A DNA stretch of 64,000 nucleotides. Source: a bacterium. Lineage in GTDB: Bacteria; Campylobacterota; Campylobacteria; Campylobacterales; Sulfurimonadaceae. The stretch spans positions 1 through 64,000 of the forward strand of contig JAHJJX010000021.1 in NCBI GenBank assembly GCA_018822665.1, given 5' to 3'. Positions 1 to 64,000 of this stretch are shown here, in pieces. How positions within the stretch are numbered: the first letter of the stretch is position 1; each line of letters opens with the position of its first letter. Under the pieces are notes generated by a model that worked only from the letters and a program-made list of their open reading frames with translations, did not search any database and was not told the origin of the DNA. The position numbers and the translations under genes are program-made.

Positions 1-2436
1 ACATTGCGCACCATGCGGATAAGGGATATATGTTTCTCCTTGGGCACATGTAGTATAGTCAAAGCGTGATGTTTTAGAATGATAATCCGTAGCGTTAATT
101 TCTTTTACTGCATACGCATAAAGTGTTGACGTTTGAATAAGTTCAATCGGTTCTACATACAGTTGTTCAGCCGAGCCATTTAATATATAATATATTGGGA
201 TACTGTCTTCTTGATATAAGGTAACTTGTTGCCCTTTATAAATTATTTTCGGGTCTCCCGTGTCATTGCGGATACTCGCTATAACAGGACGAGGTATAAT
301 AGAAAGAGGAAATGCATTGGACATGCTTCCATCTAGTAGCTTAACATAAAAAAATGTTTTACCTATGCTAAGATAGTCAAGGTCTAAGGCTGCGGGCACC
401 TTCGCTGATATCATGTTTTCCCATGACTCATTTATAGTTGCTTTATGTGGAGAGAAGACACTATTATCTATAAAATAGACTTCATTTATCAGACCGCTTT
501 CTTGAGAATGAAAACCACCGCCATAAAGCAATACATCACTATTTGCCTCTTTGCTATCTTCATCCACCTTGCTAATATAAAGAGCACTAGAGAGATGAAT
601 GGTGAACTCTTTTTGCAGTGCCTCAGTCACAGGCAGTTTAATAACATTGAGCGTATTAAAATAATCAGAAATCTCATCTACCCAGCTTACATCTACATAG
701 GAATGTTCTAACTGTACTTGAACATAAGAGAGATTTGTATCCGTTTTAACCATGTAACGCGGTAATGTAAATGTAATCGCATTGCCGGCATCATTAACCA
801 AAAATTCATCACTATTGAGCGTCAGTGGCGCATACATAAGGTTATTGTCTTTATCGTAGACCTTCAAGTCAATTTTTGGGTTATACCTTGTGCTCTCAAA
901 GTCAAATGATTTAAACCCATGTCCGCGCAAAGTAAACTCAGGCAGATTTTCGTTACTCTCAATCTTTTTAATACCTAGAGGTCGTACATCTGTAATACCA
1001 ACCGGAAATGTTGCATAAAAAGTGATTTTACTTGGTGTATTCTCAAGCCCCGTTTTCAACTGAGCGATAGCAATAGTTGCAGTAGCTACTGAAATTTGAC
1101 TTGTTAGTATCTTTTTTCCGAGAACCGCAATCACTACATCAGGATTTTCAACCAATTCCCCTATACCAGTTTCTATAATGGAATAAAGTGAGGCTTTAGT
1201 AAGACCATTAAAATTATTATAAAGGTTTGTTATACCTCCGGCAATATCACCTGAAGTCCAATAAGGAAGAAGATCCTCAAAAACTCCAGCTTTATGGAGA
1301 ATATCAAAGGCAGCTTTTGGCATACCATCAACAGGTAAAACAGCACTTAAAACCGGGATAAAAGCGTACGAATAAGCACTTCGCATCAGCAATGCAGGCG
1401 ATGAGCTTCCCTCTTCATTATAAACATAAGGGTTAAAGCCTTTCAATCCTGGCGTATATATCTCAAGCTGTACATTCTCTGAACCACTTTTTACTAATGT
1501 GTAGTTCGGAAGTACGATATTGAATGGACATCCGGTCGGTGCGAATATATCTGGGCTAAAAGCAGCGCTTAGAAGTTCTGTTGGAACCTCTTTTAATACT
1601 TCATTTGTTGATGTATTGGTCATCCTGTAAAGCGATGGAAGCATAGAAAGATTCCAAAGCGTCAAGTCACCGGTATACTGTCCATTCTCTCTTACTTCAC
1701 TGAGGGTAAAACCATCTTGAACCCAACTTGGTTTTATCGTAATCCTATTACTTGTGGTCTCGTCTGCAACCAATAAGCTGGTGGCTTCTTTGTATGCAAT
1801 CGATAAGCTACCTGCTTCTACCCCTGCTCCAAAAGTATTATCTAGTACCGTATTACTCTTGAGGAGTGCATCTGCAAACTCTTGACCCAATACGGTTCTA
1901 ATATTATCTGCTCTTAACAGATAAGGGTCAGATACTATTGCTGTTTTGAAATATTCTATAAAACCTGAGGATTGTTCCTTTACAACCCTTTTGACAAGAA
2001 GTGCGATTTCTGAATTTTGCAGATACTTTTGATTGATACCTTCCAATAGGAGAGACAGAGCCGTCTCTTCGCTGTTGAGTTGTATATTGACCTCTCCCGG
2101 TACGACGGTACTGCTAAGATAGACTGTCGGCAGTTCATCACTGTCCCTTTTTGGAAGCATCAAAGAAATATCAATAACTCGACTTGTATTGGTCGTTACT
2201 TTTGTCAAACCGCCTGGAACAACCGGGATATCCTTACCATATACAAAAACAGATGCATTCTCTTCGGCTATAGGCGAAGACAAAGGCAAGGTTACATCAA
2301 TAGAAATCGTCTTTGTCAAAGTTACACTTGAGCTACTAACGTCACTGCCACCGCCACCCCCGCTACAACCAACAATACCATATACACTTAATCCGACTAT
2401 CAAAAAAGATAGAACTAAATTTTTTATAACTTTCAT
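1..2436 (-). CDS. large secreted lipoprotein, 3' end beyond window
   Basis: An open frame of 812 codons runs without a stop to the left edge. It starts at ATG 2436 behind a good ribosome site (AGGGGA). The N-terminus is a lipoprotein signal: a short basic start, a hydrophobic stretch, then GIVGC with the lipidated Cys at residue 24, followed by a Gly/Ser linker. The body looks all-beta. A stretch near residues 640-720 (VYFIDNSVFSPHKATI) resembles an IPT/TIG-like fold. Residues near 745-785 (YYILNGSAEQLY, then PIELIQTSTLYAYAVKE) resemble the C-terminal domain of chitobiase-type enzymes (CHB_HEX_C). No catalytic domain is seen in the visible part, so a surface or periplasmic binding or structural role is the most that can be said. 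The true length is unknown. Confidence 0.85.
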   Translation of the reverse strand, partial: MKVIKNLVLSFLIVGLSVYGIVGCSGGGGGSDVSSSSVTLTKTISIDVTLPLSSPIAEENASVFVYGKDIPVVPGGLTKVTTNTSRVIDISLMLPKRDSDELPTVYLSSTVVPGEVNIQLNSEETALSLLLEGINQKYLQNSEIALLVKRVVKEQSSGFIEYFKTAIVSDPYLLRADNIRTVLGQEFADALLKSNTVLDNTFGAGVEAGSLSIAYKEATSLLVADETTSNRITIKPSWVQDGFTLSEVRENGQYTGDLTLWNLSMLPSLYRMTNTSTNEVLKEVPTELLSAAFSPDIFAPTGCPFNIVLPNYTLVKSGSENVQLEIYTPGLKGFNPYVYNEEGSSSPALLMRSAYSYAFIPVLSAVLPVDGMPKAAFDILHKAGVFEDLLPYWTSGDIAGGITNLYNNFNGLTKASLYSIIETGIGELVENPDVVIAVLGKKILTSQISVATATIAIAQLKTGLENTPSKITFYATFPVGITDVRPLGIKKIESNENLPEFTLRGHGFKSFDFESTRYNPKIDLKVYDKDNNLMYAPLTLNSDEFLVNDAGNAITFTLPRYMVKTDTNLSYVQVQLEHSYVDVSWVDEISDYFNTLNVIKLPVTEALQKEFTIHLSSALYISKVDEDSKEANSDVLLYGGGFHSQESGLINEVYFIDNSVFSPHKATINESWENMISAKVPAALDLDYLSIGKTFFYVKLLDGSMSNAFPLSIIPRPVIASIRNDTGDPKIIYKGQQVTLYQEDSIPIYYILNGSAEQLYVEPIELIQTSTLYAYAVKEINATDYHSKTSRFDYTTCAQGETYIPYPHGAQC

Positions 2437-2666
2437 AATATCCCCTTTTCTTCATTATACTCCAGATAATAATCAAGATACATAAAAAGTAGAAAATAGA
2501 CAAATTTGTATTATTATAAATACCCATTGGATTTAATTATGCACACCTCTAAAAACTCAATTTCCACATGCCCAACAGGTGCATAATATAATCATGAGTT
2601 TTAGAAAAATAGTTTAAATTTTCAGTATAATAATCTCCTAACATAACATAACAAGAGGATTCTCGT
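2437..2666. promoter_or_regulatory. divergent intergenic region, pgm promoter
   Basis: This region separates the left lipoprotein gene from pgm. It holds one copy of the dispersed motif (TTTCCACATGCC at 2561-2572). A TATAAT-like -10 box lies near 2627-2632, which would start pgm transcription about 25-30 bases before the gene. The pgm ribosome site is AAGAGGA. Imperfect inverted repeats (CTAAAAACTC near 2549, GAGTTTTAG near 2597) flank the motif, but there is no clear T-run. Confidence 0.45.
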
Positions 2667-4295
2667 ATGCCACATAAAAATGCTGGAAAAAAAGTAACTT
2701 CTGCTGAATTAATAAATATCCCACAGCTGATTTCAGATTATTATACTCTCACCCCTGATGTCACCGAGAGTTCACAAAATATCTCTTTTGGAACATCGGG
2801 TCATCGTGGTTGTGCCTTTAAAAAAAGTTTTAACGAAGCCCATATTTTTGCCGTAACGCAGGCTCTTTGTGATTACAGAAAAGCACAAGGGATTGATGGA
2901 ACTCTTTTTATTGCAAAAGACACGCATGCCCTCTCAACGCCTGCACAGCTTACTGCTTTGCAGGTTTGCATTGCCAACGAGGTTGCATGTTGCATCGCAA
3001 AAGACAATACCTATACACCGACACCCGTTCTTTCATTCACCGTCATCGAAGCAAATAAGACAAACGCAAAGCTTTGTGATGGCATTGTAATTACTCCTTC
3101 TCACAATCCTCCACAAGACGGCGGTTTTAAATACAATCCGCCCAATGGCGGTCCAGCAGATACGGATGCAACTTCTATTATAGAAAAAATGGCAAACGAG
3201 TATCTCAAAAACAATCTTGCAGGAGTGCAAAAAGTGAGTGTTGAAGAAGCCCTCAAAAAAGCAACGGAGGCAGACTTCATCACACCTTACGTAAAAGCAC
3301 TCTCAACTATCATCGATATGGACCTTTTAAAATCGAGCAAATTAAATGTCGGAGTAGACCCTCTTGGCGGTTCGGGAATTGAAGTGTATAAAAAAATCAA
3401 TGAAATTTACGGACTTAAACTTGATATTGTAAATGATTCGGTGGACCCTACTTTTAGTTTTATGTCGCTTGACCATGACGGTAAAATCAGAATGGATTGT
3501 TCAAGTCCACATGCCATGGCTTCTCTTATCTCTCTTAAAGACAGATACGATTTGGCTTTTGCAAATGACCCCGATTTTGACCGCCACGGCATCGTTACAA
3601 AAAGCGTAGGACTTATGAATCCAAACCATTATCTCTCCGTTGCCATTTGGTACCTTTTTCAATACCGCAGTCAATGGTCACCTTCTCTCAAAATCGGTAA
3701 AACACTAGTTTCAAGCTCTATGATAGACAGAGTGGCTGCTTCAATCCACCGTGACATTATAGAAGTTCCGGTTGGCTTTAAATGGTTTGTGGAGGGCTTA
3801 AGTGATGGAACCGTCGGTTTTGGAGGAGAAGAAAGTGCCGGAGCTTCATTTTTACGTAAAGACGGTTCTGCATGGACGACAGACAAAGACGGAATCATTC
3901 TCAATCTTTTAGCTTTTGAGATAACGGAAAAGCTCCAAAAAGACCCTGGCGTGATTTATAGAGAGCTTGAAGAGAAATTCGGCGTTTCTTATTATGAGAG
4001 AAGTGATGCGGCAGCTTCCCCTGAGCAAAAAGCAAAACTCAAAAAACTCGCACCAAGCGATATCACTTCTAAAACACTCGCAGGTGAAGAGATAGAGGGA
4101 ATCTACACAAATGCATCCGGTAACAATGCACCTATCGGCGGACTTAAAGTCACAACCAAAAATGGCTGGTTTGCAGCACGTCCTTCAGGAACTGAAGACA
4201 TTTACAAAATCTACGCAGAGAGTTTTATCTCCAAAGAACACTTGGCTCTTCTTCAAAAAGAAGCAAAAGCTTTAGTGCTGAGCGTCATCAGCTAA
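2667..4295 (+). CDS. pgm: phosphoglucomutase (alpha-D-glucose specific)
   Basis: The gene encodes a 542-residue enzyme that interconverts glucose-1-phosphate and glucose-6-phosphate. All four active-site loops of the alpha-D-phosphohexomutase family are present: the phosphoserine loop TPSHNPP (Ser145), the metal loop DPDFDRHG (Asp301, 303, 305), the sugar loop GGEES (386-390) and the phosphate loop RPSGTE (505-510). The N-terminal FGTSGHRG (41-48) and the length match the E. coli Pgm type (about 546 residues) rather than the shorter PMM/PGM group. It faces the eda end of the Entner-Doudoroff operon and overlaps it by 8 bases. It probably links glucose-1-phosphate from glycogen or nucleotide sugars to the zwf pathway next door. 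Confidence 0.96.
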   Translation: MPHKNAGKKVTSAELINIPQLISDYYTLTPDVTESSQNISFGTSGHRGCAFKKSFNEAHIFAVTQALCDYRKAQGIDGTLFIAKDTHALSTPAQLTALQVCIANEVACCIAKDNTYTPTPVLSFTVIEANKTNAKLCDGIVITPSHNPPQDGGFKYNPPNGGPADTDATSIIEKMANEYLKNNLAGVQKVSVEEALKKATEADFITPYVKALSTIIDMDLLKSSKLNVGVDPLGGSGIEVYKKINEIYGLKLDIVNDSVDPTFSFMSLDHDGKIRMDCSSPHAMASLISLKDRYDLAFANDPDFDRHGIVTKSVGLMNPNHYLSVAIWYLFQYRSQWSPSLKIGKTLVSSSMIDRVAASIHRDIIEVPVGFKWFVEGLSDGTVGFGGEESAGASFLRKDGSAWTTDKDGIILNLLAFEITEKLQKDPGVIYRELEEKFGVSYYERSDAAASPEQKAKLKKLAPSDITSKTLAGEEIEGIYTNASGNNAPIGGLKVTTKNGWFAARPSGTEDIYKIYAESFISKEHLALLQKEAKALVLSVIS

Positions 4296-4914
4296 GAAGC
4301 TTCAGGGCTTCTTTAGTTAAACGGGTTATCTCATCAAATCTTCCGGCTTCAATGAGGCTTGGAGGAACTATCCAGCTTCCCCCGATGCAAAGAACATTAT
4401 CCAAAGCCAGAAAACTTTGGGCATTGTTTACATTTATTCCGCCTGTTGGACAAAAAACGACATCTTGAAATGGACCGCCAAACGCTTTTAAAATTTCAAT
4501 TCCCCCAACAGCGGTAGCCGGAAAAAGTTTAAAGGCATCAAAACCGTATTCAAGACCGCTCATAATTTCGCTTGCTGTTGCAACTCCCGGTAAAAGTGCG
4601 ATGGAGCCTTCTTGTGAAGCCTTTGCCAATGACGAAGTTAGACCCGGTGAAATGGCGAACTTTGCACCTGCATCTTGAACCGCCTGATAAGTCTGCGCAT
4701 TGATAACAGTTCCCGCACCCGTTATGGCATGTGGAAATCTTTTTGCAACAGCTTCTATGGCTTCAAGCGCCTTTGGAGTGCGAAGAGTAATCTCAAATAT
4801 GGAAAGTCCCCCTTGCATAAGTGCTTCGGCCAAATGCAACATCTCGTTTGCATCTTTGACACTGATAACGGGAATGATTTTTGAGACATTCATAATTTCT
4901 CTTGCACTTAACAT
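4288..4914 (-). CDS. eda: KDPG aldolase (2-keto-3-deoxy-6-phosphogluconate aldolase)
   Basis: This is the last enzyme of the Entner-Doudoroff route. It splits KDPG into pyruvate and glyceraldehyde-3-phosphate. The 208-residue protein is a class I aldolase of normal length. The Schiff-base Lys129 lies in AFKLFPA, and the catalytic Glu41 and Arg45 are in FEITLRT. The start ATG has a GGAGAAGAG ribosome site inside the 3' end of edd, and the two genes overlap by 7 bases, so translation is probably coupled. It is the promoter-distal gene of the zwf-pgl-edd-eda operon. It contains a dispersed-motif copy at 4726-4737, which reads as Phe-Pro-His-Ala. Confidence 0.96.
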   Translation of the reverse strand: MLSAREIMNVSKIIPVISVKDANEMLHLAEALMQGGLSIFEITLRTPKALEAIEAVAKRFPHAITGAGTVINAQTYQAVQDAGAKFAISPGLTSSLAKASQEGSIALLPGVATASEIMSGLEYGFDAFKLFPATAVGGIEILKAFGGPFQDVVFCPTGGINVNNAQSFLALDNVLCIGGSWIVPPSLIEAGRFDEITRLTKEALKLLS

Positions 4915-6743
4915 AACTCTTCTCCTGTCAACTCAAAAGTGCAGGCACCGTTCTCTGCGGAGTTTACCACTCGGCGCATCATAGAAAAAAGTTCTCTGCC
5001 CACCCCGTGCATATTTTCTGAAAAATCGTTTGAAATTGCAGAACGCTTTTGGAGTTCCTCGGCAGATATATCCACGCGCAATGTTCCCTTATCGCAATGA
5101 AGAGTAATGATATCTCCATCCATTATCTTTGCAATCATTCCGCCATCTTTTGCCTCAGGACAAAGATGAATAGCAGAAGCGACTTTTCCGGATGCTCCGG
5201 ACATTCTTCCATCTGTGACGATGGCTACTTTATAGCCCTCGTCTTGCAAAGCCCCCATGGATGGCATAAGTCCATGAAGCTCCGGCATGCCGTTTGACTT
5301 TGGTCCCTGAAAAGGAAGTACGGCAATAAAATCCATATTTAACTCACCTCTTCCAAACGCTTCTTTAAGCGCCTCTTGGGAGTAAAATACTTTCGCAGGA
5401 GCCGTAATGACTCTGTTATCTTCTTTAAGCGCTGATGTTTTTATAATAGAGCGTCCAATATTCCCCTCTAAAACTCTAAGCCCGCCTTGTGCATCAAAAG
5501 GTTTTTCAACACTTGCTATCACCGAAGTATCTTGAGATTTTCTCACGGACGGTTTGAAAACAACTTTTTTATCTTCTAAAAATGGCTCCTGCAAATAAAG
5601 AGACAAGCCTTTACCCATGACTGTATCGACATCTTCATGCAATAGTCCCGCACCAAGAAGTTCGGAAATTACGACAGCCATGCCGCCGGCCGCATGGAAA
5701 TGGTTCACATCCGCACTTCCGTTTGGATACATTTTACACAACAAAGGAGTAATGCTCGACAATGTGTCAAAATCATCCCAAGTGAGAACAATTCCCGCAG
5801 ACCTCGCCATTGCGATGAGATGGATTGTATGATTTGTTGAACCGCCGGTAGCTAAAAGCCCAACGATTGCATTCACAAAATTCTCTTCATTTATCATTTT
5901 TCCAATCGGAAGATAGTTCTCGCCCAGAGGGGAAAGTTCAAGTACTTTTAATGAAGAGGCTTCCGTGAGTGCATCACGAAGCGGGGTATTTGCGTTGACA
6001 AAAGAGGAACCCGCCAAATGCAAGCCCATAATCTCCATAAGCATCTGATTTGAGTTTGCAGTTCCGTAAAATGTACACGTCCCTGCCGAATGGTAGGATG
6101 CGGATTCGGCTTTTAATAAATCTTCGCGGCTCGCTTTTCCTTGTGCATATTCTTGACGGATTTTTGCTTTTTGAGTGTTGCTGATTCCTGACTCCATAGG
6201 TCCAGCCGGGGCAAAAATAACCGGCAAATGCCCAAAATGCATCGCACCGATAAACATCCCGGGAACAATTTTGTCGCACACACCGAGCATAACGGCACCC
6301 TCAAACATATTGTGTGAAAGGGCTATGGCCGTACTTTGCGCTATCACATCACGGCTAAAAAGACTGAGTTCCATTCCCGGCTGTGACTGCGTCACTCCAT
6401 CGCACATAGCAGGCACACCGCCCGCAAACTGAGCACTCGCCCCCGCAAGATTAAGCGTGCGTTTTATAAGGGAGGGGAAATTTACAAAAGGCTGATGTGC
6501 GGAGAGCATATCATTATACGCGGAGACAATTGCAATATTTTCTTTTTGCATCGAAGCAAGCGCCTCTTTTTCATGCGCACTGCATGGAGCCATGGCATGT
6601 GCAAGATTACTGCACCCCAAATGTAAACGCTCCACTTTATTGCTGTGGGCATCTTCTATCCGTTTGAGATATATTTTGCGACTTTGCGCTGAGCGGTTTT
6701 TAATCTTGTTTGTTACTTCCGTAAGTAAAGCATGTTTAAGCAT
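4908..6743 (-). CDS. edd: 6-phosphogluconate dehydratase
   Basis: The enzyme dehydrates 6-phosphogluconate to KDPG, the committed Entner-Doudoroff step. The 611-residue protein belongs to the IlvD/Edd family. Iron-sulfur ligands are visible at Cys156 (GVCDKIVPG) and Cys223 (GTCTFYGTANSN), with a further candidate at Cys114 (AMCDGVTQ). The length and the N-terminal extension compared with IlvD (about 560 residues) and the GTCTFYGTANSNQMLMEIMG stretch favour Edd over dihydroxyacid dehydratase, as does its place between pgl and eda. The GGAGG ribosome site lies in the 3' end of pgl, and the genes overlap by 8 bases. Confidence 0.96.
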   Translation of the reverse strand: MLKHALLTEVTNKIKNRSAQSRKIYLKRIEDAHSNKVERLHLGCSNLAHAMAPCSAHEKEALASMQKENIAIVSAYNDMLSAHQPFVNFPSLIKRTLNLAGASAQFAGGVPAMCDGVTQSQPGMELSLFSRDVIAQSTAIALSHNMFEGAVMLGVCDKIVPGMFIGAMHFGHLPVIFAPAGPMESGISNTQKAKIRQEYAQGKASREDLLKAESASYHSAGTCTFYGTANSNQMLMEIMGLHLAGSSFVNANTPLRDALTEASSLKVLELSPLGENYLPIGKMINEENFVNAIVGLLATGGSTNHTIHLIAMARSAGIVLTWDDFDTLSSITPLLCKMYPNGSADVNHFHAAGGMAVVISELLGAGLLHEDVDTVMGKGLSLYLQEPFLEDKKVVFKPSVRKSQDTSVIASVEKPFDAQGGLRVLEGNIGRSIIKTSALKEDNRVITAPAKVFYSQEALKEAFGRGELNMDFIAVLPFQGPKSNGMPELHGLMPSMGALQDEGYKVAIVTDGRMSGASGKVASAIHLCPEAKDGGMIAKIMDGDIITLHCDKGTLRVDISAEELQKRSAISNDFSENMHGVGRELFSMMRRVVNSAENGACTFELTGEELC

Positions 6744-7428
6744 AATATACCTCCAATTTTGGTTTAACTTGTTGCATCATTGCAATAATAGGCATCTCTT
6801 TGTAATCATCGCTTCTGCTTGCTTTTTCAAAAACTTCTTTTTTTACCTGACCCTCTATGTGAAGTATCAAGGAAGTGGCGCTAAGCAAAAAAGAGCGCGT
6901 TAAGGTGATGCGCTCTTTAGGCTCAACACTCGCGGTGCTCGCACAACACAAAGCATCCGTGTCTAAAGCAAGCTCCAGTTCTTTGGCATGTGGAAAAAAA
7001 GAAGCCGTATGCGCATCATTTCCCATACCAAGAACAACTACGTCAAAATTATCAATCTTTTTGAGTCTGTTTTGGCTTATCTCTATGCCGTCGTTCGCAT
7101 TGGAGACAATATTTTTTAAGGGGATAAAATGGGCAAACTTTGCTTTGTTTTGAAGCAGATGTTCATGCACCAGTCTTTCATTGCTTTGTGGGTGACTCGG
7201 CTCAACCCAACGCTCATCCACCAATGTAACGTCTACTTTTTTCCAGTCCAAGTCACTCATAGAAAGTTCTTCAAACAATTTTTTCGGAGTGGAACCACCC
7301 GAAACTGCTAAATACGCATGCCCTTTTTTTGCGATTGCACCTGCCAAATTTGCAACTATCCGCTTGCAAAGAGCGCGGACTAGAAGCTCGGAACTCTCAA
7401 AAGTATAAAACTCAAAATTATTTTTCAT
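6736..7428 (-). CDS. pgl: 6-phosphogluconolactonase (DevB/SOL type)
   Basis: The 230-residue protein hydrolyses 6-phosphogluconolactone made by Zwf. Family signatures are AVSGGSTPKKLFEEL near residues 42-56, a VDERWV segment near 70-75 and VLGMGNDAHTASFFP near 132-146, which carries the catalytic His. It is of the NagB-like DevB/SOL family, not the beta-propeller YbhE type. The start overlaps the end of zwf by 11 bases and the end overlaps edd by 8, so it sits firmly within the operon. A dispersed-motif copy at 6985-6996 reads as FFPHA. Confidence 0.94.
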   Translation of the reverse strand: MKNNFEFYTFESSELLVRALCKRIVANLAGAIAKKGHAYLAVSGGSTPKKLFEELSMSDLDWKKVDVTLVDERWVEPSHPQSNERLVHEHLLQNKAKFAHFIPLKNIVSNANDGIEISQNRLKKIDNFDVVVLGMGNDAHTASFFPHAKELELALDTDALCCASTASVEPKERITLTRSFLLSATSLILHIEGQVKKEVFEKASRSDDYKEMPIIAMMQQVKPKLEVYYA

Positions 7429-8881
7429 ACCAGCTTCTGCCGTCTCTTTCTATAAGCGCTATTGAAGCAGACGGACCATCCGTTCCGGCTGTATAAGACT
7501 TAGGTGTAATATTTTGTTTTTTCCACCCCTCTAAGATTTTATCTGCCCATATCCATGCGGCTTCAACCTCATCACGACGCATAAACAGTGTAGGATTATT
7601 GCGAACGACATCCAATAAAAGGTGCTCGTATGCGTCAGGTGAACGCGGTGCATTTTTTGGAATATTCAAGTCCAGCTCTACTCTTTGAAGTCTCATCCCT
7701 TCGCTGAGTCCAGGAATTTTATTCATAATAAACATACTTATACTCTCATCCGGCTGCAAACGGATTACAAGCTTATTACTGTCGATACACTGACCGCCTT
7801 TTGGAAAAATAGAGTGCGGAATATCTTTAAAGTCTATGACAATTTCACTATAACGCTTACGCAATCTTTTTCCGGTTCTTAAATATATCGGCACTCCGTT
7901 CCAGCGCCAGTTGTCTATGTCAACCCGCAGGGCTACAAAAGTTTCCGTATCGCTGTTGGCATTGCCTCCGTCTTCTTCTAAAAACCCCGGTACGGCTTTT
8001 TGGTCACTCACGCCTGCAGCATATTGCCCTCTTACTGTTTTAAGTGCAAGAGCTTCATTTTCTATCGCTCGCAAAGAGCGGATAACCTTGAGTTTTTCAT
8101 CTCTGACACTGTTGCCGTCCAAAGAGGAAGGGGGCTCCATCGCAATTAAACAAAGCAGTTGAAGAAGATGGTTCTGCACCATGTCACGCATAGCCCCGTA
8201 GTTGTTATAATAACCCCATCTCCCTTCAAGACCTACGCTCTCTGCCACGGTGATTTGTATATGGTCTATGTATTGCGCATTCCAAATCGGAGCAAATAAC
8301 ATATTTGAAAATCGAAGTGCTAAAATATTTTGTACGGTATCTTTTCCCAGATAATGGTCAATTCTGAATATTGCCGATTCATCAAAATATCTAGCAACCT
8401 CATCATTGATAACTTGGGAAGATTCAAGATTATTGCCTATAGGTTTTTCAAGCACCACTCTTGAAGTCGGCATAATTAATTTTGACGTATTTAAAAATTT
8501 ACAAATAACACCAAACAAAGAGGGTGCTGTTGAGAGATAATTGATACGTTCATTTTCAGGTTTTTTTGCAAGCAAGTCTATTAAGGGTGCATACGCTTTT
8601 TCCTGCATTAAATCTATACTCAAATAATATAAATTATTTTTAAAACGCTCCAAAAAATATTCATTGAAACTCTGGTCTTTAAATGTCGTTTTAAATCTCT
8701 CTAAAATTAAATCTGTGTACTCTTGTCTTGTTAGTTTTTCACGCGAGACGGCGATAATTCGAGTACCTTCAATTAAGTAACCGTCTTGACAAAGATGGAA
8801 TAAGGCAGGGATTAATTTGCGAAGAGCAAGGTCACCGTGTCCGCCGAATATAATAATATCACATGCTCTTTTTTCATTCAT
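7418..8881 (-). CDS. zwf: glucose-6-phosphate 1-dehydrogenase
   Basis: The first enzyme of the operon oxidises glucose-6-phosphate and usually reduces NADP+. The nucleotide-binding loop is FGGHGDLALRKL, and the substrate-binding and catalytic signature RIDHYLGKD is intact. I chose ATG 8881 (487 residues) because an AAAGG ribosome site lies about 7 bases before it. An in-frame ATG at 8908 would add nine residues but has no visible ribosome site. Zwf feeds pgl, edd and eda and should be the main source of cytosolic NADPH encoded in this window. Confidence 0.95.
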   Translation of the reverse strand: MNEKRACDIIIFGGHGDLALRKLIPALFHLCQDGYLIEGTRIIAVSREKLTRQEYTDLILERFKTTFKDQSFNEYFLERFKNNLYYLSIDLMQEKAYAPLIDLLAKKPENERINYLSTAPSLFGVICKFLNTSKLIMPTSRVVLEKPIGNNLESSQVINDEVARYFDESAIFRIDHYLGKDTVQNILALRFSNMLFAPIWNAQYIDHIQITVAESVGLEGRWGYYNNYGAMRDMVQNHLLQLLCLIAMEPPSSLDGNSVRDEKLKVIRSLRAIENEALALKTVRGQYAAGVSDQKAVPGFLEEDGGNANSDTETFVALRVDIDNWRWNGVPIYLRTGKRLRKRYSEIVIDFKDIPHSIFPKGGQCIDSNKLVIRLQPDESISMFIMNKIPGLSEGMRLQRVELDLNIPKNAPRSPDAYEHLLLDVVRNNPTLFMRRDEVEAAWIWADKILEGWKKQNITPKSYTAGTDGPSASIALIERDGRSWYEK

Positions 8882-9108
8882 TTTTAAACCTTTAAATAAG
8901 TATGACATAGTACAAAGAGTTTTATTAAGATATCTTGTTTATAATTTGTGCAAAACACTATTTTTTAAGGAAAATCTCATCATGGAGAACCACTCTATCT
9001 AAAAGATAAATTTTTTCTTTAAATAATTTTAATTATATATTAGTCAGAATATTGTTAATTTTATTCAGATAAAATGTTCGCAACAAAAAACACACAAGGA
9101 TAAATAAT
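8882..9108. promoter_or_regulatory. divergent promoter region, zwf and peroxiredoxin
   Basis: This A+T-rich divergent region serves zwf (left) and the peroxiredoxin gene (right). A GATAAAAT -10 box with an upstream TTGTTA lies near 9050-9078, just before the peroxiredoxin gene. A tiny frame of six codons (ATG 8982 to TAA 9002) follows an AAGG ribosome site. I note it but cannot assign it a role. No clear PerR or FNR box was found. Confidence 0.4.
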
Positions 9109-9705
9109 ATGTTAGTAACAAACAAAGCTCCAGACTTTACGGCAACAACGGTTTTAGCGGATGGTTCCATTGTAGATGATTTTAATCTTTACAGCAATTT
9201 GGGCGAAAAAGGTGCGGTACTTTTCTTTTACCCACTGGACTTTACATTTGTATGTCCTTCTGAAATCATTGCATTTTCTCATAGAATTGAAGACTTTACA
9301 AGTCGCGGCGTAAATGTTATCGGTGTTTCTGTTGACAGCCAATTTTCACACTTTGCTTGGAGAGAAACTCCTGTAAATGCTGGTGGTATCGGTAGAGTTA
9401 AATTTCCTCTCGTAGCAGACTTGACTAAAAAAATATCAAGAGATTATGATGTGCTTTTTGGTGATTCCGTAGCGCTTCGCGGATCATTTTTGATTGATGC
9501 TGATGGTACGGTTCGTCATGCGGTAATCAACGACTTGCCACTTGGAAGAAACATTGATGAGATGATTCGTATGGTGGATACTATGCTTTTCACGAATGAG
9601 CACGGTGAAGTTTGTCCTGCTGGCTGGGTAAAAGGTGATGAGGGTATGAAAGCTGACACGAAAGGTGTTGCTGAGTACTTGTCAAAACACGAGGCGAAGC
9701 TGTAA
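9109..9705 (+). CDS. typical 2-Cys peroxiredoxin (AhpC/TSA)
   Basis: This thiol peroxidase reduces hydrogen peroxide, organic peroxides or peroxynitrite. The 198-residue protein carries the peroxidatic Cys49 in DFTFVCPSE and the resolving Cys169 in GEVCPAGW, so it is a typical 2-Cys enzyme with inter-subunit disulfides. The active-site Pro42 and Arg124 region is normal. It has a GGIG loop (92-95) but its C-terminus reads AEYLSKHEAKL, without the YF motif that pairs with GGLG in peroxide-sensitive enzymes. The ribosome site is AAGGA. The gene is monocistronic and ends at a strong hairpin. The reductant partner is not in this window; the thioredoxin at 30347 is one possibility. Confidence 0.95.
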   Translation: MLVTNKAPDFTATTVLADGSIVDDFNLYSNLGEKGAVLFFYPLDFTFVCPSEIIAFSHRIEDFTSRGVNVIGVSVDSQFSHFAWRETPVNAGGIGRVKFPLVADLTKKISRDYDVLFGDSVALRGSFLIDADGTVRHAVINDLPLGRNIDEMIRMVDTMLFTNEHGEVCPAGWVKGDEGMKADTKGVAEYLSKHEAKL

Positions 9706-9714
9706 GTTCACTTC

Positions 9715-9742
9715 TAAACTTCCACATTCTTGTGGAAGTTTA
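9715..9742 (+). terminator. hairpin after peroxiredoxin gene
   Basis: This is a perfect 12-base-pair stem (TAAACTTCCACA paired with TGTGGAAGTTTA) with a TTCT loop, ten bases after the stop codon. No long T-run follows on the plus strand. It would suit convergent termination with the minus-strand gene ending at 9763. Confidence 0.7.
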
Positions 9743-9762
9743 AACTTTCAATCATCCATCTT

Positions 9763-10101
9763 TTAAATTTTAAAAAAGTTTTTTATTCTCACTAATTTTA
9801 ATTTTATGCCGCTGTATCGCATAAGACTTGCCAATTTTTTCCATTTTTCTTTTTCATAGCAGGGGTTTGCACATGTTCTGCATCTGGGTTTATTATCGTA
9901 AGGGCAATGTATTAATCTGTTAAATGAATACTCTATAAGTTCTCTACACGCATTGCAAAGCTTTAAGTTTACCTCATAAGGCTGCTTCTCAAACGTAAGC
10001 TTTGTAACAAAATTATTTCGTCCCTTATGTTTATCTGCACAATGCACTTCAAAAAAAAGTTTTAAAGTATCGACTTCGCTTTCAAATTTTTCTTTATACA
10101 T
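9763..10101 (-). CDS. YgbA-family cysteine-rich protein, nitrosative-stress linked
   Basis: This 112-residue soluble protein has a run of seven conserved Cys residues: LCNAC, then HCPYDNKPRCRTCANPCY. The spacing and the NKP-C-x2-C-x3-C-Y pattern, followed by an MRYSGIKLKL segment, match what I recall of the YgbA family (Pfam 'nitrous oxide-stimulated promoter'), a target of the NO sensor NsrR in enterics. Its molecular role is not settled, and the Cys pattern suggests metal binding. I chose ATG 10101, with GGGA 8 bases upstream, over a GTG six codons earlier. It is the last gene of a four-gene run behind an FNR/DNR-type box, which fits an NO-response role. Confidence 0.75.
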   Translation of the reverse strand: MYKEKFESEVDTLKLFFEVHCADKHKGRNNFVTKLTFEKQPYEVNLKLCNACRELIEYSFNRLIHCPYDNKPRCRTCANPCYEKEKWKKLASLMRYSGIKLKLVRIKNFFKI

Positions 10102-10134
10102 AATTTTTTCCCAAACCACTAGGCAGAGCGGGTG

Positions 10135-10440
10135 TTACATCCCGCCTAATTTTGCTTTTACTTCATCCGTTGCCATGGAGATATTCCATGCAGGTTCCCA
10201 CACTAAATCAATAGTCACCAACTCCACTTTTTCCAAATATTTTAAAACAGCTTCTTCTACCCATTGCACAATCAGCTGATGAAGAGGGCAAGCTTTTGTG
10301 CTGAGGGTCATCGTCACGACCACTTCCATCGCTTCATTGCATGTTGCATCGTATATTAAACCCATTTCAACGAGGTTAAACCCTACTTCTGGGTCATTCA
10401 CAGTGGATACAGCCTTAAAAATCTCATCTTTTGTATACAT
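10135..10440 (-). CDS. MIP18/PaaD-family iron-sulfur assembly protein
   Basis: This 101-residue protein of the MIP18 (DUF59) family is related to SufT and PaaD and helps to mature Fe-S proteins. Family marks are DPEVGFNLVEMGLIYD (16-31), MTLSTKACPLHQ with the conserved Cys near residue 51, and LVWEPAWN near 80-87. The ribosome site is AAAGGA. It lies 4 bases from the membrane-protein gene upstream in the transcript and 33 bases before the ygbA-like gene. In an NO-responsive operon it could support repair of Fe-S clusters damaged by NO (inference). Confidence 0.85.
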   Translation of the reverse strand: MYTKDEIFKAVSTVNDPEVGFNLVEMGLIYDATCNEAMEVVVTMTLSTKACPLHQLIVQWVEEAVLKYLEKVELVTIDLVWEPAWNISMATDEVKAKLGGM

Positions 10441-10443
10441 TTT

Positions 10444-11679
10444 TTATCCTTTAAAATTAATCATATAAAGCAAATCTTTCAACACAAACAAACAGCCGAT
10501 AAATAAAAAATTTACCCCTATTATAAAAATTTCGTTAGAGTTTAAAATAAAACTTACAAATCCTGTAACAATGCCGATTCCACTCAATAAAAATTGAAAA
10601 TTTGCACTTTTTTTAGGAAGCATATCTGCGAGCATTGGAACTTTTTGTTTTCCCACAAGCGGCGAGAATCTCTCATACCACACCAAAAACGGAACAATTT
10701 TATATAAATGTCCGATAATCATCAAGGCAACATATCCGAAAATTAAAATCCACCCTATGGCTAAAAGCAAATTCGGACTTGGAAAGAAAATATAAACAAC
10801 ACCTGTTATCAAAGATACAAGCAAGCTCACAGAAGCCGCCACAACACTTTTTAAATAAATGTCCTTTTCTATTCTAACTCTTTTTTTATAGATGATATAT
10901 ATCTGATAAAAATAAAAAAACAGTGCCAAAATTGTTAAAAAATAACCAAGGTATTCTAATTTCTGGCTCTTTAAAACAGAGGACAAGACAACAGCAGTAA
11001 CACCAAAAGCCAAAAAGTATAAAGCATACTTCACGCTCTTTGTGCTAAAGTTATGCGAAAGCCAAAACATTGGAAGCAAAATCATGCTCATACCCATAAT
11101 GGTAACTCCCACATAACCGATAAAAACCAGATACACATGCGCTCTTAAAAGCATGTGGATGTCTACATTGATGATACCGGCATATCCAAGAGCCATAACA
11201 AGCCCAAATACCAGACCTATAAATAAAAAGCTGTTGGCAAGAATAATACTTGTGATAACAAGATTCAATTTTTTGACTTTTTTTATACTCATAAAAGTTT
11301 CAAAAACAAAAATTAAAAGAGAGATTAAAACGACTACCCCGCCATAAGGCAATAACGCAGGAACAAATTGAAATCCACATGCCATAAGAATGGTTCCGAC
11401 AAAAAGAAGAGGGTAGATAATATAATACAAATCAATACCGAAGTGCCCCACTTCCAGAACAACCGGCACCAATTGCGCCATCGCTCCAAAAATGACCATC
11501 ATCACAAAGCCAAGTAAAAATATATGAACCCATGCGATAACCGTAGTGTCTAAATTTGTAAGATTTTCTATCTCTATGCCAAATAAAAGCGCTACGCTTA
11601 AAACAAAAAAGCTGATTCCAATTATAAAGTAAGGTGCTATAAGCTTAAATGGAGGTGCAAAATCTTGTGATATTGCCAT
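10444..11679 (-). CDS. heme-copper oxidase subunit I-like membrane protein
   Basis: The protein has 411 residues and about 12 predicted membrane helices. Helix 2 (VIAWVHIFLLGFVMMVIFGA) resembles the heme-ligating helix of cytochrome oxidase subunit I and nitric-oxide reductase. Further membrane His residues occur in MLLRAHVYLVF, FWLSHN and MIIGHLYKIVPF. The full set of copper and heme His ligands of a true oxidase is not obvious, so catalysis is uncertain. I chose ATG 11679, 8 bases after the stop of the DUF2249 gene and with AGGG upstream. A TTG 24 bases earlier would overlap that gene. Operon context suggests a role in NO handling, such as an NnrS- or NorB-like function. Confidence 0.65.
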   Translation of the reverse strand: MAISQDFAPPFKLIAPYFIIGISFFVLSVALLFGIEIENLTNLDTTVIAWVHIFLLGFVMMVIFGAMAQLVPVVLEVGHFGIDLYYIIYPLLFVGTILMACGFQFVPALLPYGGVVVLISLLIFVFETFMSIKKVKKLNLVITSIILANSFLFIGLVFGLVMALGYAGIINVDIHMLLRAHVYLVFIGYVGVTIMGMSMILLPMFWLSHNFSTKSVKYALYFLAFGVTAVVLSSVLKSQKLEYLGYFLTILALFFYFYQIYIIYKKRVRIEKDIYLKSVVAASVSLLVSLITGVVYIFFPSPNLLLAIGWILIFGYVALMIIGHLYKIVPFLVWYERFSPLVGKQKVPMLADMLPKKSANFQFLLSGIGIVTGFVSFILNSNEIFIIGVNFLFIGCLFVLKDLLYMINFKG

Positions 11680-11687
11680 AACAGGTT

Positions 11688-12032
11688 TTACCCTGCACAG
11701 CAAGAAGAACTAAAATCGGTAGAACCTACTCCACCCTTCTTCATTCTAAAAATAACTTTGACCATCCCATTAGGAAGGTCTAAAATCGCATACTCAAATT
11801 CATCTTCTATTTTTGCAAAAAGTCCGCCCGGTGATTTATGATTTATCATAAATAACTGAGAATTTTCATCAAGCAGTCTGAGCCCTGCCATCGCATTTAC
11901 CATAGGGTCCGGCGGACCACATTTACTTGTATCAAACTGATAGGTCGTTAGACCGTCTTTGATATACTTAAAAAAATCTACAGTAGCGCCCTCTACATTT
12001 ATCTTTTGAGCAAATTCCGGGAGTAAATCCAT
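11688..12032 (-). CDS. DUF2249-like protein with C-terminal Cys pair
   Basis: This is a soluble 114-residue protein. Residues 38-95 (KCGPPDPMVNAMAGLRLLD onward) match the DUF2249 fold, which is related to TusA/SirA. DUF2249 domains often sit beside Fnr-type regulators and NO-related genes. The tail SSSCCAG ends in two adjacent Cys that could bind metal or act in redox. It starts at ATG 12032 behind GGAG and is the first gene after the FNR/DNR box at 12090-12103. Its function is not known. Confidence 0.7.
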   Translation of the reverse strand: MDLLPEFAQKINVEGATVDFFKYIKDGLTTYQFDTSKCGPPDPMVNAMAGLRLLDENSQLFMINHKSPGGLFAKIEDEFEYAILDLPNGMVKVIFRMKKGGVGSTDFSSSCCAG

Positions 12033-12089
12033 TACTTCATCTCCAATATGTTAATAAGGCAATTTTATTGGATATAAAGCATTAACACA

Positions 12090-12103
12090 TTGATATGTAT
12101 CAA
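12090..12103 (-). promoter_or_regulatory. perfect FNR/DNR-type operator
   Basis: The sequence TTGATATGTATCAA is an exact match to the FNR/DNR consensus TTGAT-N4-ATCAA. It is centred at 12096.5, about 64 bases before the DUF2249 start codon. A TAAAAT -10 candidate at about 12062-12067 would place the box near -41, the usual activating position. It overlaps the last codons of the regulator gene at 12100-12732, whose product is the obvious candidate to bind it. Confidence 0.8.
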
Positions 12104-12732
12104 TTTTTATATAAACTCAGTCTTTGCTTATTCACTTTCTTTTCTTTTATATTGATTATCCCATCATCTTTGAATGGTTTTAAGATTCTTGAGAGTGTTT
12201 CGGGGGTTATGTTTAAGATTTGTGCGACTTCATTTTTTTTCAGTGAAAAGAACTGCTCCGTGTTTTCTAAAATATACTCTATAACCCTGCATTTTGCATC
12301 CAAGACCAAATATCTGGAGATTACATTTTCCAAGTTTTTTATCTTTTTTATCAATGAAACCTGCACTTTTAACAAAAGAGCCGGCTCTGAGAAAAACAGC
12401 TCCCTTAAATATTCAAAATCTATTTTTAAAAGGCTTATATCATTCAGTGCCACCGCAGTTGCAGGATAAGGAATATGCTCAAAACTTGCAACCTCGGCGA
12501 TAAGTTCATTGGAAGAAAAATATTTCAAAATAAGTTCATGATTATTGGCTGAAGTTTTATAGAGCTTGACCTGACCGCTGAGTAAAAAGTATATATACCG
12601 CGATTCCTCCCCTTCATAAAAGACGATGTTGTCTTTTTTGAGATGCACACTCACGCAGTGATTTTGAATCTCCATAAGAGTTTCATCCGGAAGATTTTCA
12701 AATAAAACTAAACTTTTTAATATATTTAACAT
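12100..12732 (-). CDS. Crp/Fnr-family transcription regulator
   Basis: The 210-residue regulator has an N-terminal cyclic-nucleotide-binding-type sensor domain (about 8-125) and a C-terminal winged helix (about 145-205) with recognition helix NITPETLSRILKPF. There is no N-terminal Cys cluster like that of FNR, so it is closer to DNR/NssR-type NO or heme sensors. Its gene starts within the 3' end of the helicase gene (7-base overlap). It reads straight into the FNR/DNR box that fronts the next operon, so it probably controls the 9763-12032 genes. The ligand is inferred. Confidence 0.88.
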   Translation of the reverse strand: MLNILKSLVLFENLPDETLMEIQNHCVSVHLKKDNIVFYEGEESRYIYFLLSGQVKLYKTSANNHELILKYFSSNELIAEVASFEHIPYPATAVALNDISLLKIDFEYLRELFFSEPALLLKVQVSLIKKIKNLENVISRYLVLDAKCRVIEYILENTEQFFSLKKNEVAQILNITPETLSRILKPFKDDGIINIKEKKVNKQRLSLYKN

Positions 12733-13988
12733 TTTTTCTCCATAAATTTTAATGCTTTTTCATTTACAAAGGCGAGCTTGTGCCATTGACAGCTCGGAGC
12801 AACAAGGTTGAGTCTCTTAGGATTTGAACTTCTTGAGAGTGCGACATAAAACTGTGAAGGTGCAAAAATTTCATTTGTTTGTATGATTAAATCTATGATG
12901 CTCATCCCCTGTGATTTGTGTATCGTTATAGCAAAGGCAAGTTTTATAGGAAACTGGTACACGCTAAACATGCTTTGCTCCACCATCTCTTTTTGTCCAT
13001 CTACACTTTTTTCTTTCCACATGCTTTTGCTTTGCGCAATCGCTTCAAGCTTTACAATCTTTGTGTCACTTTTTTGCACATACACATTTTCCGTGTCTAT
13101 ATTGACGATTATGCCGCGCTCCCCGTTAAAATAGTTCCATGAATTTCTTGTAAAAAGAACAGGAACTCCGATTTTTAACTCAAGCTCCTGCTCAATGCGG
13201 GCATCATTCATAAATCTTTGAATTTCAATATCTGTTACACTTTTTGAGTGTTTTACAACTTGGGCTTCTTTTATAAAAATTTCATTCTCTATGAAAGAGA
13301 GTTGTGCTTTATTGTGTCTTGATGCACTCTCATTTTTACCAAAAAGGAAAGTAAATTCGCTCAAATCTTCAGGCAAAGGTTTTATAAACTCATTGAGCTG
13401 ATTATGTATCTTTTCACTAATGCTACCAAACCGAACGCTGTTTAAAAGTTCTATAAACTCTTTATCCTGCGTCCTGTATACATGGGAGAGCTCTAAAACT
13501 TGAAAGTCAAACGCACTCCATGATTCAGATTCAAAAGCGTACTTCACCTGCGCCTGCCCTTTTACAACGGGAGGAAGTTGCAAAAAATCTCCCACAACAA
13601 GCAAACTGCCTTTAAAATCCGCTTGAATAAGCCGCAGTCTTATCATATCGAGCAGACTGTCGCTCACCATGGAAATCTCATCTATGACCACCAAATGCAT
13701 TCCAGAGACAAGTTTTTTAACTTTTTTGCTTATCTCCAGCTTTTTGTTGCGCTCCAATTCTTTGAAGTCGCTTGCGATTCCAAGGTCCAAAAAGCTGTGC
13801 AGAGTCTGCCCTCCTATAAGCGTGGCCGCCATCCCCGTAGAAGCTAATTTGGCAACTTTTTTACCCTCTTGTTCAAAATGCCCTATCACTTCATTTGTAA
13901 TGGTTGTTTTTCCTACGCCGGCACCGCCTGTTAAAAAAACATTGTTATTTTTGCTCAATTTATCTATGGTAACATTTAAATAATTCAT
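12726..13988 (-). CDS. Pif1/RecD-like superfamily 1 helicase
   Basis: The ATP-driven 5'-3' DNA helicase family is shown by Walker A GGAGVGKTT (residues 20-28 from the chosen start), motif II VIDEISM, motif III GDFLQLPPV, the C-terminal IHKSQGMS and YVALSRS. I chose ATG 13988 (420 residues), where homology begins. The frame stays open upstream for 60 codons, but that part would overlap the divergent gene at 14072 and looks non-coding. Probable roles are G-quadruplex or replication-fork processing. It overlaps the regulator gene by 7 bases, so the two may share a transcript. Confidence 0.9.
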   Translation of the reverse strand: MNYLNVTIDKLSKNNNVFLTGGAGVGKTTITNEVIGHFEQEGKKVAKLASTGMAATLIGGQTLHSFLDLGIASDFKELERNKKLEISKKVKKLVSGMHLVVIDEISMVSDSLLDMIRLRLIQADFKGSLLVVGDFLQLPPVVKGQAQVKYAFESESWSAFDFQVLELSHVYRTQDKEFIELLNSVRFGSISEKIHNQLNEFIKPLPEDLSEFTFLFGKNESASRHNKAQLSFIENEIFIKEAQVVKHSKSVTDIEIQRFMNDARIEQELELKIGVPVLFTRNSWNYFNGERGIIVNIDTENVYVQKSDTKIVKLEAIAQSKSMWKEKSVDGQKEMVEQSMFSVYQFPIKLAFAITIHKSQGMSIIDLIIQTNEIFAPSQFYVALSRSSNPKRLNLVAPSCQWHKLAFVNEKALKFMEKKC

Positions 13989-14071
13989 AAAATGATAATA
14001 CCTATTATTGCTGGAAAAACAGATAAATAGTAGTAAAATAGATTTCAAATCCACAAAAAAGACACCAAATA

Positions 14072-15313
14072 ATGAATAGAATTTTAATCGTTGAGAGCAA
14101 TAAAGCTCTTGCAAAACTGATTGCAAAAAAAATAAATGCCGAATTACATTTTGAAGTTGACATCGCACATAACTTTTCCGAAGCCAAACTCTTTATGCAT
14201 AAATACAGCTATTTTATAGTCTTAACCGATATAAACCTGACAGATGCGCCCAATGGGGAGATTATTGATTATGCTCTGCAAAAAAAGATACGCGTTATCG
14301 TCTTGAGTGCAAATATAGATAAAAATCTAAGAAAAGCGATTCTTAAAAAAAATATTATCGATTATGTCAACAAAGGCAGTGTTGAGGATATTAACTACAT
14401 CATTCAAACACTCAAAAGAATTCAAAAAAATCAAAATCATAAAGTCTTAGTCGTGGATGATTCGATGGTGTTTAGAAAACAGATGAAAGAGATGCTGGAA
14501 AACTCATTTTTTCAAGTCATCACCGTAGCACACGGAGAAGAAGCACTCTGCATCCTCCAAACAAATCCAGATATCAGTCTCGTTCTCACCGACTACAATA
14601 TGCCCGTTATGGACGGCCTTGAATTAACCCGGGAGATAAGAAAACTCTATAATAAAAATGCACTTTCTCTCATCGCAATGTCTTCAAATACCGATGATGA
14701 AGCAACGGCTCTTTTTTTAAAGCATGGAGCAAACGACTTTATCACCAAGCCCTTTTCCAAAGAGGAATTTTCGTGCAGGGTGAACAACTCTATCGAAGCT
14801 TTGGAAAATATCCATATTATTACAAACCATACAGATAGAGACTTTTTAACAGGTCTCTATAACCGCAGATACTTTTTTAACAACATGAAAAAATACTTTT
14901 TTGAGGCGATGCAAAGGAGTGAAAATTTTGTGATTGCCATGGTAAGTATAGACAATTTTAAAAAATTAAATGAAACCTACGGGCATGAAGCCGCCGATAC
15001 GGTTATTGTTCATCTCTCTGAAATACTCCGATGCAATACAAATCAGCAAGACACCGTTGCAAGATTTGCGGCCGATGAGTTTTGTATTGTTTTAAAAAAT
15101 ATTTCTCTCCAAGATGCCGCTCTTACCTTGGAGCATCTCAAAGAAACGGTGCTGAGTCATGTAACTTTTTGTGATGACCAAGAGATACGCTTTAGCATCT
15201 CCATAGGTGCGACAATCCACCATGAAGATACGCTCGAAGAGAGTGTCAATCAGGCGGATATGATGCTCTACAATGCAAAACAAGCAGGTATCAATCAGCT
15301 TATTTTGCATTAG
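14072..15313 (+). CDS. REC-REC-GGDEF response regulator with degenerate AADEF site
   Basis: This 413-residue protein has two receiver domains (about 1-118 and 123-245) and a C-terminal GGDEF domain (about 255-413). The layout resembles PleD and Campylobacter CbrR. Both receivers keep the phospho-Asp (LTDINL and LTDYNMPVMDG), and the second keeps its switch Lys (FITKPF). The catalytic signature reads AADEF at 333-337 instead of GGDEF, and the usual inhibitory RxxD site is absent (NQQD). Cyclase activity may be weak or lost, leaving a regulatory role. It converges on the VWA gene with a 4-base overlap. Confidence 0.9.
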   Translation: MNRILIVESNKALAKLIAKKINAELHFEVDIAHNFSEAKLFMHKYSYFIVLTDINLTDAPNGEIIDYALQKKIRVIVLSANIDKNLRKAILKKNIIDYVNKGSVEDINYIIQTLKRIQKNQNHKVLVVDDSMVFRKQMKEMLENSFFQVITVAHGEEALCILQTNPDISLVLTDYNMPVMDGLELTREIRKLYNKNALSLIAMSSNTDDEATALFLKHGANDFITKPFSKEEFSCRVNNSIEALENIHIITNHTDRDFLTGLYNRRYFFNNMKKYFFEAMQRSENFVIAMVSIDNFKKLNETYGHEAADTVIVHLSEILRCNTNQQDTVARFAADEFCIVLKNISLQDAALTLEHLKETVLSHVTFCDDQEIRFSISIGATIHHEDTLEESVNQADMMLYNAKQAGINQLILH

Positions 15314-16479
15314 TCTTGTAAAACTATAATCTCTCCAAAAGGAATATCTTTTTCTTGCGGAGCAATCCACTTAACATCGTAGTCGGGTTGGGTACTCAAA
15401 GAGTGTTTATCGGCGCCCTTGGAGAGATGCGGAAATATCCCCTCAAGGTCCGTAAAATAAAGTAAGAGTTTTGTGTCTCTGAGATTCGTATCTATAAACT
15501 CAAAAACAGGTCTAAAATCGGTTCCTCCGCCGCCTTGAAGCGCACATTCCAAAGTATCTCCGCTGTAAAAAACTTTGTGCGAATAAATCTTCTCATCACA
15601 TACAAGTAAATCTATTTGGTAATTTTGAACACTGTCCATCAAAAAGTTTATCTCATTTAAAAAAGTATTAAGCAACTTTTCATCCACCGAACCTGAACTG
15701 TCCACCGCAATAACAAGCTGGAACTTGTTGCTGATGCAAGAGGGGAGGTACAAACCCATATATAAAAACTTTTTATTTGGGGGAAGGAGGGTGTAATCAT
15801 CTTTATGAAATCTGTCGATGGCAACCTTAAGTTCATTTCTCCAATCAATTTTTCCGTGTTTTTCAAGATGAAAAAATCTCTCTATACTCCGAGGCAAATC
15901 ACCTGATTTAAGCTCCTGTTCTAAAACAGACTTGGAGAACTCCTCAAAAAGCTGTTCTTCTAAAAATTGCTCGTGAGAGATTTGTTCTTTTTCTTGATTG
16001 GTTAAAGTTTCCTGATTTTTATCATCACTTTTTTGAACATCTTCCACATCGTCCGCTTCATATTCAAGTTCATCTCTTAAGATGTCATCTTTAAGTTCTG
16101 CATAAATCTCTTCGGCATAAAGTCCCGAAAATCTTTTGGAGTACGTCGCCCCGTCGGGTCTTTGCATCCCGTTTTCAACAAGCATATCATTGATTGCATA
16201 ATCTGTTGCCAGCTGCCAAAGCCAACCGCTTCTGCCGTTTTTTCTCTGCTCATGTGCCAAAGATGCATGCATAGCCCCGTTTGCAAGAACAAACTCCATC
16301 TCGCCAAGCTCAAGCTCTTGAAGAAAGTCACTGTTGTATTCAAGCTTTTTGCCATCACTTTTAAAAGCCTGAATCTCCTCATTTTGAATAAGCTCAAGCT
16401 TTGAAGCAATGGTTCCAAAATAAGGGTAATCGACTAAAAGCTTCGCTTTTGCCTGAGAGATTTTTTCGTTTATCGGCAT
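15310..16479 (-). CDS. DUF2201/VWA-like protein, MoxR partner
   Basis: The 389-residue protein has an N-terminal putative metallopeptidase-like domain (about 55-135) with HASLAHEQRK (His71, His76, Glu77) and LWQLATDYAINDML. This matches the DUF2201 N-terminal pattern without a standard HExxH. An acidic linker (140-190) follows, then a C-terminal von Willebrand A-type domain with MIDAS motif DSSGS (260-264) and GGGGTDFRPV further on. It lies 30 bases downstream of a MoxR AAA+ ATPase. MoxR-VWA pairs act in metal insertion and complex assembly. The client here is unknown. Two dispersed motifs (16475-16485, 16498-16508) span the gap to MoxR. Confidence 0.85.
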   Translation of the reverse strand: MPINEKISQAKAKLLVDYPYFGTIASKLELIQNEEIQAFKSDGKKLEYNSDFLQELELGEMEFVLANGAMHASLAHEQRKNGRSGWLWQLATDYAINDMLVENGMQRPDGATYSKRFSGLYAEEIYAELKDDILRDELEYEADDVEDVQKSDDKNQETLTNQEKEQISHEQFLEEQLFEEFSKSVLEQELKSGDLPRSIERFFHLEKHGKIDWRNELKVAIDRFHKDDYTLLPPNKKFLYMGLYLPSCISNKFQLVIAVDSSGSVDEKLLNTFLNEINFLMDSVQNYQIDLLVCDEKIYSHKVFYSGDTLECALQGGGGTDFRPVFEFIDTNLRDTKLLLYFTDLEGIFPHLSKGADKHSLSTQPDYDVKWIAPQEKDIPFGEIIVLQD

Positions 16480-16509
16480 GTGGAATCATTCACCTTTGGC
16501 ATGTGGAAA

Positions 16510-17505
16510 TTACGCCAAAAGATATGCGAATTTTCTGACCCATTTTTTAAACATTTCGGAGTGTTCCATTTTCACCCCGTTTCTTTGCAAATCCTGCACA
16601 ACCATAACGGCAAATTCACTCTTGAGCCCTAAAGTATAGGAGAGTAAATTTTCCAGTTTTTCTTCCCTTTTATCTTTTAAAAATGCGCTCACCAGTCCTG
16701 TGCTCAGCGCATAAAGAACATCCACTTCCTCGCTGTATTCACCGGTTGCACATGCCAAGATGTTTTTAATATCGGGCAGTTTGTGCATCACTTTTGCAAA
16801 ACTCAAAAAACCGACAGAAACATCTTTTCCAATCGCTCCCGACAAACACTCCAAAAGAAATTCCTCTTTCATGCCGCTCTTGAGAATACTGTCAACATAT
16901 TCCCAGCTTCGGGGAGTTGCAAAACTCTTTACGTCGCTCTTTGCGTCAAAGGTAAAAAGATGCTCATTTTTATAAGAGATATAAGAGATGATTCTTTCAT
17001 CTACTCCATTTTGATATGCCCAAAACCGCCAGTCCTTTACATCCACTTCCATCTCAAAATGAACGAATCTGTTTGCCAAAGGAGAAGGCATGCGGTAGGT
17101 TACACCTCTGTCTCCCTCTCGGTTTCCCGCAGCGACTATCGCCCAGCCGCTTGGAAGCGCGTACTCTCCGACTTTTCTATCGAGTATCAGCTGATATGCT
17201 GAAGCTTGAACGCTTGGCGGTGCCGAGTTTAATTCATCTAAAAACAAAATTCCCTCACCCTCTCTTGGTAAAAAAGCGGGAGGTGCCCAAAGTGCGCTGT
17301 GTGATTCTTTGTCATAAAAGGGAATCCCTTTTAAATCCGTAGGGTCCATCAGCGCAAGCCTTAAGTCTATAAAACCTATTGCCTTTTCCTTTGCTATTTG
17401 TTTCACTATAGAAGATTTTCCAATCCCCGGCGCGCCCCATAAAAAAGTCGGCACTTTTTGCTCTATCAAGGCCGTTATGGTGCTGATTAAACTTGATGCT
17501 TTCAA
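16510..17505 (-). CDS. MoxR-family AAA+ ATPase
   Basis: This 331-residue AAA+ ATPase has Walker A GAPGIGKS (24-31), Walker B ILFLDELN (about 86-93), sensor 1 AAGNREGD and an arginine-rich SPLANRFVHFE segment. It belongs to the MoxR group, which works as a chaperone with VWA proteins. The VWA partner is encoded directly downstream and a repeat protein directly upstream (12 bases away), making a three-gene module. Confidence 0.9.
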   Translation of the reverse strand: MKASSLISTITALIEQKVPTFLWGAPGIGKSSIVKQIAKEKAIGFIDLRLALMDPTDLKGIPFYDKESHSALWAPPAFLPREGEGILFLDELNSAPPSVQASAYQLILDRKVGEYALPSGWAIVAAGNREGDRGVTYRMPSPLANRFVHFEMEVDVKDWRFWAYQNGVDERIISYISYKNEHLFTFDAKSDVKSFATPRSWEYVDSILKSGMKEEFLLECLSGAIGKDVSVGFLSFAKVMHKLPDIKNILACATGEYSEEVDVLYALSTGLVSAFLKDKREEKLENLLSYTLGLKSEFAVMVVQDLQRNGVKMEHSEMFKKWVRKFAYLLA

Positions 17506-17517
17506 ATATTTTCCTTT

Positions 17518-18870
17518 TTAAACTTGCCAGCCGATATTTTCACTTTGAATATGTTTTCCAAAAGCCGGATTCTCCTTGACCGCTCTCTCAAATCTTCCGT
17601 CTAGTTGTAACTGATAAAGAATTTCAACAGGTGTCTTTTGGTTTTTTGCCAAACCTTGAAGCACTTTTGCATCTTCACTCTCGGCTAAGAGTTTGAGTAT
17701 GTGAGGCGGCGTATTTTCATTGTAAGCCAAAGAGATATGGTTTAATTTGTTTTCGTAGGCTTGCTCCAAACTTTCTCGCGGAGTTGCGGAGTTGGCATAA
17801 AGGGCAAAACTAATTTCCTCATTTCCCGTACATAAAAGCTCCATCGCCACATTTTCACTCAAATGGGTATTGGAGGCCAAAGCAAGCATCACCTCTTCGT
17901 TCTCAAAAGAAAATAATCTCTCTTGCATCTCACAGGAAATAGATTCATTCTCAGCCAGCTCTTTTGCATATTCTTTGACAAACATCTCAAATATTTCTGC
18001 ATTTAAATGAAGATGTTTTGCCATATTTATCGCATACTTTTTATTTTTTATAAGCTGGCGCATAATGTTTTTATCGAGATTGGCATTATGAGACAAGGCT
18101 TCATAAACTTTTTCATCTTTCGTATCATAAAGCTCTTGCTGCATGATTGCATCACAATCTTTTCTCATGGCTATCAAAACTCTTACATAAGCATTGGATT
18201 TTTTTATAAGCAGATGAAGTACATTTTTTGGGGTAAAGTGGTGTGTGGCGATACTGGTGATAATGCTGTAATTTGCATCTTTAGAATCGCTCTTAAAACT
18301 TTTCTGCAAGGGTTCGAGCATGGAGACGGCTTCGATGAGTTTTTCATCTTTGCACTGGGAAATAAGGTGCATTAGTCCCAAGGCGGCATACTGAACATTA
18401 TGATTTCTCTCTATATTTTCATAAAATCGAACTACCAAAGCCGCACTTACGTCACGGTTGTCATTGTTTTCAAAAAAGTCTTCATCTCCCCATGCGTACA
18501 TTTTCAAAAGTTTTAAAAACAGTTCATTGCTTAGGGTCGTGTTTTGTAAAAATCCTTTAAGCCTCTCTTTGTCGCGACTGAGTTTGAGACTCATAAGAAG
18601 CGTGTCTTCATCAATATATTTGGCAAGTTCAAGCTCCAATGCGTCTATGGAGACAAATTCTGCTTTTTTATCTTCATATAAAGCATCGCTTTTATCTTGC
18701 TCATAAGGGGTCATCATTTTGCCCTCCACTATCAAAACAACATCCTGCACATACTCTTTTACAAGGTTTATCTTGTGAAACTTCATTTGCGAGTCAAACT
18801 CATCTTCACTGAAAGCGCGACTTTTTCCAAACAACAATATGGTTTTATTTTCTAGGGCTTTTAAATTCAT
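17518..18870 (-). CDS. repeat protein (LRV/HEAT-like) of MoxR-VWA module
   Basis: This 450-residue cytoplasmic protein has no certain family. Residues about 3-80 (LENKTILLFGKSRAFSEDEF, a K-x-DALYED stretch and FVSIDALELEL) resemble a BRCT domain in pattern. The rest is alpha-helical repeats. The C-terminal third holds units such as LAYNENTPPHILKLLAES and LAKNQKTPVEILYQLQLD, which look like leucine-rich-repeat variant (LRV) units. I chose ATG 18870; a TTG two codons earlier is the alternative. A TATAAT box ends 6 bases before the ATG and no ribosome site is visible, so the transcript may be leaderless. It probably recruits clients for MoxR-VWA (inference). Confidence 0.7.
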   Translation of the reverse strand: MNLKALENKTILLFGKSRAFSEDEFDSQMKFHKINLVKEYVQDVVLIVEGKMMTPYEQDKSDALYEDKKAEFVSIDALELELAKYIDEDTLLMSLKLSRDKERLKGFLQNTTLSNELFLKLLKMYAWGDEDFFENNDNRDVSAALVVRFYENIERNHNVQYAALGLMHLISQCKDEKLIEAVSMLEPLQKSFKSDSKDANYSIITSIATHHFTPKNVLHLLIKKSNAYVRVLIAMRKDCDAIMQQELYDTKDEKVYEALSHNANLDKNIMRQLIKNKKYAINMAKHLHLNAEIFEMFVKEYAKELAENESISCEMQERLFSFENEEVMLALASNTHLSENVAMELLCTGNEEISFALYANSATPRESLEQAYENKLNHISLAYNENTPPHILKLLAESEDAKVLQGLAKNQKTPVEILYQLQLDGRFERAVKENPAFGKHIQSENIGWQV

Positions 18871-19055
18871 AAACAAATTATACTCATTTTTTTTAAGATT
18901 TCTCTTCTTGTTTACGTCAAAGAGTTATTTTAAGATTTCGTCAAAAAACAATAGAAATTCTTTGACTTTTGTCATTCTTTATTATAAGTAAGGCTAATTT
19001 ATCAAAGTTTAAAATAAATCGCTATACAATGAAAAAAACAGAAAAAGGGTTACTA

Positions 19056-19511
19056 ATGAATACAAAGATTTTGGCATGTGGTTTTTTAGCTTTCGCATTG
19101 AGTATTTCTTCTTTGAGCGCAGGGGAGTTCGATTTAAGAACAAATATGTTTAAACTCAATGCGGAACTCAATGAGCTTCAAAGAGGTTTTATTTCCAGCG
19201 ATAAAAAAAGTATTTCCATCATTTTAGACAGTTTCGCAAAAGATGCGGAAGATTTGCTTAGCAATAAAGAAAGTATGATGAATATGCTTCCTAAAGATAT
19301 GGATAGCAAAAAACATAAAGTAAACATTGCGGCTGAGAGTGCCCGAAAAATCAAAGTGGAAGTTCAAACTATTCGAGAGGCGATTGAAAACAAAAACAAC
19401 TTATCTGTTAAGAAAAGACAGATTATCGCTCAAGAAGCCTATTTAAACATAATCGGTGCTTGTTTTCACTGCCACAACCTTGTCCGCGATAAAGAACTCA
19501 TTACTGAATAA
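19056..19511 (+). CDS. periplasmic class II cytochrome c-like protein
   Basis: The 151-residue precursor has a clear signal peptide (MNTKILACGFLAFALSISS, cut near SLSAGEF) and a single heme-binding CFHCH near the C-terminus (about residue 136-140). A helical body with the heme motif at the end is the cytochrome c' / class II pattern. I chose ATG 19056 with an AAAAAGGG ribosome site; the frame is open 29 codons further up without signal features. Cytochrome c' proteins bind NO, but that role is only inferred here. A dispersed motif falls within the signal-peptide codons at 19073-19081. Confidence 0.85.
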   Translation: MNTKILACGFLAFALSISSLSAGEFDLRTNMFKLNAELNELQRGFISSDKKSISIILDSFAKDAEDLLSNKESMMNMLPKDMDSKKHKVNIAAESARKIKVEVQTIREAIENKNNLSVKKRQIIAQEAYLNIIGACFHCHNLVRDKELITE

Positions 19512-19520
19512 TCCATTTTC

Positions 19521-19543
19521 TTTCCAAGTGTTACACTTGGAAA
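19521..19543 (+). terminator. hairpin after cytochrome gene
   Basis: This is an eleven-base inverted repeat (TTTCCAAGTGT and ACACTTGGAAA) around one base, starting 9 bases after the stop codon. A run of ten T lies about 30 bases further on. It is a likely transcription end. Confidence 0.65.
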
Positions 19544-19654
19544 TATCTCTGCAATCAGATTCTACATTTTAAAACTTTTTTTTTTCATCCTTGAGCTTTC
19601 TTTTTAATTTTCTACTTCTTGGCTATAATTCAGCACTATCACTAAGGAAAAATT

Positions 19655-19918
19655 ATGGCATTAACGACTCAAGACGGTTATAACCTCTACAATGAAAGAA
19701 AGTTTAAAGAGGCATTTGACATACTTTTTGATGCTGCGGCTTACGAAAACAACGCAGAAGCGCAATACTTTGTCGGTAAAATGTACCGCGACGGAGACGG
19801 TGTTGAAAAAAGCTTGGAAAATGCTTTAAAGTGGTGGAAAAAGGCGAGACAAAACGGTCAAAGAGATGCCGCATTTCAAATGTCTGAGATACAAACTTCT
19901 ACCAAAAACATGTTTTAA
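19655..19918 (+). CDS. small Sel1-repeat protein
   Basis: The 87-residue protein has one full Sel1 (TPR-like) repeat: AEAQYFVGKMYRDGDGVEKS then ALKWWKKARQNG. A partial repeat lies before and after it. There is no signal peptide, so it is probably cytoplasmic and binds another protein. The ribosome site is AAGGA. It ends 12 bases before nhaA and probably shares its transcript. The partner is not evident from the sequence. Confidence 0.85.
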   Translation: MALTTQDGYNLYNERKFKEAFDILFDAAAYENNAEAQYFVGKMYRDGDGVEKSLENALKWWKKARQNGQRDAAFQMSEIQTSTKNMF

Positions 19919-19930
19919 AGGGAAGATATT

Positions 19931-21268
19931 ATGAAAATTTACGCACCTTGGGAAAAAGCATTTAAGAAGGTATCCACTCCGTTTGAGCATTTTATTCATG
20001 CCCAGACAACAACGGGTATCATCCTTATGGTGACGACACTCATCGCCCTCATCCTTGCAAACACTCCGCTGGCAGATGCCTACATCCATCTCTTTCATAC
20101 CAAAATTTCCATCTATATCGGTTCTTGGAGTTTGTCACACTCTGTACATCATTGGATTAATGACGGGCTTATGGCATTTTTCTTTTTTATGGTTGGACTA
20201 GAGATAAAAAGAGAAGTTTTGGTGGGGGAACTCTCCAATATCAAAATTGCTATTTTACCGATACTTGCGGCGATTGGAGGCATGGTTTTACCTGCACTTA
20301 TCTACCTTGCCATAAATAACGGCACAGAAGGCTCCAACGGGTGGGGAATTCCTATGGCGACAGATATCGCCTTTGCTATTAGCGCTTTAGTGCTTTTGGG
20401 CAAAAGAGTCTCAACCTCGCTCGTTACCTTTTTAGTTGCCCTTGCTATCGTGGACGATTTGGGTGCTGTTGTTGTGATTGCTCTGTTTTATACGGATACA
20501 ATCAACTTGCTTCCTCTAAGTCTTGCTTTTGCATCTTTTTTAGTTTTGGTTTCTTTTAACAGGTTTGGCATCCATACTATCTTGCCTTATTTTCTTATGG
20601 GAACAATCATGTGGCTTTTTATGCTTGAATCCGGCGTTCATGCGACCATTGCGGGTGTAATCGCGGCGATGACTATTCCCTCCATACCAAAATATGCCCC
20701 TGTCGATTTTAGCAAACATACAGCAAACTTACTAGAAGAGTATGACAGCTACCCCGTTGCCACCGACCACACTATGCATGAGCAGCAAAAAGCTATTTTA
20801 CAAAATATAAAAGACAAAATAGACGCAGTCGGAACTCCCTCTCTTCGATTGGAACATTCGCTTCATCTGCCTGTGAGTTTACTCGTCATACCCCTTTTTG
20901 CACTTGCAAATGCAGGTATCGCCATAGATTTCTCCTCCATAGGGAAAATCATTTTTGAGCCGATTTCTCTGGGAATAATGCTTGGGCTTGTTGTAGGAAA
21001 GGTTCTAGGAATAGCGGGGGTTGCTTTTCTTGCCATAAAACTCGGCATTGCAAAACTGCCCGAAGGAAGCACTATGAATCAAATTTTCGGAGTTGCTTTT
21101 CTAGGAGGAATCGGATTTACTATGTCCATTTTTGTCGCAGATTTAGCATTCATAGGAAATGAGAGCTTTATTTTTCAGGCCAAAGTGGGAATTTTGGCGG
21201 CATCCCTTTTTGCAGGGCTTTTTGGTTTTCTCTGGCTCCGATTTGTGGCGAACAAAGCAACAGACTAA
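19931..21268 (+). CDS. nhaA: NhaA-type Na+/H+ antiporter
   Basis: The 445-residue inner-membrane protein has about 12 helices and exchanges Na+ for protons. The ion-binding pair is visible in IVDDLGAV, preceded by the conserved PMATDIAFA loop. A long cytoplasmic loop (about 255-300) contains HEQQKAILQNIK, as in longer NhaA versions. The ribosome site is AGGGA. It follows the Sel1 gene directly. A second Na+/H+ antiporter of the NhaC type is at 43793, as expected for a marine or brackish lifestyle (inference). Confidence 0.96.
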   Translation: MKIYAPWEKAFKKVSTPFEHFIHAQTTTGIILMVTTLIALILANTPLADAYIHLFHTKISIYIGSWSLSHSVHHWINDGLMAFFFFMVGLEIKREVLVGELSNIKIAILPILAAIGGMVLPALIYLAINNGTEGSNGWGIPMATDIAFAISALVLLGKRVSTSLVTFLVALAIVDDLGAVVVIALFYTDTINLLPLSLAFASFLVLVSFNRFGIHTILPYFLMGTIMWLFMLESGVHATIAGVIAAMTIPSIPKYAPVDFSKHTANLLEEYDSYPVATDHTMHEQQKAILQNIKDKIDAVGTPSLRLEHSLHLPVSLLVIPLFALANAGIAIDFSSIGKIIFEPISLGIMLGLVVGKVLGIAGVAFLAIKLGIAKLPEGSTMNQIFGVAFLGGIGFTMSIFVADLAFIGNESFIFQAKVGILAASLFAGLFGFLWLRFVANKATD

Positions 21269-21378
21269 TCTGTCAATATCAGGCAAGCTGAAGCACATAG
21301 ATAATTAATAGATATAATAAATATACATATAAGTTATTTATCGCTATTATCTCACAAAATTAAAGCACAAGGATTTTT

Positions 21379-22488
21379 ATGAGATATTTTTTTACATTAT
21401 TATTTTTTCTAGGTTTGCTTCAGGCCAATGACGCTGTTCACACCTTTGCGAAAAGCGAGGATTGCAAGAGTTGCCATACTCAAATTTATGATGAGTTTTA
21501 CGGCTCTATGCATGCAAATTCTACACCGCAAAAAGACCCTATCCATAATGCGATTTGGGCACAACACCCTAAAAACTTAAAACAAGAGCAATATGCTTGC
21601 GGCAAATGCCACACACCCGCCGCCGACAATCTCGACAAGATGATGACAAACGCTCAAAAAGCTATGCCGGATGCAAAAAACGAAACCCATCAAGCCGGCA
21701 TCAGCTGTGCGTACTGCCACCGCATCAAAAGCATAGAGTTGCACAAAGAACACAACACAAACATCATGACCACGACTGAGAAAAATTACTTCGGGACCCT
21801 AAAAGAAGGCATCGAGTCACCTTACCACGGCATCGTTTCTGAGGGAAATGAGCACATGAAAAACGGGAATGTCTGCATAGGCTGTCACTCTCACAGAATG
21901 AATAAACACGGATTGAACGTTTGCTCGACAAACATCGACAATGAGATGGACGGAGCAAACTGCGTAAGCTGCCACATGCCAAAAATAGACGGAAGCGTAA
22001 GTGCTTTGAATGACACGAAAGTTCATGCTTTTCATGGTTTTGCCGGAGCCCATTTTCACTCGGAGATGCTTACAAAACATGTTGATATTTCTCTGCTTCG
22101 AAACATAGGTAATTTTATAATAAATATTGACAACCGCACTTCTCATGCGCTTTTACTTCACCCGCTTCGTCTTGGAGTTTTAAAAGTAAGCGTGAAAAGA
22201 GGCGAAAAAACAACACAACTTAAAGATGAAATTTTTGTAAGAGTTTTAGGCAAAGACTCAAAACCTGCCATGCCTTGGATTGCAGATACGACATTAAAAG
22301 ACACGATGATTCAAGCCAACGAAAAAAGAAGTGTCCAGTATGACTTTAAACTTCAGCAAGGAGATAAAGTGGATGTCGTTTTGGGATGGTTTTTAGTAAA
22401 TCCAAAAGCGCTTCAGTCGCTTAACCTTGAAAATGAAAGTGTTGCAACAAAGTTTCATGAGTTTAAAAAAGAGAGTTTCACTTTTTAA
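21379..22488 (+). CDS. periplasmic five-heme cytochrome c
   Basis: The 369-residue precursor has a short signal peptide (MRYFFTLLFFLGLLQA) and five CxxCH heme sites: CKSCH, CGKCH, CAYCH, CIGCH and CVSCH. The heme-rich part is residues 28-210, followed by a beta-rich C-terminal domain. The layout is that of cytochrome c-554-like multiheme proteins. The electron partners are unknown, and reduction of a sulfur or nitrogen compound, or electron shuttling, is possible. It converges on the epimerase gene with an 11-base overlap. The CHMP codons after heme 5 coincide with one dispersed-motif core (21972-21980), which may be chance. Confidence 0.88.
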   Translation: MRYFFTLLFFLGLLQANDAVHTFAKSEDCKSCHTQIYDEFYGSMHANSTPQKDPIHNAIWAQHPKNLKQEQYACGKCHTPAADNLDKMMTNAQKAMPDAKNETHQAGISCAYCHRIKSIELHKEHNTNIMTTTEKNYFGTLKEGIESPYHGIVSEGNEHMKNGNVCIGCHSHRMNKHGLNVCSTNIDNEMDGANCVSCHMPKIDGSVSALNDTKVHAFHGFAGAHFHSEMLTKHVDISLLRNIGNFIINIDNRTSHALLLHPLRLGVLKVSVKRGEKTTQLKDEIFVRVLGKDSKPAMPWIADTTLKDTMIQANEKRSVQYDFKLQQGDKVDVVLGWFLVNPKALQSLNLENESVATKFHEFKKESFTF

Positions 22489-23506
22489 GTGAAATCTCAC
22501 ATCCGCTAAACTCAAAATCCAGCGCATCGGAAGGTTCTTTGTACAACAAAGGACTGTCCAAATCTATATATTTTATAATATCTCTGTATGCCAGAGCCAA
22601 ATGCAGAGCAACGTTGATAGAAAAGGGTCCCTCAAGCATTGAACCGAGCATGCAGGGGACATTTTGTTCTTTGGCATATTCCAAAATCTCTCTGGCTTTT
22701 GTAACTCCGCCGCACTTCATAAACTTAATATTTATCATATCGGCACTTTTTGACGCAACAACTTTTTTTGCATCTTCTAAAGTAAATACCGCTTCATCGG
22801 CCAAAATGGGAATGTTTGAATACTCTGTAATATATTTAAGTCCCGCTAAATCGCTTGCAGCGACAGGCTGTTCAATGAGTTCTATTTTGAACTCTTTAAT
22901 CGCATCAATAAACTCCAAACAATCTTCCACATGCCAAGCCTGATTTGCATCAACAAGTATCTTTGCATGTGGAAGTTCTGCCGAGATAGATTGTATCACC
23001 TCGATGGCATGTGGAATATCTTTGCCGAGTTTGACTTTTAAAATCCACATCCCGTTTGCACATGCCGACTTTGCGTCTTCCAACATCTTCGCAGGATTAT
23101 TCAAACTTATAGTGACATCTGTTTGCAGAGGAGTTAAATCTTTGGCACCGAAATACTCATAAAGAGCCTTGTTTTGGTGTTTTGCCACTAAAGAAACAAG
23201 TGCCGTATCCAGAGCCGCCTTTGCACTGTTTGCTATCTGGCATGTGGAATGCAAAAGGGTTAAAGCCTGCTCCGGCATGTGGAAGATTAAAATATCTTTG
23301 ACGCGCTCGATGGAGTTCAAGATATCTTCCAAATCCTCACCCGTTATCGCTTTTGTGGCAGGGGCTTCGCCGATTCCCGTAAAACCGTTTTTGCAAATGA
23401 TATGTACTCGCACAAACTCCACATGCCAAGCTGTTCGAAGAGCCGTAATAAAAGGAGTTTTTAAGGCTCTGCGCTGTATTTGTGTTTGAATTTCAATTAT
23501 TTTCAT
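22478..23506 (-). CDS. L-Ala-D/L-Glu (dipeptide) epimerase, enolase superfamily
   Basis: The 342-residue protein belongs to the muconate-lactonizing subgroup of the enolase superfamily. The KxK acid/base motif is LKVKLG. Metal ligands are in LVDANQAW, LIEQPV and ILADEAV, and the second catalytic Lys is in INIKFMKCGG. These match dipeptide epimerases of murein peptide breakdown. I chose ATG 23506; the frame is open 22 codons upstream without homology. It is divergent from a symporter gene at 23659, and a cell-wall amidase lies elsewhere in the window. It carries five exact and one near copy of the dispersed motif, the densest set in the window. Confidence 0.85.
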   Translation of the reverse strand: MKIIEIQTQIQRRALKTPFITALRTAWHVEFVRVHIICKNGFTGIGEAPATKAITGEDLEDILNSIERVKDILIFHMPEQALTLLHSTCQIANSAKAALDTALVSLVAKHQNKALYEYFGAKDLTPLQTDVTISLNNPAKMLEDAKSACANGMWILKVKLGKDIPHAIEVIQSISAELPHAKILVDANQAWHVEDCLEFIDAIKEFKIELIEQPVAASDLAGLKYITEYSNIPILADEAVFTLEDAKKVVASKSADMINIKFMKCGGVTKAREILEYAKEQNVPCMLGSMLEGPFSINVALHLALAYRDIIKYIDLDSPLLYKEPSDALDFEFSGCEISLKK

Positions 23507-23658
23507 ACGCGAATTATACCATGTACCTTCTCTTGTGTATTTTTTATAAATTATCACTGCTCTTACAAACACGATACACTTTTAGCATACATTTTATGGA
23601 AGATATGGTACTATCGGGCACATCGCATTTTGCTTATTCTTCATGCAAAGGATATGGA

Positions 23659-24864
23659 TTGATTCATACGGTAAAAAAATATACAAATACAAACACTCTG
23701 GTTTTGTTTGGAATAGTTCTGGGTGTCTTAATGGGCATCTTTTTCCCGGAATTGGCACTCAAACAAAAAGTTGTCGGCACGGCTTTTGTTTCTTTTTTAA
23801 AAATGCTGGTCGTGCCGCTTGTGTTTGCGAGCATTTACATAGCCATTGTAAGTTTGGGTTCGCTGGAACATCTTAAAAAAATCGGTGCAAAGACGATTGG
23901 ACTTTATATTTTAACCACTGCGCTTTCCGTGCTTGTAGCCATCATAGCCATGAATATTTTTGGCATAGGAGAAGCCATGAGCAAAGCAGGATTAGAATAT
24001 GCAAAGGCGAATGAACTTGCACCTTTTTCTTTTGAAGCTATGATTTTGAGTTTTATCCCCATCAATATATTTACGGCATTAAGTAACGGTTCGATGATGC
24101 AGATTATTGTTTTTGCTATTTTATTCGGGGTGGCTTCACTTTATTTAAAACCTCTCGAAAGGGAGCCTATGCTCAGATTTTTCACCGCTGTCTCAGAAGC
24201 AATGCTCAAAATGGCGGAGTGGGTGATACTTCTGACTCCAATCGGTGTTTTTAGTCTTATTTCTTACATTATTGCCGAGCAGGGAATCGACGTAATTTTA
24301 AACTTATGGAAATACATGCTTGTTGTTATCGGGGTTGTACTCTTTCATGCACTGGTGACTCTTCCCGTTTTATTTTCCCTTTTTACCCGCTTGAATCCCT
24401 ACAAATATCTTTCTGATGTCAGAGAAGCTCCCATTATGGCATTTTCCACCGCAAGTTCTGCCGCTACGCTTCCTATTTCTCTACGAGTTTCGGAGGAGAT
24501 GGGAGGCGTTAGCAAAGAAACAGCCTCTTTTGTCCTTCCTCTGGGAGCGACCGTATCTATGGACGGAACGGCAGCGTATTTGAGCGTTGCGGTTTTGTAT
24601 ATTGCTAATTTGGCGGGAGTGGAGCTTAGTTTTGGGGAGCAGGTTCTTTTGGGTGTCACCATCGTAGCGCTGAGCGTCGGTGTTGCCGCACTCCCGAGCG
24701 CCTCACTCGTAATGATGGTTGTCATACTCAACCAAGTGGGTTTGAGCGTAGAATATATGGCGCTCATTGTGTCGGTCGACCGTATTTTGGATATGTGCCG
24801 AACCTCTTTAAATGTGACCTCCGACCTGATAGTCGCTAAGATTGTTGACTATCTTGAGAGGTAA
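23659..24864 (+). CDS. dicarboxylate/amino acid:cation symporter (DAACS family)
   Basis: This is an inner-membrane carrier of the GltP/DctA family. Visible hallmarks are the serine-rich re-entrant loop FSTASSAATLP, the LPLGATVSMDGTA motif and, near the end, VDRILDMCRTSLNVTSD. I set the start at TTG 23659 (402 codons), which has AAAGGA six bases before it and begins just ahead of the first helix. The frame is open back to 23482, with an ATG at 23596. The substrate is probably glutamate, aspartate or C4-dicarboxylate. Its place beside the Ala-Glu epimerase hints at glutamate. Confidence 0.88.
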   Translation: MIHTVKKYTNTNTLVLFGIVLGVLMGIFFPELALKQKVVGTAFVSFLKMLVVPLVFASIYIAIVSLGSLEHLKKIGAKTIGLYILTTALSVLVAIIAMNIFGIGEAMSKAGLEYAKANELAPFSFEAMILSFIPINIFTALSNGSMMQIIVFAILFGVASLYLKPLEREPMLRFFTAVSEAMLKMAEWVILLTPIGVFSLISYIIAEQGIDVILNLWKYMLVVIGVVLFHALVTLPVLFSLFTRLNPYKYLSDVREAPIMAFSTASSAATLPISLRVSEEMGGVSKETASFVLPLGATVSMDGTAAYLSVAVLYIANLAGVELSFGEQVLLGVTIVALSVGVAALPSASLVMMVVILNQVGLSVEYMALIVSVDRILDMCRTSLNVTSDLIVAKIVDYLER

Positions 24865-24922
24865 TTCAAATTTTCTAGATTGAATACTATACCTATGCAT
24901 CCAATTTTAAAAAATAAAAACC

Positions 24923-25216
24923 TTAAATATAATTGGCTCCCAAGCTCTTCACAATCTTATATTGAGCATATCTTTCAACACCCTCTACTATCACTTTTGC
25001 ATCGATAGCATTTGCAAGTGCAATCATCGTTTTTAATATCTCGACATCTTTTTTATCATCTTCAATATTGTCAACAAAACTTTTATCGATTTTAAGATAA
25101 TCAATTGAAAAGTGTTTTAAATAAGCTAAATATGAGAAACCTGTTCCAAAATCATCTATCGCTATCTTGAATCCAAGAGCGCGTAAAGCACTTAAATTTA
25201 CAGAAATTATTTTACA
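24923..25216 (-). pseudogene. EAL-domain (c-di-GMP phosphodiesterase) remnant
   Basis: The minus strand reads ISVNLSA then LRALGFKIAIDDFGTGFSYL, IDYLKIDKSFVDNI and KVIVEGVERYAQYK, ending at a stop after GANYI. ISVNLSA belongs about 50 residues before IDDFGTG in a normal EAL domain, so an internal deletion has joined them. The usual end (QGYYFSKP) is missing, and the frame is closed upstream by a stop at 25217-25219. It is a dead fragment. The rest of 24865-25290 shows nothing else. Confidence 0.85.
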
Positions 25217-25290
25217 CTACCCCCTGTAGAAGTTTGTAAAATAGAGCGTTCATCAACTTGTTATATCTATAATCATAAAGATATGAAAGG

Positions 25291-26583
25291 CTATAACGCT
25301 TCATCTCCCCTCAAAAGCCACTCAACCATTGGCAAGATAAATATTTTTTTATCATCTATCACTAAAGTCTCTTTCTCATCTTTAGTAATGAGATAAGCTT
25401 CTTGAAGATGAAAATACTCCATAGCCTCTAAGAGACCATTTACTTCTCTTGTTCTTGTTTTTTCATCTTTTATCTCATAGCTAATATTTACCAAAAGCTC
25501 TTTTTCATCAAGCTTTGCATAAAAATCAACTTCTTGAGTCCCTTTGTAGTAATAAATATTTTTTGTTTGTCGCCGTAAATGTAAAAAAGCGATGTTCTCA
25601 TACAGCTTACTTTTGTCTTCGCTTATGGCGTAGTCATACATCTTTTTAAATCCGTTATCGACTGCATAAATCTTTTTTGGATTTCTCTGCTCTTCTTTGA
25701 TGGAGTTTCTAAATATGGGCACAGTAAAAAGTGCATAAGCATCTTCAAGATATGCCATATAGTTAAATATAGTATCTTTGCTAAGTCTAAACCCTTGTGA
25801 TTTAAACTCATTGTAGAGTTTTGTAAAACTTAAAAGCGTTGCAATGTTAGTAAAGCAGTATTTATTGAGATGTTTTAAGAGAGATGTATTTACGATGTTA
25901 TGACGCTCGGCAATATCTTTAAAAACTATAAGTCCAAGATAATCACTTAAAATCTTTCTTGCAATATAACTCTCTTCACCAATTGTTTCTGCAAATCCAC
26001 CATCTATGATGTAAGACTCAAAAGCATTTTTTATAAAACTAAGCGACTTTGAAGAGTGTAGGTTTACCTCTATGTTTTTATAAGATAGATACTCTTCAAA
26101 CGAGAAAGGAAAAATTTCAAAACTAATGGTTCTTCCTCTGAGGCTTGTCGCTATCTCTGTTGAGAGCAGTTTTGCACTTGAACCTGTTATAAAGATAGAT
26201 ATATCAAGCGTATCGTGGATTCTACGCACATAAAGTTCCCACTCTTGCACCACTTGAACTTCATCTAAAAAAAGGTATATCTTCTCATCTCTTTTATGAG
26301 GGTAGAGTTCATAGTAAGCTTCCAAAATTAGGTCTAAATGCTCAAGTTTTAGAGGAAAAAGTCTATCATCTTCAAAGTTAAGATAAATGATGTTTTCTCG
26401 GGAAATATTTTCTCGCAGTTTATTGATAAGGTCAAAAAGAATAGAACTCTTCCCGCTTCTTCTTACACCTATAAGCGAAATGATTTTTTTGCTATCAAGT
26501 GGAATAGTACAGGCGCGTGGCAAAATACCATTTATATCTTTTTCTATAAAGTCAGTAATTATACGTTTAAACAGTTCTTTCAT
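25291..26583 (-). CDS. AAA+ ATPase with DUF4143 domain
   Basis: The 430-residue protein has an N-terminal ATPase of the AAA_14 type with Walker A GVRRSGKSS (about 39-47) and Walker B IYLFLDEVQ (about 102-110). Its C-terminal DUF4143 region includes YAVDNGFKK and GTQEVDFYA. Such proteins are common in accessory DNA of bacteria and archaea; their role is unsettled. It is intact, with an AAAGGA ribosome site, and lies between two pseudogenes. No neighbour explains its job. Confidence 0.85.
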   Translation of the reverse strand: MKELFKRIITDFIEKDINGILPRACTIPLDSKKIISLIGVRRSGKSSILFDLINKLRENISRENIIYLNFEDDRLFPLKLEHLDLILEAYYELYPHKRDEKIYLFLDEVQVVQEWELYVRRIHDTLDISIFITGSSAKLLSTEIATSLRGRTISFEIFPFSFEEYLSYKNIEVNLHSSKSLSFIKNAFESYIIDGGFAETIGEESYIARKILSDYLGLIVFKDIAERHNIVNTSLLKHLNKYCFTNIATLLSFTKLYNEFKSQGFRLSKDTIFNYMAYLEDAYALFTVPIFRNSIKEEQRNPKKIYAVDNGFKKMYDYAISEDKSKLYENIAFLHLRRQTKNIYYYKGTQEVDFYAKLDEKELLVNISYEIKDEKTRTREVNGLLEAMEYFHLQEAYLITKDEKETLVIDDKKIFILPMVEWLLRGDEAL

Positions 26584-26644
26584 TTTAGTCCTTTTAGATA
26601 AGGATGATTATATAGCTTTTTATCCTTATAGTCAAGAAAATGTT

Positions 26645-27012
26645 TTAAACACGACCTACACTCACAACTTCCTGAGTCTCAACGCGATAAGCACTCAGTT
26701 CATTGTCCCCATGTTTTTTGATGTAACATCCGGTATCTACATTAACGTAATGATCTTCTATCTCCACTCCAAACGCAACTGGAGTGTGTCCGTAAATATT
26801 AAATATTTCGCTATCTCTTCTTGGCGGGGTTCTATTCCATAGGGCATACTCTCTAAAAGTCTCTACTCCGTTTGGATTGTCATGATGCCACCAGGCATTT
26901 GCACACGAAGCATGAGAAATATAATCTCTGCTTCTTTAGGGAGTTTTTCAATGAGCTTACTAAGAGTGTCATACTCTCCATGAACATCGCCTATTATGTA
27001 TGTTTGTGGCAT
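26645..27012 (-). pseudogene. broken calcineurin-type Ser/Thr phosphatase gene
   Basis: The minus strand starts with MPQTYIIGDVHGEYDTL (metal motif I of protein phosphatases) and runs to KEAEIIF. It then changes frame and continues with SHASCANAWWHHDN, IFNIYGHTPVAFG and VNVDTGCY to a stop. The middle part with GDxxDRG and GNHE is missing. This is an internal deletion plus frameshift, so no active enzyme is made. The start ATG lies one base after the hipA stop with GAGGAG in the hipA end, so the gene was once translated together with hipA. The rest of 26584-27013 holds nothing else. Confidence 0.85.
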
Positions 27013-27013
27013 G

Positions 27014-28165
27014 TTATATCTCCTCTACCCAACACTCTTTTAATTTATGAAGAAACTCTCTCACACCACTATCAAAAAAGACATGAGCATCTATCTCCAG
27101 TTTGGTTTCTTTTACTGCATTTATACAGTTTTGTACTATTTCCTCATACTCTTTGTTTGATAGCCCACAACTTTTTGTTGCAAAAGTTTTATATGTTTTT
27201 TCCTTCCACCAAAGTTTACCGTCACTCATTTTTAAGGCTGGTATATCATTTTTTATGTATATGCTTGTTGTTATAACATCATAGATAGGTGCTAGTCTTG
27301 CATCTTCATAGTCATTTTCATACAAAACACCATAATTTTTGAGATGTCCATCGCCATTTCTTAAAAGATGATTCATCACGAGTGCTGTAAAAAAGATTTT
27401 TAGAGACTCTTTTCTTTTTGTAGGATTTATAATATCCTTTATCACCCTTACAATCTCTTCATAACTTCCGTTATACTTCTCATCGGTGCTTCTTGCTGTG
27501 AGAACACACATATCTTCAAATCCAAGATAAGAGTTGTCACTCTTTACATCAAATCGTTTCATGATGAACATAGACAAATCATCACTTATGTAAAACTCCG
27601 GTGTTGGAAGATTTGCATTTTTTATAGCTCTCATACAGAAGTATTCGTTCAGTGCTAGTTGCGGATAGGAAGCTTCCCATGATTTCACTATATAGTGTTC
27701 AAACGCCATTGTCGTTTTATTTTGGGCTCTAAGAAGAAGTTTGGGTTGTACCCCAGAGACTCCGGAACGTATGGCAAATTTTTGCATCAACTCTTCGAAG
27801 AGATTATCTTTTGTGTTCTTTAAAATATCCTCAAGTTGCAGTTGCTCTTTTGAGTTTATGAGTTCATTAAACTTAACACGACCTAGCATATAAGGACCGA
27901 TGAGTTTAAGAAAATTTATATCATCCATAGTTTGGATTTTTGCAAAATGATTTTTGATTGCTTCTTTTAGTGCGCCCTCTGGCATATTCATCTCAAAGAT
28001 AGGGTGAAGCTTTTTTGAGTTCCAGCTGGATTTTCTGATGGGCATAGTTAGAGATACTACTGATGTCGCCTCATCTTTGTAGTTAAAAATATACTGTTCG
28101 TCTTCATAACTCAGCGCACCACAAAGAGAGGTGTTTGTATATACTTTTACACTATCTTCTTTCAT
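27014..28165 (-). CDS. hipA: HipA-family Ser/Thr kinase toxin
   Basis: The 383-residue kinase-fold toxin has the phosphate-binding GVSGVQPKLLL region, YIVKSW, MKRFDV, the catalytic loop LLRNGDGHLKNYG and the metal motif LAPIYDVITT. HipA kinases phosphorylate targets such as GltX and halt growth. All core motifs look intact. It overlaps hipB by 14 bases. The phosphatase pseudogene followed it in the same transcript. Confidence 0.9.
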   Translation of the reverse strand: MKEDSVKVYTNTSLCGALSYEDEQYIFNYKDEATSVVSLTMPIRKSSWNSKKLHPIFEMNMPEGALKEAIKNHFAKIQTMDDINFLKLIGPYMLGRVKFNELINSKEQLQLEDILKNTKDNLFEELMQKFAIRSGVSGVQPKLLLRAQNKTTMAFEHYIVKSWEASYPQLALNEYFCMRAIKNANLPTPEFYISDDLSMFIMKRFDVKSDNSYLGFEDMCVLTARSTDEKYNGSYEEIVRVIKDIINPTKRKESLKIFFTALVMNHLLRNGDGHLKNYGVLYENDYEDARLAPIYDVITTSIYIKNDIPALKMSDGKLWWKEKTYKTFATKSCGLSNKEYEEIVQNCINAVKETKLEIDAHVFFDSGVREFLHKLKECWVEEI

Positions 28166-28397
28166 TTTGCAGCTCTTCTAGTGTTTTTGGGCGACCTTTT
28201 TCTCTCAAGCTAAATTCATAACCTAAAAGTTCTAAAATGAGTTCAACTTTTTTTATTCCTACTTCATCTATAAAGCCATTTTCTATCTTACTGATGGTGC
28301 GTTTAGTGATTCCGGAGTATTTTTCTAAATCATCTTGAGACCACTCTTTCGCTTTTCGTAAATGCTTTATTTCTCGACCTAATAGTTCAAGTGTCAT
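28152..28397 (-). CDS. hipB: HipB-like HTH antitoxin/repressor
   Basis: The 81-residue XRE-type DNA-binding protein has helix-turn-helix SQDDLEKYSGITKRTISKIE (about 19-38). It is the partner of the HipA gene that overlaps its end, and should repress the operon through the repeats at 28401-28470. The ribosome site is AGGA. Confidence 0.9.
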   Translation of the reverse strand: MTLELLGREIKHLRKAKEWSQDDLEKYSGITKRTISKIENGFIDEVGIKKVELILELLGYEFSLREKGRPKTLEELQNERR

Positions 28398-28400
28398 TTT

Positions 28401-28470
28401 TTGTCCTAAATATGAAATATGCTTCTTATTCTAATCTATATTGTCTTAAATATGAATTATATTTCTTATT
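28401..28470 (-). promoter_or_regulatory. twin operator repeats upstream of hipB
   Basis: Two 30-base direct repeats, 28401-28430 and 28441-28470, match at 26 of 30 positions and are spaced exactly 40 bases start to start. Each holds a TAAATATGAA half, and the second forms AAATAT-N5-ATATTT. They lie 4 bases upstream of the hipB start, as expected for HipB operators with four helical turns between sites. Confidence 0.75.
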
Positions 28471-28488
28471 TGTGACTTTTAGTATGCA

Positions 28489-28510
28489 TTACCAAGATGA
28501 ATCTTGGTAA
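28489..28510. repeat. perfect 22-base palindrome at truncated CNNM gene start
   Basis: Arms TTACCAAGAT and ATCTTGGTAA surround GA. The palindrome covers the putative start codon (28497) of the truncated gene. It marks the edge between the hip promoter and the gene remnant. It could be an operator or a recombination scar. Confidence 0.6.
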
Positions 28511-29249
28511 CGAGAAAGAGATAATTCCTAAAACAATAGGAGCAATGTACTGGAAGCAGTTAGCTCCAATATCAGCACAGTTCATACGTGCTTTTATTTG
28601 GCTAACATATCCTGTTATTCTAACTACTCTATTTGTTACAAATAGAATTGCTAAAGGTAAAGAGGATATTCACACTTTAACAAAAGAAGAACTTTTACAT
28701 AGTATGCTCCAGAGTGAAGATGATGGTATTATTGATGAAAAAGAATCAGATGTAATTGAAAACATTTTAAATCTTAGTAAAATTAAAGTAAGTGAAATTT
28801 TAACTCCAAGAAGTGTTGTCTTTGCATTAGATGAAAGTATGACTATTAGTGAAGCACTTAAACTTGATGATATATTTAAATTTTCTCGTTTTCCTGTTTA
28901 CAATAATTCAATAGAAGAGGTTAGCGGAATTGTTTTAACTCAAGATATATTAAGGCAAGCTCTTAAAGACAACAGAGTAAGTGTCGGAAGTGTTAAAGAA
29001 AAAATATTTACTATTAATGAAAACATACCTGTTTCAAAAGCACTTGATCTTTTTATACAAAAAAAATATCATATGTTTTTAGTGACTGATAATTATGACC
29101 AAACAGAAGGAATAATTACGCTAGAAGATTGTGTAGAAACTATTTTAGGGGTAGAAATACTTGATGAAAGTGATACTATAGAAGATATGCGCGAACTTGC
29201 AAAACGTAATATGAAACTAAAAAGAAAGCAGAAAAAAGAAAATTCATAA
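28497..29249 (+). pseudogene. CNNM/CorB-type CBS-domain protein, N-terminally truncated
   Basis: The 250-codon frame begins within the DUF21 membrane domain (EIIPKTIGAMYWKQLAP). It continues through one more membrane stretch, then a CBS pair (about 100-225: LTPRSVVFALDE, SRFPVYN, ITLEDCVETILG) and a basic tail. Normal members have about 100 more residues and further helices in front. An in-frame TGA lies 24 bases upstream, and no normal ribosome site is seen. The missing 5' part was not found nearby. It is probably a decayed gene, although the CBS part may still be made. These proteins are linked to Mg2+ or Co2+ transport. Confidence 0.7.
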
Positions 29250-29253
29250 AAAA

Positions 29254-29289
29254 GGTGTTATGTCCAAAAGAGGGTAATGACATAACACC
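29254..29289 (-). terminator. rho-independent terminator, minus strand
   Basis: Eleven-base perfect arms (GGTGTTATGTC and GACATAACACC) enclose a 14-base loop. On the minus strand six T follow directly. It would end leftward transcription from the EamA gene at 29396, and may also act on the gene ending at 29249. Confidence 0.7.
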
Positions 29290-29395
29290 ATGCTTGAATC
29301 TAGGAGGTAACCAAAAGAAAAATGCATGCTTAGTCATACACCTCTCTTTCTTAGACTTATTATATTTGGAAAAAATGTAGATTTAATGGTAAAAA

Positions 29396-30274
29396 CTATT
29401 TAGCTTCTTTTTTACCGGTGCTATTTATAAAATAAACAGCCAATAGACTGATTATACCACCCATAAGCACATGTGTCTGGACGCTTTCGTCTAAAACTAT
29501 CCAAGCAATCAAAAGAGCAAAAATGGGAACTAAAAACATAAATGAACTTGTAATCTCACTTCCAAGTTTTCCAGAGGCCATAAAAAATATAGTTGTTGCT
29601 ACACTTTGACCTAGTACAGCAATGTAAATCATAGCTATCCAGAAGGTTGTACCTTCATTAAATACACTTAATAAATTGGAATCATAAGCATACATAAATG
29701 TAGAGATTGTAGCAACTATAGAGATTAAAAAGCTGTAATGCACAGGGTGTATATATTTATGTGAGTGTTGTGAGAGTAGAGTTACTCCTGCCCAGACTAG
29801 AGCACAAAGTAAAAAGTATATATTTGAGCCATTCAGAAAAAGATTCATATCTGAAATTTGAAGCATTATAGCTCCCCCAATTACTCCTAAAAAAAGACCA
29901 AAATATTGACTATTTTTAAGTCTTTTTTTGAAAATAACAGCAATAAGTAAAAAAGTCATAACAGGACTTAGTGTTGTGATAATAACTCCGCCAGAGCCTG
30001 CTAGTCCATATTTTACACCCAAGTAAGAAAAAGCCATAAAGGCAATGTTTAGCACTGAACTACCAAGTACATATTTTATGCTTCCCTTATTTATAAGCAG
30101 AGGTTTTTTCATAAAATAAACTATAGGTAAAAAAGAGATACTCATAATGAAAAAACGCCAAAAAATAATAACATCCAATGGTAAGTTATAAGTCAGAATT
30201 TTCAAGGCACTCCATCCACCACCCCACAATAACATTGCAAGAACCAGTAAGTATAAAAAGTGTGCGTTTTTCAT
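29396..30274 (-). CDS. EamA/DMT-family transporter
   Basis: The 292-residue inner-membrane protein has ten helices arranged as two EamA repeats. Examples are LLWGGGWSALKI near the start, a GSSVLNIAFMAFSYLG segment and AWIVLDESV in the second half. Such carriers move small metabolites or export amino acids; the substrate cannot be told. I chose ATG 30274 over a GTG two codons earlier. It ends about 100 bases before a minus-strand terminator. Confidence 0.88.
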   Translation of the reverse strand: MKNAHFLYLLVLAMLLWGGGWSALKILTYNLPLDVIIFWRFFIMSISFLPIVYFMKKPLLINKGSIKYVLGSSVLNIAFMAFSYLGVKYGLAGSGGVIITTLSPVMTFLLIAVIFKKRLKNSQYFGLFLGVIGGAIMLQISDMNLFLNGSNIYFLLCALVWAGVTLLSQHSHKYIHPVHYSFLISIVATISTFMYAYDSNLLSVFNEGTTFWIAMIYIAVLGQSVATTIFFMASGKLGSEITSSFMFLVPIFALLIAWIVLDESVQTHVLMGGIISLLAVYFINSTGKKEAK

Positions 30275-30346
30275 GTTCACTTTAAAGAAGATCTTTTCTT
30301 CAATTGGTCAACTATTTTGATACAGCAAGGTCTGAAGTCACATTAA

Positions 30347-30772
30347 TTAGTTAAGAAATTGTGAAACAAGTTTATTTAAGCTGCTTTCATCTAAAGCACC
30401 AGATACTCTGTGAATTTCTTTAGCATTTTTAAATACTATAAGCGTTGGAATGCTTCGAATTGCAAATCTAGCACCTAAAGTTTGTTCACTCTCAGTATTA
30501 ACTTTTGTAAAAAGAACTTTTAAAGGAAAGTTTTTTGCACTTTTTTCAAAATTTGGTCCCATCATTTTACAAGGACCACACCACGGTGCCCAAAAATCAA
30601 CGATAACAGGTAAGTCACTGTTTACAATTACTTCATCAAAAGTGTTTTGTGTTAACTCTAGCGGAGTTGTATTGAGTAAAGAGTTTTTACATTTACCACA
30701 ATTGGCTTTTGTGTAAGACTCCTTTATAGGGATGTTGTTGACGCTCAAGCAAGAGGGACAGACTACACGCAT
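30347..30772 (-). CDS. trxC: thioredoxin 2 with N-terminal zinc ribbon
   Basis: The 141-residue protein has an N-terminal zinc-binding part (CPSC at 5-8, CGKC at 25-28) and a thioredoxin fold with active site FWAPWCGPCKM and cis-Pro in IRSIPTLIVF. This is the TrxC pattern, and in E. coli that protein is part of the oxidative stress response. The ribosome site is AAAGGA. It lies next to the EamA gene on the same strand. Confidence 0.93.
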   Translation of the reverse strand: MRVVCPSCLSVNNIPIKESYTKANCGKCKNSLLNTTPLELTQNTFDEVIVNSDLPVIVDFWAPWCGPCKMMGPNFEKSAKNFPLKVLFTKVNTESEQTLGARFAIRSIPTLIVFKNAKEIHRVSGALDESSLNKLVSQFLN

Positions 30773-30976
30773 TTTATATCCTTTGTTTTAAGAGATGATT
30801 TCATAATTGAGACCTTAGTTTTTGCCTCTTCGCCTTTACCGATAAGACTCGGCATAATCGTAAGACAACTATGACGCTCATACGTTCTATAAGAGTGAAA
30901 GCATTTCTTTTTTTTATTTCTTTTTTATTATAGTAAAATTTCATTACATTTTAGTAATAAAAGCTTATGTGTTTAT
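30773..30976. other. intergenic stretch, possible coding remnant
   Basis: No intact gene is seen. On the minus strand a short frame near 30775-30890 reads TYERHSCLTIMPSLIGKG and then runs to a stop beside trxC. It looks protein-like but is not recognised and lacks a start. The part 30900-30970 is A+T-rich filler. Confidence 0.3.
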
Positions 30977-31213
30977 TTACAAAGAGCCCAAAACAGGCAA
31001 TCCAAACCCGCTTATACTTTGAAACTCTATCTCAAAACCAAGATTAAAAAGAATAATATCAAGTGTTTTTACAGAGACTGAACCAAGTTCACCTCGCTCT
31101 ATCTTACCAAGGGTCACACGGCTTATGTCAGCTTGCTTTGCAAGTTGTTCTTGTGTGAGCCTTTTTTCTTTTCTATAGTTTTTAATCGTTTGCCCAATTT
31201 CGTGTAATTTCAA
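30977..31213 (-). CDS. HipB-like HTH protein, second hip locus
   Basis: The 78-residue XRE-type DNA-binding protein has helix-turn-helix TQEQLAKQADISRVTLGKIE. I chose TTG 31213 because AAGGAG lies seven bases before it. Longer frames start at 31264 or 31240 without such a site. It overlaps the end of the hipA-like gene by 32 bases and follows it, which is opposite to the usual hipB-first order. Confidence 0.85.
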   Translation of the reverse strand: MKLHEIGQTIKNYRKEKRLTQEQLAKQADISRVTLGKIERGELGSVSVKTLDIILFNLGFEIEFQSISGFGLPVLGSL

Positions 31214-32396
31214 GTGGTATCTCCTTATATGTTTTTTCATCCAAAGACAATTTCCACATGCCAATCATCTTAGAAGCAATAGCTTCAAAATCTTTATTGC
31301 TTGGGAGATAATCTTCAATCTCTTTTATACTCTGTTTCAGTGCTTCTATACAAACTACATAGAGACTATTTGATTCAGCAGGTGTAAGATAGCAAAACTC
31401 GACTCCAAACTTTAGAAGCTCTTTTTTCCCTAACCACATTTTTTTGCCAAACATACTTAAAGCTGGTCTGTCTTTATAAAAATAAACTACTGTATTTACA
31501 ATGTCATAAGCTGGTGCAAAGTAGATATTTTTCAACTCTTCATCATATAAAATTCCAAAATTTTTCAAATGTGCATCGCCATTTTTTAGTAAATAGTTCA
31601 TTACAATTGTTTTATAAAGTGCTCTCATCGACTCTATTTTATTAGTTGTTACGCTATAAACGACTTTTGCAACCTGCTCATAACTCCCGCCATATTTTTC
31701 ATCTTTATTTTTTCCAAGTAGTACTAAAATCTCTTCAAAACCTAGAAATTTATTTGTAGTTTTATCATAATTAAATCGCTCTAGAAGTAAAAATTTATTG
31801 TTTTTTGAGAGCTTGATATTTGGGATAAGCACCCCTGCTTTTTCAACCGCTTTAAGACAAAAGTACTCATTTAAAGCCAGCTCTTTATACTCTTCTCCCC
31901 AAGTTTTTATGATGTATTCTTTTGTAGTTAAGCTCTCTTTATCGCTCAAAAGTGCCAAAGATTTTGGCTGAACTCCAGAAATAGCGTTTTTAGTTAAAAA
32001 AGTAGTGATTATTTTTGAAAAAGTATCAGGCGTGTCATTGTTTAAAATCTCATCTATATCTAAGACGACAAACTCGTTCTTGCTACTCCAACTCTCATAA
32101 GTTAATCTACTTTCAATGTTTACACAAAGATGAGAAAATATCAAAAAGTCATCAATGTAGCCATACTCTTTTGAAAGGTACTTTTTAAATATCTCAAAAA
32201 GGTATCCCTCTGGCATATTCATATCAAAAATAGGGTGAAGTTTGTATTTCCAGTTGTATGTTGAAGCACGAAATGGCATAATAAGAGAGATTGGTTTATA
32301 GTTTGCTGTATAGTTAAAGCCGTAGCTATTTTTATCTTCTTCATAAAAAAGCTCGCCTACTTTTTTGCTATTTACCTTTACATCAATCTTTTTCAT
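31182..32396 (-). CDS. HipA-family kinase toxin, second hip locus
   Basis: The 404-residue HipA-like kinase has AISGVQPKSLALL, YIIKTWG, LLLERFNYD, the catalytic loop LLKNGDAHLKNFG and the metal motif FAPAYDIVNT. It shares the N-terminal LHPIFDMNMPEG with the first HipA (LHPIFEMNMPEG), so the two are distant paralogues. It is transcribed ahead of its HipB partner. The start ATG has only a weak ribosome site. A dispersed-motif copy lies at 31251-31262. Confidence 0.88.
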   Translation of the reverse strand: MKKIDVKVNSKKVGELFYEEDKNSYGFNYTANYKPISLIMPFRASTYNWKYKLHPIFDMNMPEGYLFEIFKKYLSKEYGYIDDFLIFSHLCVNIESRLTYESWSSKNEFVVLDIDEILNNDTPDTFSKIITTFLTKNAISGVQPKSLALLSDKESLTTKEYIIKTWGEEYKELALNEYFCLKAVEKAGVLIPNIKLSKNNKFLLLERFNYDKTTNKFLGFEEILVLLGKNKDEKYGGSYEQVAKVVYSVTTNKIESMRALYKTIVMNYLLKNGDAHLKNFGILYDEELKNIYFAPAYDIVNTVVYFYKDRPALSMFGKKMWLGKKELLKFGVEFCYLTPAESNSLYVVCIEALKQSIKEIEDYLPSNKDFEAIASKMIGMWKLSLDEKTYKEIPLEITRNWAND

Positions 32397-32477
32397 TCCA
32401 GACTCTTTATGATAATATTATTTATCATTTTAGTATAATTATATTAAAATGTAAAGTATATTTTTCTTTTATGTGTT

Positions 32478-32494
32478 AAAAAGAGCTTGGCTCT
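32478..32494 (-). terminator. terminator after RelE-type gene
   Basis: On the minus strand the stem AGAGC-CAA-GCTCT is followed by five T. Other small hairpins lie just upstream (CTACA/TGTAG near 32494-32506). It separates the toxin-antitoxin pair at 32540-32999 from the second hip locus. Confidence 0.7.
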
Positions 32495-32539
32495 ACAAAA
32501 TGTAGAACTAAGAGTTAGTTTAAGGTCTATCCATCAATG

Positions 32540-32794
32540 TTAAATATAAACATCCTTTCTATGAGCAATTTTTGATATTAGCATCAAATTATCTTCTTGA
32601 TAAAACACAACTCTATAATTACCAACTCTTAACCTATACGCACCATCGAATGGTGTTTTTAATTTTTTAATCTTTGTAAGGGTTGGATTTGATGCAAACT
32701 CTTCTATACCATCAAGCAAAAGTACAGCTACTGATTTATCGAGTTTTTTGAGCTGCTTGAGAGCTTTTGGATCATATTCAATTTTATAAGCCAA
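32540..32794 (-). CDS. RelE/ParE-family toxin
   Basis: This 84-residue toxin of the RelE/ParE fold has YDPKALKQLKKLDK at the N-terminus and the core GAYRLRVGNYRVVFYQED, then IAHRKDVY with the conserved HR near the end, as in ribosome-dependent RelE nucleases. It starts at TTG 32794, overlapping the antitoxin end by 11 bases. Confidence 0.92.
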   Translation of the reverse strand: MAYKIEYDPKALKQLKKLDKSVAVLLLDGIEEFASNPTLTKIKKLKTPFDGAYRLRVGNYRVVFYQEDNLMLISKIAHRKDVYI

Positions 32795-32999
32795 GTTCTG
32801 TTCTTACATCTTTGTGTGAAATCGTCTTTAATGTACCCATTTTATAATCTTGAACAGTTTTTGTTACAGAGAGTGTATCAAAATAATCTTGTAGCGCTTC
32901 TCTGATAACTTGCGTTTTCTTTTTACCTGTTTCATACGCAACTAAACCCAACTCTTCTATTAGATTTTCTTCTAAAGTTATAGTTATTTTTTTAGTCAT
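32784..32999 (-). CDS. ribbon-helix-helix antitoxin of RelE pair
   Basis: The 71-residue protein starts with KKITITLEENLIEEL, the beta strand and first helix of a ribbon-helix-helix repressor, then KKTQVIREALQDYF. The C-terminal part should wrap the toxin. I chose ATG 32999 with AAGG upstream over a start twelve codons earlier. It should repress its own operon through the repeats at 33018-33036. Confidence 0.88.
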   Translation of the reverse strand: MTKKITITLEENLIEELGLVAYETGKKKTQVIREALQDYFDTLSVTKTVQDYKMGTLKTISHKDVRTELGL

Positions 33000-33017
33000 A
33001 TTAACAACCTTTATATA

Positions 33018-33055
33018 TTTACCATATTTTACCATACTTTTATTAATTAATAAAA
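33018..33055 (-). promoter_or_regulatory. operator repeats for RelE/RHH operon
   Basis: TTTACCATA occurs twice, at 33018-33026 and 33028-33036, ten bases apart, as expected for tandem ribbon-helix-helix dimers. A perfect 18-base A+T palindrome (TTTTATTAA/TTAATAAAA) follows at 33038-33055. Both lie just upstream of the antitoxin start. Confidence 0.6.
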
Positions 33056-33236
33056 TAATAAAAACAGTGGAATAAAATGGTCATTTCTTATGGCTATGTT
33101 CATGTTAATTGTTTGAATAATTTCCACATGCCGAGAGTTTTTTTCTTTTTTAGATAACTAAAAAAGAGTGAAAGTTCAGAGTGATGTTGAAGATTTACTT
33201 ACTAAAGGATGTAGTTTTAATAAAAGAAAGATGAAA

Positions 33237-33262
33237 TTGGCATGTGGATTTCCACATGCCAA
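33237..33262 (-). terminator. head-to-head pair of dispersed motif forming a terminator
   Basis: Two copies of the dispersed motif face each other: TTGGCATGTGGA, two T, then TCCACATGCCAA. This makes a 12-base stem. It lies 27 bases past the stop of the giant lipoprotein gene, and the minus strand then runs T-rich (TTTCATCTTTCTTTT). It is the best terminator candidate for that gene. A third copy lies at 33121-33132. Apart from these, 33056-33288 shows nothing else. Confidence 0.75.
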
Positions 33263-33288
33263 AGGGGGAATAAATTAAAAAGAAGAGT

Positions 33289-36200
33289 TTATGGGTAGTA
33301 TTTCAAACACCCTTCTGCTTGAGTACCTGTTACTCCATACATAGCTAACAAATCTTCAACTTGTTGTTTTGTTTGGAACAGTACTTTTTGATTACTCATA
33401 TAAATTGCATCCTCAGCATTATACATTACTCTTGCGCTGTCATTGCCATCACTATATGTTAATGTCGCACCGTCTATGCTGTATGACATGTCAGCGACTT
33501 GCTGAGCAGTATTGTTATCATCTATATAGTCTGCAACCATACTTCCATCTGAATTAAAAGTTAGTTGTGCTCCACATTGGTATTCATAACTTCTATTATT
33601 ACTTTCATCATATGTTGTTACTAACTGAAAGTGGTACCAAGGGTTAGCACTCAACTCCGCCACGGTTGTTGGATATTTTGTTTCATACTCTGTAAATTTT
33701 ACTGTTCTTTCTGTTTCATTTAATGATGTATTGCTCCAAAGAGCCGGATAAAAATCTGGATTAGACAAGCCTTCTGTACTAATTAAATACGAATCTGTAT
33801 CCTCTCCTCTAATAATCCATGTATTTGTATTAGTTGAAAATTGAAAAACTATATTGCCTTCTTCGTCAATGCTTATTGGCATATCAGTTGCATACACTTC
33901 CATGCCATCTATACTCTTAGCTGTAACAGAAGTTGCATCAGAATTAAATATAAACATTGCTCTATTTTCAACAGGATTACCTGATTGGTCATAACCGTAT
34001 GAATAAAAAGTTTTATCAGCTAACATTGCTGTTGTGAAACTTAAAGTAGTCGTTGTACCACTCTCAACATACCCAAACTCATCTTTTAAATACTGAAGAG
34101 CTTTTGCTTCATCAGAATACCATCTTGCATCAAAAGTACCTCCGTCTTGATGATGTTCTCTCATACTGATATATTCAGTAGTCTGACCTAAGTACTCTTG
34201 TAAATTACCGGCATTAACACTATTACCTTCTATGGTAACGTTTAATTCAAAATGATTTACTGGACCGATAATCCAATCACCAACTAAAGATGTCGCATCG
34301 GAATTAAATACCGCTTTTGTTAAAATTGGATCATTGTAATCCATACCAGGAATATAAAATGTCTTCCCTGCATATAATGCTGCCCCAGTTGCTGTTCTAG
34401 TTTGAGTACTAACTGTTCCCAATGGATTAGTTGCAACTATTTTATTTATTCCATACTCTGATAATGTATAATTATCATCAGTATTAGGGGTAATAACTAC
34501 CCTTTCATATTCACTTTGTGAAAGACACTTATTTGTTGGAGACAAATCACCACTTGATGCTCCAGAACTTTTAGTGTCTACTGTACATGGGGAGTTACTG
34601 TCAAAATAATTTATCTCAGTTCCACTAGAAACATAAGAATATTTTGTTCCATCATAACTCAATGTTGCAGTACTAGCCGCATCTGTTGAACATGCAGTAT
34701 TGGATTGGATAGTTGTCCAAGTACCAGTCAAATCATATGTGTCGGCAGGACAAGATTCGCTTGTTGATGGTGTAGTTGTAACAGTTTCAGCCACTGCCAT
34801 TACATCAGCCATACCAATAGCATTTAAACTTGGGCGCTCAAAAGGTTGAAACTCGTCACTAGCTTCATTTATCCAACCACCATAAACGATAAGTGTATCG
34901 TTAGTGTCAGAAGCTTTATGAAGTGTTACAAAGTGACCACTATTATTTTTATAAGCTTCAACAGTAATATTATAGAAAATTCCCAATGTACTAGTACCTG
35001 GTAAAGTTCTTGCTTCCCATGTTCCTGCAGTTCCTGGAGTTCCGACAAGTATAGTTTGACCAGAGTATGTATCTATTGGTTTTTTCACTTCAGATAAAGT
35101 TCCATTAGAGCCTTCAACTAAAGTACCACTAAATGGTGCTGCAAAAGTCACACCACCATCTCCATCACCTGTAATCCACCAGTTATCACCTATTTCACTT
35201 CTATCATTTTTAATAATGTATTGCTCTAATGATGTTATAGTTGCCATCTGTCCAAGTTCATTGTTGGCATATTCCACTTCATCCAAATTATATGAAGTAG
35301 TAGTATATCTATAAGTATGTTGATTCATCTTAGCACCAGCACTAAACGTCACATCACTAATACCGTCAAAATTTATAGTTGTTCCACCGATATCCGTAGA
35401 ACTTAAAAGCTTAACTTCTGCATTGTGTACAGGTATATTTAAAACTGTGTCACTATTAGTTAACGTAAATGAGGAAGCACTCAGAGTATCTCTTATTATC
35501 CAATTACCATCTTTTAAGGTGTACTCAACATTATTAGAAACTCTATCAACAATTCCTGAAGTACCAAAGTAGTAAACTTCACGCTTTTCTTCCATATTTA
35601 AGTCTGTACCAAAAAGAGTTGTATATATCTTGACACCAGGCCCGTTGCCATCTACATCTTCATCAACTTCAAATTCATACCATGCATGAGGAAGTGTAAA
35701 TGCAAGGTCCGTTGTGTTTGTATCAGGTGTAGTTGCATTTTGAGCTGAAATAAGTGCAGCATGCGCTGCAGTTGCTGCTACTGCAGCTGTTTGTGCTTGT
35801 GTTGCTGCAGTAGTTTGTGCAGTTGCTAGTTCTGTTGCTATTGCTGCTGCTCTAGCCTGCGTTACTCCGGCTGTTTGTGCTTCAACATTGAGTGTGTAAG
35901 CGCTAACACCTAGTCCAGCTGCTTCACCTGCTGCTGTCACTGCCTGATTTGCAGCTGTTCTAGCCGCTGTTGCATAAGTTCCAGCATTAGGGTTTGAGAT
36001 TACAAGAGCTTCTGCTGCTGTTGCATCTGCATTTGCGGCTGTCATACTTGCTTTTGCTGTTGTAGCACTTGCTTGGATCGCTGTTAAAGAAGCTGAAGCT
36101 GCATTTTGGCTGGCAAGAATTGCATCGGCTATATTTTGCTCTGCTTTTGCAATCTCTTCTGCTTTAATCGCTTCCACTTCTAGCAGATACGCAGCCACTT

Positions 36201-38037
36201 CATTTGCTTTAGTATAAGCTAATGTAAGTTGTGCATCAAATGTAGTTTTTGCAGTTGTTGCAGCTGTTTGTGCATTTGTTGCACTTGTTTCATCCAAGGC
36301 TACTTGAGCAGCTAGCACCGCTGCTTTTGATGTATTGATATCCGCTGCCGCTGTTAATGCTGCACTATATGCAGTAGCTGCCATATTTGCTGAAGCATTT
36401 GCATCATTTGCTTTAGTTAAAGCAGCACTATATTGATTGGCAATAGTGAATATTTCTGTCATATTTGCTTGAACTTCCGCTGGTTTTGTGCTGGCTTTTT
36501 CCAACTCAGCTATTGCATTTGCATCTATTGCTTTTACAGTATTTACAATAGTTGTAATTCTTGCTGCTTTGTCTGCTGCTGCTTTTTCTGCTATTAATTT
36601 ATCAAGTTCAGCTTGCTCTAACAATGCTGCACTAACAGCTGCTTGTGCTTCTGCTTCAAGTCTCGCAAGTCTCTCTGCTTCCGCTTTTGCCGCTGCTGCT
36701 TCTTCGGCTGCTTTCGCCGCTTCTGCTGCTGCTAATGCATCAGCTTCTGCTTGGGCTTTTTCTTCTTCAAGTGCTGCTTTTGTTGCTTCATCAGCCGCTG
36801 CTATCTGAGCTTGTAGTTCTGCAATTTTTGCTTCTAAAGCTGCTTTTTCTGCTGCAGCTTCTGCTTCTGCTTCAAGTCTCGCTTTTTCTGCAAGTGCAGC
36901 TGCATTTCTATAATCTTCAAATCTTGCACCAACTAGAAATGTTTTTTTATTTGCTTTGAGAATTTTTATTTCTGTTGTCACGGGTAAAAATGCTGTTTGA
37001 GTCATATTGCCATCAGTAACTAGAACATCATTAACATCTTTTGAGAGTGTGCTTGTATTATTTGAAGTATTTACATCTTCCATCTTTACAATTCTTAGTA
37101 TCTCTTTAGCATGTAAAAGTGAAAAAGATGTATTAACTGTAGCATTTAACTCATCGGGAGTTGGTACTGTTTGCTTATTTTCAATAGCTACAACGATTTG
37201 TTGTTTTACTGCACCTATTTTAGTACCTATAACAGCTGTTTCTGTAGTACCTGAAGTTCCAACGATTAAATCAATTTGACCACTGATTGCTGTTGCACTA
37301 TTTTTTGCATCGCCACTAAAATCTCCATCTGATTCCATTTGAACCAATGCAGCAGCTAGATCTTTATCTGCTGCTGCTTGTATAGCTAACTTTTTATACA
37401 GTTCATCTACTAATTTATTTGCACTATCTGTAGAACCAGCTGTTTTCTGAGCAGCTGCAAGCACTTCAACTGTTTTTTGAAGTTTTAGTGCCGCTTTTAA
37501 AAGTGTTGGATCTGTTTTTGCGGCTTCAATAGGATTAGCTCCAAGATTGAAACCATCTAACCCAAGCATACTTTTTACTAATATTTCAGCTTGTTCTTTT
37601 GTTTTATTGCCATCCATGAGAGAACGAACCATTGTAGAAAGAGGAGAAATATTTATCCCTGCACCATCGCCAAGAGGTGCTTTAAGTTTACCTATAAAGT
37701 CCACTCCCGTATCTACATCATAACCACTATATATAATTAGTGGTGCATCCGCATATTTTGGATATGTAGCTTTTTGAGCTACTGTAAGTGTAAGCGAGAA
37801 CTTACCATTTTCATCAGTGTATGATGCTGGTTCATCTCCTACTTGACAGTAGCCATCAAGATTTAAGTCCAGACAAACTGTTGCTTGTGACAAATAGCCA
37901 TCTATGCCTACTCCAGAAAGTGTGCTATCTGATACATCTGGAACAGGATCACTACTGCTACTTCCTCCTCCGCTACACCCACCAAAAAACAAACCAAGAG
38001 CCAACAAAGCTCCGAGAAAATACTTACCTGCTTTCAA
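33289..38037 (-). CDS. 1582-residue Ala-rich coiled-coil lipoprotein
   Basis: This very large secreted lipoprotein has lipobox LFFGGC (Cys21) followed by a Gly/Ser linker. Residues about 40-90 (GVGIDGYLSQATVCLDLN, then GYCQVGDEPASYTDENGKF) form a carboxypeptidase-regulatory-like beta domain. Residues about 375-500 are a highly charged Ala/Glu/Lys coiled coil, and 500-765 an Ala/Thr-rich helical stalk. From about 790 it is beta-rich, with repeats around FNSDATS near 1240, 1360 and 1495. The start is TTG 38037 with AGGGG upstream. It looks like a surface stalk or adhesin. The response-regulator gene lies just upstream on the same strand. Confidence 0.88.
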   Translation of the reverse strand: MKAGKYFLGALLALGLFFGGCSGGGSSSSDPVPDVSDSTLSGVGIDGYLSQATVCLDLNLDGYCQVGDEPASYTDENGKFSLTLTVAQKATYPKYADAPLIIYSGYDVDTGVDFIGKLKAPLGDGAGINISPLSTMVRSLMDGNKTKEQAEILVKSMLGLDGFNLGANPIEAAKTDPTLLKAALKLQKTVEVLAAAQKTAGSTDSANKLVDELYKKLAIQAAADKDLAAALVQMESDGDFSGDAKNSATAISGQIDLIVGTSGTTETAVIGTKIGAVKQQIVVAIENKQTVPTPDELNATVNTSFSLLHAKEILRIVKMEDVNTSNNTSTLSKDVNDVLVTDGNMTQTAFLPVTTEIKILKANKKTFLVGARFEDYRNAAALAEKARLEAEAEAAAEKAALEAKIAELQAQIAAADEATKAALEEEKAQAEADALAAAEAAKAAEEAAAAKAEAERLARLEAEAQAAVSAALLEQAELDKLIAEKAAADKAARITTIVNTVKAIDANAIAELEKASTKPAEVQANMTEIFTIANQYSAALTKANDANASANMAATAYSAALTAAADINTSKAAVLAAQVALDETSATNAQTAATTAKTTFDAQLTLAYTKANEVAAYLLEVEAIKAEEIAKAEQNIADAILASQNAASASLTAIQASATTAKASMTAANADATAAEALVISNPNAGTYATAARTAANQAVTAAGEAAGLGVSAYTLNVEAQTAGVTQARAAAIATELATAQTTAATQAQTAAVAATAAHAALISAQNATTPDTNTTDLAFTLPHAWYEFEVDEDVDGNGPGVKIYTTLFGTDLNMEEKREVYYFGTSGIVDRVSNNVEYTLKDGNWIIRDTLSASSFTLTNSDTVLNIPVHNAEVKLLSSTDIGGTTINFDGISDVTFSAGAKMNQHTYRYTTTSYNLDEVEYANNELGQMATITSLEQYIIKNDRSEIGDNWWITGDGDGGVTFAAPFSGTLVEGSNGTLSEVKKPIDTYSGQTILVGTPGTAGTWEARTLPGTSTLGIFYNITVEAYKNNSGHFVTLHKASDTNDTLIVYGGWINEASDEFQPFERPSLNAIGMADVMAVAETVTTTPSTSESCPADTYDLTGTWTTIQSNTACSTDAASTATLSYDGTKYSYVSSGTEINYFDSNSPCTVDTKSSGASSGDLSPTNKCLSQSEYERVVITPNTDDNYTLSEYGINKIVATNPLGTVSTQTRTATGAALYAGKTFYIPGMDYNDPILTKAVFNSDATSLVGDWIIGPVNHFELNVTIEGNSVNAGNLQEYLGQTTEYISMREHHQDGGTFDARWYSDEAKALQYLKDEFGYVESGTTTTLSFTTAMLADKTFYSYGYDQSGNPVENRAMFIFNSDATSVTAKSIDGMEVYATDMPISIDEEGNIVFQFSTNTNTWIIRGEDTDSYLISTEGLSNPDFYPALWSNTSLNETERTVKFTEYETKYPTTVAELSANPWYHFQLVTTYDESNNRSYEYQCGAQLTFNSDGSMVADYIDDNNTAQQVADMSYSIDGATLTYSDGNDSARVMYNAEDAIYMSNQKVLFQTKQQVEDLLAMYGVTGTQAEGCLKYYP

Positions 38038-38108
38038 AATTCACCCCTTTGATATTCCATAAAATCTAACATAATCTTTACAAGAGTATCAAGCTTGCGT
38101 TATATTCT

Positions 38109-38151
38109 ATGTAACATTATGAAAAAAAGAAAAAATGTGATTTTATGTAAC
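38109..38151 (-). promoter_or_regulatory. paired ATGTAAC sites upstream of giant lipoprotein gene
   Basis: ATGTAAC occurs at 38109-38115 and 38145-38151, 36 bases apart, between the response-regulator stop and the lipoprotein start. A third copy (as GTTACAT, 38908-38914) lies in the gap between the regulator and kinase genes. A shared site in both control regions fits binding by the regulator at 38178. This is an inference. Confidence 0.4.
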
Positions 38152-38177
38152 TTTTCGTATCAAAAAATATGGGGATT

Positions 38178-38873
38178 CTAAATCAAGCTCACAAAAGGGG
38201 GTCTGTTTAGCTCCAGTTTATACCCCATTCCTCGTATCAGTTTTATGGGAAAGTGCGGTGCTTTTTGCTTAAACCTGTGAATGAGTTGTCTTCTGGTTCC
38301 ATCGCTCACTGACTCTCCATTCCAGACGTCATAATCCATTACATTGTAAGAAACTATAGAACCGTTGGCGCGTATGAGTGCGAGCAATAATTTATTTTCG
38401 CTTGCTGTGAGAGTAACTGTTTGTTTACCCATGAACAATTTCTCTGCTTGAAAGCAGTAGCTGTAATCATCATTTAGGATATATTTTTTTTGTGCTGCCT
38501 GTGTTTCTGATTTTATCACAAAAAGATTTAGCATGGTTTCGAGTTCATCTTCGCGAAAAGGTTTAATCAAATAGCCTACAAAGTCTACTTCTGAGGCTTT
38601 TTTTAATGTTTCAATATCTCTGTAGGCAGTTATAAATATAAGACTTACATTATATTTATTTTGTAAAATACTGCAACACTCTATGCCAGTTATTTCACCT
38701 TGTATATTGATATCGGAGATTACCAAATCCACACTATTTTTCTCAGCAATCGCAAAAGCACCCACCCCGCTCTTCACTACACCAAGAACCTGATGTCCCA
38801 ACAACAGCACAGTTTTTTTTATATGAAGCGCAACAATGCTTTCATCTTCTATAATCAATACTTTTATTTTCAT
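38178..38873 (-). CDS. response regulator with C-terminal DNA-binding domain
   Basis: The 231-residue protein has a receiver domain (about 1-125) with phospho-Asp54 in VISDINIQG and the switch Lys in YLIKPFRED. A C-terminal OmpR-like winged helix (about 135-225) ends in KLIRGMGYKL. I chose ATG 38873; a GTG two codons earlier is possible. It is divergent from its likely kinase at 38950 and upstream of the giant lipoprotein gene. Confidence 0.92.
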   Translation of the reverse strand: MKIKVLIIEDESIVALHIKKTVLLLGHQVLGVVKSGVGAFAIAEKNSVDLVISDINIQGEITGIECCSILQNKYNVSLIFITAYRDIETLKKASEVDFVGYLIKPFREDELETMLNLFVIKSETQAAQKKYILNDDYSYCFQAEKLFMGKQTVTLTASENKLLLALIRANGSIVSYNVMDYDVWNGESVSDGTRRQLIHRFKQKAPHFPIKLIRGMGYKLELNRPPFVSLI

Positions 38874-38949
38874 GCTCACATATTAACAATTTATCGTTAT
38901 ATTTCATGTTACATTTTCATTTTTATGTGAAACTTGTATATAATACCTC

Positions 38950-40707
38950 ATGTTTATGAGAATTTTGATACTTATTTTTACTTTATTCGCATCTCTTGTA
39001 TGGGCAAATACCATAAGTTTATCTTCTGTTACTGAGCCGAAAAACATCCTAAAACAGGCGAAAGTCTATATAGACAGCGAAAATACGCATAACTTTAATT
39101 ATGTTTTAGAAAATAATGAAAAGTTATTTGAAAAAAATGAAAAAGATTTCTTACATTTAGGCTATTCACCCGATGCAATCTGGCTAAAATTTTCCATAAA
39201 AAATGATACAAATAAAAAAGTTGTAAAAGTTTTAGAGATATCTAATCAGATGCTCGATAATATATTTTTATATACAAAACAAGAAGATGGTAGTTACTCT
39301 AAGGAAGAAAAAGGTGTACTGTATCGCAAAGGCTTTGATGATAATATTTTAAACTTCTATTTTAACATCCCCTTGGATGCAGGAGAGCTTAAAGAGTACT
39401 ATCTAAAATCAGCATCGCATTCGTGTGCTCTGTATTTTGAGCTTACTCTTATGAATAAGAATGAACTTTATCATAAAGAGATACATCATCAGCTTCTCCT
39501 CACCCTTTTTTTTGGAAGCATCATCACTCTGATTCTTTACAATCTGTTTATCTTTTATTTTACGAAAGATTTGGCCTACCTATATTATGTCTCTTATTTA
39601 ACATTTGCTGTCTTGAATCATCTTTCTTATACAACATTTTCGCTTTATATTTATCCATACAGCTTTCTTAAATTAGACTCTTATTTAGCAATTCTTTATC
39701 TTAGTTTTATTTCTATATTCTCGCTACTATTTGTAAGAGAATTTTTAAATATTAAACGATATAAAAAGATTGATTATGTTCTTAAATTATTTTTTGCAAT
39801 AAGTGTTGTTTTCATACTATTTACCTCACCTGAATTTTATCCCCTTGATTTAGTTGTATTGATTTCACTATTATCTCTAGTGTATATTCTATGCGTAAGT
39901 TTTTATCTTCTATATAAAGGTGAAGAAAACGCAAAATATATGTTTGTTGGGTGGTCTATTTCTATACTTGGCTGGATAATGCTGGGAGCTTATGATTCTG
40001 GCATGTGGAGTCTTCTATATGATTATCCATACTTTTTTGAATTTGCTATCTTTACCGAAGCAATTCTTTTTTCAGTCGCCCTTGCAAACAGACTCAACAA
40101 AACCAAAGGGCTTGAAAAATCAATAAAAACAAACGAAATACTAACAAAAGAACTCCACCACAGAGTGAAGAACAACATGCAGTTCATACTCTCTATGTAC
40201 AGGCTCAAACTTGCCAAATTTTCAAACCGTGACATCGCGAACTCGCTCAAAGAGGTGGAGGGAACCATCCAGGCAATGAGTGCTACACATGAAATGCTTT
40301 ATGCTCAAAAGGCTGTGGAGCATATTGATGCAAATACATATCTAAAAACACTCATTTCAAAACTTAAGCAAAGTTATGCAACTTCAGAAATTGATATAAA
40401 ACTGAAGGTTCAAACCACTTTAAATATAGACAACTCTCTTTACGTCGGCATTATTTTAAATGAACTTCTTACAAACTCTTTTAAATACGCGTTTAAACAA
40501 AACAAAGGGAAAATCCTCATTTTGCTCTCACAACACAACCATAACTATGAACTTGTTGTGGCTGATAACGGTGTCGGCTTTGATATAAAGCAAGATAATG
40601 ACACATTTGGCATAGAACTGGTAAAAACTCTTGTTACAGATGAGCTCAAGGGCAAATTGAGCATAAATACGGACGAGGGAACAAAATATACTATTACCTG
40701 GTCTTAG
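38950..40707 (+). CDS. 7TM-DISM sensor histidine kinase (HisKA_2)
   Basis: The 585-residue membrane kinase has a signal-like first helix, a periplasmic 7TMR-DISM extracellular domain (about 25-170, with DAIWLKFSIKN and PLDAGELKEYYL), seven membrane helices (about 180-375) and a cytoplasmic HisKA_2/HATPase part. The phospho-His is in ELHHRVKNNMQF (401-412). The ATP-site motifs are LNELLTNSFKYAF, VADNGVGF and GIELVKTL. DISM domains often bind carbohydrates or similar ligands. A TATAAT box (38939-38944) ends five bases before the ATG and no ribosome site is seen, so the message may be leaderless. Confidence 0.92.
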   Translation: MFMRILILIFTLFASLVWANTISLSSVTEPKNILKQAKVYIDSENTHNFNYVLENNEKLFEKNEKDFLHLGYSPDAIWLKFSIKNDTNKKVVKVLEISNQMLDNIFLYTKQEDGSYSKEEKGVLYRKGFDDNILNFYFNIPLDAGELKEYYLKSASHSCALYFELTLMNKNELYHKEIHHQLLLTLFFGSIITLILYNLFIFYFTKDLAYLYYVSYLTFAVLNHLSYTTFSLYIYPYSFLKLDSYLAILYLSFISIFSLLFVREFLNIKRYKKIDYVLKLFFAISVVFILFTSPEFYPLDLVVLISLLSLVYILCVSFYLLYKGEENAKYMFVGWSISILGWIMLGAYDSGMWSLLYDYPYFFEFAIFTEAILFSVALANRLNKTKGLEKSIKTNEILTKELHHRVKNNMQFILSMYRLKLAKFSNRDIANSLKEVEGTIQAMSATHEMLYAQKAVEHIDANTYLKTLISKLKQSYATSEIDIKLKVQTTLNIDNSLYVGIILNELLTNSFKYAFKQNKGKILILLSQHNHNYELVVADNGVGFDIKQDNDTFGIELVKTLVTDELKGKLSINTDEGTKYTITWS

Positions 40708-40752
40708 CATAAAAGTTTTTCATTGAGACTCAAACAAAAATAAAGAATTCTT

Positions 40753-41883
40753 TTACTTGGCAAGCCCTACTAAAATATTTCCTATGGCCAAGCCGCCGAA
40801 AGTTCCTATAATATACCCCATGACAGCCATCAATACTCCAACGCTTACAAGTGCTTTATTGTAAGTTGCGGCTAAAATCGGAGCCGAAGCGACTCCCCCT
40901 ATATTTGCCAAACTCGATACGGCTATGCTAAATAAATCAAGCTTAAAAATCTTTGCGCCCGCAACCATGATAAGAGCATGAATAAGTAAAATACAAAAAC
41001 CTGCAAAAACGTACATGCCGACCTCTCCAAAACTCTCAAATACCGCTTTTGAGCCTATGAGCGCTATGAGAACATAAAGCATGCTAGTCGCTACTTCGCT
41101 TGAACCGTTGACATTTTTAAGCTTTGTAAAAGAGCCTAAAATTCCAAAAAATGTAGCAACTACAACTACGGTCGTAGTTGTATTAAGCAGTTCCACATGC
41201 CCGGCTATTATCTGTGAAGCTAAAGAAACTATGAGAGCAAAAAAGATGAGAAGCCAGTATCTTTTGGCACCCATATTGCAGGCGCAACCTATCTGTGAAA
41301 AAATCATCTCGCTCTCTTTGGCTCCAACATATACGTTAAATTTTTTTGCAAAAGGAACCAAAAAAAGCAGAAGCATCACCCAAATCGTATAATTCACACT
41401 GTCTACGATAAGCACATAGCCATACGCTTCACTCGGCACATTCAATGCCGAACCTACGGCTATCATATTGGCTGTTCCACCCATCCAGCTGCCGGACAAT
41501 GCCCCAAAAGCCGCTGCTTCATTTTGATTCAATTGAAAAAGAAAAGCAATCAAAATAAATCCACATGCCAAGCTGAAAACAGCCAAAACGTAAGAGATAA
41601 GCAAAGATTTTCCAAGTTTAAAAAAATGTCTGAAATCCACTTGTAAAAGCATCAAAAAAAGCATAGCGGGAAGCAGATTTGTCTTTGTGAGAGAGTAAAT
41701 GGCATCTATCTCTTCATTTTTCTCATACACGCCTACACTTGCCATAAACATACTAAAGGCATAAATCATCACAACTGCGGGCACATAACTAAAAACTTTA
41801 AGTTTGGTTTTTTGCTCCAAAAGATGAAAGAAGGTTGCCCCAAAGGCCAAACTCAACAAATAAACCAAAGGAGAACTAATCAC
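40753..41883 (-). CDS. DUF819-family membrane protein
   Basis: This is a 376-residue integral membrane protein with about 11 helices. GSWMGGTANMIAV and SLANIGGVASAPILAATY are the two helix-breaking signatures of the DUF819 (YjcL-like) family, which looks like a two-repeat transporter. The substrate is not known. The start is GTG 41883 with AAGGA eight bases before it, inside the end of the amidase gene (8-base overlap). This coupling suggests a shared job with the amidase. Confidence 0.85.
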   Translation of the reverse strand: MISSPLVYLLSLAFGATFFHLLEQKTKLKVFSYVPAVVMIYAFSMFMASVGVYEKNEEIDAIYSLTKTNLLPAMLFLMLLQVDFRHFFKLGKSLLISYVLAVFSLACGFILIAFLFQLNQNEAAAFGALSGSWMGGTANMIAVGSALNVPSEAYGYVLIVDSVNYTIWVMLLLFLVPFAKKFNVYVGAKESEMIFSQIGCACNMGAKRYWLLIFFALIVSLASQIIAGHVELLNTTTTVVVVATFFGILGSFTKLKNVNGSSEVATSMLYVLIALIGSKAVFESFGEVGMYVFAGFCILLIHALIMVAGAKIFKLDLFSIAVSSLANIGGVASAPILAATYNKALVSVGVLMAVMGYIIGTFGGLAIGNILVGLAK

Positions 41884-42526
41884 AAGGGGCTTCCTTAAAT
41901 CCTTTTATATTCTTTCTTAAATCTCTCATAAACCTCTCACTGGGGTCCCTTTTGACAGTTCTATAATTCTCATTCATCTCCAGCCACAAAGCATTTTTTT
42001 CAAAACACCTGTACTCATAATGTCCCGCCACATACTCTATGGTGTCATACTTCTTTTTCAAATGATTAATAAGCCTGACATTTGCCTCAAGCTGTGCCAA
42101 AGTCAAGTTGTCCTTAAAATCTGCGCCGCCGACATTTTCAATCCCGATGGAGTTATAATTGAGTCCTATCACATGTCTTGCCATAATATTATCGGGCATT
42201 AGCTGATGAACGGTTCCATCTTGTTCAACCATGAAATGGGCAGAAACATTTACATTTCCCGCCATGGCAATATAAGGCCTGTTATTGAGCAGTTTTGGTT
42301 CTATAAACCAAGACAAAGAGGTGTTAAAATCGTCGATACCCGTATGATGGATGATGATGATTTTTGGAATAATTTTGATATCTTCTACATCCAAGTTATA
42401 ACTTGACTTGATGTATTTTTTTGTAAGTTCCACCCTGCTCTCATCAAAATTGATAGGAGTTTGTTTTATCTCACAAGCTTCTATTAACGCATACGCACAC
42501 ACAAGCAAAAAAACAGCTCTCAGCAT
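41876..42526 (-). CDS. secreted N-acetylmuramoyl-L-alanine amidase (Amidase_2)
   Basis: The 216-residue precursor has a signal peptide (MLRAVFLLVCAYALIEA) and a zinc amidase fold. Zinc ligands are in IIIHHTG, ARHVIG and possibly GHYEYR, and the core is VSAHFMVEQDGTVHQL with NSIGIENVG. It cuts murein between the sugar and the peptide in the periplasm. The ribosome site is AGAGAGGA. It is translated ahead of the DUF819 gene and overlaps it. Confidence 0.9.
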   Translation of the reverse strand: MLRAVFLLVCAYALIEACEIKQTPINFDESRVELTKKYIKSSYNLDVEDIKIIPKIIIIHHTGIDDFNTSLSWFIEPKLLNNRPYIAMAGNVNVSAHFMVEQDGTVHQLMPDNIMARHVIGLNYNSIGIENVGGADFKDNLTLAQLEANVRLINHLKKKYDTIEYVAGHYEYRCFEKNALWLEMNENYRTVKRDPSERFMRDLRKNIKGFKEAPCD

Positions 42527-42663
42527 TACGATTGTCCTCTCTTTATTTTTGACAGTGTATCATATCTTTAAGGGAGCGGCTTATGAAAATATTTTGATGT
42601 TAGCAGGAGAGGAAAAAGGTGATATTTATAGGATTTTAATCACAAAGTGACTATATTTCGTTT

Positions 42664-43038
42664 ATGATTTTGCAAACAATACAAAAACAGAAGTTATTGT
42701 CGGGACCCTATAGCGATGATGCTCTAAAACTGGCTCGTGCTCTTTATAACACCTATGTTAAAAATGATGAAGAGCCCTTTATGAAAATAAACATAAAAAA
42801 TATTCTAACTCTTTTAAAACTTCAGGCGGATGATAAAGCCCTGAGGTATATCAGAAAACTTTTAGAAGAACTGAATGAACCGCTTAGGGTTGTGAACTTT
42901 CAATTTATGCAAAAAAAATATCCCATCAGATTTGTAGTATTTTGTAAATACAGCATTCATGATGAAGTATTAGAATTGGAATTGAGTGAAGAGTTTTTAC
43001 ATGCACAAAACGAATACATGTTAGAAAAATTTTTATAA
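42664..43038 (+). CDS. conserved-looking hypothetical protein, exonuclease neighbour
   Basis: I do not recognise this 124-residue protein. It looks alpha-helical in its first two thirds and then has a strand-rich end (LRVVNFQFMQKKYPIRFVVF) that ends in an acidic helix. There is no signal peptide. It lies a few bases before the exonuclease gene on the same strand. A TATATT box ends six bases before its ATG and no ribosome site is visible, so it may be leaderless. A nucleic-acid role is only a guess from its neighbour. Confidence 0.6.
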   Translation: MILQTIQKQKLLSGPYSDDALKLARALYNTYVKNDEEPFMKINIKNILTLLKLQADDKALRYIRKLLEELNEPLRVVNFQFMQKKYPIRFVVFCKYSIHDEVLELELSEEFLHAQNEYMLEKFL

Positions 43039-43052
43039 AATAAGGTTTGGAT

Positions 43053-43796
43053 TTGGTAAAAAAATATATTATCTTAGATACGGAAACAACAGGTACAGGG
43101 GAAAATGACAGGGTAATTCAGCTTGGATTTATGGTTCTTGGAGCAAAAGAGATAGAAGTCCACAATGAATTTTGCTCAGCAGACGTGCCTATAAGTTATG
43201 GAGCGATGGAGGTTCACGGGATAACTCCCGACATGATAGAGGGCAAATCCACATGCCAAGAAACAGATGCCTACAAAAGACTGCTTGAGTTAAACACTCC
43301 GCAAAACTACATTATTATCCATAATGCACCTTTTGATTTGGGCATGCTTGAAAAAGAGGGTTTTAATACGCAAATGAAAGTTATAGACACTCTTCGCGTA
43401 GCAAAACATATCTTTGAAGACGAAGATGCCCATAGACTTCAATATTTTCGTTATAAACTTGGGCTTTATAAAGAGGAGCAAAAAGAGGCGGATGCGCTTG
43501 GCATAGAGATAAAAGCACATGATGCCATAGGGGATGTTTTAATATTAAAACTTTTTTTGAGCAAACTCAGAGAAGCTGTGCAAAAACAGTTTCCACATGC
43601 CAACCCGGTTGAGAAAATGCTTGACCTGACAAATACACCTATTATGATAAAAACTTTTAAATTTGGAAAATACAAGGGGAAAACTCTGCAAGAAGTTGCA
43701 TCGAGTGATGCAGGTTATCTTCGATGGATGATGAGCAGCATGGAAAATCTTGATGAAGATATGCGCTACTCTCTTCACTGCGTTTTAGGAAACTAA
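43053..43796 (+). CDS. DnaQ-like 3'-5' exonuclease
   Basis: The 247-residue DEDDh-type nuclease has motif I ILDTETTG, motif II IIHNAPFDLGML, and motif III with HDAIGDVLIL. The C-terminal FKFGKYKGKTLQEV and YLRWMM resemble the tail of exonuclease X-like proteins. I chose TTG 43053, seven bases after AAGG; a TTG at 43047 would be too close. It could act in repair or proofreading. Two dispersed motifs lie inside (43249, 43593). It converges on nhaC with a 4-base overlap. Confidence 0.88.
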   Translation: MVKKYIILDTETTGTGENDRVIQLGFMVLGAKEIEVHNEFCSADVPISYGAMEVHGITPDMIEGKSTCQETDAYKRLLELNTPQNYIIIHNAPFDLGMLEKEGFNTQMKVIDTLRVAKHIFEDEDAHRLQYFRYKLGLYKEEQKEADALGIEIKAHDAIGDVLILKLFLSKLREAVQKQFPHANPVEKMLDLTNTPIMIKTFKFGKYKGKTLQEVASSDAGYLRWMMSSMENLDEDMRYSLHCVLGN

Positions 43797-45130
43797 AATA
43801 TACTAAAAACCAAAAATAATACAAATGCGATAATTCCGCTTATGAGCGCATAAGGGAGTTGCGTTTTTACATGCTCCGCAACATCACAACCGCTTGCCAT
43901 GGAAGAGATAATCGTTGTATCTGAAATGGGCGAGCAGTGGTCGCCAAACACACCGCCGGAGATTACGGCACCGATGCACAAAGCAACATTTGCATCCATT
44001 CCCACCGCCATAGGAACAGCCACAGGAATCATAATGCTAAAGGTTCCCCAGCTTGTTCCTGTTGAAAACGAGATAAGTGAACTGAGTATAAAAATCACTC
44101 CGGCTAAAAGATAAACGCTTAAGGTATTGCTTGCCAAAGATGCCAAATACATTCCAGCCTTCAAATCACTCGTAACCTTTCCTATACTAAAGGCAAAAAG
44201 CAGTATTAAAGCTACCGGTACCAATTTTATTGCACCTTTTATGGAGGTGCTTTGCCATGTGGAATAATTCATATTTGAACTGCCTACAAAATACAAAAGC
44301 GTAAAAACCAGCGTTGCCGCCATAGTATAAAAAATGGCGCTAGAGCCGCTTCCCTTTAAAATATTTCCATCGCCTGTCACATATAAAAAAACAAAAACTA
44401 AAACTACCATCAAGACAAGAGGCAAAATCATGTAAAACATACTAGCTCTTTTACCATTGAGCCCCTGAGATTTCAAATGCGTGTGTTTTGCATTTTTCAT
44501 TGCTCCGATATTTATATTAAACCATACAGATACAAAAGTTACAAGCAAAGCGCTCATTGCGTAAAAATTGTAAATAACGGAGTCGATTAAAATATCGACT
44601 CCGTTGCCACTCATATTGCCGAGTGTTATTTGAGTTGAGATAAGTCCGAGCAAAAGCGCTCCCCAGCCATTTAAAACGATAAGCGAACATATAGGCGCGG
44701 ATGTAGAATCACAAACATAAGCAAGTTTTGCGCGCGGAATTTTATATTTATCGCACAAAGGTTTTCCCACCGCACCGGCGATAAGTGATGTAATCGAAGA
44801 TTCCACAAAAATTAAAACTCCGATTATGTAACTTATCATGAGGGCGGAGCGGGGAGATGTAACCAATGCTTTTTTATGTTCAATATACTCTAAAAAACCT
44901 CCGATGGCACCACTCTTCTCAATCAAAGCTATAATACTTCCCACCAAAATGGCAAAACCCAAAGTCTTGAGTATCCACGCTTGTGACAATAAAGAAAAAA
45001 ACAGTACAAACAAGGCTTCAATAGAAGCCATAAAAGAAAAATGATTTAAAAGAAGAATTCCTAAAAGTGTCCCGCTAAAAAGTGATAGAAGCACATTTCT
45101 AGAATAGATGGCAAAAGCAATTGCCAACAA
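43793..45130 (-). CDS. NhaC-family Na+/H+ antiporter
   Basis: The integral membrane protein has about 12 helices. Signatures are FVESSITSLIAGAV, DSTSAPICSLIVLNGWG, FSTGTSWGTFSIMIP and FGDHCSPISDTTI. The first usable standard start is TTG 45130 (445 residues), but homology seems to begin earlier (SPLSLLPSLLAIAFA). The only well-placed ribosome site (AAGG) points to an ATA codon at 45163. The frame is closed by the stop of the acetyltransferase gene at 45173. It probably exchanges Na+ for H+. Confidence 0.88.
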   Translation of the reverse strand: MLAIAFAIYSRNVLLSLFSGTLLGILLLNHFSFMASIEALFVLFFSLLSQAWILKTLGFAILVGSIIALIEKSGAIGGFLEYIEHKKALVTSPRSALMISYIIGVLIFVESSITSLIAGAVGKPLCDKYKIPRAKLAYVCDSTSAPICSLIVLNGWGALLLGLISTQITLGNMSGNGVDILIDSVIYNFYAMSALLVTFVSVWFNINIGAMKNAKHTHLKSQGLNGKRASMFYMILPLVLMVVLVFVFLYVTGDGNILKGSGSSAIFYTMAATLVFTLLYFVGSSNMNYSTWQSTSIKGAIKLVPVALILLFAFSIGKVTSDLKAGMYLASLASNTLSVYLLAGVIFILSSLISFSTGTSWGTFSIMIPVAVPMAVGMDANVALCIGAVISGGVFGDHCSPISDTTIISSMASGCDVAEHVKTQLPYALISGIIAFVLFLVFSIF

Positions 45131-45172
45131 GGAAGGAAGAAGCGAGAGAGGCGATGGCTCTATGCTAAGACC

Positions 45173-45796
45173 TTAAAATTCTATGGCAAGAAGAATGACG
45201 CCGATTCTGCCGAATCTCTCTTGATAAAGCTCGCATTCCTTGCTTTTAATCTCTTTAAATCCAAGCTTTTTGTAATACAATTTAGCTTCGAGTGAGCCTA
45301 TTTCTATGATACTCTGCGCGATACGGTAGCCTTTGAGTCTGGCAGTTAAAAGACTTTTTTGCATCAAGGCTTTAAGAACACCTACATCTTCAAAGCCTTC
45401 AAGCTCTTCCATAAAATCAAACATCAAAGTTCTATTGTTCAACTGAAAATCACACTCATAAATTATGTCTAGCTTTGCTTCGACATCTTCATTGCACCCT
45501 ATCTCTTTCAAGGCTTCCAAAAATGTTTCTTTTGTTGATATGCGAGGTTCATAACTGCATAATGAGCCGACTTTTTCTCCATCAGACTCAGCAATTAAAA
45601 AATTATTAAAATTACAATAACTCTTCGCTTTTGTTTGTACTAGCTGTTCCAATTTTTTTAAAATTATCGCATTTTCATTCGTTTCAAAAACCAAATCAAA
45701 CATACCCTCTTTTTTTCCAGCCCTGCTACTTTGCAACATCATTTGTGCTAAAAAAGGAGTATCTCCGAGCTCAGCTTTTCTTATTTTTATGCTCAT
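45173..45796 (-). CDS. GNAT-family N-acetyltransferase
   Basis: The 207-residue protein has a GNAT-like start (IKIRKAELGDTPFLAQMM) and an acetyl-CoA loop region near LLTARLKGYRIAQ, then EAKLYYKKLGFKEI. It is a single-domain enzyme. The acceptor cannot be told. It lies directly upstream of the NhaC gene and may be cotranscribed with it. Confidence 0.85.
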   Translation of the reverse strand: MSIKIRKAELGDTPFLAQMMLQSSRAGKKEGMFDLVFETNENAIILKKLEQLVQTKAKSYCNFNNFLIAESDGEKVGSLCSYEPRISTKETFLEALKEIGCNEDVEAKLDIIYECDFQLNNRTLMFDFMEELEGFEDVGVLKALMQKSLLTARLKGYRIAQSIIEIGSLEAKLYYKKLGFKEIKSKECELYQERFGRIGVILLAIEF

Positions 45797-45848
45797 AATA
45801 TATTCCGTAATTAATTAAATTCATATATAAGCAATAGTACCATACCTT

Positions 45849-46553
45849 ATGATAAAAAGTATCTTAATTGTAATCAATTTACAAATATTATTATTCTCTT
45901 CACAGCAGATAGTTTTAGTGGTCAGTGATGATTTTAGTTCCTCCAAGGCTTATTTGGAATGTTATGAGGACAATAAAAAGGTCTTTGACACTATGGAGGT
46001 AAACCTAGGTAAAAATGGCTTAGGCTGGGGTCTAGGTGAGGTTTTATTGGAGCAAAAAAAATCACAGCCAATAAAAAAAGAGGGAGATAAAAAAGCTCCT
46101 GCGGGTGTCTTTAAACTTGTGAGTATTTTTGGATATGAAAAAATGTTTAATTACAATCTACCGTATATTCATGCAGAAAATAACATAATATGTGTAGATG
46201 ACGTTCATTCAAAATATTACAATCAAATCATGCCTATGCCGATAAAGCAGCCCGATAGTTTTGAATTTATGAAAAGAGATGATGCGCAGTATGAATTAGG
46301 GATAGTCGTAGCACACAATAAACATGCAGAAAAAACAAAGGGTTCTTGTATATTTATGCACGTTTACAAATCAAAGAATGAACCCACGGCAGGATGTACC
46401 GCCATGCGCTTGGAAGATATAAAAAAAATAGCGTCTTGGCTGGATGAAAACAAAAACCCTCTTCTAATCCAAATACCGATATCATCAAAAAATGAAATTT
46501 TAAAACTCTATCCCGAACTTAAAAATTCCCCACTGCTTCAAACTAACAAATAA
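45849..46553 (+). CDS. exported L,D-transpeptidase-like protein
   Basis: The 234-residue precursor has an N-terminal hydrophobic signal and a YkuD-like core. VNLGKNGLGWG begins the fold, KKAPAGVFKL follows, and the catalytic segment is FMHVYKSKNEPTAGCTAM with His, Gly and the nucleophile Cys. This is the variant motif without SHGC. It probably acts on murein cross-links in the periplasm. It is divergent from the acetyltransferase gene. No strong ribosome site is visible. Confidence 0.78.
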   Translation: MIKSILIVINLQILLFSSQQIVLVVSDDFSSSKAYLECYEDNKKVFDTMEVNLGKNGLGWGLGEVLLEQKKSQPIKKEGDKKAPAGVFKLVSIFGYEKMFNYNLPYIHAENNIICVDDVHSKYYNQIMPMPIKQPDSFEFMKRDDAQYELGIVVAHNKHAEKTKGSCIFMHVYKSKNEPTAGCTAMRLEDIKKIASWLDENKNPLLIQIPISSKNEILKLYPELKNSPLLQTNK

Positions 46554-46555
46554 AA

Positions 46556-48154
46556 TCAGAGTTCATCTTCTTTGTTCATACGCTCTTTAGCTTCAATGCC
46601 CATAAGGGAAAGCCCCGTACGAAAAGAGAGGGCAACCACCATAAACAGTTTTAGCAGTTTTGCTTCATCCGTACTGCCTAAGACTCTTACATCATAATAA
46701 AACTTATGCAAAGAAGCTGCGAGCGCTTTTAAATAATCACTCAGCTTTTGAACCTGTCTTGAGTTAAAAGCATCTTCAATGATTTCCGGAAGAAGAAGTG
46801 CGTCAAAAAGTAAACTATCCGCATTTTCATCCAGCCCTTTAAGAGAAGCTTTCAAAATCTCTTCCTCGGACAAATCACTTTTTGACAAAATTGTCTGAAT
46901 TCTGGCATGTGCATACTGAATATAAAAAATAGGGTTGGAGCTGTCTTGTTTTTTAAATTCTGCCAAATCAAATTCGAGTGCCGTGTCACTTTTTTTTGAA
47001 GCGAAAATAAATCTTAGTGCATCCGAACCTATCTCTTCAACGATATCGCTCATAAGAATTACATTGCCGGCACGTTTGCTCATTTTGTACGGTTCGCCGT
47101 CTTTGAGCAGACTAACCATTTGAGAGAGCAGTACTTCAAGTTTATTGCTGTCATATCCTAAAAATTCGACAGACGCTTTGACCCTTGGAATATAACCATG
47201 GTGGTCCGCTCCCCATATATTTATATAGTGGTCATAGCCACGCTCAAATTTTTGATTATGGTACACTATATCTCCGGCCAAATAGGTAGGTCTGTGGTCT
47301 TCGCGAACGACAACTCTATCTTTCTCGTCCCCTTTTTGCTCGGACGCTATCCAGATTTTGCCCTCTTTTTCATAAACACCCTCCCCCATTTTGGCAAGGA
47401 CTCTTTCCCAGTCGCTGTAAAGTGAAGATTCGTTTATAAAAGTATCAAAGAAAATATTTGTATCGCCTAAATCTTTAATAATGATATTCATAACACTGTC
47501 TTTTGCCCAAAGCGCAAGCTCTTTTTGACGTGATTCATCACTTAAAATTTCTTTGCCGAATTTTTCTACTGCTTCTTTTGCCAAAGTTTCCAGATACTCG
47601 CCTCTGTAATAACTTTGCGGATATTCAACATCTTCATTTAAAATATGAGAGCGGCCCTCAAGCTGAAGAGAAAGACCAAGCAAATCAATTTGGTTGCCCG
47701 CATCATTTACATAATACTCAGCAGTAATATCGTAACCTAGATGTCGCCCCAATTTAAGAAGAGTATCCCCATAAACAGCACCTCGTGCATGACCTATGTG
47801 AAGAGGTCCCGTAGGATTTGCGCTCACAAACTCTAAAAGAATTTTCTCGCTTTTTTCCTGCTTGCCAAAATCTTTTTTATTTTCTAAGGCCCAAGCAGCA
47901 TATTCGCTTAAAAAGTTTTCACTAAGGCGAAAATTTAAATAACCTTTGACGGATTCAACGCTAGTAAATATCTCACTCTCATCAAATGAAGATGCTAATT
48001 CTTCTGCGATAGCCATGGGTGATTTTTTGAGTTCTTTAGCCAAAGAAAAAGCAATTGGGGTAGCGAAATGGCCAAAAGAACGATCTTTTGGCTTTTCTAA
48101 AACAACTTCACGACCAAATTTTTCACGCAAAAGCGCCGATACTCGTTGTTTCAA
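46556..48154 (-). CDS. argS: arginyl-tRNA synthetase
   Basis: The 532-residue class I synthetase has the HIGH motif in NPTGPLHIGHARG, a KMSKRAG loop and the C-terminal DALR anticodon domain. It starts at TTG 48154, just after tatA. The argS-tatA-gmk-acidic protein order is as I recall it from Helicobacter pylori (HP0319-HP0322), which supports a Campylobacterota source. Confidence 0.96.
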   Translation of the reverse strand: MKQRVSALLREKFGREVVLEKPKDRSFGHFATPIAFSLAKELKKSPMAIAEELASSFDESEIFTSVESVKGYLNFRLSENFLSEYAAWALENKKDFGKQEKSEKILLEFVSANPTGPLHIGHARGAVYGDTLLKLGRHLGYDITAEYYVNDAGNQIDLLGLSLQLEGRSHILNEDVEYPQSYYRGEYLETLAKEAVEKFGKEILSDESRQKELALWAKDSVMNIIIKDLGDTNIFFDTFINESSLYSDWERVLAKMGEGVYEKEGKIWIASEQKGDEKDRVVVREDHRPTYLAGDIVYHNQKFERGYDHYINIWGADHHGYIPRVKASVEFLGYDSNKLEVLLSQMVSLLKDGEPYKMSKRAGNVILMSDIVEEIGSDALRFIFASKKSDTALEFDLAEFKKQDSSNPIFYIQYAHARIQTILSKSDLSEEEILKASLKGLDENADSLLFDALLLPEIIEDAFNSRQVQKLSDYLKALAASLHKFYYDVRVLGSTDEAKLLKLFMVVALSFRTGLSLMGIEAKERMNKEDEL

Positions 48155-48157
48155 TAC

Positions 48158-48391
48158 TTATGCTTGTGTTGTAGTTTGTGGTTTTTCAGAAGATGCTACT
48201 TTCTCACTCTCTTCTACTTTTTTAGGTGTCTCAGTTGCGGCTGTTTCGGGTGTTTCGTCTTTCATTTCACTTTTGAAATTTTTAATACCTTTGCCAATAC
48301 CTTTTGCCAAGTCTGGTATCTTTTTTGCACCAAACAACAATATGATAATTCCAAATATAATTAATAACTCCGTTCCACTAGGCATTCCCAT
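48158..48391 (-). CDS. tatA: Sec-independent translocase subunit TatA
   Basis: The 77-residue protein has a short N-terminal helix ([20 protein letters not shown]), the conserved FG hinge, an amphipathic helix ([16 protein letters not shown]) and a Glu/Thr-rich tail. It forms the pore of the Tat pathway that exports folded redox proteins. The ribosome site is AAAGGA, and argS follows after 3 bases. Confidence 0.95.
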
Positions 48392-48480
48392 CGTTTCTAT
48401 CCTTTTTTAAATTAAGTCGAAAAGTATAACTACAATTTGCTGTAACTACTCTTATCACAATAGTTTACATGTCGTTGGTT

Positions 48481-49101
48481 TTATATATCTTCCCATTTTT
48501 GTACAAATTCGTTAATGTCATTGCTCGGGATTTTCATTCTTGCAGCTTTTGCAATGAGTTTTAAAATCTCCGATGCCTCATCCAAATTATCGTTAATAAC
48601 CAAATAATCGTACTCAGAGATTCTTTGAACCTCTCTTTTAGCCATTTGCAGGCGATTATGAATAACTTCTTGCGAATCGGTTGATCTCCCTTGCAAGCGT
48701 CTTTTTAATTCAGACAAAGTTGGAGTTGTAACAAAAACGGATGTAGTGATATCTCCTAAGCGATTATTTATCGCCGTATTTCCCTGCACATCAATATCAA
48801 ACAAAACCAATTTTCCGGCACTCAGGGCATCTCTCACGGGTTTTAAAGATGTTCCGTAATAATTTCCGTGAACTACGGCATACTCTAAAAAATAATTTTC
48901 TTCAATATCTTTTTTAAATTCGGCTTCACTGACGAAATAATAATGGATGCCATCCACTTCTCCGCTTCTCATCGGGCGGGTAGTTGTAGAGATAGAAAAA
49001 TAACATTCCCCAAGGTCGTCAAAGACCTTATTTATTAGAGAGCTTTTACCGGCACCGCTAGGACCTGATAGTACTAAAACTGCTCCGTTTTTCTTATTCA
49101 C
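48481..49101 (-). CDS. gmk: guanylate kinase
   Basis: The 206-residue enzyme converts GMP to GDP. It has the P-loop LSGPSGAGKSS and the GMP-binding STTTRPMRSGEVDG and GIHYYFVS segments. It starts at GTG 49101, sharing one base with the stop of the acidic-protein gene, with GAGAG upstream. Confidence 0.96.
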   Translation of the reverse strand: MNKKNGAVLVLSGPSGAGKSSLINKVFDDLGECYFSISTTTRPMRSGEVDGIHYYFVSEAEFKKDIEENYFLEYAVVHGNYYGTSLKPVRDALSAGKLVLFDIDVQGNTAINNRLGDITTSVFVTTPTLSELKRRLQGRSTDSQEVIHNRLQMAKREVQRISEYDYLVINDNLDEASEILKLIAKAARMKIPSNDINEFVQKWEDI

Positions 49102-50618
49102 TATCGCTCTCCCATCGTTATTGATATGTTGATTGTCATCCCCTTAAGCGAGGCTGCCACATCTTCATTCGATAAGGCTTGAAGTAGTTTTTTGAGTGCC
49201 TCAACACCTTCACTACCGGATGCTGTTTGTGTATTTTCAAGCGAATCAGCCAACTCTGCTTGACTCAACTCCTGTGATGTTTCCACTTCGTCACTTATAT
49301 TATTTTTTGCGGTTTCTTCTAAAGTAAGCTCTTCCACCGGCTCACCGATAGCAAGTTTCAAATCTCTGCTTGTCAAAAAATCCATATCATCCATGCTGTT
49401 TGTTGCGATATCCATCAATGTATCTTCATCAATTTCACTCTCTAAATCTTCTTCGCTTAAATCTTCCATAGCATTTTGTATCTGGGATTCTAAATCTTCA
49501 TCATCGAGCAATAATTCTTCTTCGGAAATATCCTCAAATGGAAATTTATCTTCCTCTTCTTCATCATCTAGCAACAATGCTTCTTCAATATCTATCTCTT
49601 CTTCACTCTCTTTTGCATTGGAAGTTTCTTCTTCCTCATCAAAAAGCAAGTCATCTTCTGGCTCTGTCTCTTGTTTTGTCTCATCAGAGGTTTCTTCCTC
49701 TTCAAGCGGCAATTCATCTTCAAGCTCTTCAGGCAGTTCTTCGCTTAAGCTCACTTCTTCTTCTAAATCTTCAAGGAATGCATCATCCTCAAATCCATCA
49801 TCAAGCGCATCTTCTAAAGCTTCATCTTTTAAGAGCGATTCGTTTTCAAGAGAACTCTCTTCTTCTATATCTTCCTCATCAAAAAGCAAGTCATCTTCTA
49901 GCTCTGTCTCTTGTTTATTCGCATCAGAGGTTTCTTCCTCATCACCCAAAAGCAAATCCTCTTCTAAGTCCGATTCTTTTTGCTCCTCTTCATCTTCGGT
50001 TTCATCTAACAAATCTTGAAGTTCCTGCAATTCATCCTTGTCCAATACACCCTCTGTGAGGTCATCACCCTCATCAAAAGAAATATTCTCTTCATCTATG
50101 TCTAAATCTTTGTCTAAAGATATCTCATCCGAAAGAGTAAAATCATCATCGTCTTGCAATTCTCCAAGCTCTTCATCAAGAGATATATCCAACGCGTCGA
50201 GTTCAGCCAATTCATCCTCATCTAATTCTAAAATATCATCATCTAAAACTATTTCAGACTCTATCGGTTCAATGATTTCTTCTTTTTTGAGAGGGACAGA
50301 AGTCTCTTTTGCAAGAACCAAAAAGAGTTCAACCAAATCTGTAGGCAAAAATGGTTTTTTTAATGTCGAGGTAAATCCTTCGACACTTTTTGCATCTCTA
50401 GAACATATATAAAGTGATTTATTAAATGTTATTTTTTCTTTTAATTGTTGCATCAATTCTTCATCGTAAAGAGTGTCATCAATTGCTAAAAGGTCATAAT
50501 GACCTGCTTCTACATCATCTACACTGCTCACCGTTCTTAGTGTATCAGAAGTCTTCTGTGCGCTTAGCGTGACCAACTTGTTTACTACTGGATTGTCATT
50601 TAAAAGTAATATATTCAC
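49101..50618 (-). CDS. poly-acidic protein with N-terminal receiver-like domain
   Basis: The 505-residue protein has residues 1-110 that resemble a receiver fold (MNILLLNDNPVVNKL, LLAIDD, SLYICSRDAKS, TLKKPFLP), but the Asp cluster is reduced, so phosphorylation is doubtful. Residues about 115-400 are almost all Glu, Asp, Leu and Ser, with repeats around EETSDANKQETELEDDLLFD and its variants. The C-terminus (about 445-505) is a normal-looking domain ending in GMTINISITMGER. It occupies the place of the H. pylori poly-E protein HP0322, next to gmk. The function is unknown; a flagellar link is possible since fliR follows. Confidence 0.82.
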   Translation of the reverse strand: MNILLLNDNPVVNKLVTLSAQKTSDTLRTVSSVDDVEAGHYDLLAIDDTLYDEELMQQLKEKITFNKSLYICSRDAKSVEGFTSTLKKPFLPTDLVELFLVLAKETSVPLKKEEIIEPIESEIVLDDDILELDEDELAELDALDISLDEELGELQDDDDFTLSDEISLDKDLDIDEENISFDEGDDLTEGVLDKDELQELQDLLDETEDEEEQKESDLEEDLLLGDEEETSDANKQETELEDDLLFDEEDIEEESSLENESLLKDEALEDALDDGFEDDAFLEDLEEEVSLSEELPEELEDELPLEEEETSDETKQETEPEDDLLFDEEEETSNAKESEEEIDIEEALLLDDEEEEDKFPFEDISEEELLLDDEDLESQIQNAMEDLSEEDLESEIDEDTLMDIATNSMDDMDFLTSRDLKLAIGEPVEELTLEETAKNNISDEVETSQELSQAELADSLENTQTASGSEGVEALKKLLQALSNEDVAASLKGMTINISITMGER

Positions 50619-50707
50619 TTCTATTCCTTTAGGAAGTATAAGGTTTATTTAAAAAAAGCTCTCTGCATACTATTGTATCAAAAAAAATATCTAAAATTAC
50701 TTGATGT

Positions 50708-51484
50708 TTAGTGTGTAAACTGAAAAAGTATTTCCAGATAATTAAATGCTTCTTGCATTTGTGATTTTATAATATACATAATAGCGCTGAGCGTAGCGAT
50801 TAAAACCACAAAAGAAACCATAATTTTAATAGGAAATCCAATAACAAGCAAATTGAACTGTGGCATTGTTTTCATAAGCATTCCAAATATAACATCCGCT
50901 AACAATGAAAGTGCGGTGAGAGGAAAAGCTATCATAAAGCCAACCATAAACATATTTGCCGTTGCACTCATCATATAATGAAAGATATTCTCACTCATGA
51001 TAAATCCGCCAAGCGGGATTACGCTAAGAGAGCGATCGATAAAGAGAAGCATCCAATGATGTAAATCCATGGAAAAAAGAATCATCAATGCCATCAGAGA
51101 TAAAAATTGTGAAATTATCGGCATCGAGACACCGGACTGGGGGTCTATGGCACTCGCCATGGAAAACCCCATCATAAAAGAGATTTGTCCACCTGCAAAA
51201 GTTATGGCATTGTAAGCTATTTGCAATATTAGCCCTATGACTAATCCAAACATAAATTCACTCAAAATTGCAAGGATGATAGTTGGAATAGTGATAGCAA
51301 TTTGTAAAGGCGCCATAGATGAATAAAAAACAACACTAAAGAAAAAAGCCAGAGAAGCTTTGAGTGTCATTGGAATGCTTTGATGAGAAAAAATGGGTGT
51401 AGTAATAAAAAGTGCAGCAAAACGAAAAAATAAAAGCATGAATCCAACCACATACGTATCGGTAAAAACTTCTGTCCAAGCCAT
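50708..51484 (-). CDS. fliR: flagellar export protein FliR
   Basis: The 258-residue membrane protein of the flagellar type III export gate has six or so helices. Family marks are FFRFAALFITTPIF near the start, SMASAIDPQSGVSMP and LLVIGFPIKIMVSF. It starts one base after the ABC ATPase stop codon. Confidence 0.95.
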   Translation of the reverse strand: MAWTEVFTDTYVVGFMLLFFRFAALFITTPIFSHQSIPMTLKASLAFFFSVVFYSSMAPLQIAITIPTIILAILSEFMFGLVIGLILQIAYNAITFAGGQISFMMGFSMASAIDPQSGVSMPIISQFLSLMALMILFSMDLHHWMLLFIDRSLSVIPLGGFIMSENIFHYMMSATANMFMVGFMIAFPLTALSLLADVIFGMLMKTMPQFNLLVIGFPIKIMVSFVVLIATLSAIMYIIKSQMQEAFNYLEILFQFTH

Positions 51485-52129
51485 TTATTTTACTCTTACC
51501 AACTCTTTATTCTCAAATCTAAATACTTTTTTACACTCGTAAGCCAAGGCTTCATCGTGTGTAACCAAGATTAAACCCGCATTATTTTTTTCTACATACT
51601 CAAAAAAAAGATTCATAACCTCCGACGCTGTTTTTTTATCCAGATTTCCTGTCGGCTCATCCGCAAAAATAATACGCGGCTTTTTAGTCAAAACTCTTGC
51701 AATCGATACTCTTTGCTGTTGTCCGCCTGAGAGTTCTGTTACTTTTTGATGTATACATTCGTAAATTCCCAATCGGTTCAAAAGTGCCTCTTCGATATCC
51801 TGATGGGAAAGCATTGCTGCAACTTCTAAGTTTTCATACGCGCTAAAACCCTTAAAAAGGTAATGCGACTGAAAAACTAAACCCAAATCATCTCTTTTTA
51901 TTTTTACTAAATCTTTTTTGCTTAGCTTAGATGTTTCTTTTCCAAATAAAACAAGTTCCCCATAATCGGGTTTCAAAAGAGTAGATAAGATGTGCAAAAG
52001 GGTGGACTTCCCGCTTCCGCTTATGCCGATGATGGCAATACTGTCTTGCTCGTTCAATTCGAGCGAGACATCCTCAAAAAGTTTGTATTCAAAGGTGTGT
52101 GATAAATTTTTTGCATGTAATAAATTCAT
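51485..52129 (-). CDS. ABC transporter ATP-binding protein (LolD/MacB-like)
   Basis: The 214-residue ATPase has Walker A GISGSGKST, Q-loop VFQSHYLF, signature LSGGQQQRVSIARVL and Walker B IIFADEPTGNLD. The family is that of LolD, which extracts lipoproteins, and of MacB and FtsE. No permease gene is adjacent. A TATAAT box ends seven bases before the ATG and there is no clear ribosome site, so it may be leaderless. Confidence 0.9.
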   Translation of the reverse strand: MNLLHAKNLSHTFEYKLFEDVSLELNEQDSIAIIGISGSGKSTLLHILSTLLKPDYGELVLFGKETSKLSKKDLVKIKRDDLGLVFQSHYLFKGFSAYENLEVAAMLSHQDIEEALLNRLGIYECIHQKVTELSGGQQQRVSIARVLTKKPRIIFADEPTGNLDKKTASEVMNLFFEYVEKNNAGLILVTHDEALAYECKKVFRFENKELVRVK

Positions 52130-52198
52130 AGTTTGAATTATAACGAATCTAGCTAAAAGATAGTATTTTTCATGCCTGCTTTTAAATCGAATTTCATA

Positions 52199-53689
52199 CT
52201 ACAAACCTAGAGACTCTAAAGAGTATTTACTCAATGCGTTAAGTGCGTTAATTCCAGGAATATCCAATAACAAAGAGGTACCGACTCCTCCCCATAAAAC
52301 GATAAGAGCAGAAATTACAATAAAGGCCAAAGACACCTTGTATCCATAATCTACTTCCAAGTGCCCGCTCTCTTTAAAATAAAGATGCACAATCACTTTA
52401 AAATAATAATATATAGATATAAATGCGCTCAAAGCTCCAAAAAATGCGAGGAACGTATAACCTGCTTCTATTGCCGAGGTGAAGATGTAAAACTTTCCAA
52501 TAAAACCTATCGTGGATGGAAAACCGGCCAATGAGAGCATAAAAACGGTAAGCGAAGCGGCAATAATCGGTCTCTCTTTTGCAAGCCCGTTTAAATCATC
52601 ATAGTTAATAAGATTATCGCTGCCTTTGCTTATGTAACTTAAAACTCCAAAAGCACCAATGGCGCTGATGAAATATGCAAACAGATAAAATATTATTGCG
52701 CTTGCGGCACTTGATGTCGCCTCTCCCGTTGAAGCAAACGCAATCAGCAGGTATCCGCTGTGAACAACGGAAGAAGCTGCAAGCATCTTTTTAACACTCT
52801 GCTGAATTACTGCCAAAAGAGAACCTACCGCCATTGTGATAAGCGCTCCGCCTATGATGAGAGGGTCATAAATCGCCTGAAATGTTATGTAATCCTTAAG
52901 GAACACTCTTAAAGCAAAGGCAAAAATAGCGATTTTAAAGACACCTGCCATATAGGCGGTAATCGGAAGGGATGCTCCCTCATACACATCCAAAACCCAT
53001 GCACCAAAAGGAACCGCCGCGATTTTAAACATGATGGTTATCATAATGAGCATACTTCCCGCAACCACCAAGAGTTGAGAGTTTAAATCTGTATTTAAAA
53101 TATATTCGGCGATAACATCAAGATTTGTACTTTTCGTCTGCGCAAAAATGAGCATCATTCCAAGAAGATAAAAAGATGCCGCAAAGGAGCCAAGCAGAAG
53201 GTATTTGAAAAAAGCTTCAGAAGCTTTAAGAGAATCTCTGTTAAGCCCTACCAAAATATAAACCGACATGGAAGCAATTTCCAAAGATATAAAAGCTGTA
53301 AGAAGCTCATTTGCCATTGTCAAAATCACCATTCCAAAAAGCGACAAAAGAAACAAAACAAAAGATTCATGCGTAAAAAAGTTTGTTTTGTCGACAAAAG
53401 ATTTTGCTATGGCCAGTGTTAAAAAACCCCCAAGCAAAAAGAGTGAAATAAAGGTGGCGCTAAAGGTATCGTACACTATCATAGAGTTAAAAATCTGCGG
53501 TAAAATCTCAGCAGAATGCAGGACGCCTATACCGTTTATCGAAATAAAAAAAGCGATAAAAAGGGTCGCAAGCGTTATATAATAAGCTCTGTTTTTAGTG
53601 TAATATGAACTCAAGCCAAAGAGTAAAATAAAAATGGCGCTCAAAAGTAGCAGGGCAGGCACAGCCAAGGCAATAAACGTATTACTCAT
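52199..53689 (-). CDS. nuoN: NADH-quinone oxidoreductase subunit N
   Basis: The 496-residue Mrp-type proton-pumping membrane subunit has the conserved KYLLLGSFAASFYLLGM segment and SLAGFPSTIGFIGKF. I chose ATG 53689, which overlaps the nuoM stop as ATGAGTAA. An open extension of 16 codons would lie within nuoM. It is the last gene of the nuo operon. Confidence 0.96.
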   Translation of the reverse strand: MSNTFIALAVPALLLLSAIFILLFGLSSYYTKNRAYYITLATLFIAFFISINGIGVLHSAEILPQIFNSMIVYDTFSATFISLFLLGGFLTLAIAKSFVDKTNFFTHESFVLFLLSLFGMVILTMANELLTAFISLEIASMSVYILVGLNRDSLKASEAFFKYLLLGSFAASFYLLGMMLIFAQTKSTNLDVIAEYILNTDLNSQLLVVAGSMLIMITIMFKIAAVPFGAWVLDVYEGASLPITAYMAGVFKIAIFAFALRVFLKDYITFQAIYDPLIIGGALITMAVGSLLAVIQQSVKKMLAASSVVHSGYLLIAFASTGEATSSAASAIIFYLFAYFISAIGAFGVLSYISKGSDNLINYDDLNGLAKERPIIAASLTVFMLSLAGFPSTIGFIGKFYIFTSAIEAGYTFLAFFGALSAFISIYYYFKVIVHLYFKESGHLEVDYGYKVSLAFIVISALIVLWGGVGTSLLLDIPGINALNALSKYSLESLGL

Positions 53690-55154
53690 GATAAACCGCC
53701 TCTTTGCCCGCTGCAAAAGATTTTGCAGTAGGTTCAATCTTTTTTATAAAATAATTTGGGAAAATTCCCATAGCCAGAATGAGCAAAGCCAGAGGAATCA
53801 AAGCGATAAGTTCATGGAGGCGAAGGTCTTGAAAGTTTTTTGCGGACTCGCTTACCTTGCCATAGAGAACCTGACTTATCATTTTAAACATAAAAAGCAT
53901 AGCAAGCAAAATAGTTGTAGCGCTGATAAAGCCGACATAAATATCATACTCAAATGCTCCAAGAACAATCAACACCTCAGCAACAAAACCGGCAGTTAAA
54001 GGAACTCCCACGATACTCAGTGCAAAAAATGCAAAAAAGAGGGCAAACTTCGGAGCAACCGCGGCAATTCCGCCAAGGGAGTCGATGTGGTATGTTTTGG
54101 TTCGCTCAAACAACATTCCTGCCATCAAAAACAAAGCAGTAGAAGAGACGGCATGTGCAACTATAAGATACGAGGACCCGACAAGCCCATACACATCATA
54201 AATGAAAAATCCGACTACAACCAAAGAGAGGTGAGAAGCGGATGAGAGCGCAAACATTTTCTTTAAGTGGCTTTGACTCATGGCGGATATTCCAAAATAG
54301 ATAAGTCCAAAAAGCCCGATGCCTATAAAATAAGGTGCAAGCGCATGTGAAGTCTCAGGAAAGAGAGTAAATAAAAATCTCCATATCGCATACGCTCCAA
54401 GTTTCGCCATAAGAGCCGACATCACGATAACTGCTCCCGTCGGTGCGCTTCTATAAGTTTCGCTCAGCCATGTATGAAATGGAAATATCGGTATCTTGAT
54501 GGCAAAGGCAAGCATAAAACCGCTAAAAGCAAAAAAGGATTCTCGCGCGCCCAGCTTCACATTTTTCAAATCATAAAGGTCAAAAGAGTACACTCCAAAC
54601 TGCCCCTTATACTGCACAGCGACATAAAGAATTCCAATAAGCATCATCAGTGAGCCCAAAATAGTATAGATGTTAAACTTCATAGTAATAAAGTGCTTAT
54701 TGCCGTAGCCAAAAAGACCTATCATAAAAAATATAGGCAGCAGCATCACTTCCCAAAAAAGATAAAAAAGCATCAAATCAAGAGAGAGGACGGCCCCCAT
54801 AATTCCTCCCTGAACAAAAAGCAGATTTATCCAATAGCCTCGCTTATCTCTTTGCTTGTAAAGGGCGATAGCAACAAGAGGCATAATAATGGCATTCATC
54901 ATAACGATACCCAGAGAAACTCCGTCCACACCGATATGGTACGAAATGCCGTATTCGGCTATCCAAGGATGATACTCGATAAACTGCATGGAAGCATTTG
55001 CATCAAAAGCCACGTATAAACTAAATGCCAGATACATCACAATACCCGTAACAATCATATAAAGTGTTTTAACTATATTAATATGTATTTTTGTAACAAA
55101 CAAAGCAAAAGCAGTTATTATGGGTAAAAAAATCATTAAGCTCAGAGTGCTCAT
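53682..55154 (-). CDS. nuoM: NADH-quinone oxidoreductase subunit M
   Basis: The 490-residue proton-pumping subunit has ALSIVGVPLTAGFVAE, PFHTWLSETYRSAPTGAV and FYLFWEVMLLP with the key Glu. The start ATG overlaps nuoL by 4 bases. Confidence 0.97.
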   Translation of the reverse strand: MSTLSLMIFLPIITAFALFVTKIHINIVKTLYMIVTGIVMYLAFSLYVAFDANASMQFIEYHPWIAEYGISYHIGVDGVSLGIVMMNAIIMPLVAIALYKQRDKRGYWINLLFVQGGIMGAVLSLDLMLFYLFWEVMLLPIFFMIGLFGYGNKHFITMKFNIYTILGSLMMLIGILYVAVQYKGQFGVYSFDLYDLKNVKLGARESFFAFSGFMLAFAIKIPIFPFHTWLSETYRSAPTGAVIVMSALMAKLGAYAIWRFLFTLFPETSHALAPYFIGIGLFGLIYFGISAMSQSHLKKMFALSSASHLSLVVVGFFIYDVYGLVGSSYLIVAHAVSSTALFLMAGMLFERTKTYHIDSLGGIAAVAPKFALFFAFFALSIVGVPLTAGFVAEVLIVLGAFEYDIYVGFISATTILLAMLFMFKMISQVLYGKVSESAKNFQDLRLHELIALIPLALLILAMGIFPNYFIKKIEPTAKSFAAGKEAVYHE

Positions 55155-57013
55155 ACAACATCCCCCAGCAGAAAATAAAGGTAGATAAATCCCGACACCA
55201 CTCCGACTAAGATATACAGAGCATAAAACCGCACATTTCCATTCTCGGCATGTGCAAATATTTTTCCAATTTTATAATAGGCAAATGCCATCGCGTTGAT
55301 TGAATCATCAATCAAAGATTTGCTTATTGTTTTATCAAAGAAAAGTGAGAAAGCTTGCAGAGTTCGTACCACTGTTTGATGATAAAACGCATCGACATAA
55401 AATTTATTTGCGATCACGCTTGTTTCATTCTCTTTTTCTATGGCATCCGTATAGGCATATTTCTTATACGTGTAAAAAATGACACCTGCTATAAAAAGAG
55501 TATTGACACCCATCAAAATTATCTCTGTGGCATGTGGAACTTTATGGCTTTGTTCTGCAAGACCCAGCCAATGAGAGATATTTAATTCCCCTGCAAATAT
55601 TTCAGGAAAGTTCAGCAGACCCGCAAATATTGAGAGCAGAGTCAAAACTGCCATAGGGTAAATCATAGAAGCGCCGCTCTTTTGAGCGCTCTTTTTTTCT
55701 CGAGTGAAAAAGAGAACAAACACCATTCGAAACATATAAAACGCAGTTAAAAGTGAAGCAACAAAGGCTAAAAAAAAGATTTCCACATGCCCGCTCGCAT
55801 ACAAGGCGCTCATAATCGCATCTTTGGAGAAAAAGGCTGAAAACGGAGGTATCGCGGTTATGGTGAGCGTGGCGATATACATCATGACAAATAGCACAGG
55901 AGCTTGTATGCCCCGAAGCTCTCTTATATCTTGCTTATGATGAAAAGCGGCGATAATCGCACCTGCCGCCATAAAAAGCAAAGCTTTGAAAAAGGCATGT
56001 GCAAACATGTGAAAAAGTGCGGTTGAATAAGCGCCGACACCCAGAGCCATAAACATAAACCCAAGTTGGCTCATCGTTGAATACGCAAGAATTTTTTTGA
56101 TGTCATACTCTCTTGTGGCAACCACCGCTGCAAACAAAGCGCTTAAAGCCCCCACATAAGCGATAAAAATCGAGATATCGGGTGTTAAGTTATACAAAGG
56201 CGCAAAACGCGCCACCATATAAACCCCTGCCGTAACCATAGTTGCGGCATGGATGAGTGCAGAAACAGGAGTCGGTCCCGCCATTGCATCGGGCAGCCAG
56301 ACAAAAAGAGGAATCTGAGCAGATTTTCCCATCGCCCCCACAAAAAGTAAAAATGCGATAAGGCTGAGCATTCCAGAGTCAATCTGCACAAGATTATAAA
56401 ATATATGCTCAAAATCAAAACCCCCGCTTCCAATCTCAAGAAACAAAAGCATCAAAGCGCTTAAAAAACCAAAATCCCCGATACGGTTAAGTATAAAAGC
56501 TTTATTTCCGGCGTATGTATTTTTAATCTCCTCATAATAAAAACCAATCAGAGCATAAGAAGTAAGCCCGACTCCCTCCCAGCCGATAAACATGATAATC
56601 GGATTATCAGCCAGAACCAGCAAAAGCATAAAAAAAACAAAGATGTTGAAATAGGCAAAAAATCTTCCGTAACTTCTTTGCCCGTCCATATAGCCTGTTG
56701 CATAGATATGAATCAAAAAGCTCACGGGTGCGACAAATAAAATCATAAACGCACTGAGGGCATCCGCCTTGAGAGCCGCTTCTACTACAAAGTCACCGAT
56801 ATGGAGCCAAGTAAAAAGGTGTGAGGAGAAAACCTCTTTTTCAAAATAGCTGTAATAGCTCACAAAAAGCGCCAAAAATGCGCTGACTCCAGGGCCAAGC
56901 AAAGCCAAAAAAGTATAAACAGACTGATGCACCTTGGAAAATAAAAAAATAATGAGAAAAATCAAAACGGCACTCACAAGGGGGCCAAGAAGCAAAAGAG
57001 TTAAAACATTCAT
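55151..57013 (-). CDS. nuoL: NADH-quinone oxidoreductase subunit L
   Basis: The 620-residue largest Mrp-like subunit has the long C-terminal lateral helix. Marks are FIGWEGVGLTSYALIGF, PDAMAGPTPVSALIHAATMV and YSTMSQLGFMF. It overlaps nuoK and nuoM by 4 bases each. Dispersed motifs lie at 55529 and 55783. Confidence 0.97.
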   Translation of the reverse strand: MNVLTLLLLGPLVSAVLIFLIIFLFSKVHQSVYTFLALLGPGVSAFLALFVSYYSYFEKEVFSSHLFTWLHIGDFVVEAALKADALSAFMILFVAPVSFLIHIYATGYMDGQRSYGRFFAYFNIFVFFMLLLVLADNPIIMFIGWEGVGLTSYALIGFYYEEIKNTYAGNKAFILNRIGDFGFLSALMLLFLEIGSGGFDFEHIFYNLVQIDSGMLSLIAFLLFVGAMGKSAQIPLFVWLPDAMAGPTPVSALIHAATMVTAGVYMVARFAPLYNLTPDISIFIAYVGALSALFAAVVATREYDIKKILAYSTMSQLGFMFMALGVGAYSTALFHMFAHAFFKALLFMAAGAIIAAFHHKQDIRELRGIQAPVLFVMMYIATLTITAIPPFSAFFSKDAIMSALYASGHVEIFFLAFVASLLTAFYMFRMVFVLFFTREKKSAQKSGASMIYPMAVLTLLSIFAGLLNFPEIFAGELNISHWLGLAEQSHKVPHATEIILMGVNTLFIAGVIFYTYKKYAYTDAIEKENETSVIANKFYVDAFYHQTVVRTLQAFSLFFDKTISKSLIDDSINAMAFAYYKIGKIFAHAENGNVRFYALYILVGVVSGFIYLYFLLGDVV

Positions 57014-57315
57014 TTTTTATCTCCCAGCATATCAAATAGATTTGCATCCAGCGAGGCTTTATTTCTAAAAAGTATTACAAATAAAGACATAAAAAGAGCG
57101 GCCTCAGAAGCTGTAATGGCGATAATTATCAGAGAGATAACCTGTGCCGAACTCTCTCCCAAATCTGCACTTATAGCCACAAAAGACAAATTTACTGCAT
57201 TAAGCATCAGCTCTATCGACATATAAATCACGATGATATTTCTTCTGCTGATAAGTCCTACAACTCCGATAGAAAAAAGAATAATGGAAAGTATCATGTA
57301 CGCTTTTAACATCAT
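57010..57315 (-). CDS. nuoK: NADH-quinone oxidoreductase subunit K
   Basis: The 101-residue three-helix membrane subunit has MSIELMLNAVNLSFV with the conserved Glu and ASEAALFMSLFVILFR with the second. The start ATG overlaps the nuoJ stop. Confidence 0.96.
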   Translation of the reverse strand: MMLKAYMILSIILFSIGVVGLISRRNIIVIYMSIELMLNAVNLSFVAISADLGESSAQVISLIIIAITASEAALFMSLFVILFRNKASLDANLFDMLGDKK

Positions 57316-57812
57316 TCACCCCTCTTTGAAAGCATTACGGCACCGATGAGGGCTACGAGAAGCAAAATGGAAACCAGTTCAAAAGGGAGAACCCACTTGC
57401 TAAAGAGCGTCAAACCCACATCTTGAATCGTTCCAAAATTTTTTGCCGTTGCGCCCTCTAACGCTATATCGCTTCTTAAAATCAAATTAATTAAGATGGC
57501 GCAGAAGGGGGTAAGGATGAGAGATGTTGCAAGAAGCCATCTGTTTTTATATTTTTCATCGGGCAGGTTTTCATCTTTGATATTTAAAAACATAATAATA
57601 AATAAAATCAGCGACAAAATCGCACCCGCATAAATAATAATCTGAACAACAAATAAAAATGTGGCATTCATAAGCCCAAAAAGTGCCGCAACACTAATAA
57701 GCGTGACAATGAAACTAAGCGCCGAATCAATCGGTCTGTGCGCACTTATCATGATGATTGCACTCACAATCGTAATGATTGCCAATGTTGCAAACACTAT
57801 CTCATTTTGCAA
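57312..57812 (-). CDS. nuoJ: NADH-quinone oxidoreductase subunit J
   Basis: The 166-residue five-helix subunit has SALSFIVTLISVAALFGLMN and YAGAILSLILFIIMFLNI. It starts at TTG 57812, with GAGGAG about seven bases before it, and overlaps nuoI by 11 bases. Confidence 0.95.
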   Translation of the reverse strand: MQNEIVFATLAIITIVSAIIMISAHRPIDSALSFIVTLISVAALFGLMNATFLFVVQIIIYAGAILSLILFIIMFLNIKDENLPDEKYKNRWLLATSLILTPFCAILINLILRSDIALEGATAKNFGTIQDVGLTLFSKWVLPFELVSILLLVALIGAVMLSKRGE

Positions 57813-58320
57813 GGCTAAACTCCTCTTTTGATATTCCTTTGATGCTCAGTAATTTGGCTTTATTGTAAATGAAATCTTCTCTTTTATTCCCTATAACCGA
57901 ATACAAACCGCTATCCATTCGAATGGCATCGCAAGGGCAAGCTTCTACGCAGTAGCCGCAAAATACACACTCCAGCAAATCAATGTTAAAGATGGCAGGC
58001 ATCTTCTCGTCCACTCCGTCTTCTCTTGCCATTGCAACAATATCTATGCACTTTGCAGGACAAGCTGTTGCACACATAAAACAAGCAACACAGGCGATAG
58101 AGTCATCCTCTTTTCTGTGCGTGAGTCTATGCACTCCGCGGTAGCGTGGCGTGATGTCTCTTGGCATCTCTTCAGGATAACAGATAGTCGGGATGTTACT
58201 TGCATCGCTCAGATTTGCACTAAAGTGTTTGAGGGTTGTCTTCATTCCGCCAAAGATTGCATGGAGATAAATCTTTTCTAAAAATGTGCTTCCGTGGCGC
58301 TCTACGACTCTAATTCCCAT
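57802..58320 (-). CDS. nuoI: NADH-quinone oxidoreductase subunit I
   Basis: The 172-residue protein has two 4Fe-4S ferredoxin motifs, CVACFMCATACPAKCIDI and CVFCGYCVEACPCDAIRM, that carry electrons from NuoG to the quinone site (clusters N6a and N6b). The start ATG 58320 overlaps the nuoH end by 11 bases. Confidence 0.97.
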   Translation of the reverse strand: MGIRVVERHGSTFLEKIYLHAIFGGMKTTLKHFSANLSDASNIPTICYPEEMPRDITPRYRGVHRLTHRKEDDSIACVACFMCATACPAKCIDIVAMAREDGVDEKMPAIFNIDLLECVFCGYCVEACPCDAIRMDSGLYSVIGNKREDFIYNKAKLLSIKGISKEEFSLAK

Positions 58321-59572
58321 AGTTCACTCCTACCACAACGATGGCTGTAATGAAAATGTTTGCAAGGGAAAGAGGAAGTAAAATATTCCAACCGAGTTTT
58401 TGAGTTTGATCGTACCTAAATCTCGGCAAAGTCCATCGCACCCAGATAAACACAAAGTGCAAAAAGAAGAGTTTTACCGTAAAAACGGCAAACTGCAAAA
58501 GCATAACACCGACCGCACTTGCATGAGAAATTCCAAGGGCGTAATAGGACATAACAGTGATGGCAAAGAGTGTAAAACCGATGATAAGAGTCGTATATAC
58601 TTTTGTCTCATTGAGACCCTTCATGGCAAAAATATTGTGTTTTCTCATCCACTTTAAAAAAAGGAGTGAAGTTACAACAGCAAAAGCGATGATGAGCCAT
58701 AAAACGAGCTCAAAATTATTGATTAAATCTGCAGTTGTAAGATATGGAAGCTGATAACCGCCTAAAAAGAGCGTGACAATCAAAGCACCCGATGCCGCCA
58801 TAGCGATATACTCCGCCACGAAAAAGAGTCCGAATTTCATCGCTCCATACTCCGTGTGGTAGCCCGCAACTATTTCGCTCTCCCCCTCCGCCGCATCAAA
58901 AGGCGCGCGGTTTGTCTCTGCAAATGCGGTGACAATGAAGATAATCGTCGCAATGGGCTGAAGCACAATTCCCCAAGCAGGAAAGATAAAAAAAGTCTGC
59001 GACTGATAGGTTACAATCTCATTAAGACTGATTGTTCCGTACGTTATCAGCATGGAAACAAGTGAGAGTCCCATCGCAACTTCATAGCCGATTACCTGCG
59101 CAGTTGCTCGCATAGAGCCTAAAATCGCATACTTGTTGTGGCTCGCCCAACCGCCTAAAATAATGCCGTAAACTCCCAAACCTGCAAAAGCCAAAAACCA
59201 AAGCACCCCCAAATCCGTAGGAAGTGCCTGCATGTGGAAAGTTTGCTCTCCTATCTTTATATTATCGGCATAAGGGATAACCATAAAGGTCAGAAATGCG
59301 CTCATAAAGGCGATGGAGGGAGCGACCAGATAATAAAATTTGTTCTTGATGTGCGAGGGCAGAAACTCCTCTTTAAAAACAAGTTTCATCATATCTGCCA
59401 CCGACTGAATGATTCCTCCTAGACGAATACCGTTGATGTGACATCGGTTTGGTCCAAGCCTATCTTGAATGAGTGCGGCGATTCTTCTCTCCATCCACAC
59501 CAAAATCGGAACGCTCACAAGTGAATAAAAAAGGGTTAATACAAGAGGTACAAGAATTAAAACCGTATTCAT
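58310..59572 (-). CDS. nuoH: NADH-quinone oxidoreductase subunit H
   Basis: The 420-residue membrane subunit at the quinone site has WMERRIAALIQDRLGPNR, ETNRAPFDAAEGESEIVAGY and RWTLPRFRYDQ. I chose ATG 59572, overlapping the nuoG stop (ATGA) with GGAGG before it, rather than an open extension 14 codons up. It is longer than the E. coli protein (325). Confidence 0.96.
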   Translation of the reverse strand: MNTVLILVPLVLTLFYSLVSVPILVWMERRIAALIQDRLGPNRCHINGIRLGGIIQSVADMMKLVFKEEFLPSHIKNKFYYLVAPSIAFMSAFLTFMVIPYADNIKIGEQTFHMQALPTDLGVLWFLAFAGLGVYGIILGGWASHNKYAILGSMRATAQVIGYEVAMGLSLVSMLITYGTISLNEIVTYQSQTFFIFPAWGIVLQPIATIIFIVTAFAETNRAPFDAAEGESEIVAGYHTEYGAMKFGLFFVAEYIAMAASGALIVTLFLGGYQLPYLTTADLINNFELVLWLIIAFAVVTSLLFLKWMRKHNIFAMKGLNETKVYTTLIIGFTLFAITVMSYYALGISHASAVGVMLLQFAVFTVKLFFLHFVFIWVRWTLPRFRYDQTQKLGWNILLPLSLANIFITAIVVVGVNYGN

Positions 59573-60912
59573 TGCAACTCCTCCAAAAGCTCGATAAGTC
59601 TTGGCGCTTCGCATCTGTATTTAGTTGCATAAAAATCTTGTCGGATTCCATCGCAGTTGATAATAGTTCCACTTTCATGGGCGAAGTTTGCGATGGCGAA
59701 AACCGCTTCACATTTAATTTCTATCTTTGATGTTGTAAAAGAAATCACTTTTTTATTCTCTAATTCTTTGACTTTTAAAAGATTATGGTCAAAATTTACC
59801 ACTAATTCTGAACTTTCTAAAAAGCTGTTAAACTTATCTTGGCATGTGGAAATATTTAACTCTTTTACTCCTGTGAAGTTTGCACTTGTGTCATTTGTTT
59901 TGAGCCAATCATCACCGAAACTCTCATCCGCATATGGAAGTGAAAAAAGCTCTATATTGTAGTTTTTACAAAACTCTTTTACTGCTTGAAGTTGTTGTAA
60001 ACTAAATGATGGAGAAACCAGAGCCACTTTTTTCTCTGCTCTTAACAGCTCTTTGAAACTTTCCATACCCCAAGAAGTTGAATTGAATTTTTCATTCAAC
60101 TCTCTATAGCTCAACCGCCCATAATCACATAAAAAAGATTGGTTAATTTGCTTGTTTCTTCGAGAGCGAAATCTGTAAACTTTTTCATCTGAGTATTTGG
60201 TTTCATTGTAATCTATATGAATATTGCATCCGCGTGAACAGCCGTGACAGACGCTTTTTACAGAGTCCAAAAACCAGACACGCTGCGCAAATCTGAAATC
60301 TTTGGAGGTAAGAGCACCCACAGGACAGAGTTCGACTACATTCATTGCGTAGGGATTATTCAGTGGGCGGTTTGGTGCGACTGCAACTCTCGAACTATCT
60401 CCGCGACCGATAATTCCAAGCTCGTTTGTCTTTGTGATGTTCGTCGTGAATCGAACACATCGCGTACATAAGACACATCGCTCTTGGTCGAGCATCACAT
60501 TCGAGCCCAAATCAATTGCTTTGCCTTTTTTTGTTTTTGGAGTGGTGAGATGGCTGTTGTAAAGACCGAAATCCATGTAGTAGTCTTGAAGCTTGCACTC
60601 TCCGGCTTGATCACATATCGGGCAATCTACGGGATGGTTTAAGAGCTCAAGCTCTAAAATGGAGCGTTTGACTTCGTTGATGCTTTTTGTTTTTGTGAAA
60701 ACTTCAAGATTTTCACACACAAAAGTATCACAGGCAACCTGCGGTCGTTTTTGCCCTTTTATCTCCACCATGCACATTCTGCAGTTTCCGTCCGCTCCCA
60801 AATCTTGATGGTAACAAAAGTGAGGAATTTCAACACCGTTATTTAAAAGCACATTTATTAAAAGCTCTCCCTCTTTGCACTCTATCGGAGTATTGTCAAC
60901 TATAATTTTCAT
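59569..60912 (-). CDS. nuoG: NADH-quinone oxidoreductase subunit G, short form
   Basis: The 447-residue iron-sulfur subunit has a 2Fe-2S site (CYHQDLGADGNCRMC with a further Cys), the N5-type HPVDCPICDQAGECKLQ, the N4 site CVLCTRCVRF with ELCPVGAL, and a probable N7 site (CHGCSRGCNIHI and FLCDYG). The rest of the molybdopterin-like domain is cut to about 170 residues, while many NuoG proteins have 700-900. I chose ATG 60912, which overlaps the nuoF stop. One dispersed motif is at 59841-59852. Confidence 0.93.
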   Translation of the reverse strand: MKIIVDNTPIECKEGELLINVLLNNGVEIPHFCYHQDLGADGNCRMCMVEIKGQKRPQVACDTFVCENLEVFTKTKSINEVKRSILELELLNHPVDCPICDQAGECKLQDYYMDFGLYNSHLTTPKTKKGKAIDLGSNVMLDQERCVLCTRCVRFTTNITKTNELGIIGRGDSSRVAVAPNRPLNNPYAMNVVELCPVGALTSKDFRFAQRVWFLDSVKSVCHGCSRGCNIHIDYNETKYSDEKVYRFRSRRNKQINQSFLCDYGRLSYRELNEKFNSTSWGMESFKELLRAEKKVALVSPSFSLQQLQAVKEFCKNYNIELFSLPYADESFGDDWLKTNDTSANFTGVKELNISTCQDKFNSFLESSELVVNFDHNLLKVKELENKKVISFTTSKIEIKCEAVFAIANFAHESGTIINCDGIRQDFYATKYRCEAPRLIELLEELQ

Positions 60913-62141
60913 TGGATGCACTCCAAAAATTCACTCTCAAAATGTTTTAAAAAGCCCTCAATCACACCGCTCGCAGCAGGAGCAAAAACGCAGATGGTTT
61001 TGCCGTTCATGCTCTTAGAGACCGATTTTAAAATTTCCAAATCCTCATGTGTCGCAGTTTTTGCGATGAATTTATCAAGCGTCTTATCGACCCAAGAAGT
61101 TCCCTCTCGACAAGGCGTACACTGTCCGCACGATTCATGGTGATAAAACCGAAGCAGATTTTTGAGTGCTTTTACCATCGAAGCATCTTCATCCAAAACT
61201 ATCATTCCGCCTGTACCCAAAGCAGAGCCTATTGTCTTGAGACTCTCATAATCTAATCGAGCCTCATAAACGAGATGCGCAGGTAAAATTGGAGTTGAAG
61301 CACCGCCCGGAATGACGGCTTTTAATTTTTTGCCGCCTTTTACTCCGCCGCCAAGCTCTTGAATATAATCCCACATGCCTACACCAAACTGAGCTTCATA
61401 AACTCCCGGTTTTTCCACATGCCCGCTTATTGCAAAGAGAAGTGTTCCGGGGGAACAATCCGTTCCACATGCCGTGTATGCTTCTGCGCCATTTTCTACG
61501 ATAAAAGGAACTGAAGCAATGGTTTCAACATTGTTCACAAGTGTCGGCTCACCAAAATAAAACTCAGGTTCAGGAGATTTTGGCTTGAGTCTTGGATGAC
61601 CTCGATTGCCCTCGAGTGATTCTAAAAGTGCAGATTTTTCACCGCAGATATAGGCTCCTGCCCCTCTGTGAATCGTAATTTCTACAGGGTATTTTGCATC
61701 AATTCCCAAAAGATTTTTCTCATACGCCTCATCGATGGCAACTTGCAAAATATTACTAAATTCTTCATACTCGCCTCTTACATAAACATAAGAAGTGTTT
61801 GAGCCGATTGCATAGCATGTGCAAATCATCCCCTCTATTAAAAGATGCGGGTCTTTAGCGAGAATTTGTCTATCTTTAAAAGTTCCGGGCTCACTCTCAT
61901 CTGCATTGACAACAAGATATTTTTTTCCCTCAAAGTCGGACACCAACTGCCATTTCGCTCCTGCTGGTGCACCTCCGCCGCCTTTTCCGCGTAGGCCGCT
62001 TGCTTTAATAATATCGATAAGCTCTTGCGGAGTAAAAGTGAAAAGTTTTTCTAAGGATGCATAACGACCGTTTTGAAGTGCAACCGCCAAAGTCTCGGCA
62101 TGTGGAATCTCAAAGTTTTTGCTCACAATTTTAGTTTGCAT
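60909..62141 (-). CDS. nuoF: NADH-quinone oxidoreductase subunit F, unusual nucleotide site
   Basis: The 410-residue FMN subunit has the 4Fe-4S motif SCGQCTPCREGT with a later Cys in TICVFAPAAS. The FMN/nucleotide loop reads GLRGKGGGGAPAGAKWQL (49-66), while the usual form is RGRGGAGFPTGLKWSF, so both Phe that stack on NADH are replaced by Ala58 and Leu66. The usual GEE in the second loop is GEKSALL (Lys169). NADPH or another donor is therefore possible. It overlaps nuoE by 11 bases. Four dispersed motifs lie in the gene (61371, 61415, 61465, 62097). Confidence 0.93.
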   Translation of the reverse strand: MQTKIVSKNFEIPHAETLAVALQNGRYASLEKLFTFTPQELIDIIKASGLRGKGGGGAPAGAKWQLVSDFEGKKYLVVNADESEPGTFKDRQILAKDPHLLIEGMICTCYAIGSNTSYVYVRGEYEEFSNILQVAIDEAYEKNLLGIDAKYPVEITIHRGAGAYICGEKSALLESLEGNRGHPRLKPKSPEPEFYFGEPTLVNNVETIASVPFIVENGAEAYTACGTDCSPGTLLFAISGHVEKPGVYEAQFGVGMWDYIQELGGGVKGGKKLKAVIPGGASTPILPAHLVYEARLDYESLKTIGSALGTGGMIVLDEDASMVKALKNLLRFYHHESCGQCTPCREGTSWVDKTLDKFIAKTATHEDLEILKSVSKSMNGKTICVFAPAASGVIEGFLKHFESEFLECIQ

Positions 62142-62574
62142 TTAAAACCTCATCAAGCAACCGGGGTGTTAGATTTTCTAGATACTTTCCATCAAGCGTG
62201 CACATCGGAGCACCGCTGCATGCACCCATACACTCAACTTCAACTATCTCATAGGAATCACTGTAATTTTCTAACAGATGTTTTTTAATCTCTTGGCTTC
62301 CACGCAGCTCACAAGACAAGGTTCTGCATACTTCAATAACTCTTTTTGTCGGTTTTTGAAGTCGAAACATCGTGTAAAATGTTGCCACGCTGTAAACATG
62401 CATATACGGCATGTGGGAATGTTCTGAGATTACCTGCATTGCATCTTCGCTGATGTAGCCATCCTGCTTTTGAGCCATCCAAAGAAGTGGCAGAATCAGC
62501 GCTTTTTTCTGCGGATAGCGTTTCATAAGTGAGGCGATTTTGAGGTTGTTTTCTTCGCTGAATGAAAAACTCAT
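62131..62574 (-). CDS. nuoE: NADH-quinone oxidoreductase subunit E
   Basis: The 147-residue thioredoxin-like subunit carries the 2Fe-2S cluster N1a. The four Cys are in [11 protein letters not shown] and [11 protein letters not shown]. It overlaps nuoD by 4 bases and nuoF by 11. Helicobacter and Campylobacter lack standard NuoE and NuoF, as I recall, so its presence fits a Sulfurimonas-like lineage. Confidence 0.95.
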
Positions 62575-64000
62575 CTGTCCATCTCCCCTGCAATAATATT
62601 AAGACTTCCAAGTGTCAAAATAGCATCTGCAAGCTGTGCTCCCTCAATCATCTCAGGATAGGCACTCATCGCAGTAAAGGACGGAGCTTTTACCTTTACC
62701 TTGTAAGGAGTGCCGCTTCCATCACTCACAATGAAAAAACCAAGCTCCCCGTTTGTCGCTTCTATGGAGCCGTAATGCTCGCCCATCGGAACTTTTACAC
62801 CCTCAAAAACGAGCTTAAACTGATTCATCGCACCCTCTATTGTTGTATAAACCGCCTCTTTCTTTGGCAGAGTAATGGATGCATCTTGAATATTTACTTC
62901 ACCCTCAGGCAGATTTTGCATCACCTGTTCTATGATTTTTATGCTCTCATCAATCTCGCCAAAACGCACCATAACTCTGTCGTAAACATCGCCGACACTG
63001 CCCACTACGACATCAAACGCATACTTCTCATAACCATAATACGGTGCATCTTTTCTCATATCAAAAGTAACTCCACATGCCCGAAGATTTGGTCCCGTCA
63101 TTGCATAACTCAGAGCATCCTCCGCACTTATCACACCTACATTTTGAGTTCTCTCATGAAATATTCTATTGTGTTTTATGAGTGAGAGCGTTTCTTGTAC
63201 TCCATATTGAACTTTTTTAATGACCTCTTTTAAATCATCTTCAAAGCCTTCATACAAATCATTCGTCATCCCGCCGACGCGCATGTAGGAATTTGTGAGC
63301 CTTGCACCCGTGAGTTTTGAGAGCAAATCGTAAATATCTTCTCTTGGATTATACATATACCAGTAGTTTGTAAGTCCGCCCATATCGACCAAAACCGCCG
63401 CAAGACAGACAACATGGTCTTCAATGCGTGAGAGTTCAAGAAGCATTACGCGAATCGCCTGCGCGCGCTTGCTAATTTCTACTCCAAGCATATCCTCCAC
63501 TGTTTTTACAAAGGCAATATTATTGCTGATTGCAGAGCAATAGTTGAGTCTGTCTGTGTAGGGAACGATTTGATTGTAGGTGTGGTTTTCACAACTCTTC
63601 TCAAAGCCTCGGTGCAGATAACCGATTTCACTCACCGCACACTCTATTGTCTCCCCGTCAAGTGCAACATAGGTTCGTATAGTTCCGTGACTTGCGGGGT
63701 GCGATGGTCCAAGATTTAAGAACATTAAATCTTTATTGCACTCGCTAAAATTGCCGCTCTCGAGCTTACAGACAACATCTTTAGAGAGAAGTCTGTTGTT
63801 CATCTCATCCATTAAATCATCGGTTTCATAAAGAAACTGACCCTTTGTAATCGGGTAAGATTTTCTCAAAGGATGTCCTACAAACTCTTTATGATTGAGA
63901 ATACGTCTTAGATTCGGGTGATTCTTAAAAACAATGCCGTATTGGTCAAAAACTTCCCTCTCAAGCCAGTTTGCACCTTTAAAAAGATAGGAAACAGAGT
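62571..64000 (-). CDS. nuoCD: NADH-quinone oxidoreductase subunits C and D fused, 5' end beyond window
   Basis: One frame runs from the nuoD stop to the right edge. The first visible residues, [18 protein letters not shown] then [20 protein letters not shown], are the end of NuoC (30 kDa subunit). After about 45 residues the NuoD part begins with [13 protein letters not shown], carries the quinone-site His, and continues through [12 protein letters not shown] to the end AGEMDR. No stop separates the two, so it is a NuoCD fusion as in E. coli. The true start is outside the window. Confidence 0.95.

What the first reader, a model, noticed from the sequence alone, without database searches (positions are those of the whole stretch)
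33237..33262. Head-to-head motif pair used as a transcription terminator
Two facing copies form a 12-base stem with a TT loop, 27 bases past the giant lipoprotein stop, followed by a T-rich run on that strand. In Neisseria and Haemophilus, inverted uptake-sequence pairs are used as terminators in just this way, which supports the uptake-sequence reading.
Basis: partly seen in the sequence, partly recalled or inferred. Interest (0 to 1): 0.62.

Follow-up and report, generated by a model that had tools for sequence, protein, structure and literature searches.

The report
Paired uptake-like motifs cap gene ends
In a Sulfurimonas-like bacterium, two facing copies of a 10-base word that recurs about 860 times in the genome form an RNA hairpin just after a gene's stop codon; such pairs sit at gene ends in several related species, but mostly without the run of T's a textbook terminator needs, so they look like DNA-uptake tags reused as 3'-end hairpins.

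Summary
In detail: 33237-33248 and 33251-33262 are perfect inverted arms around GGCATGTGGA, 26 bases past the stop of a 1,582-codon lipoprotein gene, and the fold is far beyond chance. The word occurs 859 times in this 2.5-Mb genome (reversed control: 2). Inverted pairs occur 25 times in one order and 21 in the other, against about 1.5 each expected. Of 44 classifiable pairs 35 lie within 50 nt after a stop codon, against 12 of 197 single copies; related genomes repeat this (66/79 vs 20/186). The mechanism is only partly right: as a class these hairpins carry no U-tract (2.2-2.4 T in 8, against 4.1 in E. coli by the same method), although this site has 5. Unlike Neisseria, both orders are about equally common. 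The uptake reading gains independent support: in a relative whose comEC is split by an insertion, exact copies fall to 141 (sister species: 1,302) amid scattered near-misses. At gene ends of decayed genomes, mutated pairs often still base-pair, so the hairpin itself seems selected. Best reading: uptake-like sequences co-opted as 3'-end hairpins that shield mRNA or help termination. Neither uptake nor termination was shown by experiment.

The parts
33237..33248 (+). Left arm, TTGGCATGTGGA (forward copy of GGCATGTGGA at 33239-33248)
33251..33262 (-). Right arm, TCCACATGCCAA (reverse copy of GGCATGTGGA at 33251-33260); with the left arm an 11-12 bp stem
33220..33236 (-). T-rich stretch following the stem on the - strand, TTTCATCTTTCTTTTAT (5 T in the first 8)
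33289..38037 (-). Large lipoprotein ORF (1,582 codons, TTG start as listed; no Pfam match); its stop codon is 33289-33291
33123..33132 (-). Third, unpaired copy of the word (TCCACATGCC on the + strand), about 120 bases from the hairpin
32784..33035 (-). Next gene downstream on the same strand (83 aa, weak DUF6364 match below cut-off); the hairpin lies about 200 bases before its start

Best explanation
GGCATGTGGA is most likely the DNA uptake sequence of a naturally transformable lineage of Sulfurimonas-like Campylobacterota, and where two copies face each other just past a stop codon the 3' end of the mRNA folds into a strong hairpin. Shown by computation: pair placement at gene ends, both pair orders, recurrence in several species, no U-tract as a class, and mutated but still pairing arms at gene ends of genomes where the word has decayed. 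Inferred: the hairpin is kept for a role at the RNA 3' end. The role I think most likely is a structure that stops 3'-to-5' exonucleases, or marks the end left after Rho-dependent termination; at the minority of sites with T-rich tails, perhaps including this one, it may be ordinary intrinsic termination. Also inferred: the word spreads by biased DNA uptake and recombination, and pairs were recruited at gene ends because they are ready-made stems.
For: 859 copies on both strands against 2 for the control pattern. 35/44 pairs vs 12/197 single copies within 50 nt past a stop (p 1e-23), and 66/79 vs 20/186 in other species; only 1 and 4 pairs between divergent genes. Pairs in both orders in seven other motif-rich genomes. 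No T-tail, with an E. coli positive control. In the comEC-split relative G148, 141 exact and 448 one-mismatch copies; its sister G105 has 1,302 exact copies. Near-misses in G148 and G143 spread over motif positions. Mutated pairs still pair at gene ends in 5 of 12 cases, in genes in 0 of 18.
Against: No uptake assay and no RNA data. One clear comEC-split lineage only; G093 and G123 have few copies although their ComEC domain looks intact. Few decayed pairs, and shuffled sequence also gives 4 of 28 pairing. Several orthologous gene ends in G148 show no stem of 7 or more pairs. Genes were called by a simple model of my own, not a standard annotation.
Confidence: 0.6

Rival explanations
1. Classical intrinsic (Rho-independent) terminators built from inverted uptake sequences, as in Neisseria and Haemophilus: the hairpin plus a U-tract releases RNA polymerase.
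For: Placement right after stop codons and between convergent genes; strong stem; this site has 5 T in 8 and is flagged by the consensus scan.
Against: No T enrichment after the stems as a class: 0.81 T in 5 against 1.69 in controls, 2.2-2.4 in 8 against 4.1 in E. coli. No clear pair-order bias, whereas Neisseria shows 226 against 5 and about 3 T in 5 (PMC1852404).
Confidence: 0.2
2. Two uptake sites simply parked in free space past stop codons, with no role for the RNA hairpin.
For: Pairs are made of the repeated word, and gene ends tolerate insertions. Most exact pairs are gone in G148 (3 genome-wide against 92 in its sister G105).
Against: In same-strand gaps the pairs are nearer the stop than the next start (16/19, 33/37), single copies less so (10/15, 11/23). 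Inverted pairs far outnumber same-strand pairs, which are mostly two tandem arrays. Mutated pairs keep pairing at gene ends.
Confidence: 0.15
3. GGCATGTGGA is not an uptake sequence but another highly repeated word (a methylation, recombination or regulator site, or a mobile repeat) that also forms gene-end hairpins.
For: Uptake was not measured. ComEC is present in nearly all relatives, with or without the word.
Against: Most single copies lie inside genes (172 of 194 with a gene context in the own-genome loci), on both strands, with preferred reading frames, unlike intergenic repeats or regulator sites. Exact copies are few and near-misses many in the relative whose comEC is split.
Confidence: 0.15

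Closest known systems
Inverted DNA uptake sequence pairs in Neisseria (GCCGTCTGAA)
   Same: A 10-base word with about equal counts on both strands; closely spaced inverted pairs form hairpins at gene ends, commonest between convergent genes (PMC1852404).
   Different: Different word and phylum. Neisseria pairs carry T-tails (about 3 of 5) and are 226 to 5 in one order; here no T-tail as a class and 25 to 21.
Inverted uptake signal sequence pairs in Pasteurellaceae (AAGTGCGGT)
   Same: Inverted pairs at terminators and a weaker order bias (50 to 25 in H. influenzae; PMC1852404).
   Different: Different word and phylum; the Pasteurellaceae extension supplies A/T tails, here the extension gives AA after the stem.
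REP/BIME-type 3'-end hairpins of enterobacteria (from general knowledge, not tested)
   Same: Repeated hairpins past stop codons that need no U-tract and can protect mRNA 3' ends.
   Different: Here the unit is a 10-base word found mostly singly inside genes, not an intergenic palindromic repeat.

Membership tests
DNA uptake sequence (DUS/USS) | Short word hugely over-represented on both strands | tested here: met
   422 + 437 copies against 2 for the reversed pattern
DNA uptake sequence (DUS/USS) | Host carries the DNA uptake channel ComEC | tested here: met
   ComEC of 420 aa in the own genome; but nearly all relatives have it, so this does not discriminate
DNA uptake sequence (DUS/USS) | Word decays when competence is lost | tested here: inconclusive
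   Met in G148 with split comEC (141 exact, 448 near-misses; sister 1,302), but one lineage; G143 may be an assembly gap
DNA uptake sequence (DUS/USS) | DNA with the word is taken up preferentially | not testable with these tools
   needs an uptake assay
Inverted uptake-sequence pair at gene ends | Inverted pairs enriched just past stop codons | tested here: met
   35/44 vs 12/197 and 66/79 vs 20/186
Intrinsic (Rho-independent) terminator | Stable G+C-containing stem-loop past the stop | tested here: met
   -18.8 kcal/mol, z -6.95
Intrinsic (Rho-independent) terminator | U-tract directly after the stem | tested here: not met
   Not met for the class; this single site has 5 T in 8
Intrinsic (Rho-independent) terminator | Transcripts end at the site without Rho | not testable with these tools
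   needs RNA 3'-end sequencing

The most novel reading that the evidence does not exclude
A DNA uptake sequence in Campylobacterota, with a natural comEC knock-out showing its decay, whose inverted pairs were taken over as 3'-end hairpins without U-tracts that outlive the uptake function by compensating changes.
Probability: 0.5. Interest if true: 0.75.

Novelty: new variant of a known kind. Interest (0 to 1): 0.6.

Why it matters
Uptake sequences are best known from Neisseriaceae and Pasteurellaceae; in the papers searched I found none for Sulfurimonas or Campylobacterota (most subscription journals are not held). A word that is patchy inside one genus, with a variant form in one relative and a decayed form in a relative with a split comEC, would let one test whether such words are kept by uptake. 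Gene-end pairs without T-tails would show that the link between uptake words and gene ends does not depend on the T-tail explanation given for Neisseria.

Tried and rejected
A search for other dialects in short samples (3.5-20 kb) of 20 relatives with few or no copies found no clear rival word; power is low, since 20 kb of the own genome gives only 8-9 copies. Missing ComEC in G143 was first taken as a second natural knock-out, then set aside because its neighbour dnaB is missing too. Hits in Lachnospiraceae, Phycisphaerae, Chitinophagales and others were left out of the analysis as likely chance or mixed bins. Two paper searches on terminators and uptake in Campylobacterota found nothing.

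Full report
Observation. The two arms at 33237-33248 and 33251-33262 are exact inverted copies around GGCATGTGGA. As RNA they form 11 pairs with a 4-nt loop at -18.8 kcal/mol, z -6.95. The stem ends 26 bases from the stop codon of the 1,582-codon lipoprotein ORF on the - strand. A third, unpaired copy lies at 33123-33132.

The word. GGCATGTGGA and its complement are the top 10-mers of the window (28 copies); the genome of 2.5 Mb holds 422 + 437 copies against 2 for the reversed pattern. The extended consensus is roughly cTTGGCATGTGGAAaT. A scan of named genomes for the facing pair brings mostly Sulfurimonas, Sulfuricurvum and Helicobacteraceae bins, so the window most likely comes from a Sulfurimonas-like member of the Campylobacterota. 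Within the genus the word is patchy: hundreds of copies in some species, a handful in most.

Pairs and gene ends. Facing pairs with a gap of 0-20 occur 25 times, back-to-back pairs 21 times, same-strand pairs 13 times, about half of them in two tandem arrays. Random placement predicts about 1.5 per inverted order (my arithmetic). With genes called by a simple coding model of my own, 35 of 44 classifiable pairs lie within 50 nt past a stop, against 12 of 197 isolated copies (p 1e-23). In loci of other species, which were selected for holding a facing pair, the figures are 66 of 79 against 20 of 186 (p 5e-31). In same-strand gaps the pair is nearer the stop than the next start in 16/19 and 33/37 cases. 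Only 1 and 4 pairs lie between divergent genes.

No U-tract as a class. After the facing pairs the sense strand has 0.81 T in 5 bases against 1.69 in control sequence past stops; the share with 6 or more T in an 8-base window within 20 nt is 17% against 16.5%. A closely similar procedure on two E. coli K-12 stretches gives 4.1 T in 8 after the stem and 2.0 before it; motif hairpins give 2.2-2.4 after and 3.8-3.9 before. The cause is visible in the motif: its extension places AA after the stem. In Neisseria the extension supplies the tails, which Kingsford et al. offer as the likely reason for the strong order bias (PMC1852404); here neither the tail nor a clear bias is seen. Non-motif hairpins at gene ends in this genus also show little T enrichment. 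The window site itself has 5 T in 8 and may be an exception.

Uptake reading. ComEC is present in nearly all of the genus, including the window's genome (420 aa), so its presence does not separate motif-rich from motif-poor species. One relative is informative. In G148 comEC is split: residues 1-171 follow dnaB at C15:14716-15228 and residues 167-417 resume near 23355, about 8 kb on. The two junction sequences printed both show GTCTC, as a 5-bp target duplication would (read by eye). G148 has 141 exact copies and 448 one-mismatch copies, whereas seven motif-rich genomes have 0.3-0.4 near-misses per exact copy (my division). Its near-misses are spread over positions. In a DnaB tree G148 is sister to G105, which has 1,302 copies (98/90), next to the window's genome (96/85). 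This fits a word kept by uptake and lost after competence broke. It is one lineage and one gene tree. G143 looks decayed too, but its missing comEC may be an assembly gap because dnaB is also missing. G168 shows a variant, AGCATGTGGA. G093 and G123 have few copies although a ComEC domain is found.

Hairpin kept after the word decays. In stretches of G148 and G143, pairs at gene ends carrying 1-3 changes still pair, G-U allowed, in 5 of 12 cases; inside genes 0 of 18 do (Fisher p 0.006). Shuffled G148 gives 4 of 28, so the effect is moderate. Examples in G148: GGCATGTGAAAATTTTCACATGCC, 26 nt past a stop, changed on both arms; and a stem between convergent genes, TTCCTCGTGC...GGCATGAGGAA, at the gene end where the window's genome has an intact pair. 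At another orthologous gene end G148 has an unrelated palindrome, ATCCGGATGATTAGTCATCCGGAT, and at several it has no stem of 7 or more pairs. Genome-wide, exact pairs fall to 3 in G148 against 92 in G105.

Conclusion. The pair is a real gene-end hairpin made of two copies of a likely uptake sequence. Its role at the RNA 3' end is inferred. Textbook intrinsic termination is not supported for the class and remains possible at this site. Neither uptake nor termination was tested by experiment.

Noticed in passing
L186:15229 to L172:5355 (G148:C15:15229-23354): The roughly 8-kb insertion that splits comEC in G148 carries a KwaB-like gene (Kiwa defence), a uracil-DNA glycosylase family gene and a radical SAM gene, with GTCTC at both junctions as a possible target duplication.
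   Followed up: partly
G168 (L166, L193-L199): The commonest form of the word is AGCATGTGGA (16 copies against 9 of GGCATGTGGA in 150 kb), which looks like a dialect of the same word.
   Followed up: partly
G000:C20:449078-449159 and G000:C32:13359-13421: Tandem arrays of 18-base units, each holding one copy of the word in the same direction.
   Followed up: no
L265-L271 (G144, G135, G169, G168): DnaB is interrupted near residue 207 inside a single open frame of about 830 codons, as an intein would do.
   Followed up: no
L169 and L170 (G016, G046): The palindrome TTACATGTAA is frequent in 20-kb samples of two relatives of another genus.
   Followed up: no
window 31182-32396 (-): HipA-like kinase gene, possibly part of a toxin-antitoxin pair, close to the hairpin.
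   Followed up: no
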